Below, in pieces: positions 1 to 64,000 of a DNA stretch of 64,000 nucleotides (the first letter of the stretch is position 1; every line of letters begins with the position of its first letter). A program made the position numbers and the translations under genes. This stretch comes from Bacteroidales bacterium (lineage in GTDB: Bacteria > Bacteroidota > Bacteroidia > Bacteroidales > F082): the NCBI GenBank assembly GCA_030690365.1, contig JAUYGX010000033.1:1-64000 (forward strand). The letters run 5' to 3'. The notes beneath the pieces are model-generated. The model had not been told where the DNA came from, did not search any database, and saw only the letters and a list, made by a program, of their open reading frames with translations.

Positions 1-1017
1 GATGGTGCAGTTGTTGATGCCTTCTTTCAACTCGAGCCGCATGGCAATGGAGTTGAGCGTAAGCATCCTGTCTTTTATAACATTTTGGTGATAATCAAAT
101 AGCATTAGGGTGGCCCAGCAATGGATGGCATTTTCGATGGAGGCTTCGTCAACAAAAGGTATGGTGATGTCGATGTTATTGGATAGGTATCTGGCAGAAA
201 TGGTTGTAGATTTTTCTTTAACGCTCACCTTGGTGATGATGAGGTTACAGCTTTCCTCCTTTCCCCAGCTAAAAGTAGTAACCTTGCTGAGGATGCCCGA
301 ACGGATGATGGATCCCTTGATTTCTTTGTGATCGGCACAATAAATCAGGGTATCGACTTTGGTAAAGAGATTTAATTTTTCGCCTGTTTTCTGGGTGTGG
401 TTGATAAAATTCTCATCATGCGCCTGTCCGATGTTGGTAAAAATGCCAATGGTGGGCTGAATAATGGGCTGTAGTTTTTGCATTTCTTCGGGTTCCGAAA
501 TCCCGGCTTCAAACATAGCCAGATCGTGCGATTCGTTCATCTGCCAAACCGAAAGAGGAACGCCAATCTGGGAATTGTAGCTTTTCGGACTCCGGACAAT
601 ATTTTTATCAGGATGCATCAGTTGAAAAAGCCATTCTTTTACAATGGTTTTTCCATTGCTTCCTGTAATGCCGATGACCGGGATGTTGAAATGCTTGCGG
701 TGCTCCGATGTCAGGCGTTGTAGTGCGGTGAGCGGGGAGTTTACAACAAAAAATGAAGCTTCCGGGAATCGTTCCTGTTCATCATTCAGACGGGATACCA
801 CGAAATTGCGCACCCCTTTTTTATACAAACTACCAATATAAAGGTGGCCGTCGTTGCGTTTGCTTTGCAAAGCAAAGAAAATGGCTCCTTCGGGCGCAAT
901 CAGCCGCCTGCTATCGATTAAAATATCATACACCTGTATATCTTCAGGATTCGGACTAACCAACTTAGCCTGCAAGATATGCGCAATTTCTAAACCTGTA
1001 TATTTTCTATGCTGCAT
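1..1017 (-). CDS. murF: MurF-like UDP-N-acetylmuramoyl-tripeptide--D-Ala-D-Ala ligase, N-terminal part (possibly the MurF-Alr fusion common in Bacteroidota); runs off the left edge
   Basis: Manual minus-strand translation from ATG at 1017: MQHRKYTGLEIAHILQAKLVSPNPEDIQVYDILIDSRRLIAPEGAIFFAL...VIGITGSNGKTIVKEW...PKSYNSQIGVPLSVWQ; contains the Mur ligase GSNGKT P-loop. Not in the ORF track because it has no stop in the window. Confidence 0.88.
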   Translation of the reverse strand, partial: MQHRKYTGLEIAHILQAKLVSPNPEDIQVYDILIDSRRLIAPEGAIFFALQSKRNDGHLYIGSLYKKGVRNFVVSRLNDEQERFPEASFFVVNSPLTALQRLTSEHRKHFNIPVIGITGSNGKTIVKEWLFQLMHPDKNIVRSPKSYNSQIGVPLSVWQMNESHDLAMFEAGISEPEEMQKLQPIIQPTIGIFTNIGQAHDENFINHTQKTGEKLNLFTKVDTLIYCADHKEIKGSIIRSGILSKVTTFSWGKEESCNLIITKVSVKEKSTTISARYLSNNIDITIPFVDEASIENAIHCWATLMLFDYHQNVIKDRMLTLNSIAMRLELKEGINNCTI

Positions 1018-1069
1018 ACATTCGTATGATTAGAGGTGTTGATTGTGAAGAACAACTTACTGCCGGAAT

Positions 1070-2284
1070 TTAATCCTGCATCCGGGCAATTTCATCACTA
1101 TCCTCTTTGTTTCTGCCATTTCCTGATTCCTGTAGTAACCCTGTGCCAAGTGGATTGCTGTTATCTTCGTTGTAATTCATCCGGTTGTTAAAGATGTCCA
1201 CGGCCAGATACATGGCATTGCGAATTGATTCTTCGGATGCAACACCTTGTCCGGCAATGTCATATGCGGTGCCATGAGCGGGTGAAGTTCTAACAATGGG
1301 CAACCCGGCTGTAAAGTTTACTCCCCGTCCGCTGGCCAGCGTTTTAAATGGAATCAGGCCCTGATCGTGGTACATGGCCAGAATTCCATCATATTTAAGA
1401 TAAGATCCGGCAAAAAATCCGTCGGCAGGGAAGGGTCCGAAAACCAGTTTCCCTTTCTTCTTTGCTTTCACGATGGCCGGCATCAGGACTTCTTCCTCCT
1501 CATGACCAATCTGCCCATTTTCACCTGCGTGCGGGTTAAGGCCCAACAAGGCAATTTTTGGGCGTGAAATCCCAAAATCCCTTATCAATGATTCGTGTAG
1601 AACATTGATTTTGGAGGTGATTAACTCTTCGGTGATTTTTCCCTTTACATCTGCAAGCGGAATGTGCCCGGTTACCGTGCCTATTCGCAGATTGTCAGAC
1701 ACCATTAACATGAGATACTGAGCGGTGTTAAACTCACTGGCAAAGTATTCGGTATGGCCGGGAAAAGGAAAATGCTCGGATGTGGTATTTTCTTTGGTGA
1801 TGGGGGCTGTTACCACCACATTTATTTTGTTGGATTTGAGGTCGTTTACCGCCAGTTTTAAGGCTTCAAATGCGTATTCCCCTGCTATTTTGGCCGATTT
1901 TCCAAAATCAATTTTAACCTCCGCATCGTTGAGGTTAACCAGGTTAACCTTGTTGCTTTTCGAGAAAGAAGCATCACGAACGAGGTTGTAATTGAATGCG
2001 GTAGCGTTCATGTTTTTTCGGTTATACGAAAAAACCCTTGAAAGCCCGTAAACCACCGGGGTAAAAAGCTCCAGAATCCGGTTGTCCTCCAGGGCTTTAA
2101 TAATAATTTCGTAGCTTATTCCATTGAGATCGCCATGGGTAATTCCCACCCGGACTTTTTTTACAATTTCAACCACCGGGTCTCCTTTTTGCATATGTTC
2201 AGGTTTTTTTTCTATTCTTTTGGTCATGATAGTAGCAGAAATCATAAGGTTACAAACAAATTCCAACTGAAATCCAGACGACAA
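1070..2284 (-). CDS. pdxA: 4-hydroxythreonine-4-phosphate dehydrogenase (PdxA)
   Basis: RVGITHGDLNGISYEIIIKAL, GHTEYFA, LNPHAGENGQIGHEE, YDGILAMYHDQGLIPFKTL, RTSPAHGTAYDIAGQG motifs. True start may be downstream of the first ATG. Confidence 0.93.
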   Translation of the reverse strand: MSSGFQLEFVCNLMISATIMTKRIEKKPEHMQKGDPVVEIVKKVRVGITHGDLNGISYEIIIKALEDNRILELFTPVVYGLSRVFSYNRKNMNATAFNYNLVRDASFSKSNKVNLVNLNDAEVKIDFGKSAKIAGEYAFEALKLAVNDLKSNKINVVVTAPITKENTTSEHFPFPGHTEYFASEFNTAQYLMLMVSDNLRIGTVTGHIPLADVKGKITEELITSKINVLHESLIRDFGISRPKIALLGLNPHAGENGQIGHEEEEVLMPAIVKAKKKGKLVFGPFPADGFFAGSYLKYDGILAMYHDQGLIPFKTLASGRGVNFTAGLPIVRTSPAHGTAYDIAGQGVASEESIRNAMYLAVDIFNNRMNYNEDNSNPLGTGLLQESGNGRNKEDSDEIARMQD

Positions 2285-2445
2285 AAGTACGATTTTTTGT
2301 CGGCATTTGATTTGTAGTTAATCTGAGAAAAAGCTGTTTAGAGGAAATTGATCGATCTTATCTGCATTGTTCTTAAATCCATATCATTATATTTATCACT
2401 TTTGCAGATTATTGTTCTTGTTTTTGAACCTAAATATTTCCTATT

Positions 2446-3438
2446 ATGGCTACTTCGAATTTTGTTGATTATGTCCGTATTTTTTGTCGTTCAGGCGATG
2501 GAGGTAGTGGCTCGGTTCATTTCAGACGTGAAAAATATATTGAATTCGGTGGTCCGGATGGTGGCGATGGTGGAAAAGGTGGCGACATTATCATGGTGGG
2601 AAATGCACAAATGTGGACACTGCTTCATTTGCGCTACACGCGTCATCTGAGGGCCGAAAGTGGCGAAAATGGTGCCAAGCAGCAGAGAACAGGTTCAAGT
2701 GCACCCGATATTTTAATTCAGGTACCTCTGGGGACCATCGCCCGAAACAATGAAACGGGTGAATTGATGGGCGAAATTATTGAGGACGGCCAACAAATGG
2801 TGCTTTTGAAAGGTGGTCGCGGCGGGCAGGGGAACGAGCATTTTAAAACGGCCACCAACCAGTCGCCAAAGTACGCACAGCTGGGTGAAGAAGGTTTTGA
2901 AGCCGCCATCGTTTTTGAACTCAAGATTCTGGCTGATGTGGGGCTGGTTGGATTTCCAAACGCCGGGAAATCAACACTTCTTTCGGTGGTATCGGAAGCC
3001 AAACCCGAAATAGCCGATTATCCGTTTACTACCCTGGTTCCCAATTTGGGCATGGTAGCCTACCGGGATAAAAAATCCTTTGTCATGGCCGATATTCCCG
3101 GCATCATCGAAGGAGCGCATGAAGGAAAAGGGTTGGGATTGCGGTTTTTGAGGCACATCGAACGGAATTCGATCCTGCTTTTTATGGTTCCGGCGGATGC
3201 CGATGACATCGAAAACGAATATCAGATTCTATTAAATGAGTTGCGTCAGTTCAATCCTGAACTGCTTGATAAACAACATATTTTGGCCATCTCAAAATCG
3301 GATATGCTGGATGGAGATTTGATCCGGGAAATCACGCCTACCTTGCCCTCAGGCATTCCCCATATTTTTATTTCTTCCATCACAAACTACCACATCATGG
3401 AGTTGAAGGATATGATTTGGAAAGCTTTGAATGGTTAG
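2446..3438 (+). CDS. obgE: GTPase Obg/CgtA
   Basis: Glycine-rich Obg fold ([22 protein letters not shown]) and G motifs [28 protein letters not shown]. Confidence 0.96.
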
Positions 3439-3550
3439 ATTTAGGATTTATGATTTTAGATTGCAGATTTTAGATTTTAGATTTCAGATTTAGGATTTGA
3501 AATATAAGCAAATCCTAAATCATCATTCATAAATCCTAAATCAAAAATCC
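3438..3550. repeat. A/T-rich nested inverted repeats between convergent genes (probable bidirectional terminator or intergenic repeat element)
   Basis: GATTTAGGATTTATGA (3438-3453) is the exact reverse complement of TCATAAATCCTAAATC (3527-3542); inside it GATTTAGGATTTG (3487-3499) pairs exactly with CAAATCCTAAATC (3509-3521). Confidence 0.85.
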
Positions 3551-3556
3551 TCAATC

Positions 3557-4210
3557 CTATATCTCAATAATATTATTCTTAATTGCAAACTTCACCAAAT
3601 CAACTGTGGTTTTTAAATTGATTTTCTTCATGATGTTGTTTTTATGGGTTTCTACCGTTCGTACGCTGATAAACAGTTTTTCAGCAATGGCCCGGTTCGA
3701 GGTGCCTTCGGCAAATAGCTTTAGTACTTCCATCTCACGGTCGGATAAATCTTTCTGGCGATGTTCCTTCTCCGTATTGTCGATGTCCTTGTCGCTTAAA
3801 TAGCTCGAAAGCAAGATGTTGGTAATTGTTTTGGCATAATATTCAAATCCATTGCGAAGCGTATAAATGGCTTCCAACATCTCGGAACGGTTGGAGTCGC
3901 GTGCCAGGTGGCCCTTTGCACCTGCTTTAATCATCTTAAGGATAAAGGTTTCGTCGTTGTACATCGACAAAATCAACACCTTGATTTTGGGAAACCGGTA
4001 CAATAAAAGCTTAACATCCTCCGCATCTTTTACATCGGGATTGTAATTTACAAACAGTGTAACATGAACATGCTCTTCTGCATTTTTGTGGATCATCTCT
4101 TCGATGGAGGTCGCTGTAAAAGTTACCTCAATATCATCGGCCCCGGCCAATAAGGCTTTGATGGCATCGCATACCACCGGGTGTTCGTCAATAAGTGCCA
4201 CTCTGATCAT
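3557..4210 (-). CDS. NarL/FixJ-type response regulator with LuxR HTH; receiver domain atypical
   Basis: N-terminal receiver-like fold (VALIDEHPVV) and LuxR HTH (LSDREMEVLKLFAEGTSNRAIAEKLFISVRTVETHKNNIMKKI). Confidence 0.9.
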   Translation of the reverse strand: MIRVALIDEHPVVCDAIKALLAGADDIEVTFTATSIEEMIHKNAEEHVHVTLFVNYNPDVKDAEDVKLLLYRFPKIKVLILSMYNDETFILKMIKAGAKGHLARDSNRSEMLEAIYTLRNGFEYYAKTITNILLSSYLSDKDIDNTEKEHRQKDLSDREMEVLKLFAEGTSNRAIAEKLFISVRTVETHKNNIMKKINLKTTVDLVKFAIKNNIIEI

Positions 4211-4309
4211 GAATCAATTTACTTTCGTAAGCAGGCGAAATTAGCAAATGTTCGGGGTATGGTTTTAGTTTGGGAGTAATATAAAATGATTATAAACAAA
4301 TCGGTGACC

Positions 4310-5269
4310 CTAAAATGCAAGCACAAAGGTGACTTCCGACCAGCGGTGCCAAAGGGCGGTGGTAAATATCGGCGAGTTGATTTCAACCCCATAGGTGGCA
4401 CTAAAATTCTTATAAACAAAGGTCCCGCCATAGCGGAAATCCCAAAATGTATGGTTCATATTGTATAAAACATGATGGTTGTTTTTATTAAACAAACCAC
4501 CCTGAAGCACAGCATTGTAATTTACCACGTGGAGATTGGCCTCCGTAAATCCATACAGGTACCAGGCATTCGATTGATAGGTTTCAGGTCCCGAATAAAA
4601 CGGACTGAATAACCCGAGCCGCGTTTTTAATCCTGTGATGGCCTGTGTTTGTGGAATTCCCAATTCCATTTGCAGATTTGAATATAAGCCAACAAATTTC
4701 CCGTTGATCAATCCTTGTTCATATTGGGCCATGTATTGAAGGCAGAGATCATTCTGGATTTGATTATGCCATCCTTTTACCGGGTCAGCTATTGTAATAC
4801 GATCGTGCAGGGAATTCTGAATGATTTCACCCCCGACGACCGGCCCGATTACTCCAATTTGAAACGAAGAGGTCATCTTTCGGTGTTTTTCAGGATTATA
4901 TTGTTCCTTCATCTCACCAAAAAGCACGTATGATGAATATGGATGATCGTTTGGTACAATATCAGCTGTAAAAATGTCCTCGGGCGTGTAGATGTGGTGG
5001 GTGATGGTGATGGCATAGGCAACAAGCGAAGCTGTATCTCCCGGAAGTAGTATGTTATTGATGGGCGAATGGTGCAGAACAGGGGAGTACCACTTGATTT
5101 CAATCCCTGAGGTATAATATTTATCCGAAAAAAAGTTGATGTCGTTATCGTGTCGAAAACTTACGGCGCGGTAATACAGGTTCTTTTGTGCAAATGCGGT
5201 ATGCAGGGATATTCCAATCAAAACAAATATTAAAAATGCCCTCATAAAATCCCAAAATTTATCACACAA
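4310..5269 (-). CDS. LpxR-family (DUF2219) outer membrane lipid A deacylase-like protein
   Basis: Signal peptide; RHDNDINFFSDKYYTSGIEIKW resembles the LpxR N-D-x-x-YYTNG motif; beta-rich. Confidence 0.72.
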   Translation of the reverse strand: MCDKFWDFMRAFLIFVLIGISLHTAFAQKNLYYRAVSFRHDNDINFFSDKYYTSGIEIKWYSPVLHHSPINNILLPGDTASLVAYAITITHHIYTPEDIFTADIVPNDHPYSSYVLFGEMKEQYNPEKHRKMTSSFQIGVIGPVVGGEIIQNSLHDRITIADPVKGWHNQIQNDLCLQYMAQYEQGLINGKFVGLYSNLQMELGIPQTQAITGLKTRLGLFSPFYSGPETYQSNAWYLYGFTEANLHVVNYNAVLQGGLFNKNNHHVLYNMNHTFWDFRYGGTFVYKNFSATYGVEINSPIFTTALWHRWSEVTFVLAF

Positions 5270-5361
5270 AGTTAAAAGTAACGGTTTAATAAACCCTGAA
5301 TTTGCCCTGCTCTTTTTTTAACTTTAATTTATATCCAATTCTTGTTGTCAGCAAAACGAAT

Positions 5362-5369
5362 TACTTTTG
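5362..5369 (+). promoter_or_regulatory. Bacteroidota-type -7 element TACTTTTG upstream of the 1139-aa ATP-grasp/receiver gene
   Basis: Exact match to TAnnTTTG, 22 nt before the ATG. Confidence 0.5.
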
Positions 5370-5390
5370 TATGGATTAAACCGATAACTG

Positions 5391-8300
5391 ATGACAAAAC
5401 GCCAGAATTTTAGATACATCAGCCTGCTCGAAATTATGAATAAAGTGGACAGGATACTGCGTCAGAAAAAAACCATCCAACAGACATTTACCGAAATTGT
5501 AAACTCAGTCCCATTTAGTCAGGTGTTGCAGGTACCGGTTCGGATAAAACTCTCTTATAATAATGAAGAGTACAGTTCTCCGGCGTTTAAAAATGAGGTG
5601 GTTTGTCAGCAGCATCATTTTGCTACGCACAACGGAAATCATGGATATATACAACTTTGTCTTGGTTCAGCTGAATATCAGGAGAAGGAATTGATGCCTA
5701 TGGAGCAAAATTTTTTGCTCGAAAGTTTGTTACGCAGCATACAGCAATTCCTGAATGCCGTTGAACATAAGAAACATAATTCGGTAAATAATGGTGGTAA
5801 AAATTTAACCGATACCAATGGAAAGGTAACCTCTGGATTTCTACAGCGTTTTTTAAATGCAAACACCTTTAACAGAGATATATACCACGATCTTATGCCC
5901 TATAAGGTGGGCGAAATTTTATTGATTTCGAGCTTATACGATGCCTATGCCATCGAACGCGAAGGCCGGTTTACCGAACATATGCTTGGTCAGTACGGAC
6001 ATTTAAACCTGACTTCCTTTCCGCGAATTACCGGAGCCACCAGCCTTGATCAGGCTTTAAATCTGTTGAAATACAAGCATTTCGACCTGATTATTTATAT
6101 GGTTGGTGCCGATAAAAAACTTCCGTTGACGGTTAGCGAACAGGTAAACAAAATCTATCCCTTTATCCCCATTTTTCTGTTGTTAAACAACAGCAGCGAT
6201 GTGGCTTTTTACAGCAAAATGCTTCAGGATATTCCTTTTATCGACAAGCTGTTTACCTGGAATGGGGATGCCAACATCTTCTTTGCCATGATCAAGATGT
6301 TGGAAGACAAGCTGAATGTGGAAAACGATACCCAGCTCGGACAGGTAAGGGTGATACTGATTGTGGAAGATTCACCAGAATATTACTCCCGTTACCTGAG
6401 TTTTTTGTACAAAGTGTTGATGGAGCAAACCAAGCGGATAATTGACGATGTAAGCACAGACGAACTGTACAAAGTCCTCAGGATGCGGGCTCGTCCGAAA
6501 ATACTATTGGCCTCTAATTACGAAGAAGCGAAGGAGGTAATCGACAATTACCAGGATTACATGCTTTGTCTGATTACAGATGTAAAATTCGATCGTGAAA
6601 ATGTTTTGGACGAAAATGCCGGCATTGCCCTACTTGAGTATACACGGAATAAGCTGCGTAATCTGCCTGCAATTTTACAGTCATCCGATAGTTCTTATGA
6701 ACAGATTGCTGAAGAGCATAGTTCGCTTTTCGTTCATAAACAATCGGACACCCTGTATCAGGATTTGGAAAATTTTATCAAAAACTACCTTGGATTCGGC
6801 GATTTTGAGTTTAAAGATATGAAAGGGGAGACCATTGCCCGGGCTTCCAATATGCGCGAATTCGAAAAGTACCTGAAGATCATATCTGATGAGTCGCTGA
6901 TTTATCACGCCAGTCGCGATCATTTTTCCATGTGGATTATGGCACGTGGCGAAATCAGGGCTGCCAGTATCATCAACCTGAAAAAAGTAGCCGATTTTAA
7001 GGATGCCCATGAATTGCGTCACGATTTGCTTCAAATGCTCAAGGAATACCGAAACGAAGAATCTGCCGGAAATGTAATCCCTTTCGAACCAGGGATGGAA
7101 GTAACGGAGGAAAATGTTTACACCCTGGCCGAAGGTTCCCTTGGGGGAAAGGGTCGGGGACTGGCCTTTATTGATGCACTCATCCACAAATATGACTTCA
7201 ACAGGTTTATTCCAGATATCCGGGTGCGTACACCCAAAACGTTTGTGGTGGGAACGCGAGAGTTTGAAACTTTTATAAAGAACAACCAACTGGAAACGGA
7301 TGTTTTTGCACAAAAGGATTTTTATCTCCTGCAAAAGAAATTTATCAAAGGCAGCTTGTCGGCTGCTCTGTTGCAAAAGATTGAAAGCTTGTTAACCAGC
7401 ATTTATAAGCCCATCGCAGTGCGGTCGTCCGGTCTATTCGAAGATTCGCTTACTCAACCATTTGCCGGGGTTTTTGAAACATATCTGTTGCCCAACAACC
7501 ACCCGGATATCCATGTGCGTACCCAACAGGCTGCCGATGCCATCAAGCTGGTTTTCGCTTCGGTGTACAGTGCCAATGCGATGGGATATGTAAAAGCCAT
7601 CGATTATAAAATCGAAGACGAGAAAATGGCCGTTGTGATTCAGGAAGTAGTAGGTAATCAATTCGATAACTATTATTATCCGCACATTAGCGGTGTGGCA
7701 CAATCGTATAATTTTTATCCGTTTGCCCACATGAAACCGGATGAAGGTTTTGCCGTAATGGCCGTCGGATTGGGACGTTATGTGGTTGATGGAAACAAAG
7801 CCTACCGGTTTTCGCCACACTATCCCGGAACTGAAATCAATTCGACCAAGGATCAGTTTCGTAATTCACAGGTTAGATTTAATGCGGTTGATTTAAACAA
7901 AATAAATCTCGATCTGCTGGAAGGTGAAATGGCCGGGCTTGCTGAACTCGACATCGACGTGGCTGAAAAACACGGCGCGCTTAAACATTGTGCTTCGGTG
8001 TATAATGCCGACAGCGACACCATGTATCCCGGACTTTCAAAACCTGGACCGCGTATTGTAAATTTTGCCAATGTATTGAAATACAACTATATTCCATTGG
8101 CTAATACCATTGAGTTGCTTTTAGGTCTGGGACGCGATGCGATGGGGAATGCCGTGGAGATTGAATTTGCAGTTGACCTTGAAAAAGATGAAAAAGGAAG
8201 GGCTTCTTTTTACATACTTCAAATCAAACCACTTATATCCAATACAATGGAATGTCAGATCGATCTGGAAGAAGAAGATAAGGATTCCATTTTGCTGTAT

Positions 8301-8810
8301 TCCGAAAAGGGTATGGGAAACGGCATTGTTGATGATGTTACTGATGTAATTTATGTTGATCAAAATAAGTTCGACAAGTTGAAAACCAGGGAAATGGCTT
8401 TGGAAATTGAAACGCTGAACCAGGAAATGATAAATCAAAAACGGAAATATATCCTGATTGGTCCTGGAAGATGGGGTACACGCGATCGTTGGATAGGCAT
8501 TCCTGTAAAATGGCACATGATTTCAAATGCACGGGTGATTGTGGAAACCAGTTTTGATGATTTCCCGCTGGACGCCTCTTCCGGATCTCACTTTTTTCAC
8601 AATGTAACCAGCATGAATGTAGGCTATTTCACCGTACAACCTGAACTGTCATACAGTTATATCAACTACAAAATACTGGATAATCAACCACTGATTTTTC
8701 AGGGCGAATATTTTAAACATGTACGATTCGAAACTCCCATGAAAGTAAAAATGGATGGCCGTAAGCGAATTTATCTCATTAGTACTAACGAAAACTCACC
8801 TGCAAAATAA
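5391..8810 (+). CDS. PEP/pyruvate-binding (PPDK_N-like ATP-grasp) protein with N-terminal sensor-like region and tandem receiver-like domains
   Basis: ATP-grasp signatures GSLGGKGRGLAFIDALI, IAVRSSGLFEDSLTQPFAGVFETY, MAVVIQEVVG; receiver VILIVEDSPEYY/CLITDVKF/ILQSSDS/FVHKQSD; C-terminal IGPGRWGTRDRWIGIPVKW. Paralog of 42425-45436. Confidence 0.85.
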   Translation: MTKRQNFRYISLLEIMNKVDRILRQKKTIQQTFTEIVNSVPFSQVLQVPVRIKLSYNNEEYSSPAFKNEVVCQQHHFATHNGNHGYIQLCLGSAEYQEKELMPMEQNFLLESLLRSIQQFLNAVEHKKHNSVNNGGKNLTDTNGKVTSGFLQRFLNANTFNRDIYHDLMPYKVGEILLISSLYDAYAIEREGRFTEHMLGQYGHLNLTSFPRITGATSLDQALNLLKYKHFDLIIYMVGADKKLPLTVSEQVNKIYPFIPIFLLLNNSSDVAFYSKMLQDIPFIDKLFTWNGDANIFFAMIKMLEDKLNVENDTQLGQVRVILIVEDSPEYYSRYLSFLYKVLMEQTKRIIDDVSTDELYKVLRMRARPKILLASNYEEAKEVIDNYQDYMLCLITDVKFDRENVLDENAGIALLEYTRNKLRNLPAILQSSDSSYEQIAEEHSSLFVHKQSDTLYQDLENFIKNYLGFGDFEFKDMKGETIARASNMREFEKYLKIISDESLIYHASRDHFSMWIMARGEIRAASIINLKKVADFKDAHELRHDLLQMLKEYRNEESAGNVIPFEPGMEVTEENVYTLAEGSLGGKGRGLAFIDALIHKYDFNRFIPDIRVRTPKTFVVGTREFETFIKNNQLETDVFAQKDFYLLQKKFIKGSLSAALLQKIESLLTSIYKPIAVRSSGLFEDSLTQPFAGVFETYLLPNNHPDIHVRTQQAADAIKLVFASVYSANAMGYVKAIDYKIEDEKMAVVIQEVVGNQFDNYYYPHISGVAQSYNFYPFAHMKPDEGFAVMAVGLGRYVVDGNKAYRFSPHYPGTEINSTKDQFRNSQVRFNAVDLNKINLDLLEGEMAGLAELDIDVAEKHGALKHCASVYNADSDTMYPGLSKPGPRIVNFANVLKYNYIPLANTIELLLGLGRDAMGNAVEIEFAVDLEKDEKGRASFYILQIKPLISNTMECQIDLEEEDKDSILLYSEKGMGNGIVDDVTDVIYVDQNKFDKLKTREMALEIETLNQEMINQKRKYILIGPGRWGTRDRWIGIPVKWHMISNARVIVETSFDDFPLDASSGSHFFHNVTSMNVGYFTVQPELSYSYINYKILDNQPLIFQGEYFKHVRFETPMKVKMDGRKRIYLISTNENSPAK

Positions 8811-8840
8811 ATTGTATCATTGTCTTCCTCTTGCTTTTGC

Positions 8841-8872
8841 GAAACCTGAAAACCAATCGGTTTTGGAGGTTC
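8841..8872 (+). terminator. Hairpin following the 1139-aa gene
   Basis: GAAACCTGAAAACC-AATC-GGTTTTGGAGGTTC forms a near-perfect stem. Confidence 0.5.
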
Positions 8873-9071
8873 GTTTTGGAAAAAATTGACAGATTAAATT
8901 TTTGTCCCTTCCAAAATCATACCCATAACCCTCATGTCAATATCAACAAGGAATTGAAAGCCATTGTGGGACCTATCATTATTCAGACTTAGTATAAATT
9001 TCGGAGGCTTCCGTGCCAGTTGTTTTACATTTAGTAATTTTCGCGATTCTAAAATTATAAAGCGCAAATCT

Positions 9072-9596
9072 ATGAGAATTTCCAGGAAGAAAATCAGTCT
9101 GCAAGCAGTTGAAATACCTGAAGTTAACATTTCTCTCATAAATCCGATCATACAAAAGTATCAGGGTAAAAAGGGTAACCTCATTCCTGTCCTTCAGGGC
9201 GTGCAGGGACTGTATGGATACGTGCCCAGGGAAGCGTTTATCAAACTCAACGAGGAAATGGGACTCAAGCTAAACGACATGTATGGCGTGGCTACCTTTT
9301 ATGCCCAGTTCAGGTTAAGTCCTGTGGGGAAACATATCATAAAGGTATGTCATGGTACAGCGTGTCATGTTCAGAGTGCCACAAAAATTACCGAAGCACT
9401 TGAATCAGAATTGGGGGTTAAAGATGGACATACCACCGAGGATGGCCTCTTTACACTCGAATCGGTAGCCTGCCTGGGATGTTGCTCATTGGCACCGGTG
9501 ATGATGGTAGACGATGAGACTTTCGGTAGTTTAAACGGTAAAAAAGCCGCCAGGGCGATCAAAGAAATTCGCCGCAGAGAAACCCAGCATTCTTAG
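9072..9596 (+). CDS. NuoE/HndA/HydC-like [2Fe-2S] thioredoxin-fold subunit
   Basis: GVATFYAQFRLSPVGKHIIKVCHGTACHVQSA...CLGCCSLAPVMMVDDETFG (CxxxxC...CxxxC). ORF opens at 8964, but homology and an upstream TAATTTTC element favour ATG 9072. Confidence 0.9.
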   Translation: MRISRKKISLQAVEIPEVNISLINPIIQKYQGKKGNLIPVLQGVQGLYGYVPREAFIKLNEEMGLKLNDMYGVATFYAQFRLSPVGKHIIKVCHGTACHVQSATKITEALESELGVKDGHTTEDGLFTLESVACLGCCSLAPVMMVDDETFGSLNGKKAARAIKEIRRRETQHS

Positions 9597-9659
9597 GTCA
9601 GGTAGTAGGAAGAAGTCCTTCCACAGATAGGAAATTGTAAATGAGATAAACAGTTACAG

Positions 9660-11435
9660 ATGAAAAAACAAATTATTGTGGGATTGGGAAGTTGCGGTAT
9701 TGCGGCCGGTGCAGGCAAGGTATTCGCCAAAGCCCAGTCGCTGATCGAAACCGGAAACTTCGAAGCCGACCTTAAACAAACCAGTTGCATTGGTATGTGC
9801 TACAAAGAGCCACTGGTAGAGGTTGTGGACGAAAAAGGCCATTACATTTATGGCGACATGGATGTGAAAAAACTGGAAGAACTATTCGAAAAACATATAA
9901 AAAACAATGTGGTAATCGAAGATTACGTGGTTGAGTCGGATGTGATCAAAGGCCACGAATCTCATTACTTCGCCGGACAGGTTAAAATCGCCCTGCGCAA
10001 TTGCGGATACATGGATCCCGAATCTATCGAAGAAGCTGAAGCACGCAAGGCTTACCAGGCCATCCGTAAAATTGCAGCCGATAAAGTAAGCCCTGAAGAG
10101 GTGATCCAAACTGTTTTCGATTCCGGCATCCGTGGTCGTGGAGGCGGTGGTTTTCCAACCGGTCTTAAATGGCGCTTTGCGCGAAACAGCCAAAGCGACG
10201 AAAAATATATCATCTGCAATGCCGACGAAGGCGATCCTGGTGCTTTCATGGACCGGTCGCTACTCGAAGGCGACCCGCATGCCGTTCTCGAAGGGATGAT
10301 CATCGGCGCCTATGCCATGAAAGCAACAGGCGGTGTTATCTATTGCCGTGCCGAATACCCCCTGGCCATCAAGCGCCTGAACATCGCGTTGATGCAGGCC
10401 CGTACCAAAGGATATCTGGGTAAAAACATCCTCGGAATCGAAGGTTTTGACCTGGACATTTTCGTTAAGGAAGGTGCTGGCGCTTTTGTATGTGGTGAAG
10501 AAACGGCCCTGATTGCGTCCGTTGAAGGCGAACGCGGAATGCCCCGCAAACGGCCTCCTTTCCCGGCCGAACGGGGTCTCTGGAATAAACCCACCAACAT
10601 CAACAATGTTGAGACTTTTGCCAACATACCCTACATCGTTTTGAATGGGGCCGATGCCTACAACAAGTACGGCACTGAAAAAAGCAAAGGAACCAAGGTG
10701 TTTGCCCTTACGGGAAAAATCAAACATGGTGGTTTGGTGGAAGTGCCCATGGGCGTTTCCATTCGCGAGATTATTTACGATTTGGGAGGCGGCATTCAGG
10801 AAGATAAAAAATTCAAGGCGGTGCAGCTGGGAGGTCCTTCCGGGGGATGTATCCCCGAATCGCTTATCGATACCAAAGTGGATTACGATTCGGTAAATGC
10901 TACCGGAGCCATCATGGGTTCTGGTGGGATGGTGGTGATGGACGAAACAACCTGCATGGTCGACATGGCCAGGTTCTTCCTTAACTTCACACAGGAGGAA
11001 TCCTGCGGAAAATGTACGTTTTGCCGCATTGGAACCAAACGCATGCTCGAAATTCTTACCCGCATTACCCACGGTGAAGGCAAAGAAGGAGACATTGAAC
11101 TACTACAGGAACTTTCTCAACAAATTAAAGATGGTTCGCTTTGCGGGCTGGGTCAAACGGCTCCCAATCCGGTTTTAACCACCATCAAGTATTTCCGCGA
11201 TGAGTACGAAGCCCACATAAAAGATAAAAGATGTCCTGCCAAGAATTGCAAGGCACTCCTGACCTATGAAGTGATTCCTGAAAATTGTACCGGCTGTACG
11301 GTTTGTGCCGTCAAGTGTCCATCAGGTTGTATTGATGGTTCCCGCAAGGAAATTCATTTCATCAACCAGGAAGCCTGTATTAAGTGTGGTGAATGTTTTG
11401 CCGGTTGTAATTTCGAAGCCATCAGGGTTTATTAG
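9660..11435 (+). CDS. NuoF/HndC/HydB-like NAD(P)H-binding flavoprotein with N-terminal [2Fe-2S] and C-terminal 2x[4Fe-4S]
   Basis: GRGGGGFPTGLKW, CNADEGDPGAFMDRSLLEGDPH, ESCGKCTFCRIGTKRM, CTGCTVCAVKCPSGC...CIKCGECFAGC. Confidence 0.94.
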   Translation: MKKQIIVGLGSCGIAAGAGKVFAKAQSLIETGNFEADLKQTSCIGMCYKEPLVEVVDEKGHYIYGDMDVKKLEELFEKHIKNNVVIEDYVVESDVIKGHESHYFAGQVKIALRNCGYMDPESIEEAEARKAYQAIRKIAADKVSPEEVIQTVFDSGIRGRGGGGFPTGLKWRFARNSQSDEKYIICNADEGDPGAFMDRSLLEGDPHAVLEGMIIGAYAMKATGGVIYCRAEYPLAIKRLNIALMQARTKGYLGKNILGIEGFDLDIFVKEGAGAFVCGEETALIASVEGERGMPRKRPPFPAERGLWNKPTNINNVETFANIPYIVLNGADAYNKYGTEKSKGTKVFALTGKIKHGGLVEVPMGVSIREIIYDLGGGIQEDKKFKAVQLGGPSGGCIPESLIDTKVDYDSVNATGAIMGSGGMVVMDETTCMVDMARFFLNFTQEESCGKCTFCRIGTKRMLEILTRITHGEGKEGDIELLQELSQQIKDGSLCGLGQTAPNPVLTTIKYFRDEYEAHIKDKRCPAKNCKALLTYEVIPENCTGCTVCAVKCPSGCIDGSRKEIHFINQEACIKCGECFAGCNFEAIRVY

Positions 11436-11461
11436 TCAACGCATTAAATTGATTTTGAATT

Positions 11462-14400
11462 ATGAGTGAGACCATCAATATAAAACTGAACGGAAAAGTT
11501 GTAGAAGGCATTCAGGGTGAATATATCCTGGATGTGGCACGACGCAATAACATCGAAATTCCGACCCTGTGCAACGATCCGCGGCTCGATCCTTTTTCCT
11601 CTTGCTTTGTGTGTGTGGTGGAGATTGAGGGCATGCGCGGGCTTCACCCAAGCTGTTCCACACGGATTATGCCGGGAATGAACATCGTCACCGACAACGA
11701 AAAAGTACATCAGTCGCGCAAGACAGCGCTCGATTTGATCATGAGTAACCACTATGCCGACTGTCAGGCTCCCTGTATTCAAACCTGTCCGGCCAATGTG
11801 GACGTACAGGGCTATATTTCGCTCATCGACAAGGGGATGTACCACGAAGCGGTGGCGTTGATCAAGGAGGTGAATCCGTTGCCTGCCATCTGCGGTCGTG
11901 TATGCGTGCGCCCTTGTGAGGCCGCTTGCCGCCGTAACCTGATGGATGAAGGTGCTCCTGTGGGCATTGATTACATGAAACGCTTTGCCAGCGACTGGGA
12001 TCTGGATTCTGAAAATCATTTCAAACCGGAAGTAGCACCTTCAACAGGTAAAAATGTGGCCATCATCGGAGCAGGTCCGGGCGGACTTTCTGCGGCCTAT
12101 TTCCTGCAACAAAAAGGACATCAGTGCGATATCTTTGAAGCCGGCCCAAAACCCGGCGGTTGGTTGCGTTATGGAATTCCGGAGTACCGGTTGCCAAACG
12201 ATCTGCTGGACAAAGAAATTGAAACCATTACCGAATTGGGAACCAACATTTATTGTGGTAAGAATCTGGGTGTGAATTTATCCTATGCCGACATTGCAAA
12301 GGAATACGATGCCACTATCCTTACCATCGGTTCGCAAAAAGGAACCTTAATAGGAACTCCCGGCGATGATGCCGAAAATGTATTTTCAGGGATTGATTTT
12401 CTGAAAAACATGGAGATGACAGGCAAGCCTGCCGATTTCACAGGAAAGAAAATCATGGTGGTAGGTGGTGGAAACACAGCCATGGACTGTTGCCGTACTT
12501 CCATCCGTTGCGGAAGTACCGATGTTAAAGTCGTGTACCGCCGTACCGAAAAGGAAATGCCTGCCAATCCAATCGAAATCCACGAATCGAAGCTCGAAGG
12601 GGTGGAATATTTATTCCTGAACAATCCTGTTCAGGTAAACAAAGATGCTGAAGGCAAGCTGAAATCGGTTACCTTGATAAAAATGGAATTGGGTGAGCCC
12701 GATGCTTCCGGCAGAAGACGTCCGGTACCAGTGGAAGGTTCTGAATATGAGCTGGAAGTGGATTATATCCTGGCAGCCATCGGGCAAAAAACAGAGGTAA
12801 ACTTCATTGATGACATCAATAAATTTGCACCGGAAGGCCAGCTGGCGCTTTCCCGCTGGGGCGATATTGGAGCCGATAAAAATACCCTCCAGACCGGAAT
12901 TCCCAGTGTGTTTGCAGCTGGTGACGGCGTTACAGGACCGGCCACCATCATCGAAGCCATTGCCCAAGCCAGGAAAGCCTCTCTCTCCTGCCATCAATTC
13001 CTGAGTGGCGAAGGGTTGGCTCCTCAAAAAAGACCTTTCCTGAGCAAAAAGGACCACTTCAAAAAGCAAATTCCGGCTGATTTTGTCGACAGTTATGTTC
13101 ATCAAACACGGGAAGAAATGCCCACCCTCGATCCGGATAACCGCATCAATTTTAAAGAAGTGGAGTTGGGATATGTGGATGAAACAGTGGCCAGGAATGA
13201 AGCCCAGCGTTGCCTGGAGTGTGGTTGTCAGGAATTTTTACACTGCGATTTGCAGCGCTATTCAGATGAATACGGTGTGGATCAGGAGAAATTTGCCGGT
13301 GATTTTAACGAGTATCGTGTAGATTTTTCACATCCTTTTGTAGAAATCGACAACAACAAATGTATCCTGTGTTCGCGGTGTATCCGCATATGCAGTGAAT
13401 TGGCCGGCGACAATGCCCTGGGCTTGGTAAACCGTGGATTTAGTACCTATGTGGCTCCAAGTTTGGGCAACAAACTTACAGATACCCATTGCCAGTCGTG
13501 TGGTTTGTGTATCGACACTTGTCCGACAGGTGCAATCTCCGAAAACTTCCTGTTTAAACCAGGCCCGGTAAAAGAAAAGGCACTTGAAGCCATCGACAAT
13601 TATGGTTCTGAAGGTGTTAGCATGAACCTGATGTCGCATAAGAATAATTTTGTGATGCGTGTAGAAGGCCGCCCAGGGCTTGTCAATGAGCAGGGAAGCA
13701 TCGGCCGCAAGGCGAAATTTGGCTACCGTTACCTCAATTCTTCTTCAAGGATTAAAACACCCATGCTGAACAAGGGTGATGCTTTCGTACCCATTACCTT
13801 TGAGGCAGCTTACGAATTAATTGCTCAGAATATAAAGGGAGTCGCTCCTAATGAGACTGCCGTATTTGCAGGCGCACGTCTCACCAACGAAGAAATCTAT
13901 CTGGTTCAGAAATGGGCCAGAAAAGGCATTAAAACACCGTTTATTTCCAATTTCCATTATTTGGGCAGGGGCAGGGGATATGCCATTAATTCACAAAAAA
14001 ATGTTCCTTTCGACCAACTTGCCGGGGCCTCAAAAATTTATGTTCTTGGTGCTGATCTGGCTGAAGATCATGATTATGTCGGGTTTCTGGTAAACAATGC
14101 AAGGGTCAAAAAAGGAGTGAAGGTAGAGTTGATTTCTACCAACACCAATCCAGGTTCATTGCACAAGGTGGACAACCATCTGACTATAAAGGATTATTAC
14201 TCTTTTGTAAAAGCGGCCAACATGTACCTGGTGAAAAAAAGGTTGCAAAACCAGATGTACATCGATGCTAACACAACAGGCTTTGAGGAGTATGTAAAAC
14301 CCATTCATGAATGGGTTTTACATGACATGTGCCTCAAAGCCGGCGTTTCAATGGATAACCTCGAAAACTGGGCACTGGCCTATAACAATGAGATGAACGC

Positions 14401-15109
14401 CGTGGTCGTTTTCTCTGAAAAGTACATCACCGCCAACACCAGCCGTGAGTTGTACAACCTGGCGATGATTACAGGCAAATTGGGTAAAACTTCAAGCGGA
14501 CTTATGCCTCTTAAGGAGAAAAACAATTCACAGGGATTGTTTGATATGGGTGGCTTTGGTTGCATCAAAACAGGTGGAATTGAAATTCCGCGTGGCGACC
14601 GGCCTAAGATGAAACAAGAACTTCGAAACAAAGGGTTTAAAAACATCGTGGTTTTTGGTGAAGATCCCATCGGAACAGCTATAGATAAAACTGAGGTTTC
14701 CGGTTGGTTTGCCGATGTGCCTTTTGTAGTGGTTCAGGATTATTTTATGACGGAAACCGCTAAATGTGCACATCTGGTTTTACCTGCTTCTTTCCCCATG
14801 GAATCGGCAGGAAGTTTTACTAATACGCAAAAAGTACTACAGCAATTCGACCGTCAAATGGAACCAAAAATCGGGCAAACCAACCTCGATCAGCTGATTT
14901 CGTTGGGAAAACAATTTGAACTGAATGGATTGTCGGATGCAGGTGAGGTGTTTTCTGAAATAATAGGACATCTTTCTGTATTGGAAGACCAGCCCATGGC
15001 ATTCATGCATACCGATGGTAATTCACCAGAGCGGATGTTTAACCACGGTTGCGATTACCTGATGAAGCGCTTCGACGATGAATTTCAAGAGGCTTTTAAT
15101 CGATATTAA
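11462..15109 (+). CDS. Fusion: NuoG-like [2Fe-2S]/His-ligated [4Fe-4S] + GltD-like NAD(P)H oxidoreductase + 2x[4Fe-4S] + degenerate NuoG/FdhA-like molybdopterin-oxidoreductase domain
   Basis: CNDPRLDPFSSCFVCVVEIEG...C; HYADCQAPCIQTCPANVDV; ICGRVCVRPCEAACRR; VAIIGAGPGGLSAAYFLQQKGH; VVGGGNTAMDCCRT; CILCSRCIRIC...CQSCGLCIDTCPTGA; MPLKEKNNSQGLFDMGG. Confidence 0.92.
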   Translation: MSETINIKLNGKVVEGIQGEYILDVARRNNIEIPTLCNDPRLDPFSSCFVCVVEIEGMRGLHPSCSTRIMPGMNIVTDNEKVHQSRKTALDLIMSNHYADCQAPCIQTCPANVDVQGYISLIDKGMYHEAVALIKEVNPLPAICGRVCVRPCEAACRRNLMDEGAPVGIDYMKRFASDWDLDSENHFKPEVAPSTGKNVAIIGAGPGGLSAAYFLQQKGHQCDIFEAGPKPGGWLRYGIPEYRLPNDLLDKEIETITELGTNIYCGKNLGVNLSYADIAKEYDATILTIGSQKGTLIGTPGDDAENVFSGIDFLKNMEMTGKPADFTGKKIMVVGGGNTAMDCCRTSIRCGSTDVKVVYRRTEKEMPANPIEIHESKLEGVEYLFLNNPVQVNKDAEGKLKSVTLIKMELGEPDASGRRRPVPVEGSEYELEVDYILAAIGQKTEVNFIDDINKFAPEGQLALSRWGDIGADKNTLQTGIPSVFAAGDGVTGPATIIEAIAQARKASLSCHQFLSGEGLAPQKRPFLSKKDHFKKQIPADFVDSYVHQTREEMPTLDPDNRINFKEVELGYVDETVARNEAQRCLECGCQEFLHCDLQRYSDEYGVDQEKFAGDFNEYRVDFSHPFVEIDNNKCILCSRCIRICSELAGDNALGLVNRGFSTYVAPSLGNKLTDTHCQSCGLCIDTCPTGAISENFLFKPGPVKEKALEAIDNYGSEGVSMNLMSHKNNFVMRVEGRPGLVNEQGSIGRKAKFGYRYLNSSSRIKTPMLNKGDAFVPITFEAAYELIAQNIKGVAPNETAVFAGARLTNEEIYLVQKWARKGIKTPFISNFHYLGRGRGYAINSQKNVPFDQLAGASKIYVLGADLAEDHDYVGFLVNNARVKKGVKVELISTNTNPGSLHKVDNHLTIKDYYSFVKAANMYLVKKRLQNQMYIDANTTGFEEYVKPIHEWVLHDMCLKAGVSMDNLENWALAYNNEMNAVVVFSEKYITANTSRELYNLAMITGKLGKTSSGLMPLKEKNNSQGLFDMGGFGCIKTGGIEIPRGDRPKMKQELRNKGFKNIVVFGEDPIGTAIDKTEVSGWFADVPFVVVQDYFMTETAKCAHLVLPASFPMESAGSFTNTQKVLQQFDRQMEPKIGQTNLDQLISLGKQFELNGLSDAGEVFSEIIGHLSVLEDQPMAFMHTDGNSPERMFNHGCDYLMKRFDDEFQEAFNRY

Positions 15110-15126
15110 CCCAAAACACAAAAAAC

Positions 15127-16125
15127 ATGGCAGATCTGAGTACAAGATACCTGGGATTAAACTTACGTAACCCGTTGGTGGTAGCCAGTTCGGGACTCAC
15201 CGATTCGTTAACCAAAATCATTGAACTCGAAAAACACGGAGCCGGGGCTGTAGTGCTGAAATCGCTGTTTGAAGAGCAAATCCTGATGGAGGCCGACTAC
15301 CGCATACGTAAAGCAGAAGAGCATGGCGAGTTGTTTGTGGAGTATAGCGAAACTTTCGATTATGCTGATGTTCACATCAAAGAGCAAGAGTTAGGTAACT
15401 ACCTGAAATTGATAGAGGAGGCAAAAAGCACTGTCCGGATTCCGGTAATAGCCAGCATCAATTGCATGTCGACCATCGAATGGACCGATTTTGCAAAGCG
15501 CATCGAAAAAGCCGGAGCAGATGCCCTGGAACTGAACATCTTTGTGGTGCCTTTTAATTTGAAGAATTCGTGCGAAACCAATGAAAAGACCTATTACCAT
15601 GTTCTTCAAAAGGTGAAAAAGGCTGTTCGCATTCCGGTGGCCATTAAAATCAGCCCTTATTTTAGCAACCTGGGCAAGGTGATCAAGGGGCTAGAGGAAA
15701 ATCATGCCGATGGTGTGGTTTTGTTTAACCGGTTTACTAGCCCCGACATCGACATCTACAACATAAAAACCACTGTGGCAGAGGTGTTGAGTTCTCCGGT
15801 GGAGATGGCCAATTCGTTGCGCTGGGTGGCCATGATGGCTAAACGGGTAAACATGGATTTGGCTGCCACTACCGGCATTCATAATGGCGAAGCAGTGGTG
15901 AAACAGTTGCTGGCCGGTGCCACTGTGGTACAAATGGCTTCGGCTTTGTACATAAACGGTCCTGCATATATCGAAAAAGTACTTGCCTTTGTAACCAACT
16001 GGATGGATGAAAAGGGGTTTGAAACCCTGTATCAGGTTCGTGGCAAGCTTAGTCAGGCAACCACCGTTAATCCGGAAGTGTATGAACGTCTTCAGTTTAT
16101 GAAGTATTTTAGCGAATACAAGTAA
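15127..16125 (+). CDS. Dihydroorotate dehydrogenase-like flavoprotein
   Basis: TRYLGLNLRNPLVVASSGLTDSLTKIIELEKHGAGAVVLKSLFEEQI, TIM-barrel pattern, ATTGIHNGEAVVKQLLAGATVVQMASALYING; 17 nt downstream of the preceding gene. Confidence 0.88.
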   Translation: MADLSTRYLGLNLRNPLVVASSGLTDSLTKIIELEKHGAGAVVLKSLFEEQILMEADYRIRKAEEHGELFVEYSETFDYADVHIKEQELGNYLKLIEEAKSTVRIPVIASINCMSTIEWTDFAKRIEKAGADALELNIFVVPFNLKNSCETNEKTYYHVLQKVKKAVRIPVAIKISPYFSNLGKVIKGLEENHADGVVLFNRFTSPDIDIYNIKTTVAEVLSSPVEMANSLRWVAMMAKRVNMDLAATTGIHNGEAVVKQLLAGATVVQMASALYINGPAYIEKVLAFVTNWMDEKGFETLYQVRGKLSQATTVNPEVYERLQFMKYFSEYK

Positions 16126-16309
16126 TTGATTGTTTGATCTCTCTTTCTAGAGATTTATCTCTGTCAAACTGGTATATCCATTGTGAAAATAGTTCAATCG
16201 TTGTGGTCCGGTGGGGTCTACATTCCCCAAATCCGCCCTTACAAATGGACTTTTTTACATATTACCTCTAATTTATATTTATTCTTTCATTTTCAAAAGG
16301 GCAAAATGC

Positions 16310-16317
16310 TATTTTTG
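16310..16317 (+). promoter_or_regulatory. -7 element TATTTTTG upstream of DUF3857/transglutaminase gene
   Basis: Exact TAnnTTTG match. Confidence 0.4.
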
Positions 16318-16363
16318 TTTCCTTTAGAATTTACTAACACAAATCAGCCTATATTCCAATTGA

Positions 16364-18256
16364 ATGAAAAAAACAATCCTGATCCTGGAGCTAATATTGG
16401 TTGCCTCTTTAAACCTGCTGGCTCAGAAACAAATTGATTATGCAAGAACAATCAAAACGCAATTCCCGGACGAAGAAGTTGTGATAAGCAAATCGAATAT
16501 TGTAATTGAATTTGAGATTAAGTCGAAATATGGTTTAACGGCCAGTAAGAATATTGAACTGGAATTCATTGCATTAGAGAAAAATACCGAGTTTGTTTAC
16601 CCTGTATTTTATTCGGAGGATGTTAAGTTTGATGAGTTTAAAGCCGGCGATGGCAGCCGTTTGAGAAGCGATGATTATTATACCAGCAATGGTGTTTTTC
16701 ACGACGACATCAAGGTAAAATATTCCATCTTTAAAATACCCTTGTTTGGTTCAAAATCTGACTTAAAAGCCAGGTTGCTTTTTAGCGACACCCGATACTT
16801 ACCGATTGTGGATTTTAGCGAACCCATCGCCATCCTGGAAAAAGAGGTGCAGTTTATCATTCCTTCCGAGGTGGATGTGGACCTTATTCCCATGAATTTT
16901 GAGGGATTTGATATTCAGGTAACGGAGGTTGCCACCAAAAAAGGGCGGATTGTTACTTTTCATGCCAATAACTTGGAAAGCATTTCGGATGAGGAGGATA
17001 TGCCGGCTAAATCGTATATCTATCCACATATCTTTATTCACCTGAAAAGTTATTATAGTGCCGGGAAAAAGGAAAAAGTTTTTGAAACAATTGATGATCA
17101 GTACGATTGGTATAACCAACTGGTGGCAAAAGTTGGAAATGAAACCGATGATCTCACACCAGTTTTAAATCAAATCATTACTCCCGATCAATCGGATGAT
17201 GAAAAAATTGCCGCTATTTTTTATTGGGTACAGGATAACATCCGTTATCTCGCCTTTGAAAATGGCATTGCCGGATTTCAGCCGGCAAGTTGTCAGAAAG
17301 TGCTGAATAACCGCTATGGCGATTGTAAAGGAATGGCCAACCTTACCAGTGAATTGCTTAAAAAGGCCGGGTTCGATGCGCGTTTGGCCTGGCTTGGGAC
17401 GCGGCACCTGGCCTACGACTATTCTATCCCATCCCTGGCCGACGACAACCACATGATTTGTGCCCTTCATCGCAATGATCATTGGCTATTTCTGGATGCA
17501 ACCGAAACTTATAGCAAGATGGGAGAATATGCCGAGCGCATTCAAAACCGACCTGTCCTGATTCAAAATGGGGACAGCTATATTCTTGAAACAGTTCCTA
17601 AATCCACAGATGAACCAAACCTGCAGCAATATACACTCAACCTGGCTTTGGTTGAGGGCTCCGTCATCGAGGGCGATGTAAAGGTCTCATTGGCAAAGGA
17701 ATCGAGGGCCGAATTCATGAACTATTTAAGTGGTGTTCCTTCTAAAAAATGGGAAACGGCCTTAAAATATTACCTGAGTTATGGAAACAACCTGGTTACC
17801 GTAAGTGATGTGCAGATGCCCGGTCTCGGTCGAGATAGTGTGTACACTTTCTCGGGTCATCTCCGGATTACCGATAAAATCAGCACTTTCGACAATGAGA
17901 CTTACGTATATGTGGATCCATTTATGTTTTTCTCAGACTATAAGCTTGATAAAGACCGCAAGTATGCCTTGTGGTTTAATTATAAAAAGAATGTGAAAGT
18001 CGACATACATTTCGAGGTGCCCGAAGGTATGTCAGCGGTTTCGGTGCCGCAAGGAATTCACCTACAGGATGAAGAATTTGATTTCAATGTTGAATTCACC
18101 CGGCAGGGCAAAACCATTCACTACCATATGCTGGCTAAAATTCCGGAGGCCGAAATTTCGGATGATAAATTGATACAATGGAACGATGCCATTACTAAAC
18201 TCGTTGATACCTACCAGCAGCCCATTATATTGAAAAGCGAAACAACAACACAATAA
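16364..18256 (+). CDS. Secreted DUF3857/transglutaminase-like protein
   Basis: Signal peptide; transglutaminase core FQPASCQKVLNNRYGDCKGMANLTSELLKKAGF, NHMICALHRNDHWLFLDATE. Confidence 0.87.
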   Translation: MKKTILILELILVASLNLLAQKQIDYARTIKTQFPDEEVVISKSNIVIEFEIKSKYGLTASKNIELEFIALEKNTEFVYPVFYSEDVKFDEFKAGDGSRLRSDDYYTSNGVFHDDIKVKYSIFKIPLFGSKSDLKARLLFSDTRYLPIVDFSEPIAILEKEVQFIIPSEVDVDLIPMNFEGFDIQVTEVATKKGRIVTFHANNLESISDEEDMPAKSYIYPHIFIHLKSYYSAGKKEKVFETIDDQYDWYNQLVAKVGNETDDLTPVLNQIITPDQSDDEKIAAIFYWVQDNIRYLAFENGIAGFQPASCQKVLNNRYGDCKGMANLTSELLKKAGFDARLAWLGTRHLAYDYSIPSLADDNHMICALHRNDHWLFLDATETYSKMGEYAERIQNRPVLIQNGDSYILETVPKSTDEPNLQQYTLNLALVEGSVIEGDVKVSLAKESRAEFMNYLSGVPSKKWETALKYYLSYGNNLVTVSDVQMPGLGRDSVYTFSGHLRITDKISTFDNETYVYVDPFMFFSDYKLDKDRKYALWFNYKKNVKVDIHFEVPEGMSAVSVPQGIHLQDEEFDFNVEFTRQGKTIHYHMLAKIPEAEISDDKLIQWNDAITKLVDTYQQPIILKSETTTQ

Positions 18257-18338
18257 ATATTCCGGTTGGACATTTGTAACTGACTGGATAACAGTATATA
18301 AATCCAATAGAAAAATTAGTACCATTAAAAAAATAAGA

Positions 18339-20516
18339 ATGAAAAGAGCAGCATCAATCCTTTTTGTCAGTCTGATGGCTTTCGTTAGCATTTTTGGACA
18401 AAACGATCCTGAATATGGTAAGTTTTATGAATTTGAAGAGAATGAGGTAAAAGATTTTTGTTGGAATAGCAGCAATGCCAATACCCGTGACACAGTAGTC
18501 CCTGCCGATTGGAGGAATGAACCTGCTGTTTATCTGTATTTTGAGAATTTTTATGAAACCATCCGCCTGGCTTCTAAAGCGCATGCCATCAGCTATATTG
18601 CACATTACCGCATTAAAATACTGGACAAATCAGCTCTTGATGATTTATCCGAAATCCATTATTCGCAAGATCCGGTGGGCGATTATAGTTTAAACTACAT
18701 GAATGTCATCAGACAAAAAAACTACCTGGGAATCAAAGTGATAAAACCTGATGGAACTGAGATTGTACTAAAAAATGATGACTTTATTGAGGAAAAGGAC
18801 GGCGATAAAAAAGTGGCCGTTCCCAACCTGGAAATCGGTGATATTATCGATTACTACCAGTATACCTACGATTATGGAAAAGTTGGTACATATGTCGTAA
18901 GAGAACAATTTGTTATTGGCGGCAATTATCCTATCAAACACTTTAACTACCAGTTGCTTACCAACAAGCATTGGGACGTTATGTTCACCACCGGAAAAAA
19001 TGGTCCTGAAATTAAAGAGGAGATCATCGATAAAAAGTATTATAAATTCAGTGTTTCCGGATCCGATTTCCCTTCCTCTGCCCGCCTGTTATGGACCATG
19101 CCTTACTACGACTTTCCCTATATCAAGATGATGGTGAAGGAGGAAGTTAAAAATATGAAGACTAAAGAAGATGCCAAAAGCTATCGGACCACGGAGATTT
19201 CCAACGATAAAATAAAGGAAACCTTTAGTGCTTACTACATACAAGAAGCTAAAGCCGGAAATGAGTGGAACAGCTTTTTGAGGTATCTCAAAAAAAATGG
19301 CAAAAGCAATATAACCCGCGAGAAAAAACTGGAGGAGTACTTTTATTTTCTTAGACATCGCTTTAAGAATATGCATTATATCTACGATCAGTATAACAAT
19401 TCGGGATTGTATTTGGATGATGATGGAACCCGCCAACTATCGTCTTTAGCATTTACAGGTCATATGATTTATGGTTTGAATAAGCTAAAAATACGGTACG
19501 ATCTCGTGGCAGTTCCTGTACGCCGCTTTGGACCCTTCGACGATCTGTTGAGTGTTTCAGAAACAAGTTACATGATCCGGGCCAAATTAAAAGATCCTGT
19601 ATTTATTTATAAACCAAGCGTTTTCACTCCATACAACGACCTTCCTTATTTTGTTGAGGGTGTTGAAGGATTTGCCCTTAGCTCACCTGATGGTAAAATC
19701 AAAAACCTGAATGTCAAAACCACAACTACTCCTGTTTCCAGTCCTGAGGAAAATTCTACCACCCAGGTTATTGATGTAAAATTCAACACCGAAGATCCCA
19801 TGAAACTCGACATCAATACCGATATTACCTATAGCGGTGAAACCATGCGCGAACCCAAGGAATTTTATGTAGATGATTTTGCCATGATCTGGGCCGAAAA
19901 CGATCGCTATGAAACTAAAAAGTGGGGGTCAGACGAGCAGGCTACCAAAAAAGTTCAGGTGCAAATGGAAGAATTTACTGCTTCAAAAGAAAAAGAACGT
20001 AAAGAACATTTTGAGGCTCTTGCCAAAGGTGAGTACGAAACCGATGATATTGAACTGGGCAACTATAGCAATCTGAATACCGGAAACGAACCCGGCGAAT
20101 ATGATCTTAAAATCAATTTTGAATGTACCGCTGGTGGTTTAGTTAAAAAGGTGGGAAACAACTACATTATAAAGGCGGGGCAACTTATGGGAAGTCAGGT
20201 TACCATAGATGAGGAAAATATGGAAAGAACCGTAGACATTTATATGAACTATCCCCGGGTTTTTAATTATGCGATAACGATCAATATTCCAGAAGGATAT
20301 GAAGTTTCAGGACTTGAAGGTTTTAATGTTTCGGTGAACAATGCAACCGGTTCGTTGATTGCAGTGGCAGAGTACAACCAAGGTGTTGTAACCATCAAGG
20401 TGAGTAAGACTTATACACACAATTTCGAGGATGCAGAAAATTGGGGTTTGATGAAAGAATTTCTGATTCCGGCTTCGGCCTTCCCTTCCAAAGAGCTATT
20501 GCTGAGAAAGATATAA
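18339..20516 (+). CDS. Secreted DUF3857/transglutaminase-like paralog, probably catalytically inactive
   Basis: Same architecture as the previous gene, but the Cys/His/Asp triad positions are not recognisable (LDDDGTRQLSSLAFTGHMIYGL; SYMIRAKLKDPVFIYKPSVF). Confidence 0.75.
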   Translation: MKRAASILFVSLMAFVSIFGQNDPEYGKFYEFEENEVKDFCWNSSNANTRDTVVPADWRNEPAVYLYFENFYETIRLASKAHAISYIAHYRIKILDKSALDDLSEIHYSQDPVGDYSLNYMNVIRQKNYLGIKVIKPDGTEIVLKNDDFIEEKDGDKKVAVPNLEIGDIIDYYQYTYDYGKVGTYVVREQFVIGGNYPIKHFNYQLLTNKHWDVMFTTGKNGPEIKEEIIDKKYYKFSVSGSDFPSSARLLWTMPYYDFPYIKMMVKEEVKNMKTKEDAKSYRTTEISNDKIKETFSAYYIQEAKAGNEWNSFLRYLKKNGKSNITREKKLEEYFYFLRHRFKNMHYIYDQYNNSGLYLDDDGTRQLSSLAFTGHMIYGLNKLKIRYDLVAVPVRRFGPFDDLLSVSETSYMIRAKLKDPVFIYKPSVFTPYNDLPYFVEGVEGFALSSPDGKIKNLNVKTTTTPVSSPEENSTTQVIDVKFNTEDPMKLDINTDITYSGETMREPKEFYVDDFAMIWAENDRYETKKWGSDEQATKKVQVQMEEFTASKEKERKEHFEALAKGEYETDDIELGNYSNLNTGNEPGEYDLKINFECTAGGLVKKVGNNYIIKAGQLMGSQVTIDEENMERTVDIYMNYPRVFNYAITINIPEGYEVSGLEGFNVSVNNATGSLIAVAEYNQGVVTIKVSKTYTHNFEDAENWGLMKEFLIPASAFPSKELLLRKI

Positions 20517-20589
20517 TACTGATTCATAGCATCGGAATTTTTCACAACAATTTAACAGTTTAAAACCGATCTAAATAAAATTGTTTGTG

Positions 20590-20597
20590 TAGTTTTG
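20590..20597 (+). promoter_or_regulatory. -7 element TAGTTTTG upstream of slyD
   Basis: Exact TAnnTTTG match 32 nt before ATG 20629. Confidence 0.45.
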
Positions 20598-20628
20598 CAG
20601 CCAAATTGATACTTAACAGTAAATTGTT

Positions 20629-21342
20629 ATGAAAATTACTAGTAATACCGTAGCCGAAGTGGCTTATAAAATAAAACTGGACAACCAACAAGGTGAGATG
20701 ATTGAGTTTGCTGACGAGCAAAGTCCACGCTCCATGATTTTTGGTTACAACCGAATGATCCCTGGTTTTGAAACACATATGGATGGTTTGCAAGCCGGAC
20801 AATCGTTTGAGTTTTCGCTGAATCCGGAAGAAGCCTTTGGAAATTATGCCGATAACCTGATTGTCGATGTACCCAAAAAAGCGTTTTATGTGAATGGTGC
20901 CTTAAAGGAAGACTTGCTCTTTTTGGGAAATGAGATTGCCATGATGGATAGCCGTGGAAACCCGTTAAACGGGAAAGTGCTTGAGATTACCGGTGAAAAT
21001 GTGCGCATGGATTTTAATCACGGTCTGGCCGGAAAAAATCTTTACGTAGCCGGACAGGTAATCAGTGTTCGTGAAATTACCGAAGCCGATCTGGCCCCCA
21101 AAGGTGGCTGTGGTTCTGGTTGTGGCTGTGGAAGCAAGGATTCCTCCTCAGAAGATTCATGCTGCGGCGGCGGCGGTGGCGGACATCACGAACATGGTGG
21201 CGGCGGATGTGGCTGTAGCACCGAAGGATCGCATGAGGGTCATGGGCATCACCACGATCATGAATATACCGAAGACTGTCCGAGTTGTGGCAATCCGGCC
21301 GAAATGCGCGGAAAAGGTCATGGCGATTGTCAGTGTGGGTAA
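20629..21342 (+). CDS. slyD: SlyD-like FKBP-type peptidyl-prolyl isomerase with Cys/His-rich metal-binding tail
   Basis: FKBP/SlyD core (YNRMIPGFETHMDGLQAGQSFEFSLNPEEAFGNYADNLIVDVPKKAF...NPLNGKVLEITGENVRMDFNHGLAGKNLYV) then CGSGCGCGSKD...GHHHDHEYTEDCPSCGNPAEMRGKGHGDCQCG. Confidence 0.93.
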   Translation: MKITSNTVAEVAYKIKLDNQQGEMIEFADEQSPRSMIFGYNRMIPGFETHMDGLQAGQSFEFSLNPEEAFGNYADNLIVDVPKKAFYVNGALKEDLLFLGNEIAMMDSRGNPLNGKVLEITGENVRMDFNHGLAGKNLYVAGQVISVREITEADLAPKGGCGSGCGCGSKDSSSEDSCCGGGGGGHHEHGGGGCGCSTEGSHEGHGHHHDHEYTEDCPSCGNPAEMRGKGHGDCQCG

Positions 21343-21382
21343 CAAATTGATTTTTAGATAAGATATCTTTCATAGATTAGTT

Positions 21383-21430
21383 ACCGGGATTTACCAATGA
21401 GTTAATTTGGGAGATCCCGGTTATTTTTAT
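21383..21430 (+). terminator. Rho-independent terminator of slyD
   Basis: ACCGGGAT (21383-21390) / ATCCCGGT (21414-21421) stem followed by TATTTTTAT. Confidence 0.65.
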
Positions 21431-21453
21431 GTCCATTGTTCACCACTAGTAAG

Positions 21454-21969
21454 CTAAAATTCACCTTTTTCATTCATACCGATTGGGAATGCCGTCTTGT
21501 CCTTCCAATCTTGTGCTTGGAGTTCTGGAACTGGTTCTGAGTTAATTTTTGTATCAAAATCTTCTTTTGCTTTTTTAGTTAGGTCGTTTTCTATGTTTGA
21601 TGTGACATTTGCAAAAAAATCAACTGCTGTTGCTGGAATTTCTAAAAGAAAAATCTGTGTCTTATTTCCAATTTTGTAAATATCCAAGACTTTAAAGAAT
21701 GCGTTTGATGTTAAAAGAACATGTCCAAATTGTTTAGAGTCTGGATTGAATGCAGATAAATCTTTCGCATTAGCAGAAGCAATTAAGTAACGACAGTTTG
21801 CTACAAGTCCGCCATTTTTATAAGTCATATCAGTAAAACCACGTTCCATCAAAATTTGTCCTATCTGATATTTTGAAATTAGACCCTCAGAAAGTGTTGT
21901 GTCTCTGTAGAAAAGTGTCAGACCTGAAAATGTCTGCTTGTATATTTCTTCTATTTCAGTATTATTCAT
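21454..21969 (-). CDS. Hypothetical protein
   Basis: ORF extends to 22068, but MNNTEIEEIYKQTFSGLTLF (ATG at 21969) looks like the real start. No family recognised. Confidence 0.55.
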   Translation of the reverse strand: MNNTEIEEIYKQTFSGLTLFYRDTTLSEGLISKYQIGQILMERGFTDMTYKNGGLVANCRYLIASANAKDLSAFNPDSKQFGHVLLTSNAFFKVLDIYKIGNKTQIFLLEIPATAVDFFANVTSNIENDLTKKAKEDFDTKINSEPVPELQAQDWKDKTAFPIGMNEKGEF

Positions 21970-22064
21970 GTTGTATGAGTTTTTTTTACAATGACAGCCA
22001 ACACTGTCTTTACTTTTGCGAAACACTTCTTTAAAATCTGTACCTGACCATTTGCACGCTACCA

Positions 22065-23144
22065 TCATTCTCTAACTTGTAACTGATCTTCCAACGACCA
22101 AGCCCAAACCTTATCTATACCAAAAAAAGCTATCGGTGAGGCTTTATAAGAAATTGGCAAATTCTCTTCATTCCAGGATTTACCCAAATCTTCACTTCTG
22201 AAAAAACGAATTTTTTGAGAAACATTATCTTGCTCCTGAGCAAATACAGATATGCTTGATTCAAAAATGTTCGCCTTAATAACAGACAATCCTTTTGTTG
22301 GGAATTTAATTGCCAGGTAATTTTCTTTTTCTTTCAAATATATCAGCATTCCTTCTTGTTCATCTTCGGTAATTAAATACAAGTTATCTCTATTATCTAA
22401 ATATAAAGAAAAAGGATTGATGTTACTTGGTATCCGATTGGTTGTTGTCTCTCCGGTAGTTAAATTAAATCCAATATAATTACCAGTAAGTTGCGGTAAA
22501 TAATAAACAATTCCATTTTTACTTAATTCGTAACTACCGGATAATTTTGCTGGTAAGTGGAATAATCCAATCCAGGTTTTACCCCCGTCTTTTGTTTCAT
22601 AAATTGCTTCCTTGGAGTTGTAATATGGTAATTCATCTGAAGTTACTATTCCATTATTTTTTGTCCAAAACTTTATTTCTCTTAAATTAATTTCAGTAGT
22701 ACATGATAATTTCCAATTATCACCATTGTCTATTGACGTATATATATGGGAGCGAACACTATCAGCATTTTTGCCATAATAACTTTGGGTTAGAGCAAAT
22801 AAAGTAGAATCAATGTATTGGAAGCACAAAACCTCCCCTTTTTCAAATGGAATTTGTTTTTTCCAAACAGACCCTCCGTCTGATGTTTTGAGTAAAATAG
22901 CATCTTTAATTCGCGCCTTTTCTCTCCAGTCGATTTTGTAATCAATTAAATCAGAATTATCACCACCGAAAAACCCCACTTTTTCATTAATAAAATAAAG
23001 TTTTTTAAGAACATTATCATAGCCCATCCCATCAGTAGTATTGCTTGTACCATTTGTTTTTATAACTTTCCAATTCATTTTATCTGAGTTTAGATTACAG
23101 CTAATCAATAGAAGAACAACTGCTATACAGGTATATTTAGTCAT
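22065..23144 (-). CDS. Lipoprotein with BNR/Ycf48-like beta-propeller repeats
   Basis: Lipobox-like LLLISCNLN; repeats LLKTSDGGSVWKKQ, IYTSIDNGDNWKL, IYETKDGGKTWIGL, FFRSEDLGKSWNEE. Confidence 0.7.
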   Translation of the reverse strand: MTKYTCIAVVLLLISCNLNSDKMNWKVIKTNGTSNTTDGMGYDNVLKKLYFINEKVGFFGGDNSDLIDYKIDWREKARIKDAILLKTSDGGSVWKKQIPFEKGEVLCFQYIDSTLFALTQSYYGKNADSVRSHIYTSIDNGDNWKLSCTTEINLREIKFWTKNNGIVTSDELPYYNSKEAIYETKDGGKTWIGLFHLPAKLSGSYELSKNGIVYYLPQLTGNYIGFNLTTGETTTNRIPSNINPFSLYLDNRDNLYLITEDEQEGMLIYLKEKENYLAIKFPTKGLSVIKANIFESSISVFAQEQDNVSQKIRFFRSEDLGKSWNEENLPISYKASPIAFFGIDKVWAWSLEDQLQVRE

Positions 23145-23477
23145 TTAGTGCCATATAAAACGTTGATGTTTAATGTCATGAGTCAGCATAAATTCCCCAA
23201 ATAATGAGTAAGCTTTATTCACACTAAATTCTTTTTTTATGGCTTGTAACAGTCCTGGCTTATCCCCATCCTTTAAGTTAAAAATTGGATAGAATTTATA
23301 TACTTCCTCTGGCTCTATTGTATAGATATATTCATAATCAGAATCCCCGAAGGTTTCTTCAACGAATTTACCAGTATCATACCCATCAAAGTATAACTGG
23401 CCTTTCTCGTTAAAATATATCTGCATAGATATTTTTATGTTCGAGTTTTCCAAATAAAATAAAGTTATTTTTTCCAT
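23145..23477 (-). CDS. Hypothetical protein (110 aa)
   Basis: ORF whose stop directly abuts the next start (TAA|ATG). Confidence 0.55.
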   Translation of the reverse strand: MEKITLFYLENSNIKISMQIYFNEKGQLYFDGYDTGKFVEETFGDSDYEYIYTIEPEEVYKFYPIFNLKDGDKPGLLQAIKKEFSVNKAYSLFGEFMLTHDIKHQRFIWH

Positions 23478-23491
23478 TTTGCATTACTTTT

Positions 23492-25093
23492 TTAATTCTT
23501 TAAAAAATCTATCATTGGCTGAAATGGATCGCGAAAAGTAAGCGAACCGTCTTTTTCGAGGGTATATATCAGAGCCATCATTTTTGTATATCGGGCAGCG
23601 ACCATTTGCGTAATAGTTGCGCCATCTTCAGTTGAAATAACTTGCTCACCGCTTGACATTCTGATCAATTCTTTGAAGATTTCCAAATCGTCGTCGGGTG
23701 GGTTTTTCGCAATAGCCAATGCATGCGCTTCAGCATCTTCCCAAAACTCAGCCACATACTGATCATCACCGAGATGTCGGACACGAATATCGTATTCGTT
23801 TTCGATTCCCTGCTGTTCCATTTTTCCAATACTACCCAGAATAGCTAAAAATGTCCCAAAATTGAATATCTCAGTTTTCAGTTGTGCCTGCGCGATATAA
23901 TCATCCATTGATGTTACAAACAGCGACTGAAACTGGCTCTGTTTTTCTTCGGGCCAGGATTCCATTTTGGTTGCCAACAGCTTATTCTCGGGCAGTTCCG
24001 GATTTGAATTTTTAACTGATGTTTTCAGATCGTTTATGAATCTGCTGTGGATATTCAGAAATACCGGATCTTTTGCATCGAGATAAACCGGTTCCGGAAT
24101 GTCTGGTTGAGTGTTTTCATTTTCTACTACTGTCTCTGAAGTTTGTCCTGAAACAGATTGTTTTTTGATTTCAAAAGAAAAAGGAATCTCCTTGCGGATG
24201 ATGTCGGCCTCGTACAAAGTTACAAATGCAACATGCTCAACGGATATGTGATATAGACCATTGTTTTCGCTAACATCCCCAATATCTAACTCGTTCTGGT
24301 AGTCATCTAAAAAAGTCCACCTAAAGAGGTTTTTGTTGCCTTTATTGTAAAAATGAAAAGAAACATCATCGTCGTTGATCTCAACCAACGTAATTACTCC
24401 GTCGGAAAAAGGTTTCTCAATACCAATATCGGATTTGTATAAGGTGAGACTGGCAATATTTGCAGGTAGAATCATAACAACTTTACCTGAAACTGCTGAT
24501 AATTCAACCTCACCATCCAATGCACCGATTTTGCCGATTGTCGTGTAATCCTCGGGATTGCGCAGGTTAACTAACCGGCCTCCAAAGTAGAATGGTTTAT
24601 CGCCAGTTTGTTCATTAAGCGATACGAGTGTAAAATCATCGTCTGCGTAGCTTCCATCATCCTTTATTTCGGTATTACCTTGGTGATCAAGATAATCAAG
24701 GCCGTTGGTGCCTTTTGCATAGTCGATATAGACAAATACTACACCTTCGCTAATATTTGGAATATACGGAAAGACAATTTGTAAGTTCGTTTTATAACCT
24801 TCTGAGTCTTCCGGATATCTGAGGCCAAGCATGATGCCACCTGCAGTTGTAGTAAGAGGCTCGAATCCTCCGATAGGCCCCAAAGGTTGAGAAAGCAGCA
24901 GATCATATTCTTCTTCTGTAAGCGAAACATAATCATCGCCGGAAAAGTCAATTCTGTTTTCGAGGTCGGCGATGCGCTCTTCTTGATTGATGTTTGTTTT
25001 CATGGGTTGTTCATTTTTAGTAGTTTGAGAAAAGCAATTTGCTCCAACAAGAATCAGAAATGCAAGAGATAATTCAATTTTATTATATTTCAT
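23492..25093 (-). CDS. Hypothetical secreted protein (533 aa)
   Basis: N-terminal signal peptide (LSLAFLILVGANCFSQ); long uninterrupted ORF in an apparent operon. Confidence 0.7.
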   Translation of the reverse strand: MKYNKIELSLAFLILVGANCFSQTTKNEQPMKTNINQEERIADLENRIDFSGDDYVSLTEEEYDLLLSQPLGPIGGFEPLTTTAGGIMLGLRYPEDSEGYKTNLQIVFPYIPNISEGVVFVYIDYAKGTNGLDYLDHQGNTEIKDDGSYADDDFTLVSLNEQTGDKPFYFGGRLVNLRNPEDYTTIGKIGALDGEVELSAVSGKVVMILPANIASLTLYKSDIGIEKPFSDGVITLVEINDDDVSFHFYNKGNKNLFRWTFLDDYQNELDIGDVSENNGLYHISVEHVAFVTLYEADIIRKEIPFSFEIKKQSVSGQTSETVVENENTQPDIPEPVYLDAKDPVFLNIHSRFINDLKTSVKNSNPELPENKLLATKMESWPEEKQSQFQSLFVTSMDDYIAQAQLKTEIFNFGTFLAILGSIGKMEQQGIENEYDIRVRHLGDDQYVAEFWEDAEAHALAIAKNPPDDDLEIFKELIRMSSGEQVISTEDGATITQMVAARYTKMMALIYTLEKDGSLTFRDPFQPMIDFLKN

Positions 25094-25141
25094 TATGGTC
25101 GTTTTTAAATTATTTGAAGTTTATGAACAAATTCGGACTGA

Positions 25142-26716
25142 TTAATTCAGCCCTGTTTTAAATGTCTGGAATTTCTTCCAAAATTCGGGATCGTCTTCGG
25201 CTAATTCGTCGAGTTCGAGTTGGATACCGAGTTGTAAAATATCTTCCCAATCGAGTTTTAGCAGGGTCGTTGGAAGTGGTCTGGGTAAGTTGATGATTCT
25301 GGTGACAAGCATTTCAAATGCCAGGGAAAGATTATCTTCATTCAATAACGTTTGGATTTCACTTACATTTTCCGGTGATAAATAAGGTGAACTTTTCGTA
25401 AGGAGGTTAGTGAGTTTTCGGATGATAACTATTTCTTCTTCCTCTACTTCATTGACTTCCTCTGTCTTTGATTTGACGTTCCGGTTTGATCCTAAACGCT
25501 GATTGAAATCGATATAGAATTTCTCTAAAGGTTTCAGTGAGTCCAGATAAGCACGAAATTGATCCCCCTTTTTGATTTCCCCTCCGGTTCGGGATGGTAT
25601 CCAGAAAGAAAAATCTCTCTCAAGCGCAACAAAATCCGCTAATTTTGTAGTTGCTATCTGGGTATCCATTTCGATTCGATAGCGGAGATACCTGGTCTTC
25701 GGATTTGCCTTAATCACTATAGCTATGGCATAAACACCGGAAGTTTTAAGATCCTCATGGATTTCAGGATCACCTGTCGCAGGGACAATACTTTTGTGCC
25801 CACTTAATACAAGAAATAATAAGCAAAACAATGCAACCGTCACAAATCCAAAAAACAGGGGAGGAATCCAAAACTCTGACCAGGTGTTAACGACTCCTTT
25901 ATTTGGGTTGTTTGCCAGATAAATGACCTCCACCTGGTCTCCGGTTTTCAACCGGGACAATGGCTTGGTTGTTGATCCGTGAATGTTGTACGACTTATCA
26001 GATGCATCTTTAAAAGTGATCATCGGGAACACTCCGCTTATCGTTTTGCCATCGTTACTTTTCGAATAAATTCTTTCAGTTCCGGTGACATATCCAATTG
26101 TTTTAATACCATTTTTAAGCATGTCGATTCCTCTTTGTGAAGTCACATAGGTCCCCAACATGCAAGCAGGTATCGCAAAAAATAAAATTATTAAAACAGG
26201 AAAACGAACAGGATTAAGATGAAAGTGAGCAATGAGATTTGGCAGGAGATGAAAAGGATCATCCAACTTGTGATCATTAGAAATAAGGATTCCTCCCATC
26301 CACATCAGGATTAAAACAACAGTAAAACCCAGAACCAAGCCAGCCGGCCCTATAGGAAACTCCCTCCACAATAGTAGTTGGGCATTTTTTGGATTTGACT
26401 TTTCGTAGGCAACTTTTATTTCATCACCTGTTTGTGATGACGGTTTTAAGGAATAAGAACGACCGTGCACCTTGATATGTTCCCCTTCTGAGGTGACAAA
26501 TTCAACAAGGGGAGTTAATAAAGGAGCCTTTGTAGTATCTGTGCTTGAATGTGATGAACTGTCCATTCCCACCACAATGCCTTGTGCTTTTTCCCCTGTT
26601 ATCAGTAAGCTGACTGAATTTAGCATGATATATCCGGTTAGGAATATCAAAACCAGAACAATAACACTCAAAAACCAACTAACGAAACTTGTAGTCATGT
26701 CAATGCTATTAATCAA
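25142..26716 (-). CDS. DUF3592-like membrane protein
   Basis: Two copies of a TM segment followed by a DUF3592-like pattern (LLTPLVEFVTSEGEHIKVHGRSYSLKPSSQTGDEIKVAYEKSNPKNAQL; MITFKDASDKSYNIHGSTTKPLSRLKTGDQVEVIYLANNPNKGVV). Confidence 0.7.
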   Translation of the reverse strand: MINSIDMTTSFVSWFLSVIVLVLIFLTGYIMLNSVSLLITGEKAQGIVVGMDSSSHSSTDTTKAPLLTPLVEFVTSEGEHIKVHGRSYSLKPSSQTGDEIKVAYEKSNPKNAQLLLWREFPIGPAGLVLGFTVVLILMWMGGILISNDHKLDDPFHLLPNLIAHFHLNPVRFPVLIILFFAIPACMLGTYVTSQRGIDMLKNGIKTIGYVTGTERIYSKSNDGKTISGVFPMITFKDASDKSYNIHGSTTKPLSRLKTGDQVEVIYLANNPNKGVVNTWSEFWIPPLFFGFVTVALFCLLFLVLSGHKSIVPATGDPEIHEDLKTSGVYAIAIVIKANPKTRYLRYRIEMDTQIATTKLADFVALERDFSFWIPSRTGGEIKKGDQFRAYLDSLKPLEKFYIDFNQRLGSNRNVKSKTEEVNEVEEEEIVIIRKLTNLLTKSSPYLSPENVSEIQTLLNEDNLSLAFEMLVTRIINLPRPLPTTLLKLDWEDILQLGIQLELDELAEDDPEFWKKFQTFKTGLN

Positions 26717-26727
26717 TAATTTTGCCC

Positions 26728-27294
26728 TTATTTATTTTTAATTATTTTATCCAGGTCTAAAAGTCCAATATGTAAGTGATAAGGAATTGTATCATATCCT
26801 GATTCTGCGTTGTATGCAATGATATACTTCCCTTCTTTATAAAAGGTAATATCCTGAATAGAAAAAAAAAGTCCGCGACTGAACAGGATTTTAAACTCTT
26901 TGTTTGACAAGGTTTTAACAATCATATAATAGGTTTCTTCGTCGCCACGATATTGTCTGTCAATCGTTTCTAAATTCGCTTCTGAATATTTCTGTTTGTC
27001 GACAGGGATAGTATAAGCACGGTGATAATCTGTTTCATCGTCCACCGTAAATGGTTTTAATGTGTCCAGAATAGCACCGTTATCTGAATATAACAGCAGA
27101 AATGTTGAATCCGCATTTCTACCGAAAATGATTTTCGAATCTTTTACATATATGTGGCCAGGTATGCCTTCGACTTTTATATTCCAGTCGAAGTCTTTTG
27201 CTTTTAACTTATAGTCTTTGTGTCTCAAAAAAGTAAAGTTACACATCGTACAAGAGATTGATATGATGATTAATAGGATAATTTTTGTTTTCAT
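26728..27294 (-). CDS. Hypothetical lipoprotein
   Basis: N-terminal hydrophobic segment with SCTMC; overlaps the upstream gene by 4 nt. Confidence 0.55.
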   Translation of the reverse strand: MKTKIILLIIISISCTMCNFTFLRHKDYKLKAKDFDWNIKVEGIPGHIYVKDSKIIFGRNADSTFLLLYSDNGAILDTLKPFTVDDETDYHRAYTIPVDKQKYSEANLETIDRQYRGDEETYYMIVKTLSNKEFKILFSRGLFFSIQDITFYKEGKYIIAYNAESGYDTIPYHLHIGLLDLDKIIKNK

Positions 27295-27860
27295 ATTGGG
27301 ATTGTAGTCTTCTCTTTCTCCACTTTTTTTCCGGTTTTATCGATGTAAAACCAATGGTCGCTTAACCAAATCGAGTGTTCGCCATCTGATTGGGTTTTGC
27401 AATCGTTACTCACTTCAGCCACACCATTTTCAAAAGACCAGGCACAGTCGAATTGTGGTTTTATCACCACCTTGCCGGTCATGGAGTCGGCATAACCAAT
27501 TTTGCCATTCTCTATAATTCTAAAAAGACCATCTGATGGATAGTCCGGTCCATTATCGAAAGTGAATACCTTATACAAAACATTTTCTTTTCTGTCGATG
27601 GCAATAAAATCAATATTTGATTTTACAACTATGGCATAGGTTATAAATGTATCCGTGAAGCACATTGCATATTTTCCAGGTGGTATAGTGGTGTCGCCCT
27701 TCAAATTAACATAACCGAACCTGTCATTCACAGTGTCGTAAAATTTTAATAAATAGTCTTTTTCTGTAATCGCTTTTGGATTAATGGCTGTTCCACAACC
27801 GGTCATACTTCCCAGGAGAAAAAGTAGGATAAGTTTATTTATTGTCTTTAGAGTTTTCAA
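27291..27860 (-). CDS. WG-repeat-like lipoprotein
   Basis: Lipobox LLGSMTGCGT; WG-like repeats DRFGYVNLKGDTTIPPGKY, GKIGYADSMTGKVVIKPQFDCAWSFENGVAEV. Confidence 0.65.
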   Translation of the reverse strand: MKTLKTINKLILLFLLGSMTGCGTAINPKAITEKDYLLKFYDTVNDRFGYVNLKGDTTIPPGKYAMCFTDTFITYAIVVKSNIDFIAIDRKENVLYKVFTFDNGPDYPSDGLFRIIENGKIGYADSMTGKVVIKPQFDCAWSFENGVAEVSNDCKTQSDGEHSIWLSDHWFYIDKTGKKVEKEKTTIPI

Positions 27861-27929
27861 TAGGCCTCCTTTTCTAAATTCAGATTTTGGTTTTTTTCTG
27901 ATGGTTCCAGTGTGATACGATCCAATTAT

Positions 27930-30098
27930 TTAGTTAGCAACTGTGGGGCATGTGGGGCAGGAAATGATTTTAAATTCCGTTCTCCGGTTGGCCTGATGTT
28001 GAGCTGTAGTGCATTGCACACCATTGGAGCATCCATTTACAAGCCTGGATTCACCATAGCCTTTGGCAACAATCCGGCCTTTGGAAATACCTTTCGCAAG
28101 GATATAGTTAACGGCAGCATCGGCCCTGCATTGCGAGAGTTTCAAGTTGTAATCATCACTACCCCGACTATCGGTATGCGACGACAATTCGATGATCATA
28201 TCCGGAAAATCATTCATGAGCTTTACCAGCCGGTTCAATTCTTCGGCAGCTCTGGGTTTGATATCACACTTATCATAATCGTAATAAATTTTATCCAGCC
28301 TGATGACTTCGTCAATGGTAGGTTGTTGCATGCTTAATTTCAGCGTTACATAAAGGTCTTTACTTCTGTCGAGTGCTTTGGTAGTTTCATTCACTGCTTC
28401 ACTGCTAAGCCATCCCTTTTGTTCACCTGAAACTTTAAAATCGCTGGATTGTTCCAACTGAAAGAAAAATGTTCCGTCTTCCGATGTTATCCGGGTGTTT
28501 GAATGATTTAAATCCATGTTTTTACAGGTAACTGTAACGCCTGAAACAGGTTGGTTGTTCCGGCTGTTGGTTACCACACCCGACAAAGTAAACCGCGGAT
28601 CGTTGTGCGTGAGCGTTCTTTCAATCAGCGAGTTGGTAAAGTCATCCTTTGAGATGTTGGCCGCCGTTGTGGTTATATTGTTCAATAATCCCTGTATCCG
28701 GTAATTATCAGCCGGCAATTCTTCCACCCAAAGAATTCCGTCCGGGTCGGTCATTCCCTGATAGATGATATTGGATTTTTCATCTTTTAAAGTGACCGAA
28801 ACATAAGGCAATGGGATGGAAGTGTATTTATCGAGTACCGTAATTTTAACCATGGGGTTTAGCGATGGTTCTTGCGGCACGATGGTTTTCGCAGCAAAAT
28901 AGGCTATACAATCGGTTTCGGATGTGCCAAACCTGTTGGTGGAAACATATCCACTTTCGAGTTGATCGGTTGTGGTGAGTGAAAAATCGTCGAAACTTGA
29001 GTTTATAGGTGCTTTCAGGTTTACCGGGGCAGTGAAATTTGTTCCTTCGTTCTTAGAAACGAATACATCCAGGCCACCTAAACCCGGCAATCCGTTAGAG
29101 GCAAAATACAAATTGCCGGAGTTGTCAAATGTGGGGAAGATTTCATTTTCGGAAGTGTTTAGGACTGAGATATTTATTGGTTCCGACCAGGTGTTATCGA
29201 CTTGTTTGGTACAAAAATACAAGTCCATACCGCCTTTTCCTCCGGGTTTATCGGAGGCAAAAACCAACATGTTTCCATCATTTCTAAGTGCAGGGTGTGC
29301 CACATTGTAGCTGCTGTTGTTGAATTTGAACAAATCGACCTGGTTCCATTTTCCATCTTTGAGGATGGCCGCTGAAATTTGTAACTTCCGGGTATTGACA
29401 TCGGATTCCTGGAGCGATTTTTTATTGATGGTTGTAAAATAGAGCGTGCTTCCATCGCCCGACAAGGTGGCCGGACCATCATTGTAACTGCTCATGACCT
29501 CTTTGGCAAAAGGTGTCAACTTACTGAAACTAATATCTGTTGCATATAATTTTGTAAATCCTTTTCCGGTCCAGTCGCTTTTGCCGGTGCCATCTCCTTC
29601 GGCGGTTACTACAAAACCATTTCTGGTTTGGATGTTCGAAAATACAGATTTTGAATACTTTACTGTCATGTTTGTAACATCATACTTATCTTCATCTATC
29701 ATGAGTTCATCATACATGTCAATAGATTTGATGAGATTTGCAGCCTTCTCTCCGGGATTTTTTTCCTGATACAGGAGGGCATTCTGTCTGGCTTCGGCAA
29801 TATTTCCCTGCACCCGTAACAATTGAATAAATTCATACCTGTCCTCCGTGTTCGATTCTTTCATGGTAACCACCGAGCGATATACCGCAATTGCGTTATC
29901 AATATTATTGATTAGTTGGTAAGATATGGCGAGATTTTTGGTGGCAGCATAATCGCCTGGCGACTTCTCAAGATATTGCACGTATAATGGAATGGCTTCG
30001 CTGTATTCGTACAGTTTAAACTTTTTATCTGCCTGCGATTTTTGTGCCAAAAGCGAAATTCCTGATAGGCACAGGAGCATGATGACTAAATTTTTCAT
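27930..30098 (-). CDS. OmpA-family protein with TPR, PD40 propeller and CarboxypepD_reg-like domains (PorE-like)
   Basis: C-terminal OmpA motif DKIYYDYDKCDIKPRAAEELNRLVKLMNDFPDMIIELSSHTDSRGSDDYNLKLSQCRADAAVNYI; central PD40 repeats. Confidence 0.9.
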   Translation of the reverse strand: MKNLVIMLLCLSGISLLAQKSQADKKFKLYEYSEAIPLYVQYLEKSPGDYAATKNLAISYQLINNIDNAIAVYRSVVTMKESNTEDRYEFIQLLRVQGNIAEARQNALLYQEKNPGEKAANLIKSIDMYDELMIDEDKYDVTNMTVKYSKSVFSNIQTRNGFVVTAEGDGTGKSDWTGKGFTKLYATDISFSKLTPFAKEVMSSYNDGPATLSGDGSTLYFTTINKKSLQESDVNTRKLQISAAILKDGKWNQVDLFKFNNSSYNVAHPALRNDGNMLVFASDKPGGKGGMDLYFCTKQVDNTWSEPINISVLNTSENEIFPTFDNSGNLYFASNGLPGLGGLDVFVSKNEGTNFTAPVNLKAPINSSFDDFSLTTTDQLESGYVSTNRFGTSETDCIAYFAAKTIVPQEPSLNPMVKITVLDKYTSIPLPYVSVTLKDEKSNIIYQGMTDPDGILWVEELPADNYRIQGLLNNITTTAANISKDDFTNSLIERTLTHNDPRFTLSGVVTNSRNNQPVSGVTVTCKNMDLNHSNTRITSEDGTFFFQLEQSSDFKVSGEQKGWLSSEAVNETTKALDRSKDLYVTLKLSMQQPTIDEVIRLDKIYYDYDKCDIKPRAAEELNRLVKLMNDFPDMIIELSSHTDSRGSDDYNLKLSQCRADAAVNYILAKGISKGRIVAKGYGESRLVNGCSNGVQCTTAQHQANRRTEFKIISCPTCPTVAN

Positions 30099-30107
30099 GG
30101 CGCAATT

Positions 30108-31040
30108 TTAAAAGTATCTGTTGTTTTGATTTCTGTCGGGTGTTCCTTTTTTACCAAACTGATACCCGAGAAATATTTCATGCGAGCCCGAATTGAAATG
30201 ACGCAGACTGGATGTGGTCATGTCGTACGAATATCCAAATGCAAGCATTCCAAACCGACCTTTGACGGCAAAAGTGAAAGCATCGCCCGTGCGGTACGAA
30301 ACTCCCAATCCAAACTTACGCTGGTACCAAATATCCATGGCAATGTCGGCCTCAACAGGTGCTGCGGTTACATATTTGACAAGGAGTGCAGGTCGAAGCT
30401 CAATATTCTCATCCACAGTTACCCGATAACCACCATACAGGAAAAAATGTGGTTTGATGATCCTGGTTAGTGGTGCTGCATTTTCAAACGAAAGCATGCG
30501 CGGAATGGAGAAACCGATATAGAATTTGTTGGTATAATACAACGTTCCCAATCCTAAATAGGGAATGGTTAGTTTGTCGGTAACGTAGAGTGGATCTGTT
30601 GGATCGATGTTCTCAAGTTTTGAAAAATCGGAATTCAGCATACAAAAACCTGCTTTTATACCTACCGATAGTGTACCCCGATCTGTAACGCGGACATGAG
30701 ATGCCAGACTTAGATCGGCAGAAGTGCTGTTGGTAATCCCCAGTTTATCACTGATCACAGTCACTCCAAGAGCAAGTACCTTATTAATTACCTTGCTTTC
30801 CGCGTTAAACGAAAGAGTATTGGGGGAACCTTCAAAGCCCGACCATTGATTCCTGTATCTAAGACTTGCGCTGGCATTGTCGTTGGCTCCTGCATAGGCA
30901 GGATTGATTTCCAGGTTGCTGTTAAACTGATTTTGAGTGTATTGTAGTTCCTGTTGTGCCTGTACCATCAACGTACACAGCACCATGACCAGTAAGATGA
31001 ATTTTTTCATTTTCAGCATTTTAGTGTTAGTATCTGACAT
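30108..31040 (-). CDS. T9SS-associated membrane protein PorP/SprF family
   Basis: QELQYTQNQFNSNLEINPAYAGANDNASASLRYRNQWSGFEGSPNTLSFNAE is the characteristic PorP/SprF N-terminus. Confidence 0.93.
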   Translation of the reverse strand: MSDTNTKMLKMKKFILLVMVLCTLMVQAQQELQYTQNQFNSNLEINPAYAGANDNASASLRYRNQWSGFEGSPNTLSFNAESKVINKVLALGVTVISDKLGITNSTSADLSLASHVRVTDRGTLSVGIKAGFCMLNSDFSKLENIDPTDPLYVTDKLTIPYLGLGTLYYTNKFYIGFSIPRMLSFENAAPLTRIIKPHFFLYGGYRVTVDENIELRPALLVKYVTAAPVEADIAMDIWYQRKFGLGVSYRTGDAFTFAVKGRFGMLAFGYSYDMTTSSLRHFNSGSHEIFLGYQFGKKGTPDRNQNNRYF

Positions 31041-34000
31041 CTATGTAGGAAGCTCTTTCGTTTCCGGTGGGGAGCGTGAGTATGATGAAATAAGTACCCT
31101 GAACTAATTTGGTTCCATCCTGGTTAACGGCCTTCCAGTCGTTTTGATAATCATCACTTTGATATACCATGTTGCCCCAGCGGTTAAATACCTTGATGGC
31201 GATGGATTCACAACAAGATGAGTTTATAATTTCAAATACATCATTAATCCCATCATCGTTGGGTGTTATTCCGTTGGGGATGCTCATATTTCCAAACTGA
31301 CAACAGGTGATCGTGTCGCAAGGGGTGTTGCATGCAATCATGGGAAGACAGACCATCCCGAGAGAATCGGTGCAGCATGCTGTTGCAGCCAAACCAAGTT
31401 CTGGATCATAAATTCCATTGTGTCCTGTCAGGTACATGCAAAAACTTTCCAGGTTGGCATCTGCCGACAGAAGGGTGACTGTATAGGGACCTCCGGTTTC
31501 GCCGATACCTATGGGTGGATGGGGTTCCACGAAAGTGGAGTCGAGTACAACACTGTTGTCTGCCATATGGAAGTCAACCTGATAAAGTGGAAACGGTGAG
31601 TTGTTTTTTACGTAGAAGGTGTATTTGATCTGGTCACCGGAGCAGTAGAGCGAATCGCCTACAATGTTGGCGCAGGTGGGTTCAACCAGCTGGCAATCGA
31701 AACTCAAGGTATCAGTACACAACACATTTCCCTTTACATCGATTATGCTCACAAGCACAATGTGAGGGACTGTTGAGGTTCCGGTGAGACAGAAAGAGGC
31801 GAAATCAGGATAATTTCCGGGAGAAATCCCTCCTTCAGGAGCCTTAATTTTTATATGACTGGTGCTTACCGGTGGAATAATACTCCATCCCGACAAAAAG
31901 GCAAACTGGGTTCCTTCGATGCCGGTAAAATCAATGAAAGCAATGTTTTCGGCATAATAGTTATTTAAAAGTGAGAGATCGTAACAGCATTTGGTCGGAT
32001 CGTTTTCGACAGCTGTGATTGAAACCGCACCACAGGGATCACAGGTGGGAATATCAACACAGTAAAGAATGCTGTCCATGCAACAAAATTGCGGGTATTG
32101 TCCGTTGGTGCCGGGTTCGGTATTCTGGTCGCAGGCGGATATAAAGAAACATCCGTTTGTAGCATCATTCGAAACAAGCAAGGTGGTTTCGATGGTTGCC
32201 GAGAATTGTCCGGGCAATAAATCAGGTATGGGAATAAACCGCGGATTAGCAATAATATCTGTATTTTGAGAGTAGAGTGTAATGCCACGCATGGTGAAAA
32301 CAGAATTATTTTGAATGCTGAACTCCATTACCTGATTACCATCCTTACATGTTGCACCGATATTCAGCACCGAAACGCAGGAAGTATCCACAGCAACACT
32401 ACAGCCTTCATTTTCTAATATCCTGACGCAAACCGTGTCGATTTGAGGTGCAATTCCCGTGATGAATGAAACCGTTAATTGGTTGATGCCGCTTCCGGCA
32501 AAACAAATCTTTCCCAAAGTTTGAAATCCGGCGGTATCAAGTGGGAGTCCATTATAATCGGAAGTTTCGGTAAAATCAACCTGGCTGGGCGATTGATAAG
32601 AGATGATACTCCAATCGTTGTCGTTCGATACACTTGAAATGGCTAAATTATCTGATGAAATAGAAATCCCGGTAAAATAATCCTGCATAAACGTGTTTGA
32701 AACTTCAATCAAATAACAACAATCCCCTTCCACCATCGGAGTGATTTTTGCATCGATGTAACTACAGGTGTCTTGTTCAATAAAGTGATTTCCAAAGCTG
32801 AGTGTGTCGATGGATAGTCCTCCGATGGTCGTTGCTGTGTAGGTACCTGGAAAAACAGGTTCTGTTTGCTGCCAGTTGAGCTGATTTTCTTCTGATATAG
32901 TGTAGGAAACACCTACTGGCAGGTCATCGAAGCAATAGTAACCGTTTTCGTCTGTTGTGGTTGTCTGGGTGGTTCCACCACTCAGATTGATAGTCCAGTT
33001 CGGGAGTTTGGGTTCGTTACTGTCCCAGTTTCCATTTTCATTCAGGTCGCTGTATTTGAATCCACATAAGGAACCAAGCTGAGTTTGCTCACTCATATTG
33101 CCAAAAACCAAGCTGTCTTCAACTTGTCCTGCCAACAGCGAAAGAGTATAATTCCCCGGTGATGGTGGTGTTGTTTGTTCCCAGCCTTCCTGATTTTCCT
33201 CGGCAATGATGTAGGTCCCTGCTGGCAAGTCACTAAAACAAAAGCTACCTAATGAGTCGGTTGTGGTAGTTGAAGTCAATGTTCCGCTTAGGTTGATTGT
33301 CCAGTCTTCCAGACCAGGTTCATCTGTATCCCAGAATCCGTTTCCATTCAGATCATTAAATTTAACTCCACAAATACGCGAAGGGCAGGCAATCGTAATG
33401 GCATCGAGGAAATTTCCCCCGGCCGATGACCCGCCAACGGGCAGTGAAATAAAACTCAGTACATAATTGGTGACACTACCACTGGGGAAGGTATAGCTTA
33501 CGCTGTTCAGTGTCCAGGCTGTGGTAACAGCACTAAACGTTCCGAGTATTACCTGTGTCCCGCTGCCAAGTGGAGCCGGCTCTATGGCCACACTCATATC
33601 GTTGGCAAACCCAACACGGCCCCTATGGGCAAATGAAATGGTTGTTGTACTTCCTGGTGTAATTGTAAAGTCCTGATAAAGTGTGCCAACCGTATGTGCA
33701 TTGAGTTCAATAAATTGGTTGCCCGAATAGGAGGGTACATTCTGAAAACCATCACCCCATACTTCGATGTATTCTTCAGTTGTATTCCAACAAGGGATGA
33801 GTTCCGGATCGAAAAACCCTTGTTCTCCTTCACCAACAACCTGATTATCTTCAAAGTCGGAATTACACAGAAAATTGCATGTATCTATATAAGCAGTGAT
33901 ACACACAGCATTTGTTTCAACCGGGTAGATGGTGTAACCTCCGGTGGTTGATTTTGCACTAAAGCCTGCGGTATTGCAATCAACCATCCCATTAACAGCC

Positions 34001-36174
34001 GTGTCAGGAATTTGTGCTTCAAACAAAAATGTATAACTGGCACCAGGAGACAGGGTGTACCCCGGATTGAAAGTGAATTTAACACCTCCATCTGAAATTG
34101 TTGACCCCCAGGTGCCTGTAGTGCAGGGTAAACCGGTTGCCGGCCAGCCTGTGCAGATATTTTGTGTGCTTGTATATTCAGCAGTATAGTTGCCATCTGG
34201 TATCGCAGGCAGCATCTGCATCTGGAAATCATTTGGAATGAGTGATGAGTTAGGACTACCCAGAATTGTCAGGTTTCCGGGCTGTGGAATCCTATCAATA
34301 ACCACCAGGCTGTCCACAGCAATTGTTCCCGTATTCCTGATAGTAATCTCATATTGAACGGTTGAATTCGGACTTCCGAAGCCATTGTAAGTGAAATCCG
34401 GGTCAAGGTCACCCTTTACTTTTTTGTCAATGCCAATTGCTGCAAAAGCACAAATATTGAACGTAGTCCTGCACAGGTTTTGTGGATCGGGAAGATTAGA
34501 CCCTGAAATAACTGTCCATATCGTATTCGATCCGCCAAGTGCGCCGTTACGAACAACGGCTTGAAAACATATCTTGTAGATGTTGGTGCCAAATGCCAGA
34601 TCAGGTAAATTAAATTGAATATTGGAAGAGGGTACAATATCAGGATCGGATGAGAACCCGGTATAAACAACGCTCGATGTGATGGCTTCGAGCCATGAAG
34701 GCAATTGAACATCATAGAGTCCGCCGGTTAAGATATAATCTCCATTGTTACGGAATTCATAGCATAAATCAAGCGTATCACCGGTGTTTTTGCAACCCGG
34801 AATATTCTGATTAAGCACACATGTCATATTAGGTTGCGGATTGTATTCAACAAAAACTTCTTCTTCGCCTTCCTCATCGCAATTCACACAATCGGCTGCT
34901 CCAGAGCCAGCGCACATATAGGTAACCTTCAGGCTGTCGATGTAAGGTGGAGTGCCTGCATCGCCACTGCACGATGAAGTCAGATCATAATACAGGTATA
35001 AACTCACCGAGTGCCCGGGAAGAAGTCCTGTTGCCTGATGTTGAAAGAGTTTTGTATTGGTTGGTGAGGCATTTTGATCAAGTGCCACATTGCCAATCAA
35101 AGGAAAAGTTCCTTGTGAACCATTGTCACAGTCAAAATAATTAATGCTGCCAACCAGGTCTGCCTGGGAAGTGGTTTGCATAACTGAATTGCTGGGGGCA
35201 CTTAACAAATGAACCTGTGGAAGGTAATTGGTTGCAATCAGGTTAAGGGGTGTGTTACCGGTATTTAAAATGTTATAGTTGAAATAGTAGGCTGTAGCCG
35301 ACATCGTTACATTGATGTTGGAGTTGGCTGCAGGGGACACAGGAATAATATAGCTGGCCGGTATAGGCCCGCGTATTGTGCTTTTCGGAACATCACAGTT
35401 GGTTCCTTTCCAGGTTACATGGCTGATAAGCGTATCACCAAGCCCTTCGCTGCAAGGCAGCTTTACTACGTAATAGAAGCAATCATTTGCATAGCGGTTG
35501 AATTCGTTGACATTGGGGGTTATCGTATTTCCACTAAGTGTATAGGTATAGTTGTTTCCAACTACCGAGGTAATTGTTCCGATTGTGGGTGCAAGCACGA
35601 TAGAAAATTCTGGATCGACAATTCTGAAACAATCCGGATTGCCAAAACACACCCTGTAGGTTACTTCAGCAGTTAATTGATTGAAAGAAAAGAAATTATG
35701 TGATAAAGTAGTAGTGTTGTTCAATATTCCGTTCGATTGGCATGAGGAGTTTTCCTCGTTAAGCAGATCGTCGGTAATTGTTGCTGTAAACAAAGCTGTT
35801 GTTGTATCACCGATGCATGCACTCGGGCAATTGAACATAAAACACAGGTTAAAGCTTATCGCACCAGTATTTGTGCAGGCCTGTAAGCTGCTTATGTTAA
35901 CCGTAATCTGGGTACCGCTATTGGTAATGGCCAGGCATTCTGGCAAATTCGCAGCACAGCTCGCGTCATAACTAACAAGGACCGGATCGTAGTCAATTAC
36001 CATAATTGCGCTGGTGGTAGCGGGTTCCCAGCCGATGGACACGTTTAATGGAAAGGATGTTCCGAGGTTATGTGCCGTAGGGAATGAGGGTTCTGCAAGC
36101 GAAAATCCGGTTATCTGGGCTTGCGTAAAACACGCCAACAGAATTAATATGGATAGTAACAATACTTTTTTCAT
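31027..36174 (-). CDS. Giant surface protein (1715 aa) with DUF11/SdrD_B-like domains and T9SS type B C-terminal domain
   Basis: C-terminus NGITPNDDGINDVFEIINSSCCESIAIKVFNRWGNMVYQSDDYQNDWKA...GTYFIILTL (gliding-motility-associated CTD); tandem CGVKFNDLNGNGFWDTDEPGL.../CGFKYSDLNENGNWDSNEPKL... modules. Confidence 0.93.
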   Translation of the reverse strand: MKKVLLLSILILLACFTQAQITGFSLAEPSFPTAHNLGTSFPLNVSIGWEPATTSAIMVIDYDPVLVSYDASCAANLPECLAITNSGTQITVNISSLQACTNTGAISFNLCFMFNCPSACIGDTTTALFTATITDDLLNEENSSCQSNGILNNTTTLSHNFFSFNQLTAEVTYRVCFGNPDCFRIVDPEFSIVLAPTIGTITSVVGNNYTYTLSGNTITPNVNEFNRYANDCFYYVVKLPCSEGLGDTLISHVTWKGTNCDVPKSTIRGPIPASYIIPVSPAANSNINVTMSATAYYFNYNILNTGNTPLNLIATNYLPQVHLLSAPSNSVMQTTSQADLVGSINYFDCDNGSQGTFPLIGNVALDQNASPTNTKLFQHQATGLLPGHSVSLYLYYDLTSSCSGDAGTPPYIDSLKVTYMCAGSGAADCVNCDEEGEEEVFVEYNPQPNMTCVLNQNIPGCKNTGDTLDLCYEFRNNGDYILTGGLYDVQLPSWLEAITSSVVYTGFSSDPDIVPSSNIQFNLPDLAFGTNIYKICFQAVVRNGALGGSNTIWTVISGSNLPDPQNLCRTTFNICAFAAIGIDKKVKGDLDPDFTYNGFGSPNSTVQYEITIRNTGTIAVDSLVVIDRIPQPGNLTILGSPNSSLIPNDFQMQMLPAIPDGNYTAEYTSTQNICTGWPATGLPCTTGTWGSTISDGGVKFTFNPGYTLSPGASYTFLFEAQIPDTAVNGMVDCNTAGFSAKSTTGGYTIYPVETNAVCITAYIDTCNFLCNSDFEDNQVVGEGEQGFFDPELIPCWNTTEEYIEVWGDGFQNVPSYSGNQFIELNAHTVGTLYQDFTITPGSTTTISFAHRGRVGFANDMSVAIEPAPLGSGTQVILGTFSAVTTAWTLNSVSYTFPSGSVTNYVLSFISLPVGGSSAGGNFLDAITIACPSRICGVKFNDLNGNGFWDTDEPGLEDWTINLSGTLTSTTTTDSLGSFCFSDLPAGTYIIAEENQEGWEQTTPPSPGNYTLSLLAGQVEDSLVFGNMSEQTQLGSLCGFKYSDLNENGNWDSNEPKLPNWTINLSGGTTQTTTTDENGYYCFDDLPVGVSYTISEENQLNWQQTEPVFPGTYTATTIGGLSIDTLSFGNHFIEQDTCSYIDAKITPMVEGDCCYLIEVSNTFMQDYFTGISISSDNLAISSVSNDNDWSIISYQSPSQVDFTETSDYNGLPLDTAGFQTLGKICFAGSGINQLTVSFITGIAPQIDTVCVRILENEGCSVAVDTSCVSVLNIGATCKDGNQVMEFSIQNNSVFTMRGITLYSQNTDIIANPRFIPIPDLLPGQFSATIETTLLVSNDATNGCFFISACDQNTEPGTNGQYPQFCCMDSILYCVDIPTCDPCGAVSITAVENDPTKCCYDLSLLNNYYAENIAFIDFTGIEGTQFAFLSGWSIIPPVSTSHIKIKAPEGGISPGNYPDFASFCLTGTSTVPHIVLVSIIDVKGNVLCTDTLSFDCQLVEPTCANIVGDSLYCSGDQIKYTFYVKNNSPFPLYQVDFHMADNSVVLDSTFVEPHPPIGIGETGGPYTVTLLSADANLESFCMYLTGHNGIYDPELGLAATACCTDSLGMVCLPMIACNTPCDTITCCQFGNMSIPNGITPNDDGINDVFEIINSSCCESIAIKVFNRWGNMVYQSDDYQNDWKAVNQDGTKLVQGTYFIILTLPTGNERASYIDVRY

Positions 36175-36178
36175 GGTC

Positions 36179-36658
36179 TTAATGTTTGATGATTTTGAAA
36201 GTTTTCAAAAGAAAGCCGTTATCAAATACCCTTAAAAAATAGATGGACGCAGGAAAGTTTTCCATAGAAATGGATGTTTCGTCAGCCCCTACATTTTGAT
36301 TAATGAGTATGGTGCCCTTGAAATCGACCAATTGGAAACTTAAGCTGATAAACTTTGCACTTTCAAGTTTCAGATGAATAAAATCCCGGGTCGGATTGGG
36401 ATAAATACTGATTGACAAGTTGATGTCTTTATAATCATCAATGCCCAGGACAAAAATCTCAAAAGGCATCTGCATCCCTTGAATAACAGTGCCATCGGGA
36501 CTTTCAATAAAGGAATATGCCACCTGACCCACCGAATAGCAGACCGTCCCACCACTACCCGATGCAGTTCCTCCAGAGGCAAGGATTGCCTCCTGGGCAT
36601 GCAATTTCTGAAATCCGAATGCTATTAGTAACATAACAAATCCAATTATATTTTTCAT
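36179..36658 (-). CDS. Small T9SS type A sorting-domain protein
   Basis: Signal peptide, GGTASGSGGTVCYSVGQVAYSF motif, CTD ISIYPNPTRDFIHL...FPASIYFLRVFDNGFLLKTFKIIKH. Confidence 0.87.
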   Translation of the reverse strand: MKNIIGFVMLLIAFGFQKLHAQEAILASGGTASGSGGTVCYSVGQVAYSFIESPDGTVIQGMQMPFEIFVLGIDDYKDINLSISIYPNPTRDFIHLKLESAKFISLSFQLVDFKGTILINQNVGADETSISMENFPASIYFLRVFDNGFLLKTFKIIKH

Positions 36659-36675
36659 GTTGATTGATGTTTAAG

Positions 36676-38031
36676 TTAAAAAGCGCGTATGGCACGAACA
36701 TGCTGTAACGCCGGTTTTGCCTGTGCATACGGGCTTCCCAGAATAAGAAAGTTGCACCAAACCTGACTATCGTTAATTTCAGTGGATGACCAGTAATAAG
36801 CCAATGCCAATGGTGTGATAGTTGAATTTCCACTGTTTAGGATAGCCAAATTTACGTTATAGCCACCTTCGTTCAACAGGAAGAGTTCCTGGTTTGCAGG
36901 TAGATACCAGTCGGAATAAATCCCTGTTCCATAATCATCATTGGTATAATCGTTGCAGAGTTTTGCCGCACTGTTTGTCATTCCTGCCTGGCCCACAATC
37001 GCAGTAGTATTCGACTGTCCGTCCCATGTGCTTTGGGCTGTAGGGCCAATTTGGAGCACTATGTTGCTCCAGACTTCATCTGTGGACATATCAATCAGGC
37101 TGCAAATCAGGCCATGCTGTCCGGTTGGGTCCACAAAAAATACTACACCACCCCCGGTAAGGTCACCTTGATGATAAATACCACTGCCCGTTGTTGAACT
37201 AATAACATAGGGATCAGGAGTTGTACCAGTGCCGGAAACACTAATATCTGTGCCGGCGGTTACTTTTGTTTCTGAACCATCCGCATTTTGCAAACCATCC
37301 AGTTTTGTTTTGTCAATCCCGCTCATAAAGCCGCTTATCGTGGTGGTGGCATCCGCATGAGTATGGTTGGTTGATGCAAAATCAGGAGTAAAATTAATCC
37401 AGTTTGTGCCATTGAATTTTATTAATTGGTCGGAAGCTGGTGCTGAAAATAAGAATGGATTGTTGGTGATTTCGTTCCACGAAGGTGTATAATTAATTGA
37501 TTTATAAAGTCCCACGTGATCTCCCCATCCATAGGCTATAGTCCAGTCGGTGATGTTGGCTGTTGAAATCCCGTTTGCCGGAGATGCACTAAATACAGGA
37601 TCGGCTTCCAAAATTCCTCCGGAAATACTTTCGGCAGTTTTTGCATATAAAGCATAGGGTACGCTGAGCAGTTGGCTGGTACCCGAAATGCTATAATTTG
37701 AGCCGCCTTCAGGATCCGTTTCAGTTTTAAGAAAATAGGGACCGCTTGCCCAGTCAATGGCTGAAAATGTGCCGTTAATTGGAGTTCCTCCACCGATTTC
37801 TAAATTGGCCAACCCATTAATACTGGTGGTTGTCAAATGTTTTTCGGCATAAACCGCAATTCCATTTGGTGTACTTTGAAGGATGCTGATCCTGACACTA
37901 ACAGTATTGGTGGTCACAAGTATTCCGTTGTTATTTCGAACTATAAACTGATAACTCATTTTTTCAGGTGCCTGAGCCAGTACATTCAGGGTGATTATGA
38001 GGATTCCGAGTAGGGTAGAAATTTTTTTCAT
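36676..38031 (-). CDS. Secreted protein with DUF1566/Lcl-like C-terminal domain
   Basis: Signal peptide, low-complexity middle, C-terminus WYLPANQELFLL...YYWSSTEINDSQVWCNFLILGSPYAQAKPALQHVRAIRAF. Confidence 0.72.
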   Translation of the reverse strand: MKKISTLLGILIITLNVLAQAPEKMSYQFIVRNNNGILVTTNTVSVRISILQSTPNGIAVYAEKHLTTTSINGLANLEIGGGTPINGTFSAIDWASGPYFLKTETDPEGGSNYSISGTSQLLSVPYALYAKTAESISGGILEADPVFSASPANGISTANITDWTIAYGWGDHVGLYKSINYTPSWNEITNNPFLFSAPASDQLIKFNGTNWINFTPDFASTNHTHADATTTISGFMSGIDKTKLDGLQNADGSETKVTAGTDISVSGTGTTPDPYVISSTTGSGIYHQGDLTGGGVVFFVDPTGQHGLICSLIDMSTDEVWSNIVLQIGPTAQSTWDGQSNTTAIVGQAGMTNSAAKLCNDYTNDDYGTGIYSDWYLPANQELFLLNEGGYNVNLAILNSGNSTITPLALAYYWSSTEINDSQVWCNFLILGSPYAQAKPALQHVRAIRAF

Positions 38032-38055
38032 GATGGATTTCTATTCATTATTTTT

Positions 38056-38331
38056 TCATTTTACTATTTCACCATTTTTAATCTTAATGGATGATTTATT
38101 TTTCAAATTTTTAAGTAACGACCTTAAAACCTCTATTTTTTCGGCAGAAACATTTGGATCGTTTTCCAAACTGACTATGGCTTCTTCAATGGAATTAAAT
38201 TCGGTTACATTGGCTTCATCCGGGCTTTTTCTGATAATAATCAAGGGGGCAGTATCAGTATGTTTTTTTGTGAATAAACAAATCAGCTTTTTAAATGTCA
38301 TTGAAATTTCTGTTAGATGTTTGTCAAACAT
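38056..38331 (-). CDS. Hypothetical protein (91 aa)
   Basis: Small ORF between secreted gene and histidine kinase. Confidence 0.45.
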   Translation of the reverse strand: MFDKHLTEISMTFKKLICLFTKKHTDTAPLIIIRKSPDEANVTEFNSIEEAIVSLENDPNVSAEKIEVLRSLLKNLKNKSSIKIKNGEIVK

Positions 38332-38407
38332 AGGCTATGAAGCGATGAAGCGCAATAGCAAACAAACAGAAGGCAGGTTTGAAAAAACTAACGGTAGGAT
38401 TTCGATT

Positions 38408-41400
38408 TTAAACGGTAACTGAAGAGTAAGGATCCACCCTGCGATTCGTCACTTTATAAAGGGGAGGAGGGAGTGATATGATTACTTCCGTTCCGTGAGC
38501 TTCAGGATCAGTCACGCTCAGATCTTCAAAAACAATGGGTTGTGTGAGATTCATTTTTGTGCTCAGCAAACGAAGTCGTTCTTCGATGATATGTATCCCT
38601 TTTGAAATGTGGTCTTCTTTTTTATGTTTGCTTGCTTCGTTAATTCCTATTCCATTGTCGGTTATCTTTATGATCAACGACCGGCCAATGACCGAATCAA
38701 TATCCACTTTCTCAAAAGTAAATGCTACTGTAAGCATACCACTTTTACCCGAATTGATGATGCCATGCCAAAGGGAGTTTTCTACAAAAGGTTGGATGAT
38801 CATGTTTGGAATCAAAATGGAATTGGTTTCAAGGTCTGCTCCAGTAGTAATTTCATAGGAAAAGCTCTCCTGAAACCTCAATTTTTCAATGTCAAGGTAG
38901 AGTTTCAACCTGTCAATTTCATCGGATAGCCTGATGAATCCCTTGCCTGCTGTATCAAGATTTTTCCTCATTAATTTGGCCATCATCGCAATGTAATTAT
39001 TGGCATCCTCATACTTCCTGCTGTTGACCAGGTATTGAACCGAGTTCAGTGAATTTGCAATAAAATGTGGGTTCATCATGGCAGATAATGCCTGATGTTT
39101 CAGTTCGTTGATTCGCTCAGTAAGGGCAAGTTCTTTATTTGCCTTTAAAGTATTCAACTTCAGGCTCAACATTAATATAAAAAGACCTGTTATCACAAGG
39201 AGGAATATCATCAGTAAGTAAAACCAGGTGGTTTCGGTAAACCGTGGCAGAACGCTAAAACTCAATACATATGGTTCACTCCACAATGTGTTTTGAGCCT
39301 TGGCAATTATTTTGAGGTTGTAGGTGCCGTTTTTAAGGCTGATAAAGTTCAGGGAGTTGTAATCCGTTGTCAGCCAATCGTTATTCAAACTATACTTGTA
39401 CGTTACCGAACCTGGTGAGGAAAAATGGATGGCCTGAAAGTCGATGGATATATCGTGCTGTTCAGGTTTGAAAATCAGGTTGTTGTAATTTATGTAGGTT
39501 GAGTCACCGGCTTTAACCTCGGTGACAATTACTTTGGGAGCCTTTGGTTGGTAATGGTCGAAGTTGTCAATATCCAGTATCGAAATGCCATTGCTGGTTC
39601 CAATGATAAGTGAATTGTTGGTGCTGTCGTAAAATAACGAAAGTACCTCATTGGATGGAAGACCTGTTTGCTTGCTGAGATATTTAATTGAATTATTTTC
39701 AAGTAGATAAAGGCCTTTCATGTTCCCAATCCATTTCCTGTTTTGGCTATCAGAAACAATGGTTGTGGAGGAAAACAAATCATAATCAGCCAGTGAGGCA
39801 AAGCTGACAACCGAATCATTTTTGAGGTTGTAACTGGCGATACCCTTGTCACCAGCGAACCAAATTTGCTGATTTTTGTCTTCAAAAATGGAGTTTATCC
39901 TTGAGTTCAATACACTGTTGTCCGAAAAAAATAATTTTGTCATTTCTAGATTACCCAGTGCATTGGTTTTGAATTGGGCCTTACATAATCCATGTCCTGT
40001 TGCAATCCATATATTATTTTCAGAATCCTCAAAAATGTCATTTACACGGTTGATATAGGTACTGTCGCCAAATAGAGTGAAATAGGCAGGAACTTCCTGC
40101 TCTGGTACAAGCGTTTGCTGAACAGCAATACTATTTTTATGTGTTCCGAAAATATGTAAGCCGCTTTCGGTTTTACAAAACGAAGGTTTATTTAAAAGAT
40201 AAAACCTGATACCGTGGTAGACTAGCTGAATATCTTCATTTCCCCCAAAAGTGCCGCATACGTATATATCATTGTTGATATTCTGGATGCTATATACCAC
40301 TTCGGTCAGTGTCTTTCCGGTATTGCCTTTAATCTGGTCGAACATCCCGTTTTCAAGAACATTGATGTCATTAAAGGTTCCTATCAACAATTTCCCTGAT
40401 TTTTCCTTGGCAATGGCGTAAATATTGTTGTTACTCAGTCCGTCGTTTTCATTGTAGTTTTTCAGGTATAAGTTATTCAAACAATACACGCCTTTACCAA
40501 AAGTGCTGATCCAGATATTTCCTTCGTTGTCCTCAAGATAGCTGTTGACCAGGGTTTGCTGCAGGCCCATGGTTTTTCCGATATCGATAATTTCGTCAGA
40601 TCCATTTGGAATAAAGAAAAATCCGCTGTTCATTATCGAAAACCAGATGTTGTTCTCTTTATCGATAAGCAGTGCACAAACATCATTGTTACCGGCGATC
40701 TGAATCTTGATTTTTCTTATTACCTCCTTATTCTTTACTTGATAAATCATCCCGCTGGTGCCGATGAAGTAAGTGCTGTCGATTCCTTTTGCCATTACGA
40801 GGAGGTTGGTATCGGGAAGCCCGGAGATATTTAGTATTGATAACTTATTGTGGTCGAGTTGATACAGTCCCGATTCACACAATGCAAGCAGTTGACCATT
40901 GGGAAGCAAGGCCAATCGGTTGATGTAAATAGGAGGTGATAGAAGCACCCGATAGGAAATCGGCATGCCTGTTTTTTCGTGTATTAAATTGATTTCACCC
41001 CATTTACGGTATGCATAGAGTGTTTGTTCATCGCTTTTCAAGCTGTCGAGCAACAAAAACGAAATCGCCATACTTTTTCCATTAATATGGCGGCAATAGT
41101 CCTCAATCCGGCCATTTCTAACAACGTTGATTCCTTTCTCATAATTTCCGATATATATTTCACCCTGTCTGCCTTCGGCCAGGGTAATAATTGAATTTGA
41201 ATTCAGCCCGTCGGTGGTGTGAAAGTTGGTAAACCGCACACCATCAAAACGACTTATGCCGTTAAGGGTGGCGAACCAAATAAAGCCATCGCGACCCTGA
41301 ACAATCTGGAATACAGTAGATGAAGCCAGTCCGTCAGAGGATGTATAATGATAATAGGCCGGTTTTTGTGCGTACAGCACAACGGACAGGAGCATTCCCG

Positions 41401-41434
41401 TAAAAACGAGCATTAACGGCCGAAGAATACGCAT
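38408..41434 (-). CDS. Two-component regulator-propeller sensor with LytS-type histidine kinase (His_kinase PF06580)
   Basis: Propeller repeats (DGFIWFATLNGISRFDGVRF, GNIWISTFGKGVYCL), Y_Y_Y-like region, kinase box MNPHFIANSLNSVQYLV and ITDNGIGINEA. Confidence 0.93.
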   Translation of the reverse strand: MRILRPLMLVFTGMLLSVVLYAQKPAYYHYTSSDGLASSTVFQIVQGRDGFIWFATLNGISRFDGVRFTNFHTTDGLNSNSIITLAEGRQGEIYIGNYEKGINVVRNGRIEDYCRHINGKSMAISFLLLDSLKSDEQTLYAYRKWGEINLIHEKTGMPISYRVLLSPPIYINRLALLPNGQLLALCESGLYQLDHNKLSILNISGLPDTNLLVMAKGIDSTYFIGTSGMIYQVKNKEVIRKIKIQIAGNNDVCALLIDKENNIWFSIMNSGFFFIPNGSDEIIDIGKTMGLQQTLVNSYLEDNEGNIWISTFGKGVYCLNNLYLKNYNENDGLSNNNIYAIAKEKSGKLLIGTFNDINVLENGMFDQIKGNTGKTLTEVVYSIQNINNDIYVCGTFGGNEDIQLVYHGIRFYLLNKPSFCKTESGLHIFGTHKNSIAVQQTLVPEQEVPAYFTLFGDSTYINRVNDIFEDSENNIWIATGHGLCKAQFKTNALGNLEMTKLFFSDNSVLNSRINSIFEDKNQQIWFAGDKGIASYNLKNDSVVSFASLADYDLFSSTTIVSDSQNRKWIGNMKGLYLLENNSIKYLSKQTGLPSNEVLSLFYDSTNNSLIIGTSNGISILDIDNFDHYQPKAPKVIVTEVKAGDSTYINYNNLIFKPEQHDISIDFQAIHFSSPGSVTYKYSLNNDWLTTDYNSLNFISLKNGTYNLKIIAKAQNTLWSEPYVLSFSVLPRFTETTWFYLLMIFLLVITGLFILMLSLKLNTLKANKELALTERINELKHQALSAMMNPHFIANSLNSVQYLVNSRKYEDANNYIAMMAKLMRKNLDTAGKGFIRLSDEIDRLKLYLDIEKLRFQESFSYEITTGADLETNSILIPNMIIQPFVENSLWHGIINSGKSGMLTVAFTFEKVDIDSVIGRSLIIKITDNGIGINEASKHKKEDHISKGIHIIEERLRLLSTKMNLTQPIVFEDLSVTDPEAHGTEVIISLPPPLYKVTNRRVDPYSSVTV

Positions 41435-42183
41435 TATACGGATTTTAAAAATGATTTTACTTTTTGAATAAAATCCGGTGTTTTCCGTCGTGATATTTCA
41501 ACCTTGCTGCCATCGGTCAGTGTGACGAAGTTTCCACTCAGGTTCGAAAAGTCTTTGATGTACTTTAAGTTGATAATGTGCGATTTATGTGTTCTGAAAA
41601 ACGGATGTTTTGATAAGGTTACTTCAAAATTCTTTAGCGTACGCGAAACGATGGTGGTTTTGCCTTCTTTGGTGGTGATGGTTGTATAGCATCCATCTGC
41701 TTCAAGTCTGAGGATATCTTCAATATTGAGCACGTCGAATCCATGAGTGCCCGGAATAACCAGTTTGTCCATTTCAGTCGTAGAACCTTCTTTTTGCATT
41801 TTTTGCTTAAGCAAACCTAGCTTCTTTACTGTTTGCTTTAATTCCTTGATGCTGATGGGTTTCATGAGGTAATCCACAGCTCCGGCTTTCAATGCATGTA
41901 TTCCAAATTCTTCGTGAACACTTACAAACACCACCATAAAGCTGCGTTCGTCATATTCCTCCAGAAAATCGAAACCATCCAGTACCGGCATGTTAATATC
42001 GAGAAATACAACTTCCGGATGAACCCTGCTAACCAATACTCTTGCTGCGACCACTGAATCGGCCAGCCCCTGAATTTCCAATTCAGGACAGTATGTTTCG
42101 ATGATTTGCTTCAGGTTTTCCCTTCCGTGTAACTCATCATCCACAATAATGGCCGTTATTTTATCCGCATTTTGAGTAGGCAT
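41434..42183 (-). CDS. LytTR-family response regulator
   Basis: Receiver AIIVDDELHGRENL...VVFLDINMPVLDGFDF; LytTR domain FRTHKSHIINLKYIKDF...LTDGSKVEISRRK. Confidence 0.95.
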   Translation of the reverse strand: MPTQNADKITAIIVDDELHGRENLKQIIETYCPELEIQGLADSVVAARVLVSRVHPEVVFLDINMPVLDGFDFLEEYDERSFMVVFVSVHEEFGIHALKAGAVDYLMKPISIKELKQTVKKLGLLKQKMQKEGSTTEMDKLVIPGTHGFDVLNIEDILRLEADGCYTTITTKEGKTTIVSRTLKNFEVTLSKHPFFRTHKSHIINLKYIKDFSNLSGNFVTLTDGSKVEISRRKTPDFIQKVKSFLKSV

Positions 42184-42188
42184 AACGA

Positions 42189-42261
42189 TTGTGTAAAATG
42201 AGGCAATTAAAATTCGAATTCAAAATTTTGTGTATTTGCGATAAATAAATATCACACAAAA
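42189..42261. promoter_or_regulatory. Possible operator region between divergent LytTR regulator and ATP-grasp/receiver gene
   Basis: TTGTGTA direct copies at 42189 and 42229; perfect inverted repeat TTTTGTGT (42226-42233)/ACACAAAA (42254-42261). Confidence 0.35.
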
Positions 42262-42404
42262 GTGTAAATGTAAACATATAAATGATTAAACCAAATTTCG
42301 GCTTTTGGCAGGTTCCTGAATATGGTAACTCATCCCTGCCGCCAATACAACATGAGGTCTTTCTAATTTAATTCACCGCGCTCCTGATAAATCTGCTAAA
42401 TCTC

Positions 42405-42412
42405 TATCTTTG
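42405..42412 (+). promoter_or_regulatory. -7 element TATCTTTG upstream of the 1003-aa ATP-grasp/receiver gene
   Basis: Exact TAnnTTTG match, 12 nt before the first ATG. Confidence 0.5.
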
Positions 42413-42424
42413 TAGCCAATCAAT

Positions 42425-45400
42425 ATGCTGGCAATGATTAATACAAAGGCGGAATTGCTCAAACAGAGTTTTTACGATAGCGATGCTGCGTTTATCAACC
42501 TGATGAAAAAACGCATTTACCACGTTTTGCTTATATCCAGCGTTTACGATGCGTTTATGTTGGAGGAAGACGGCCGCATTGATGAACAGATTTTTCAGGA
42601 ATATACCTCGCTCAGCCTGCGGTATCCGCCTCAATTTTACAAAGCCACCACACAGAATGAGGCTTTGCAGATTTTAGAAGAGGAAAACATCGACCTGGTG
42701 ATCACCATGCTCAGTGCCGAAAAGGGGAATACCATCTCGCTGGCCAAGGCTATTAAATCAAGATATTCCGATATTCCCATCGTGATGTTGACTCCGTTTT
42801 CACGTGAAGTGAGCTTAAAACTCACCAAACTTAAACACGAGTCCATTGACTATATCTTTAGCTGGCTTGGCAATGCCGATATCCTGCTGGCCATCATCAA
42901 ACTGATTGAAGATAAGATGAATGCCGAATATGATGTGACGGAAGTTGGCGTTCAGGTGATTATTCTGGTAGAAGACAACATTCGGTTCTATTCGAGTTAT
43001 CTCCCAATCATATACAAAATCATTTTTAATCAGTCGCAAACATTTGTTTCAGAAGGACTTAACGAGCATCAGCGAATGCTACGCATGCGCGGACGTCCAA
43101 AAATACTGATGGCCACCAACTACGACGAGGCCATGGCCATTTACGAAAAGTACAAGCACAATGTGCTGGGCATCGTGTCGGATATTTCTTATCCGCGCAA
43201 TGGGGTAATGGACAAGGAAGCAGGTATCCGGTTGAGCAGAAAGGTAAAAAAGGACAATAAATATACACCTGTATTGTTGCAGTCTTCCGACCCCGAAAAT
43301 CGGTGGAAAGCCAAGGAGATCAGGGTGGGATTTCTCGACAAAAATTCCAAAAGTCTGACCTTCGATTTACGCGAGTTTATAAAAGAGTACTTTGGGTTCG
43401 GCGATTTTGTATTTAAAGATCCCCACATGGGCATCGTGGTTGGGCGTGCCCGCGATTTAAAGGATTTGCAGGAGAAAGTATATAAAATCCCCACAGCTTC
43501 GTTAAGGTACCACATCGAGCGCGACCATTTTTCAAAATGGTTGAGGGCCAGGGCTTTATTTCCCCTTGCAGAATTGTTCAGGGCGTTTAAATCAGACGAC
43601 TTCAGCGATTGTGATGAAACCAAGAAGTTTATCTACGATTCTATTTCTGAATTCAGAATGGCCAAAGCACGTGGAGTTATTTCGTCGTTTAACCGCGATA
43701 ATTTCGATCGGTATTTCAGTATTTCACGCATTGGTCAGGGTTCGGTGGGTGGCAAGGCACGCGGACTGGCTTTTCTCGACTCGTTGATCAACCGTAACAA
43801 ACTCTACAATCATTATGAGAAAATAGAAATTGCCATCCCGAAAACGGTGGTGCTTGGCACAGATGTTTTCGATGAATTTATGGAGTTGAACAAGCTTTAT
43901 CATGTGGCTTTTTCAAACGATCTTTCGGATGAGGAAATCCTGGGCCGTTTTTTAAATGCCAAATTGCCACAACATGTATATGGTGATCTGTTTACCATTT
44001 CTGTGGCCATTTCAAAACCAGTGGCCATACGGTCGAGTAGCTTGCTCGAAGATTCACATTATCAGCCTTTTGCCGGAATTTACAATACTTACATGCTGCC
44101 CCTGATCGACCACGACAGAAGTCAGATGTTCGAGATGATGGTCACAGCTATCAAAGCGGTGTATGCCTCTGCCTATTATCACGACAGCAAAGCCTACATG
44201 ATGGCTACTTCCAATGTGATTGATGAAGAAAAAATGGCCATTATCATTCAGGAAGTATGCGGAACGGTGTATGGCGATCGCTATTATCCCACTTTTTCGG
44301 GAGTAGGTCGTTCCATCGATTATTATCCACTGGCACCTTGCGTACCATCAGATGGCACGGTAAGTCTGGCGCTTGGATTGGGAAAATATATTGTGGATGG
44401 CGGGCTTTCGCTTCGGTTTAGTCCAAGCTTTCCGCAAAACGTACTTCAGACCTCCACACCCGATATGACACTCCGGGAAACCCAAAAAGAGTTTTTCGCC
44501 CTCGACTTAAACCGGATTACCTTTACACCCACTCCCAACGACAGTGCTAACCTGCTTAAGTTGCGGGTGAAAGCCGCCGAAGAGGATGATGCTATCCGCG
44601 ACATTTCGTCCACCTACGATTTGCACAACCATGTAATACGTGATGGTTACAGCGATGGCGGAAAAAAAGTGATTACCTTTTCGAATATTTTAAAACACAA
44701 CAGTTATCCCATCGCCGAAATCCTGCAAAGGGTACTTCAATTGGGCGAAAGGGAAATGGGCAATCCCGTTGAGATTGAATTTGCCGTGGACCTGAACACC
44801 AGCAAGGGCGACAGGGCTACCTTTTATTTACTGCAGATCAGGCCCATCGCCGTTAAGGAGGAAAGTATTACGCTGGATTTGGATAAAATTGTCCGCGATC
44901 AATCGCTTATAATTTCAAAATCAGCACTGGGGAATGGTACCATCGACGACATCTGCGACGTGGTTTATATACGACCCGAGAATTTCAACGCTGCCAACAA
45001 CCAGAAGGTGATTCCCGTTATCGATCAATTGAACAGCGAATTTTTAAAATCTGGAAAAAACTACATCCTCATTGGTCCCGGACGCTGGGGTTCCAGCGAC
45101 CCATGGTTGGGGATACCTGTTAAGTGGCCACAAATCTCGGGTGCACGATTGATAGTAGAATCCGGTCTGGCCAATTACCGCATCGATCCGAGCCAGGGAA
45201 CTCACTTTTTTCAAAATCTAACTTCCTTCCGGGTGGGGTATTTTACCATCAATCCATTTATTAACGATGGATATTACGACCTGCCTTTTTTAGATCAAAC
45301 ACCAGCGGTTTTCGAGAATGAATATATCCGGCACATCAGATTCGATAAGCCTTTGATGATCAGAATTGATGGTAAACACAACCTGGGTGTGATCGAAAAA

Positions 45401-45436
45401 CCTGTGGAAGAGCCTGTTTCTGAGAGTGAAGTATAG
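42425..45436 (+). CDS. PEP/pyruvate-binding (PPDK_N-like ATP-grasp) protein with tandem receiver-like domains; paralog of 5391-8810
   Basis: VIILVEDNIRFYSSYL/GIVSDISYP/LLQSSD/FLDKNS receiver; GSVGGKARGLAFLDSLI, VAIRSSSLLEDSHYQPFAGIYNTY ATP-grasp; IGPGRWGSSDPWLGIPVKW. Start may be ATG 42434. Confidence 0.85.
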   Translation: MLAMINTKAELLKQSFYDSDAAFINLMKKRIYHVLLISSVYDAFMLEEDGRIDEQIFQEYTSLSLRYPPQFYKATTQNEALQILEEENIDLVITMLSAEKGNTISLAKAIKSRYSDIPIVMLTPFSREVSLKLTKLKHESIDYIFSWLGNADILLAIIKLIEDKMNAEYDVTEVGVQVIILVEDNIRFYSSYLPIIYKIIFNQSQTFVSEGLNEHQRMLRMRGRPKILMATNYDEAMAIYEKYKHNVLGIVSDISYPRNGVMDKEAGIRLSRKVKKDNKYTPVLLQSSDPENRWKAKEIRVGFLDKNSKSLTFDLREFIKEYFGFGDFVFKDPHMGIVVGRARDLKDLQEKVYKIPTASLRYHIERDHFSKWLRARALFPLAELFRAFKSDDFSDCDETKKFIYDSISEFRMAKARGVISSFNRDNFDRYFSISRIGQGSVGGKARGLAFLDSLINRNKLYNHYEKIEIAIPKTVVLGTDVFDEFMELNKLYHVAFSNDLSDEEILGRFLNAKLPQHVYGDLFTISVAISKPVAIRSSSLLEDSHYQPFAGIYNTYMLPLIDHDRSQMFEMMVTAIKAVYASAYYHDSKAYMMATSNVIDEEKMAIIIQEVCGTVYGDRYYPTFSGVGRSIDYYPLAPCVPSDGTVSLALGLGKYIVDGGLSLRFSPSFPQNVLQTSTPDMTLRETQKEFFALDLNRITFTPTPNDSANLLKLRVKAAEEDDAIRDISSTYDLHNHVIRDGYSDGGKKVITFSNILKHNSYPIAEILQRVLQLGEREMGNPVEIEFAVDLNTSKGDRATFYLLQIRPIAVKEESITLDLDKIVRDQSLIISKSALGNGTIDDICDVVYIRPENFNAANNQKVIPVIDQLNSEFLKSGKNYILIGPGRWGSSDPWLGIPVKWPQISGARLIVESGLANYRIDPSQGTHFFQNLTSFRVGYFTINPFINDGYYDLPFLDQTPAVFENEYIRHIRFDKPLMIRIDGKHNLGVIEKPVEEPVSESEV

Positions 45437-45636
45437 AACACGGATGACACGGATGATACGGATGACATGGTTGGGAATAGAACACGAATTACACGTTTGG
45501 GAATAGAACACGGATGACGCGGATGTTACGGATAACGCGGATGGGAATAGAACACGGATGACACGGATGTTACGGATAACGCGGATGGGATAACAATATT
45601 TGCGTTTATCCGTCCAACCCGTGTTATCCGTGTTCC
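45436..45636. repeat. Intergenic ~200-nt repeat element: 44-nt units of ACACGGATG-like subrepeats with inverted terminal copy
   Basis: GAACACGGATGACacGGATG units start at 45436, 45480 (truncated), 45506 and 45550; right end ATCCGTCCAACCCGTGTTATCCGTGTTCC is inverted relative to the units. Confidence 0.9.
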
Positions 45637-45688
45637 AAAAATTGGTTACTCGCTGCCGGTATCTGCCGTAGGCATGAAGGCAAGAAAT

Positions 45689-45709
45689 GCCTACCTACGT
45701 TAGGTAGGC
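45689..45709 (-). terminator. Hairpin downstream of the DUF4340 gene (also part of a GCCTACC-type intergenic repeat)
   Basis: GCCTACCTA-CGT-TAGGTAGGC perfect 9-bp stem, 8 nt from the stop of the minus-strand gene. Confidence 0.5.
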
Positions 45710-45716
45710 GGACAAG

Positions 45717-46784
45717 TTAATTATTCCCTGGTTTTCTTTCGTAGTAGCTCAACGGATTCAGCAATTTATCGAATACATAGTATTGCAGCAGAACAAAATC
45801 CTCGCCGTCATTCACCAGCCCGAAAAGCCGGTCCTGGTCGGTTGAGTAGAATTCATTGTAGGAATTCGTATCTACAGGGCTTTCTTTTCTTTCGAACATT
45901 TTTACATAAGTCGTATCACCATGTATATCCACCAAAGTGAGTTCAAACAAACCAGGCGAATGTATGATTGAATCCATTTGGATGCCTGACATCAGGTTGT
46001 TCATACGGGTTTCGTAACGCACATCGACAAAAGAAGTTAACAGGTTCAATACTTTTAAAGTGTCGTATCGTTCCACCGCGTTGTTATCGGTTAAACGGCG
46101 CAAATCGTAATTTCCGGAAGCATTCTTCACTTCCAGTACAAATCCTTCTTCAGGTGATTGGATGTTATTCAATCGTAGGCTTTTTATTTCACCCAATGTC
46201 TTTTTGAAAATTTCGTGGCTCTTCCAATCATCTATCTGTGGAGTAAACTGAGCCGAAACAAAACCCCTGAACCCGGGAATGTAGGTTATATATGGTTGAG
46301 AGGCCCCTTCCATCAGCATGTAAGTACCCAGATTGTTGGAGGTTACATCTCCAATATAAAATACCTTGGTGAGTTTTTCGTGGGGAAATAGTTTGATTTT
46401 GTTAAACCAGTCGATGCGATAAACCCGTTGGTAAACTTCTACCTTTATTCCGATGGAAGCCATGCGGGTCACCACGTTATCGAAACTGATGGATGAAACC
46501 GGAGCCTTTACTTTTAAGCGGTGCAGGGTTCCAAGCAGCGATTCAACCAATCGTGGATTACTTTTGTATTTACCGTCCAACATCCATCCGTTGGAAACCC
46601 GTTGGATGGTTACTGAGTTGAGTTTTTTGTCGGCAATAAACAATTTGGTAACAGAAGAGGTATCGGCAACTGAAAAGTCTGCTTCTTTTTCTTTCAGGGT
46701 GGAATAATGATTTTGTGCCAACAGATAAATGGCCAAAACAGCCAGTGCCAGTAAAATAATCAGGTAAATCCGGTTCTTTTTCAT
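45717..46784 (-). CDS. DUF4340 domain-containing protein
   Basis: One TM then DUF4340-like pattern (VTIQRVSNGWMLDGKYKSNPRLVESLLGTLHRLKVKAPVSS...VFYIGDVTSNNLGTYMLMEG); downstream of gldG. Confidence 0.8.
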   Translation of the reverse strand: MKKNRIYLIILLALAVLAIYLLAQNHYSTLKEKEADFSVADTSSVTKLFIADKKLNSVTIQRVSNGWMLDGKYKSNPRLVESLLGTLHRLKVKAPVSSISFDNVVTRMASIGIKVEVYQRVYRIDWFNKIKLFPHEKLTKVFYIGDVTSNNLGTYMLMEGASQPYITYIPGFRGFVSAQFTPQIDDWKSHEIFKKTLGEIKSLRLNNIQSPEEGFVLEVKNASGNYDLRRLTDNNAVERYDTLKVLNLLTSFVDVRYETRMNNLMSGIQMDSIIHSPGLFELTLVDIHGDTTYVKMFERKESPVDTNSYNEFYSTDQDRLFGLVNDGEDFVLLQYYVFDKLLNPLSYYERKPGNN

Positions 46785-46792
46785 AGGAATAA

Positions 46793-48553
46793 TTATCGTG
46801 CGTATTTTCTTTTGCGAAGTCTGATTAACACCAGTCCTGCGGTGATGATAAGCAGTACAGGAGCCAGTATGTTAAACAACTGCCAAGTTAATTTCGATTC
46901 GTTTACTTTGGTTTTATCCAGCAACCGCAGTTTCATCTCACGCGAACGCAGTGAAATCAGTCCCGGGCCTTCGGTGAGATAATTGATAGCGTTCATCACA
47001 AAATCTTTATTTCCAAAGGTTTCGCGCGTATATTGGTCGTAACCCAATGGCAGTGGTTTTCCTTTTTGAAACTGGTTTCTCACCATATCGCCATCCGAAA
47101 CCACCAGCATTGCAGTAGGGACGCTAATTTCGCTAAAACCGATGCCTTTGTCATTCATTATTTCCGGGGGAATCCGGTTTTTGAAATCCGAAGCAAAAGT
47201 TCCTTCGAGCAATACGGCGATAGCCTGAGGTGGGGTGGTGTATTGTCGGGGATCTGGTTGCTCACGCAACATCGACAGGCTGATAAGTGCAGGCACCTGC
47301 TCGATACGCGAATAGGGCGACGTTGAAAGCAGAATCGTTTTTTTTACGTTTTTGGTGGTCAAAGTGTCGATGCTGCTCACAAATTGTGTGCTGATGGCGT
47401 TGAGGTTCTTGCCGATGGGATGTTTGGTGGTGGGCGTTACGATTGGGAAATAGTACCAGGGGAAGAATTCAATCTGGGGTTGATTTCCCATTTGTCCGGT
47501 ACGGATGGGAATGGAATTGGCACTTAAATCCATCACCAGATCTTTATTTAACCGTACCCCATAGGTGAAAAGTTGTGATTGCAGATCCAGATTTTTCGCA
47601 ATAGCTACCGTATTTTCCGACCCGCTGATGCTGTCCATGCTGGCAAGTACGGGATCGACAAACCACAGGATTTTTCCGCCATACATCAGATATTGATCGA
47701 TGATAAAGCGGTCCTTACCTGAGAACATCGAATCGGGTTTGGCAATGATGATGGTGGCATATTTGGGTGCGATTTCCCATACCTGTTTTACTGAATCAAC
47801 AAGGATGCGGTTTACCAATGCGTTCAATTTACTGTCGATTCTGATTCTGTCCACAATATAGTTTTCCTGTAGACTGGCAGCGAGATCGTAAGTATCCTGT
47901 TCGTCCAGTTCGCCCTGGCCTTCGATAAAGGCGATGGATGGTTTTTTTAGTCGGGTAATTTTATAAATGGCGTTGGCGAGTTTAAATTCCAGGTTTTCGA
48001 TTGAATTGTTCAGAACACCTTCCGGTGGGACATTCATCTGTGCATCAAGGAGTTCAATAGAGGTCTCGTTGTTTCGGTACGAAATAAGGGCACCCGGAAA
48101 AATCACCTGCTGCTCAAGTCCGGTTTTGGTTTTTACCTGCAGGTTGGTGGGTTGTAGCCCTTGTTGCACCAACAATTGATAGGTGGCATTGCGCTCTTTT
48201 TGGTCTTCACTGGCTGATGGATTGATAAATTCGTATTGAATATTTTTGTTGTATGCCCTGAATTCATCCAGCAGTTCTTTGGTTTCCCGTTTCAGCCGTT
48301 TAAATCCTGCCGGGAATTCTCCTTCCAGGAATACCCTGAAATAGACGATGTCGTCCACATTTTTAATCAATTCACGCGTTTCTGTCGAGAGGGTATATCG
48401 TTTTTCGTTGGTTAAGTCGAAACGGGTAAACAGGTTCGAGCTGATGAGGTTGACCACAATAATTATCCCGATGACCAAGAGCAGTTGCGACCACGATTGA
48501 CGAATGATTGAAGTTTTCTTTTCTTTCATCTTACACAAATGATTGGTTACCAT
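46793..48553 (-). CDS. gldG: Gliding motility-associated ABC transporter component GldG
   Basis: FDLTNEKRYTLSTETRELIKNVDDIVYFRVFLEGEFPAGFKRLKRETKELLDEFRAYN...; terminal TM. Confidence 0.92.
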   Translation of the reverse strand: MVTNHLCKMKEKKTSIIRQSWSQLLLVIGIIIVVNLISSNLFTRFDLTNEKRYTLSTETRELIKNVDDIVYFRVFLEGEFPAGFKRLKRETKELLDEFRAYNKNIQYEFINPSASEDQKERNATYQLLVQQGLQPTNLQVKTKTGLEQQVIFPGALISYRNNETSIELLDAQMNVPPEGVLNNSIENLEFKLANAIYKITRLKKPSIAFIEGQGELDEQDTYDLAASLQENYIVDRIRIDSKLNALVNRILVDSVKQVWEIAPKYATIIIAKPDSMFSGKDRFIIDQYLMYGGKILWFVDPVLASMDSISGSENTVAIAKNLDLQSQLFTYGVRLNKDLVMDLSANSIPIRTGQMGNQPQIEFFPWYYFPIVTPTTKHPIGKNLNAISTQFVSSIDTLTTKNVKKTILLSTSPYSRIEQVPALISLSMLREQPDPRQYTTPPQAIAVLLEGTFASDFKNRIPPEIMNDKGIGFSEISVPTAMLVVSDGDMVRNQFQKGKPLPLGYDQYTRETFGNKDFVMNAINYLTEGPGLISLRSREMKLRLLDKTKVNESKLTWQLFNILAPVLLIITAGLVLIRLRKRKYAR

Positions 48554-49278
48554 TTTCTTCGCGCAAGCGAAAACTTGGTTAAAAATAAAAACAGGGCAAT
48601 GGTGCTGAGAAAATATACCACATCGCGCGTGTCGATTACACCCCGGCTCAATGAACTGTAATGGGCACTGATTCCGAGTGAGCGTATAAATAAATCGATG
48701 GGGCCGAACAACGAAAATGAATAAATCATTTCAAAACCCAGGTATAAAAAGGCACTAAGCAGCCCTGCGATCACAAATGAAATTACCTGATTATCGCTGA
48801 TCGATGAGGTGAATATCCCGATGGACGTAAATGCGGCTCCCAAAAACAACAACCCGATATAACTTCCCCAGATGCTTCCTGAATCAACATTTCCCAGCGG
48901 GAAACTTAACAGATAAACCGTGAGGAAATATAAAAGAGTGGGTAGCAAGGCAATAACGACCAACGTAAACGAGGCCAGAAACTTTGACAGGATGATCTGC
49001 ATGTCGGTGAGTGGTCGGGTATACAGCAATTCGATGGTGCCACTTTTTTTCTCCTCTGCAAACGACCGCATGGTGATGGCGGGTACCAGAAACAGAAAGA
49101 CAAAGGGTGCGATAACGAACAAGCCGTCCAGGTTGGCATACCCATAGTCGAAAATGTTAAAATCGTTGGGGAAAACCCAAAGAAACAAACTTACCGAAAC
49201 CAGAAACACGAGGATTATCACGTAACCCATCAGTGAACTGAGAAAACTCCTGATTTCTTTAAAATACAATGCTGACAT
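48547..49278 (-). CDS. gldF: Gliding motility-associated ABC transporter permease GldF
   Basis: ABC-2 permease pattern MRSFAEEKKSGTIELLYTRPLTDMQIILSKFLA; overlaps gldG by 7 nt. Confidence 0.92.
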   Translation of the reverse strand: MSALYFKEIRSFLSSLMGYVIILVFLVSVSLFLWVFPNDFNIFDYGYANLDGLFVIAPFVFLFLVPAITMRSFAEEKKSGTIELLYTRPLTDMQIILSKFLASFTLVVIALLPTLLYFLTVYLLSFPLGNVDSGSIWGSYIGLLFLGAAFTSIGIFTSSISDNQVISFVIAGLLSAFLYLGFEMIYSFSLFGPIDLFIRSLGISAHYSSLSRGVIDTRDVVYFLSTIALFLFLTKFSLARRKW

Positions 49279-49433
49279 TCTAATGGCATTTTATTTGAGA
49301 ACGCAAAAATAGCATTTTTAGGAGAGCAGACGGGATTCAATCAGGATAGAATTCGCTTTGTTAACGTCTTTTAGGACTTCAACGGAGTGCATTAATTTGA
49401 TGTTTTTACGAAGACAAAAAAATCTAACTAACT

Positions 49434-49517
49434 ATGAGTTCCGATTCAAACCAAAATAGTCAGCAAGAAGGCATTCAGGATGTATTTAAAAATGCTCAAA
49501 TCATGCAAGTGGGCTGA
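49434..49517 (+). other. Possible 27-aa small ORF
   Basis: ATG-initiated MSSDSNQNSQQEGIQDVFKNAQIMQVG* in the gldF/ABC-F intergenic region; no further support. Confidence 0.2.
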
Positions 49518-49527
49518 ATAAATTTTT

Positions 49528-49573
49528 TCTCAATTCATTCTCCCTTCAGGGTCGGGGTGAAAAGGAATTGAGA
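49528..49573 (+). terminator. Hairpin 3' of the 27-aa small ORF
   Basis: TCTCAATTC (49528-49536)/GAATTGAGA (49565-49573) perfect 9-bp stem. Confidence 0.4.
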
Positions 49574-49599
49574 CAAAATTTATGGTTGGAACAGTGTAG

Positions 49600-51330
<1,731 letters not shown>

Positions 51331-51355
51331 ACCAGCGATTATTATTAAAACCTGT

Positions 51356-51399
51356 CAGGGTGAGTTTTTATCTGATCATTCAGATAAAAACTCACCCTG
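51356..51399. terminator. Long perfect hairpin between convergent genes (bidirectional terminator)
   Basis: CAGGGTGAGTTTTTATCTGA-TCAT-TCAGATAAAAACTCACCCTG: 20-bp perfect stem, 4-nt loop. Confidence 0.85.
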
Positions 51400-51520
51400 T
51401 AAAGTGTTGGATGGTTCAAACATTATTTGGCTGACAGTTGAGTCAGAAAAAGTTGAAAACAGCAAAGGTTCAACTGATGGTTTTTATTGACTCTGAGTTA
51501 ATCCTCTGCCTAAATTCAGG

Positions 51521-54469
51521 TTATCTCACCACAATTCTTTTCACCTTTCCAAACTGGCCCGATCCCAATCTCACAATATATGCACCGGGTTTGGCATACG
51601 ATAAATCCAGGTGATATGAATATTTTCCGTTTTCCTTCTTCACCCTGTTCTCCACCAGTTTCTGTCCGAGTACATTGTGCAGATTGATAATGAGGGTTTC
51701 ATTTATTTCAGCACTTTCAAGCGATATATCAAACACATTGTTCCCCAATGTTTTAACAACCATTTCAGAATTGCTTAACGGATTGTTTTCAATACCTATG
51801 TTAAGCGTCAGGTTCACCTTGTAGTCTTCTGTTTCGCCGAGAGTGGTTCCTTCGCAGGCATCTTCAGGTACCAAATCGCTCATGTTCGACTTAGCCCTTA
51901 GAATGTGTTCTCCAAGACTTACCCCATTAGCTGTGGTTAATGGCATGGTTTCTATATAATATCCGGCTGTCATCCCGGGAGCTATTTCAAAATTGTCAAC
52001 TACGACTTCTTCAGGTTCGAAAACAAAATTGTCATTATAATCAATCCAAACTTTGATGTTTTGACTGCCATAATAGGTCGCGATGGTAAGATCATTGATG
52101 CTGTTAATTTCCAAATCGGTTGACAAATCGGTAAAATCATGATAACCATTCTCTGAACAATCTGATGTATTGTCGATGGTTCCCAATTTAAACTGGAAAA
52201 TTCCTGAACCTGTATTGCAATTAGATTGGGGTTGACACAACGTGTTGATTACTTCAACTACAGTGGTATCGTTTTCACGGTTGGCGTCATCTGGCAACGA
52301 GGTGTAAGCAGTTAAAAGATGCGATCCCAACGACATCATATCACAGGTTTGCGAAAATGTATAATTTATGGGAGAATTATAGGATAATGGGCCTGGAACC
52401 TGTTCCGTGACCGAGATATCATTTAGGTAATAGGTTACATCAAAGTTGGATTGTTCGGCAAAGCCAAAATTGCTTAGGGTAACTGTAACAGGCTCTTCGG
52501 TGGTTAAACCACTTCCCGAAACCGGTGTTAAAATGTCGGTAACCCCAATATCGTCGGCGGATAAATTCATTACGCTTTTTACAATGGTGTCGTTTTCATG
52601 GTATTCATCACCTGCTAAATCGGTGAAAGCCTTTATTTCATACGTTGAACCCATCGTACCCAGGTTGGCAGTTGTGCTAAAAGTATATTGCATCGAAGTT
52701 CCACTCGCCAAAGTTCCCGGTGCCATCTCAATTACTGCTGCACCACCATTTATCTGATAGCTCACCGGAATATCAGTCTGATCATCATCACCATAATTGA
52801 AAATGGTAATTGTAACAGGTTCGGCATCGGACAGAGTACCGTCCGATGGAGCATCTATATTAATAACTCCCACATCCTGGGTAAAGTTGGAGGCAATCTG
52901 AAAAACACCTACCACATCGGTTCGTTGGTTGTTGATAAAATATTCGGCAATGTGCCAGAAAGTTTTGTCGTCTACTGGATCTACTGATATTTGGACGTAG
53001 TCGGCAAGTCGGTTGGATGGGTTATTGGATGTACCTTGCGCGATGAGGGTTTCGTCAATGGTCATTTCACCCAAGGGGTCCGAATCATATCGTCCGGTAT
53101 AATGGATGGCAATTTTTTCGCTGGAACTCACGGTGGTATATCCCATGCCAATGTTGCCTTGCCCGTCCATGACCATACTTCCCGAAAAAGCATGTTTGTT
53201 GTTGTAGGGTGAGATGTAAGTCCCTTCCTGATAAAGGGTCCAGGGATCACTGTCGTTGGCCTGCCGCAATTCAAACCAGCGAATTCCGGCCATTTCGGCT
53301 CCCGAGCCATCGGTATCCACTACAAAGTTGAAAATGGCAGAGTTATGGTCAGGAAATCTCCGGTATTGTGCCTGGTTCATAATCGTGGCCTGAAGCACAT
53401 CCTGATCGGGACCGCTTGGTTGCGGAACATTGCTGAACGATCCTCCGTCGAATACCGAAATAAAAGGAGTGGTTATAATTTCAGCCGGGGCTGATATGGT
53501 TGAGTTAGCAATATCGGTCCAGTCGACGTTCACAGACCATAATTTTAAGTGATCAGTAGAAACACCGCTCCAGGCATCATCCTGCATATAAACTACCGTT
53601 GCATTTCCGGCTGGTGGTAAATCGTTATTTGAGACATTAAAAAACTGAGGGCTGTAAAAACCTGAAGTGCTGATTCCTGTGAGTGGAAATCCCACAAATT
53701 GAGCCGCATTTCCCAGAAGCATTTCATCACGTTCAACGGCAAAAACCTTGTTGTTTGCACCAATATTGGCTGTAACGTAGTAGCCATCCGACCATACCGA
53801 AAACTTGGTGTAATCAGGAAATTGTCCGGTTCCAAACCCTGTGGTATAAATGTACCAACCATCGTTTACGGGATCGGAACCCTGACAAATGGCCATGTTA
53901 AAACCATTTGGGCTGCTATCGAATTCGGTGATAACAAAACGATCGGCAGCGGCATCGTAAAACACAATAGGATCGCCCATTATATTTCCGGGGAACAACG
54001 TACCTAAAGAAGCCGGAGGAGTTAATGGATTTCCTTCTTTATCAAAAATCCTGAATCCCACATTCCACCCACCAATAAAATGGTTTGGGCCAACGGCTCC
54101 TGTAGGATCGGATGGGGTGTAAGTGGCTGTGTTGGCATTGAATACCAATGACGGATCCTTGCCATCGTGTTTAACAGAACGCTCCTGGTTTTTTACCAGC
54201 GCATCACCACCCTTAGGAAGCCCTTTGCCCGGAACTGTTATATTGGCTCCTCTTTGCTTTGGTGGGCCAAGTTTGGGTGTTTCGTTGGGATCGGTAGTTT
54301 TAAATGTGCCATCCTTTAATTGCTGCGCAAGACTTGGGACAACAATTGGTTTTTGTATTATTCCGTAATTTCCGGCTTTTGTACCCTGATTGTTTTGTGA
54401 GTAAAGATTAGTGGTAAGCAGGGGGAATGTTATTGCCAGGAGAAGAAGTAGTAAATTATGTTTCATCAT
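51521..54469 (-). CDS. T9SS type A cargo with GEVED/CARDB-like domains
   Basis: Signal peptide; CARDB-like repeats (DIGVTDILTPVSGSGLTTEEPVTVTLSNFG); GEVED-like KVWIDYNDNFVFEPEEVV; CTD SYAKPGAYIVRLGSGQFGKVKRIVVR. Confidence 0.88.
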   Translation of the reverse strand: MMKHNLLLLLLAITFPLLTTNLYSQNNQGTKAGNYGIIQKPIVVPSLAQQLKDGTFKTTDPNETPKLGPPKQRGANITVPGKGLPKGGDALVKNQERSVKHDGKDPSLVFNANTATYTPSDPTGAVGPNHFIGGWNVGFRIFDKEGNPLTPPASLGTLFPGNIMGDPIVFYDAAADRFVITEFDSSPNGFNMAICQGSDPVNDGWYIYTTGFGTGQFPDYTKFSVWSDGYYVTANIGANNKVFAVERDEMLLGNAAQFVGFPLTGISTSGFYSPQFFNVSNNDLPPAGNATVVYMQDDAWSGVSTDHLKLWSVNVDWTDIANSTISAPAEIITTPFISVFDGGSFSNVPQPSGPDQDVLQATIMNQAQYRRFPDHNSAIFNFVVDTDGSGAEMAGIRWFELRQANDSDPWTLYQEGTYISPYNNKHAFSGSMVMDGQGNIGMGYTTVSSSEKIAIHYTGRYDSDPLGEMTIDETLIAQGTSNNPSNRLADYVQISVDPVDDKTFWHIAEYFINNQRTDVVGVFQIASNFTQDVGVINIDAPSDGTLSDAEPVTITIFNYGDDDQTDIPVSYQINGGAAVIEMAPGTLASGTSMQYTFSTTANLGTMGSTYEIKAFTDLAGDEYHENDTIVKSVMNLSADDIGVTDILTPVSGSGLTTEEPVTVTLSNFGFAEQSNFDVTYYLNDISVTEQVPGPLSYNSPINYTFSQTCDMMSLGSHLLTAYTSLPDDANRENDTTVVEVINTLCQPQSNCNTGSGIFQFKLGTIDNTSDCSENGYHDFTDLSTDLEINSINDLTIATYYGSQNIKVWIDYNDNFVFEPEEVVVDNFEIAPGMTAGYYIETMPLTTANGVSLGEHILRAKSNMSDLVPEDACEGTTLGETEDYKVNLTLNIGIENNPLSNSEMVVKTLGNNVFDISLESAEINETLIINLHNVLGQKLVENRVKKENGKYSYHLDLSYAKPGAYIVRLGSGQFGKVKRIVVR

Positions 54470-54693
54470 CAGATTTTGTATTTAATGGTGATAACTAAGT
54501 GGTTGTCTGGTATTATTTTATTTTTTATAAATATAGCGGCGAAAATACAAAATTTAGAATAGCAGAACTGTAGCTATTTGATGAGGTAACCAATCATCTA
54601 CAAATCCATATTCAGGTATTTGGCCTTAATGGCTTTTCGGTTCTGAAGTATTTCTGTTTTTTAAGAAGAATAATTTACCGATTTGGGGGTGAA

Positions 54694-56769
54694 CTATTTT
54701 ACGATCATTTTTTTAATTTCAATTTCAGAGGTCGAACTCATTTTAACAATATACATTCCCGGTGGCAGCATCTTAACATCAATCACGGCTTTATTCTGGT
54801 TATACAATGATTCACCTATTACTTTCTTTCCCTTCAGGTTAAACACTTCTATGGTGGCATTGGATAATACACAATCGCTTTCGATTATAATTTTGTCCGA
54901 GGTGGGATTAGGATACACACTTAGGGTGGATTTTGCAGATACCAATTCATTGGTTGACACGATAAATTCGGAGGCTGGTGTCGTTAGTATGACTCCGTCA
55001 TTACCAGCAAAATATCCCGTATATGTACTTGTAAAGAACACAGCATTAATCCACTGCCATGCAACCGGAGGATATAAATTCCAGGTATTTCCTCCATCAT
55101 TTGTAGAAACAATTGCCCCCACGGCTCCCACGGCATATCCATTCATTGTATTTGAGAAGAAAACGGACATAAGATCCCGCTCGGTATTGCTGGTTAAATT
55201 AGTCCAGGATAATCCTCCATCAGTCGTTTTAATAATGGTGCCATGCAGTCCGGCAGCAAACCCTGTTAATGTGTTGGGGAAGGAAATGCCAAAAAAACCA
55301 AAGACGCCATCGTCCATCAGGGTATTCCATGTCGTACCGCCATCAGTCGTTTTGAGGATAGTTCCATCGTTAAACGCACCTCCTCCAATATAACCTGTTT
55401 GCTTATCGGGAAAGCTTATTGAATGTAAATCGCTGTTGGTCCCGCTTTGCAATAAATTCCAATTGGTACCACCATCTTCCGTTTTTAATAATACACCCTG
55501 GCTACCACAAACAACGCCGTTATTTTCATCAGTAAAATAGATGGAGTTAAAATAGTAATCTCCGGTGATTGTTGTTATCCAGTTCAGTCCACCATCAACG
55601 GTTTTCATTATTTTACCATAACCACCAGCGATATAACCAACATTTTCGTTTAAAAAGTATACTGATTCCAGTCGGTTGGTTGTGCTGTCTGAAATCAAAT
55701 CCCATTTTGCACCTCCATTTATTGTTTTAAGAATGGAGCCATAGAAACCAACAGCATAGCCGGTAGCTGAATTGGGAAAATAAACAGATTCTAAGTCATC
55801 AAAATATCCGGTCAGGTAATTGTTCCAGCTATCTCCAGCAGTGGAGGTTGTTAGAATAGATCCATCACTCCCAACGGCAATACCAATCTGGTCATTGGCA
55901 AAAGTAATTGAGTTCAATCTTTTTTCATTACTATAACATTCGGTCCATGTTGTGGCTCCATCCGTTGTCTTTACAATTGAACCATGTCCAACTGTTGCAT
56001 AACCGGTATTTTCATCGGTAAAATACAATGAAAAAACACTGGAGTAAGCCAATCCTTCAAGAATTGTCCAGCTTTCGCCACTGTTAATGGTCTTCATAAT
56101 TACTCCTGCTTCACCCCCAATATAGCCTGTATTTTGATCTGCAAAGAAAACAGTGCTTAGGCTTAGGTAAACAATGGGTTCGTGAGTTGTCCAGGTATTT
56201 CCTCCATCTATTGTTTTAAGTATTGTTTCGTATACTCCAACTGCAAATCCACGGTCGGCATCAACAAAATATACCGAACTTAAGCTGTGGTGATCCGTAT
56301 TTGGCAACACGGTCCAACTTGTTTCATTGATATCAATTTTTAAAATAACGCCAGAATCGCCTACTGCATAGCCTGTATTTTCGTCAGGAAAAAAAACAGA
56401 ATTGAGATTCTGATTTGTACTTGTTTCCAGTGCAACCCAGGTATTGGCACCATCAGTAGTCTTATAAGAAACTCCTGACTCACCCACGATGACGCAGGAA
56501 GAATTATCTATCACAGCTATTGAGTTAAGATTTTTTGTAGTAGGCCTTTGAACATAATACCAAGTGACTCCGCCATCATCTGTTTTGAGTATAGAACCCA
56601 AATCACCTATGGCATAGCCGGTATAGGTATCAGAAAAAGCAACTGAAAATAGTCCATTGCCTTGAGGCAAAGGGTTCTGCCAGGTCCATTGTCCAAATGA
56701 AAACAAAAAACCGGAAGTGAGAAGAAGGGTTAAGAAGATTTTTTTCATCGAAAGTAGTTTAAAATTCAT
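54694..56769 (-). CDS. T9SS type A cargo composed of Ycf48/BNR-like propeller repeats
   Basis: Many copies of ENTGYAVGDxGxILKTxDGGxTW; CTD LSVYPNPTSDKIIIES...MLPPGMYIVKMSSTSEIEIKKMIVK. Confidence 0.9.
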   Translation of the reverse strand: MNFKLLSMKKIFLTLLLTSGFLFSFGQWTWQNPLPQGNGLFSVAFSDTYTGYAIGDLGSILKTDDGGVTWYYVQRPTTKNLNSIAVIDNSSCVIVGESGVSYKTTDGANTWVALETSTNQNLNSVFFPDENTGYAVGDSGVILKIDINETSWTVLPNTDHHSLSSVYFVDADRGFAVGVYETILKTIDGGNTWTTHEPIVYLSLSTVFFADQNTGYIGGEAGVIMKTINSGESWTILEGLAYSSVFSLYFTDENTGYATVGHGSIVKTTDGATTWTECYSNEKRLNSITFANDQIGIAVGSDGSILTTSTAGDSWNNYLTGYFDDLESVYFPNSATGYAVGFYGSILKTINGGAKWDLISDSTTNRLESVYFLNENVGYIAGGYGKIMKTVDGGLNWITTITGDYYFNSIYFTDENNGVVCGSQGVLLKTEDGGTNWNLLQSGTNSDLHSISFPDKQTGYIGGGAFNDGTILKTTDGGTTWNTLMDDGVFGFFGISFPNTLTGFAAGLHGTIIKTTDGGLSWTNLTSNTERDLMSVFFSNTMNGYAVGAVGAIVSTNDGGNTWNLYPPVAWQWINAVFFTSTYTGYFAGNDGVILTTPASEFIVSTNELVSAKSTLSVYPNPTSDKIIIESDCVLSNATIEVFNLKGKKVIGESLYNQNKAVIDVKMLPPGMYIVKMSSTSEIEIKKMIVK

Positions 56770-56888
56770 AATCGATTATTTTGATAAATAACGGGTTAAA
56801 TACTTATTGAGATAAAATTTACTTTCAAACATTTATCGTGCACAATGTACAAAAATTTCAAATGTTTTGCACATATCTATTGCTTGGG

Positions 56889-57959
56889 TTAAATCATTAA
56901 AAATTTTTCTTTTAGCAAATCCGCCGTTAAACACGAATGAACCGGTAGTATTCCCACCAAATCACCGGGCTTAAAGGTAACCAATTCCTTTTCGGACATT
57001 TTAATCAAACCGTGTTCTTGCGAAAGCGAATAAACATAAGCACCTGGAATGGGATCACTCCAATGCAGATTTCTGTCCAGCCTCACCACATAACCAAACA
57101 ACTTAAATCCCTGATCGGCTACAATGTGCTCTTTTGACAAATGAACGGCGCCTCCATAAATAGCCATTTCGCCCCGTTCTTTCATCACCGAAACCACCGG
57201 ACAGGCAGCGGCCACAGCAATATCTTCCAGCGAACAGGCACCGAGATGGAATTGCATCACATCGTAATACACAAAATTACCGGGTCGGATTTCGTCAAAA
57301 CCATTAAAATGAGAAGCCAGACTGCATGAGGGCGTATCACCGTACGAGAGTATAAACTCGGGGTGAAACCGCTCGTGGTGGTGCTTTAATTCCAACATTT
57401 GTTTCCGCGACTGGTCCATGATGTCGAGTATTTCGGCTTGTCCTCTGGCCTGGTAGGTATGTCCGGCATGGGTGAGAAACCCACCAAAAGTCAAGAGTCG
57501 GGAAGAGGATATCTCGTTTATAATAAATTCGATTTCTGGGTCTTCGGGTACAAGTCCGGTACGGTGATACCCTGTGTCGATTTCGATGAAAATGGTTAGG
57601 GGATGTTGGGCATGTTTTAATAGAAACAGGGTAGAAAAACCGGAATCGACCAATAAATTCAACCGAATGTTCTTTGACAGTCTGTTGATTTCCTCCATTT
57701 CACGCAGGTTTACCGGAAAGGCTACCGTGATGTCATTCCAACCCTGAGCAGCAAATCCAGTGGCCATCGAAACCGAAGAAACCGTGATTTTTTTAACTCC
57801 TTCATTTCTAAATATTTCTGCTACCTGATGGTTTTGATGGGTTTTGAAATGGGGCCTGAACACAATACCACTCACATCGGCTTTTTGTTTCATCCGGCGG
57901 ATGTTGTTAACCACTTTTGTTTGGTCGATGAGCAGGGTGGGATGGGTGATGCTTTTCAT
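56889..57959 (-). CDS. D-threonine aldolase/D-serine dehydratase-like (DSD1 family) PLP enzyme
   Basis: HPTLLIDQTKVVNNIRRM...FRPHFKTHQNHQVAE (PLP Lys region), YGDTPSC, GAYVYSLSQEHGLI, VGILPVHSCLTADLL metal-site motif. Confidence 0.9.
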   Translation of the reverse strand: MKSITHPTLLIDQTKVVNNIRRMKQKADVSGIVFRPHFKTHQNHQVAEIFRNEGVKKITVSSVSMATGFAAQGWNDITVAFPVNLREMEEINRLSKNIRLNLLVDSGFSTLFLLKHAQHPLTIFIEIDTGYHRTGLVPEDPEIEFIINEISSSRLLTFGGFLTHAGHTYQARGQAEILDIMDQSRKQMLELKHHHERFHPEFILSYGDTPSCSLASHFNGFDEIRPGNFVYYDVMQFHLGACSLEDIAVAAACPVVSVMKERGEMAIYGGAVHLSKEHIVADQGFKLFGYVVRLDRNLHWSDPIPGAYVYSLSQEHGLIKMSEKELVTFKPGDLVGILPVHSCLTADLLKEKFLMI

Positions 57960-59749
57960 TTTGAAATAATTACTTTTGTGATGAATTGTTTTTTGTTATG
58001 ATGGAATTTCACAATATAATATCCTGAATTAATTAAATTCGGCAGGTCGATTCTCACGGTAGAAAAGGACTCCATATTGAAGCTTTTTTCAAAAACAATT
58101 TGTCCCTGAATGTTCATCAACTGAAAATCATATCTTCCTGAGCCGGACGCAGATACATAAAGGTGGCTGACCAAGGGATTGGGCCAAACCCTGAGTGGAA
58201 ACTCATCAGCACATTCTGGTAGTTCCGTTGTGGTACTATCAGTAGAACAAACGGTAAGCTCATTACCCTGTACAAATCGTTGACGGGCTGGTATAGTTCC
58301 TGAATCGGGAACCGTTGGAATGCCAATGGATGGCCAGGGGTTGTTATCCCAGAATGCGGGTTTTGTATGTAAGTAGTAACTCGAATCAGGTAAATGAGTT
58401 GTACCTGAGGGGACTATTGTTCCTTTGATATTGTTCCCAAACTCAAAGTGATCAGTACCTGTCAGGAAATAAAGTCCATACAGCAAATCGGTATTGGTGA
58501 CTTCATTCCCAACAAAATTTTGTTGGTTTGTCATAAGAGAATCGCTTGAAGTCATAACGATACCATATAACTCGGCGCGGTTTCTGAAAAAGGTATTGTT
58601 AGGCCCTGAGGGTCCCCAATAATGGTCGATGATGATATTCTGAACAATATTGCCTTCAAATAAATTGGCATAGGCATAATGACCATGGGCACTGATGTCG
58701 CCTGAAAAGTCATTAATTTGCTCCGATCTGAAAGGCTCAATGGAATAATTATAGGCAATAACATTGCCATTTGATCCGGTTTTTACCATCATGGCATGGC
58801 GGAGTTTTTTAAAAATGTTGTTTTGAACCAAACATTCGCTGCTGTGCATCGAGAACGTGACGCCGTACCCACGCATGCCTGTTCCATCAAAAGTAAAGGC
58901 ATCATGAAAATAACAACCTTCTATCACCAAATTAAAGGAGGTATTGATATTTACATGGCTTCCCACACTGCTGTCACTTTCAACTCCCCTCACCACACAA
59001 TTGGAGGCGAAATTGAAAAAAATGTTCGCTCCTGCCCCTTCGTCTGGAGCATCGGCACGTTTGATTTTCAAACACTCAACACCCACATTTTCAATGGGAT
59101 TAATGGGTCGTACCTGTGGATTCAGTTCTGGCAGATAATCGATTCGCAATGGGCTTTCCAGAAAGAGCTTGTCGCCAATTATGTCCACAACGCGTGTAAT
59201 CTGGCCTACTGAATAGTCTGCCCAGGAGATGGGAACCGAATTCCAGCTGCCATTTTCTTCTCTGATTTCAATGGTTTGTCCAACATTAAATCCCGATGGA
59301 TTTGCAACCTGAATCCAGGGACTGTCTTTTTCGAAGCCTCCGTCAATGGGAGTAAAGTCTTCTGTCTGGCCCTTTTGAATGTTAATGCAGTTGAGAACAC
59401 GTTGACCAAAACGAAAAAGCAAGGTGGATGAGTCAGCGGAATTACCTTTTAGAAGCACGCTGTCGGATAAGTTCAAAGGGTCGGTGAGCAGGTATACACC
59501 AGAGGGAAAGTAGACGGTTCCCAGTCGACCATTTAGTGAATTAATTGCTGATTGAATGGCTGGCTGATCGTTTGCAACACCATCGCCAAAAGCCCCAAAA
59601 TCTTTTACGTTAACTTGTTGTTCTGGATAGATAAAGTGATGGTTATTAATTACATCTGACCAATCTACGGTGCGATTTTCCGGTATTACCTGGGCCATCG
59701 ATGTGCAAAGTGTAATGAAAAAACCGAATATGCATAAAGCCACTTTCAT
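57956..59749 (-). CDS. T9SS cargo: pectate-lyase-like beta-helix protein
   Basis: QVNVKDFGAFGDGVANDQPAIQSAINSLNGRLGTVYFPSGVYLL; CTD FPLRVWPNPLVSHLYVSASG...SGYYIVKFHHNKKQFITKVIISK. Overlaps the next gene by 4 nt. Confidence 0.9.
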   Translation of the reverse strand: MKVALCIFGFFITLCTSMAQVIPENRTVDWSDVINNHHFIYPEQQVNVKDFGAFGDGVANDQPAIQSAINSLNGRLGTVYFPSGVYLLTDPLNLSDSVLLKGNSADSSTLLFRFGQRVLNCINIQKGQTEDFTPIDGGFEKDSPWIQVANPSGFNVGQTIEIREENGSWNSVPISWADYSVGQITRVVDIIGDKLFLESPLRIDYLPELNPQVRPINPIENVGVECLKIKRADAPDEGAGANIFFNFASNCVVRGVESDSSVGSHVNINTSFNLVIEGCYFHDAFTFDGTGMRGYGVTFSMHSSECLVQNNIFKKLRHAMMVKTGSNGNVIAYNYSIEPFRSEQINDFSGDISAHGHYAYANLFEGNIVQNIIIDHYWGPSGPNNTFFRNRAELYGIVMTSSDSLMTNQQNFVGNEVTNTDLLYGLYFLTGTDHFEFGNNIKGTIVPSGTTHLPDSSYYLHTKPAFWDNNPWPSIGIPTVPDSGTIPARQRFVQGNELTVCSTDSTTTELPECADEFPLRVWPNPLVSHLYVSASGSGRYDFQLMNIQGQIVFEKSFNMESFSTVRIDLPNLINSGYYIVKFHHNKKQFITKVIISK

Positions 59750-59802
59750 GGGGTTGTTACTTTTCGCTAAAATTAACTAATTTTATACCCAAAATCAATG
59801 CC

Positions 59803-60345
59803 ATGAAATTCCGGAAATTATTTTTGTTAACGATACTGATTGCGGCTTTTTCTTCTTGCAGGCAAGGCAGCATGGAAACGGTGACCAAGAAAATCCAATA
59901 CGATGTAAACATCAAAACCCCGGATCCGAATTACGATTGGTGGATCCAGAATCTGGTGGGTCCCGACCGCGAAAAATTGGTGGATATGATCATGTACGGT
60001 GCGTTGGAAGGCGGTGTTCAGGCGTACGATTATTTTAACAACCCGATCACTCCCAACGACATCAAAATGATTTTGGCGGATACCATACTCGTTAAATTCC
60101 GACACGAAGAGCCACCTTATGAGTTGTATGATTCTTTAATCGTTCACACCATCAATCGCAACGACATTCAGCGGATTCGGTTTATGGAAGAATGGAAAAT
60201 TAACCGCGAAACCCTACAAATGCAGAAAACCATCTACGGAATTTCCCCGGTTGCCAGGCGCCTCGATTCGCAAGGTGTTGAACGTTGGCAACCTCTTTTT
60301 TGGTTGTATACCGATAAGGAATTTATAAAAAAGCTAAAAGACTAA
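59803..60345 (+). CDS. GldN/PorN-like lipoprotein
   Basis: Lipobox FSSCRQG; NDIQRIRFMEEWKINRETLQMQKTIYGISPVA...PLFWLYT resembles the GldN C-terminal signature. Confidence 0.6.
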   Translation: MKFRKLFLLTILIAAFSSCRQGSMETVTKKIQYDVNIKTPDPNYDWWIQNLVGPDREKLVDMIMYGALEGGVQAYDYFNNPITPNDIKMILADTILVKFRHEEPPYELYDSLIVHTINRNDIQRIRFMEEWKINRETLQMQKTIYGISPVARRLDSQGVERWQPLFWLYTDKEFIKKLKD

Positions 60346-60370
60346 TCACACTATTTAAACTACTTAAACC

Positions 60371-60721
60371 ATGAAAATTATTTCACTTACCGATGTACCC
60401 GTCACCAAAGTCACCATGGAAGGGGCTTCAGGTGCAACCAAACAGATACCTCTTGCCGCCGAAGACGGTGCCCCCGTATATGCTTACCGGGTTTTCTCCC
60501 TGGAGGGCGACGGATTTACTCCATACCACCAGCATCCCTACGAACACATGAACTATATTATTGAAGGCGAAGGTTTTCTGGTAAACGAGCAAGGCGAACA
60601 ACAGTCCGTTAAAAAGGGCGACTTTGCCATGGTGCTTCCCAATGAGAAACACCAGTACCGCAATGCCTCTACCACCGAGAAGTTTGTGATGATTTGCGGT
60701 GTGCCGAAGGAGTTTCAGTAA
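60371..60721 (+). CDS. Cupin domain protein
   Basis: GFTPYHQHPYEHMNYIIEGEGFLVNEQGEQQSVKKGDFAMVLPNEKHQYRN. Confidence 0.9.
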   Translation: MKIISLTDVPVTKVTMEGASGATKQIPLAAEDGAPVYAYRVFSLEGDGFTPYHQHPYEHMNYIIEGEGFLVNEQGEQQSVKKGDFAMVLPNEKHQYRNASTTEKFVMICGVPKEFQ

Positions 60722-60876
60722 GGAACCTTTCTAATTCGTTGACTTAATCCTTTTCCAATTTTCGATGAAGACCTCGTCATTGAGTTGGCAATGATTTGAT
60801 CATTGTAAGAAAGCATGTGCTCATTTTTGTTTTTTCAATTTTCATTCTTCATTTTGAACTCCGGATTATTTCCTGC

Positions 60877-60942
60877 ATTCAGGTAAACTATTTGCGATTT
60901 TTGAAGTAAAATCTCCCGGAAATGGTTTGCCTGAATTTTTTT
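60877..60942 (+). terminator. Inverted repeat with T-tract downstream of cupin gene
   Basis: ATTCAGGTAAAC (60877-60888) vs GTTTGCCTGAAT (60925-60936), 11/12 pairing, followed by TTTTTT. Confidence 0.4.
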
Positions 60943-61118
60943 GATACCTTTGAGACTGAATCACAGCACTGCCACGATAACTAATACAGCGAACACATTT
61001 TTTGAGGATTAAAATAGACAAGGGATTGTTTATGAAGAATGGCAGTGGAAATTGGAGTGTGAATAATAAGGAAATGATAATATTACTGGGGATTACAATT
61101 ACGTTGTGGCACATTTGA

Positions 61119-61832
61119 ATGAAAATCGCAATTGACATTAAATCTGTCTTAATTCTAACGGTTGCTTTTATCCTTTTTACAGCAATTGGTACAGTAAGCC
61201 ACGAATATGGACACATAATTGTAGCCGAATCGGTAGGCTATAAGACGACCCTTCATTATAGAAGTATGAATTATGATAGTGGTGAACTGAATGATAAACA
61301 TTTAGAGATTTACAATCACAACAGAACAGAAATTGAAAACGGAACCGATTTTAAAAAAAAATCTGAATACGAAAGTGGAGTTGAAAAATTAAAGTTTGAT
61401 GGATTTTTAGTGACTATTGGTGGTCCTTTTCAAACAACGTTTACAGGTGTAGCAGGATTACTGATATTACTATTTCGCAGAAAGAAAATTGGAGAATACG
61501 GTTTAAATCTACTTGATTGGCTAGCAGTCTTTCTCTCATTATTTTGGTTACGAGAATTCTTTAATCTTGTGATGTCAGTAGTTAGTGAAATAATATTTCC
61601 AAACGGAAGCTATTTTGGTGGCGATGAGCAAAATATATCTTACTATTTAAATTTATGGGAAGGAACGATTTCAATCATTTTAGGGATAGCGGGCCTGGCA
61701 ATTTCATTATTTGTAATTTTTAAAATTGTACCAAACCGACTCAGATTGACATTTATATTGAGCGGATTATTGGGTGGCATAATTGGATTTATTTTATGGA
61801 TGAATATTTTGGGTCCAATAGTATTACCATAA
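61119..61832 (+). CDS. Membrane protein with M50-peptidase-like HExxH-type motif
   Basis: FTAIGTVSHEYGHIIVAESVGY (HEYGH) in a first TM; further TM segments. Confidence 0.6.
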   Translation: MKIAIDIKSVLILTVAFILFTAIGTVSHEYGHIIVAESVGYKTTLHYRSMNYDSGELNDKHLEIYNHNRTEIENGTDFKKKSEYESGVEKLKFDGFLVTIGGPFQTTFTGVAGLLILLFRRKKIGEYGLNLLDWLAVFLSLFWLREFFNLVMSVVSEIIFPNGSYFGGDEQNISYYLNLWEGTISIILGIAGLAISLFVIFKIVPNRLRLTFILSGLLGGIIGFILWMNILGPIVLP

Positions 61833-62007
61833 TGAAAATAAAAAACGTGCCACATTGTATAAGGGTAATGCAGGCGAAAGTGCTAAATTTAAACGAATTA
61901 AATATTAACAAACATATCGGCAAACTGAAAGTGAAGATCTTCTAATCCTCAATATGCTTATACAAGACAAGTCAGCAAAAATGTCAAGTGCATATAACGA
62001 AAAATAG

Positions 62008-62274
62008 GTGTCTTGCGAAAAAATCCAGACTGAAATGGGACATTTAACTATTAGCAACAAAATGCTGGACAAATATTTCGGTTTTCTTATAAATCTGGAT
62101 AATAACTCTAAGAAACGACTGATTATTAGACTTACTGAATCAATTGAAACAGAAAGGAAAGTAAATACTGACTTGAGTTTACTTTTTGGATCCTGGGCTG
62201 ACGATCGAGACTCAGACGAAATTATCAAAGAAATCAAGGATTCCAGGGTTGATAATCGAAATCTTGCTGAATAA
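62008..62274 (+). CDS. Antitoxin-like small protein (Bacteroidota VapB-partner-like), solitary
   Basis: LSLLFGSWADDRDSDEIIKEIKDSRVDNRN resembles the C-terminus of small antitoxins that usually precede PIN toxins; GTG start at 62008 or ATG at 62035. Confidence 0.5.
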   Translation: MSCEKIQTEMGHLTISNKMLDKYFGFLINLDNNSKKRLIIRLTESIETERKVNTDLSLLFGSWADDRDSDEIIKEIKDSRVDNRNLAE

Positions 62275-62463
62275 GAACATTTTAGTTCCACTTGTCTTCC
62301 GGTTTACCTACCGATTTACCTGCCGAAGGCATGGAGGTACGGAGGTAGGAAGCATGAAATAAAAATCACCGTGGGAAGAAAGAGTTGCCTTTTTAAATCC
62401 GCTTGCTACAATCCCATCTTGCCAATTATGTCTTTAACAGGTGAGTCTCAAATACTTTTTCCT

Positions 62464-63588
62464 TTATGGAACCGGTGTCGTCTCCACAGGTCTGCTGACA
62501 TACAAATTATGTCCCGACACATTGTAATCGGTGAGATGTCCTGAGCTGTTGTATGTTTTTTCCACATTGGTCTCGCTTCCGGTAATGGTGTTGAAAACCA
62601 GTATGCTGCGATCGATCACCCGGATGTAACCCGGATCGTCGCGTTGCAGTTGTCTGTTAATTTCATCTTCCCTGGAGCCACTCAACCGTTCTTTAAGTTT
62701 GTTCACCTGGTTGCCGACAATTCTTGAAAACAGGCTTTTGCGCTCGGGCCTAACTTCTCCGGCATCAGCCAACAACATCGTTTGAGGTTCGAAATCAGGG
62801 GTGCTTAGTTTTCCATAATCGTAAATATCAACCAACACGGTGGTGAGGGGCTTTTGGGGCAGACTGGTCATGGCCAAAGGCTGGTTTTCGATGGCAACCA
62901 CTCTTCTGACAGGAGGTCTAGCGTTGGCTGCCGGTTTCGGCGCAGGAACATTTTCTTTAACCGGGGGTTGTTTTTTCTGTGGAACGATTAATTCAGAAGA
63001 ACTGCTTTTGTTTGGAATCACCCTGGTGGTGCGATAAGTGTATGACTGAAGCAAAATCTCGTTGCCTTCCGGTACGGGTTGATTTCTGAAAAAGAATGAA
63101 ATTGCCAGCAGAATAGTGAGTCCCGCTGCTACCGATGACACCAGGGTAAAGGGGATCACTTTTCTCTTTTTCAAAGAATTTTTATCAGGGAATAAAATTT
63201 TTGTGTCTGGTTCAAGACGGAGTTTCTGATGCAGTTCGAACTCCTTGTGCAACATCGGGTTGACCGATAAAAACTGATTCAGGTGTTCGGTTTCTATATT
63301 ATTCAGGTCCTTTTCAGCGGAAGCGATAAAAAAAGTTTCATAGTTGGTTTCATCAATGCCGGCAACCTTTATGACGGGTGTTTTCTTCAACTCTTGTTTA
63401 AAGTCGGCTACAATGGTAAGGGGTTCGAGGGTAGCCAGTTCGAGTCCGTCGAATTCGTCTTTCAGTTCAGGATGCTGATTGAGAAAAGCAAGCAAAGCGG
63501 TTTCTTCAGCCTTCGAAAGCTGCCCATCGAGGTAGTCGATTACGAAAATTTCGTAATTCTGTAAATCGATAAGTGGTTGCTTTTTCAT
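62464..63588 (-). CDS. Single-TM anti-sigma-factor-like protein
   Basis: N-terminal YLDGQLSKAEETALLAFLNQHPELKDEFDGLE, one TM (VSSVAAGLTILLAISFFF), adjacent to ECF sigma. Confidence 0.7.
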   Translation of the reverse strand: MKKQPLIDLQNYEIFVIDYLDGQLSKAEETALLAFLNQHPELKDEFDGLELATLEPLTIVADFKQELKKTPVIKVAGIDETNYETFFIASAEKDLNNIETEHLNQFLSVNPMLHKEFELHQKLRLEPDTKILFPDKNSLKKRKVIPFTLVSSVAAGLTILLAISFFFRNQPVPEGNEILLQSYTYRTTRVIPNKSSSSELIVPQKKQPPVKENVPAPKPAANARPPVRRVVAIENQPLAMTSLPQKPLTTVLVDIYDYGKLSTPDFEPQTMLLADAGEVRPERKSLFSRIVGNQVNKLKERLSGSREDEINRQLQRDDPGYIRVIDRSILVFNTITGSETNVEKTYNSSGHLTDYNVSGHNLYVSRPVETTPVP

Positions 63589-63590
63589 GA

Positions 63591-64000
63591 CTAAAGTACG
63601 GTTTCGGTACTGATTAAATATTGTTTCAAACTCAAACGTGCACGGTAGATATACACTTTTACCTGAGCTTCGTTCAATCCGGTTATTTCTCCAATTTCCT
63701 CATAGCTGTAACCCTCGTAATCGCGCAGTAGCACTACTGTGCGCTGGATTTCTGAAAGCCTTGATAAAGCCAGGTCCAGCACTTCTTTCAGGTCGCTGTA
63801 GCCATGGTTTACCGGTTCGCTTTTATGCTCATGGCCTTCCATGCGTGTCATCCGGCTGTTTTTGCGAAAACTGTCGATCATGGTATGGTAGGCTGTGGTA
63901 AACAGGTATGATTTTCCTTTTTCCACCTGTACCTCATTCCGCCTGATCCACAACTTCATAAACGACTCCTGCACCAGATCGCGCGCGGCTTCGGCATCAC
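63591..64000 (-). CDS. ECF RNA polymerase sigma factor (5' end beyond the right edge)
   Basis: ...DAEAARDLVQESFMKLWIRRNEV...KSYLFTTAYHTMIDSFRK...LSEIQRTVVLLRDYEGYSYEEIGEITGLNEAQVKVYIYRARLSLKQYL; frame stays open to 64000. Confidence 0.92.
   Translation of the reverse strand, partial: DAEAARDLVQESFMKLWIRRNEVQVEKGKSYLFTTAYHTMIDSFRKNSRMTRMEGHEHKSEPVNHGYSDLKEVLDLALSRLSEIQRTVVLLRDYEGYSYEEIGEITGLNEAQVKVYIYRARLSLKQYLISTETVL

Follow-up and report, generated by a model that had tools for sequence, protein, structure and literature searches.

A sensor, receiver and ATP-grasp protein family of Bacteroidota and its gene linkage to glutamate dehydrogenase

Domain architecture of the protein at 5391–8810

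The forward strand of the window, which is the whole stretch of 64,000 nucleotides of Bacteroidales DNA that was analysed, carries at positions 5391–8810 (stop codon included) an open reading frame for a REC–PPDK_N protein of 1139 aa, here assigned to group A of its family. Relatives in the same genus, family and order are 44–88% identical over nearly the whole length, and the existence of these near full-length relatives in related genomes indicates that the frame is real and not a chance one, as the original prediction of a 1139-aa protein had supposed. In named Bacteroidales/Bacteroidetes metagenome genomes, the gene or a close relative was located at 15 loci, and a family member was found in 56 of the 61 relatives searched. 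Across the phylum, at least 25 of 148 genomes carry the family, a minimum figure, since a group A protein served as query and group B is only ~37% identical to it; many weak matches at the class level covered the receivers only and were disregarded. Environmental Bacteroidota commonly have the family, as do some Bacteroidota of the gut.

Domain parsing with profile HMMs and AlphaFold, which had been proposed together with the original prediction, gave a sensor, two receivers and PPDK_N, and no PEP barrel. From the N to the C terminus the protein consists of a small sensor, a receiver that lacks the acceptor Asp, an intact receiver, a DUF5752-like region, PPDK_N and a C-terminal domain of ~190 aa, all read from the forward strand. 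In a Pfam scan of 16 family members, all gave a PPDK_N match, 15 a DUF5752 match and 13 a Response_reg match. AlphaFold modelled the full-length protein with moderate quality (mean pLDDT of 73.9), and a phmmer search of the protein against the PDB returned no match. Two group A members (L083:1385–6046 and L135:6840, 1412 aa) carry ~270–400 aa of extra N-terminal sequence of no recognised kind.

The N-terminal ~125 aa, predicted to be sensor-like, matched the paralogue D sensor in a profile comparison (P=7e-19), and the domain (residues ~7–125, positions 5409–5765) is folded in the model. Two proteins encoded beside group A/B genes at another locus (L081:3319–4071 and 7918–9039) also start with a sensor of the group A type; judged by eye, one is small with a nucleotidyltransferase-like motif at its end and the other is a CRP/FNR-like regulator. 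The sensor is followed by tandem receivers, for which the top Foldseek match of the full-length model was PleD (E=1.1e-7). Receiver 1 (residues ~174–317, positions 5910–6341) had been described as having no recognisable acidic pocket and indeed lacks the acceptor Asp. Receiver 2 (residues ~320–470, positions 6348–6800), for which Response_reg matches were obtained in relatives, had been predicted to keep the pocket and contains all the elements of a response regulator, namely the acidic pair E326/D327, the acceptor D397, S431/S432 and K450, which are invariant in a 16-member alignment of groups A and B. No kinase gene adjoins the group A gene within the window. The DUF5752-like region (residues 480–550, positions 6828–7040) is matched by 15 of the 16 members, with a best E of 4.8e-6; the match of the 5391–8810 protein itself (0.0036) lies below the curated cut-off.

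The PPDK_N ATP-grasp (residues 583–951, positions 7137–8243) was detected by Pfam well above cut-off (E=2.3e-35), and no PPDK structure was among the listed Foldseek matches of the full-length model. The active site was counted in 110 family proteins belonging to groups A (48), B (43), C (7) and D (12). All 110 contain the GGK lysine (K587), and the RSS arginine (R678), the (D/E)xE glutamate (E923/E925) and the LQ glutamine (Q944) are nearly universal. By motif position and our knowledge of PPDK, we take R678 to be the equivalent of Arg92 and residue 946 to occupy the position of Arg337. On this motif-based assignment, the Arg337 position is a Lys (Lys946, LQIKP) in 48/48 group A proteins, and an Arg is found in groups B (LQIRP) and C (LQxRP) and in most of D, which suggests that group A may be altered or weak. 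The original prediction of intact PPDK_N signatures was therefore right for K587, R678, E925 and Q944, but not for the Arg337 position. The best partial NCBIfam matches over the ATP-grasp were PigC and PEP synthase. Neither Pfam nor NCBIfam gave a match to the PEP/pyruvate-binding barrel, and the protein ends ~190 aa past PPDK_N. A standard PEP synthase/PPDK identity, which would involve PF00391 and the barrel, was ruled out, and no match to the C terminus of such an enzyme emerged from Pfam, NCBIfam or Foldseek.

The remaining sequence (residues ~952–1139, positions 8244–8807) carries the motifs GxGRWGxxDxxxGIPV and SxG[S/T]HFF and is the most conserved block besides the ATP-grasp. The histidine of G[S/T]HF, which is His1067 (positions 8589–8591), occurs in 109 of the 110 family proteins. 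Modelled alone, the domain gave a confident structure (pLDDT 85.9, pTM 0.86). In PPDK it is the PEP-utilizer swivelling domain that follows PPDK_N, and its elements are expected to run β-α-β-α-β-α-β-β with a His opening the third helix. The modelled domain resembles it in a predicted order β-α-β-α-β-α-β-β, in the conserved His with which that helix begins and in a closing DG motif. No Pfam family matched this domain. Foldseek searches with its model returned nothing with E<0.07 in the PDB, and thus no swivelling fold, and no match among the viral models of BFVD. PF00391 was matched by 0/16 members and was absent at the 5391–8810 gene in a search of its own genome with E up to 10, and hhalign of the C-terminal profile against 28 genuine swivelling domains was not convincing (P=0.02–0.1). 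Because hhalign and both Foldseek searches left a swivelling identity unconfirmed, it is one that we only infer, and the model makes the domain a candidate divergent phospho-His domain. The claim that the protein lacks both the phospho-His module and the barrel accordingly stood in so far as no PEP-utilizer or barrel match was found, but a conserved domain with His1067 is present, and the strict conservation of this residue in the sequences makes the absence of any His module doubtful.

Paralogue groups and neighbouring genes

The genome from which the window derives encodes four paralogues. Besides the group A gene, the window contains on its forward strand a group B gene (42425–45436) for a protein of 1003 aa that is 37% identical to group A, lacks the sensor and keeps the Arg in LQIRP. 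Divergent from it lies a response regulator gene of the LytTR type (41434–42183, reverse strand; Pfam). A large sensor kinase-like protein is encoded with this regulator at 38408–42183 of the reverse strand, adjoining the group B gene. Paralogues C and D are arranged in tandem on another contig (C69). C corresponds to PPDK_N and the C-terminal domain alone, and D (L158:8088–11255, reverse strand) comprises a sensor, PPDK_N, the C-terminal domain and a nucleotidyltransferase (PF01909, E=1e-9). A metallophosphoesterase gene lies near paralogue D, and the order of the gene for a glutamate dehydrogenase (GDH) of 428 aa, C and D is kept in relatives. Judged from these sequences, the constant core of groups A–D is PPDK_N with the HFF domain, around which inputs and extra outputs are swapped.

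In the family of the window, the group A gene is divergent from a gene for a NarL/LuxR-type response regulator (3557–4210, reverse strand), identified by Pfam Response_reg and GerE matches, neighbourhood and alignment. In three loci (L178, L180 and L083) the regulator lies directly downstream of group A on the same strand. Among the group A neighbours sampled, only the regulator of L180 retains the acceptor Asp in its receiver (LLLD). The next neighbours of group A are frequently operons for NuoE/NuoF/NuoG-like, Nfn/GltD-like and DHOD-like proteins (names assigned by eye). In the window, the group A gene is followed at 8964–16125 of the forward strand by genes for NuoE, NuoF, a fused NuoG/GltD-like protein of 1215 aa and a DHOD-like protein.

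The survey of gene neighbourhoods, which had likewise been proposed with the original prediction, covered about 50 loci and revealed GDH genes beside family genes. When counted in 38 genomes, which were chosen for carrying the family and whose lineages are not independent, 40 of 85 GDH genes had a family gene no more than 3 kb away, where ~0.4 would be expected by chance; of the 67 family genes, 32 were equally close to a GDH gene. The linkage spans 23 of the 38 genomes and 13 families. It involves groups A, B and C/D and two GDH classes, both confirmed by Pfam, and gene order and strand vary. The 428-aa GDH usually precedes the C and D genes. In Parabacteroides distasonis, the group B gene and an NADP-dependent gdhA are divergently oriented, with a second GDH gene 3.5 kb on; a group B gene between two GDH genes is also found in Phocaeicola and in two further genomes. 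This spread of arrangements makes a single inherited accident an unlikely cause of the linkage. In the window's own genome, the window included, no GDH gene lies near A, B, C or D, and in its family GDH was near only 2 of about 17 group A loci examined. The linkage alone does not prove that GDH is the substrate.

Candidate mechanism and rival explanations

A phosphotransferase with an unknown acceptor, as originally predicted, remains the best reading of the ATP-grasp protein. The fuller version that we favour, tentatively and as something short of probable, is a signal-gated phosphotransferase of the PPDK_N class in which His1067 would be phosphorylated, the acceptor would be in trans and the likeliest target of the family would be GDH. 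The sensor and the phosphorylatable receiver 2 (Asp397) would set the state of the ATP-grasp, which would use ATP to phosphorylate His1067 of the divergent, putatively swivelling-type C-terminal domain. Since the PEP barrel is missing, the next step would be transfer in trans of the phosphoryl group, or of the state that it represents, to an acceptor other than pyruvate. Family-wide, the acceptor would most likely be GDH, with ammonia assimilation tuned to the nitrogen or redox state, and group A would probably act also via the adjacent NarL-type regulator. The phosphotransferase is suggested by the near-universal retention of the Lys, the Arg92 equivalent, the Glu and the Gln and by the nearly invariant C-terminal His with a swivelling-like element order after PPDK_N; against it were counted the Foldseek null and the hhalign values of the C-terminal domain and the Lys at the Arg337 position. 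Signal gating is suggested by the invariant pocket of receiver 2, a sensor common to other regulators and the conserved NarL-type partner. The choice of GDH as target follows from the numbers of linked GDH and family genes in three paralogue sets with varied layouts, and the scarcity of GDH near the paralogues of the window's genome and near group A in its family counts against it.

Some of the same observations would suit a regulator that senses nucleotides and is barely or not at all catalytic, whose ATP-grasp would bind ATP, ADP or AMP to gauge the energy state and which would act by binding GDH or the Asp-less NarL-type regulator. The uniform Lys of group A, the dead receiver throughout groups A and B, the Asp-less partner and a His loop that is poorly ordered in the models all point in this direction. 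However, 110 divergent members show essentially no change in K587, R678, E925, Q944 and His1067, and the Arg of LQxRP is kept in groups B and C, a conservation that is unusual for a dead enzyme, and we regard such a regulator as unlikely, if quite conceivable. The NCBIfam matches to PigC and PEP synthase, together with the GDH and NADPH/ferredoxin redox genes nearby, could instead indicate an enzyme of metabolism, a ligase or dikinase akin to PigC/RedH or rifampin phosphotransferase, working on a small molecule, perhaps near glutamate, under the allosteric control of the receivers. This seems distinctly improbable to us, because no substrate-binding domain was recognised and the swapping of sensor, receivers and nucleotidyltransferase round a constant core is signalling-like. 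Finally, the link could be one of gene regulation only, in which the family and GDH are co-expressed as both respond to nitrogen and the real target lies elsewhere. The group A genes in the window's family, which mostly stand beside redox genes (NuoEF or Nfn-like) and the NarL-type regulator and not beside GDH, would agree with this, whereas the recurrence of the linkage across GDH classes, paralogues, strands and lineages renders it very unlikely.

Given the linkage, the family may control ammonia assimilation in a way that has gone unnoticed; GDH is a main route of this assimilation in many Bacteroidota. Yamamoto and colleagues reportedly observed in 1987 that the GDH of Bacteroides fragilis undergoes reversible inactivation in vivo through an agent that was not identified. 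A conserved signalling phosphotransferase encoded adjacent to GDH is a concrete, deletable candidate for such control, and would couple two-component signalling to a metabolic enzyme directly, with no transcriptional step. A more daring proposal, possible but on the unlikely side, is that an unrecognised post-translational control of GDH operates across Bacteroidota, gut commensals included, through a receiver-gated ATP-grasp/His phosphotransferase with its nucleotidyltransferase relative as a second modifier.

Comparison with known systems

PEP synthase and PPDK (PF01326, PF00391 and the PEP-utilizer C barrel) share with group A the ATP-grasp family, its core K, R, E and Q and a conserved-His domain directly after the ATP-grasp. 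Group A differs from them in having no detectable PEP-utilizer domain and no barrel, in the sensor and receivers placed in front and in the Lys that replaces Arg337. The PigC/RedH ligases and rifampin phosphotransferase also use PPDK_N for chemistry other than PEP synthesis, but the group A protein matches them on the ATP-grasp stretch only and far below their family cut-offs. The resemblance to PleD lies in one working and one degenerate receiver ahead of an enzymatic output; group A, however, reverses their order, with the degenerate receiver ahead, and has PPDK_N in place of GGDEF as its output.

Fusions of one or more receivers to PPDK have been recorded, in the relevant excerpts of two censuses, as a 'Bacteroides-like combination' (PMC5847659, Galperin 2018) and as outputs enriched among Asp-less receivers (PMC4395418, Maule 2015). 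The original description of a receiver on PPDK_N without the barrel is correct, but the REC–PPDK fusion as such is not a new design, since these excerpts already contain it; the anatomy, the C-terminal domain, a linkage to GDH and a target are absent from them. No paper joining the family to GDH was found in the literature searched, within which the C-terminal anatomy and the GDH linkage appear to be new.
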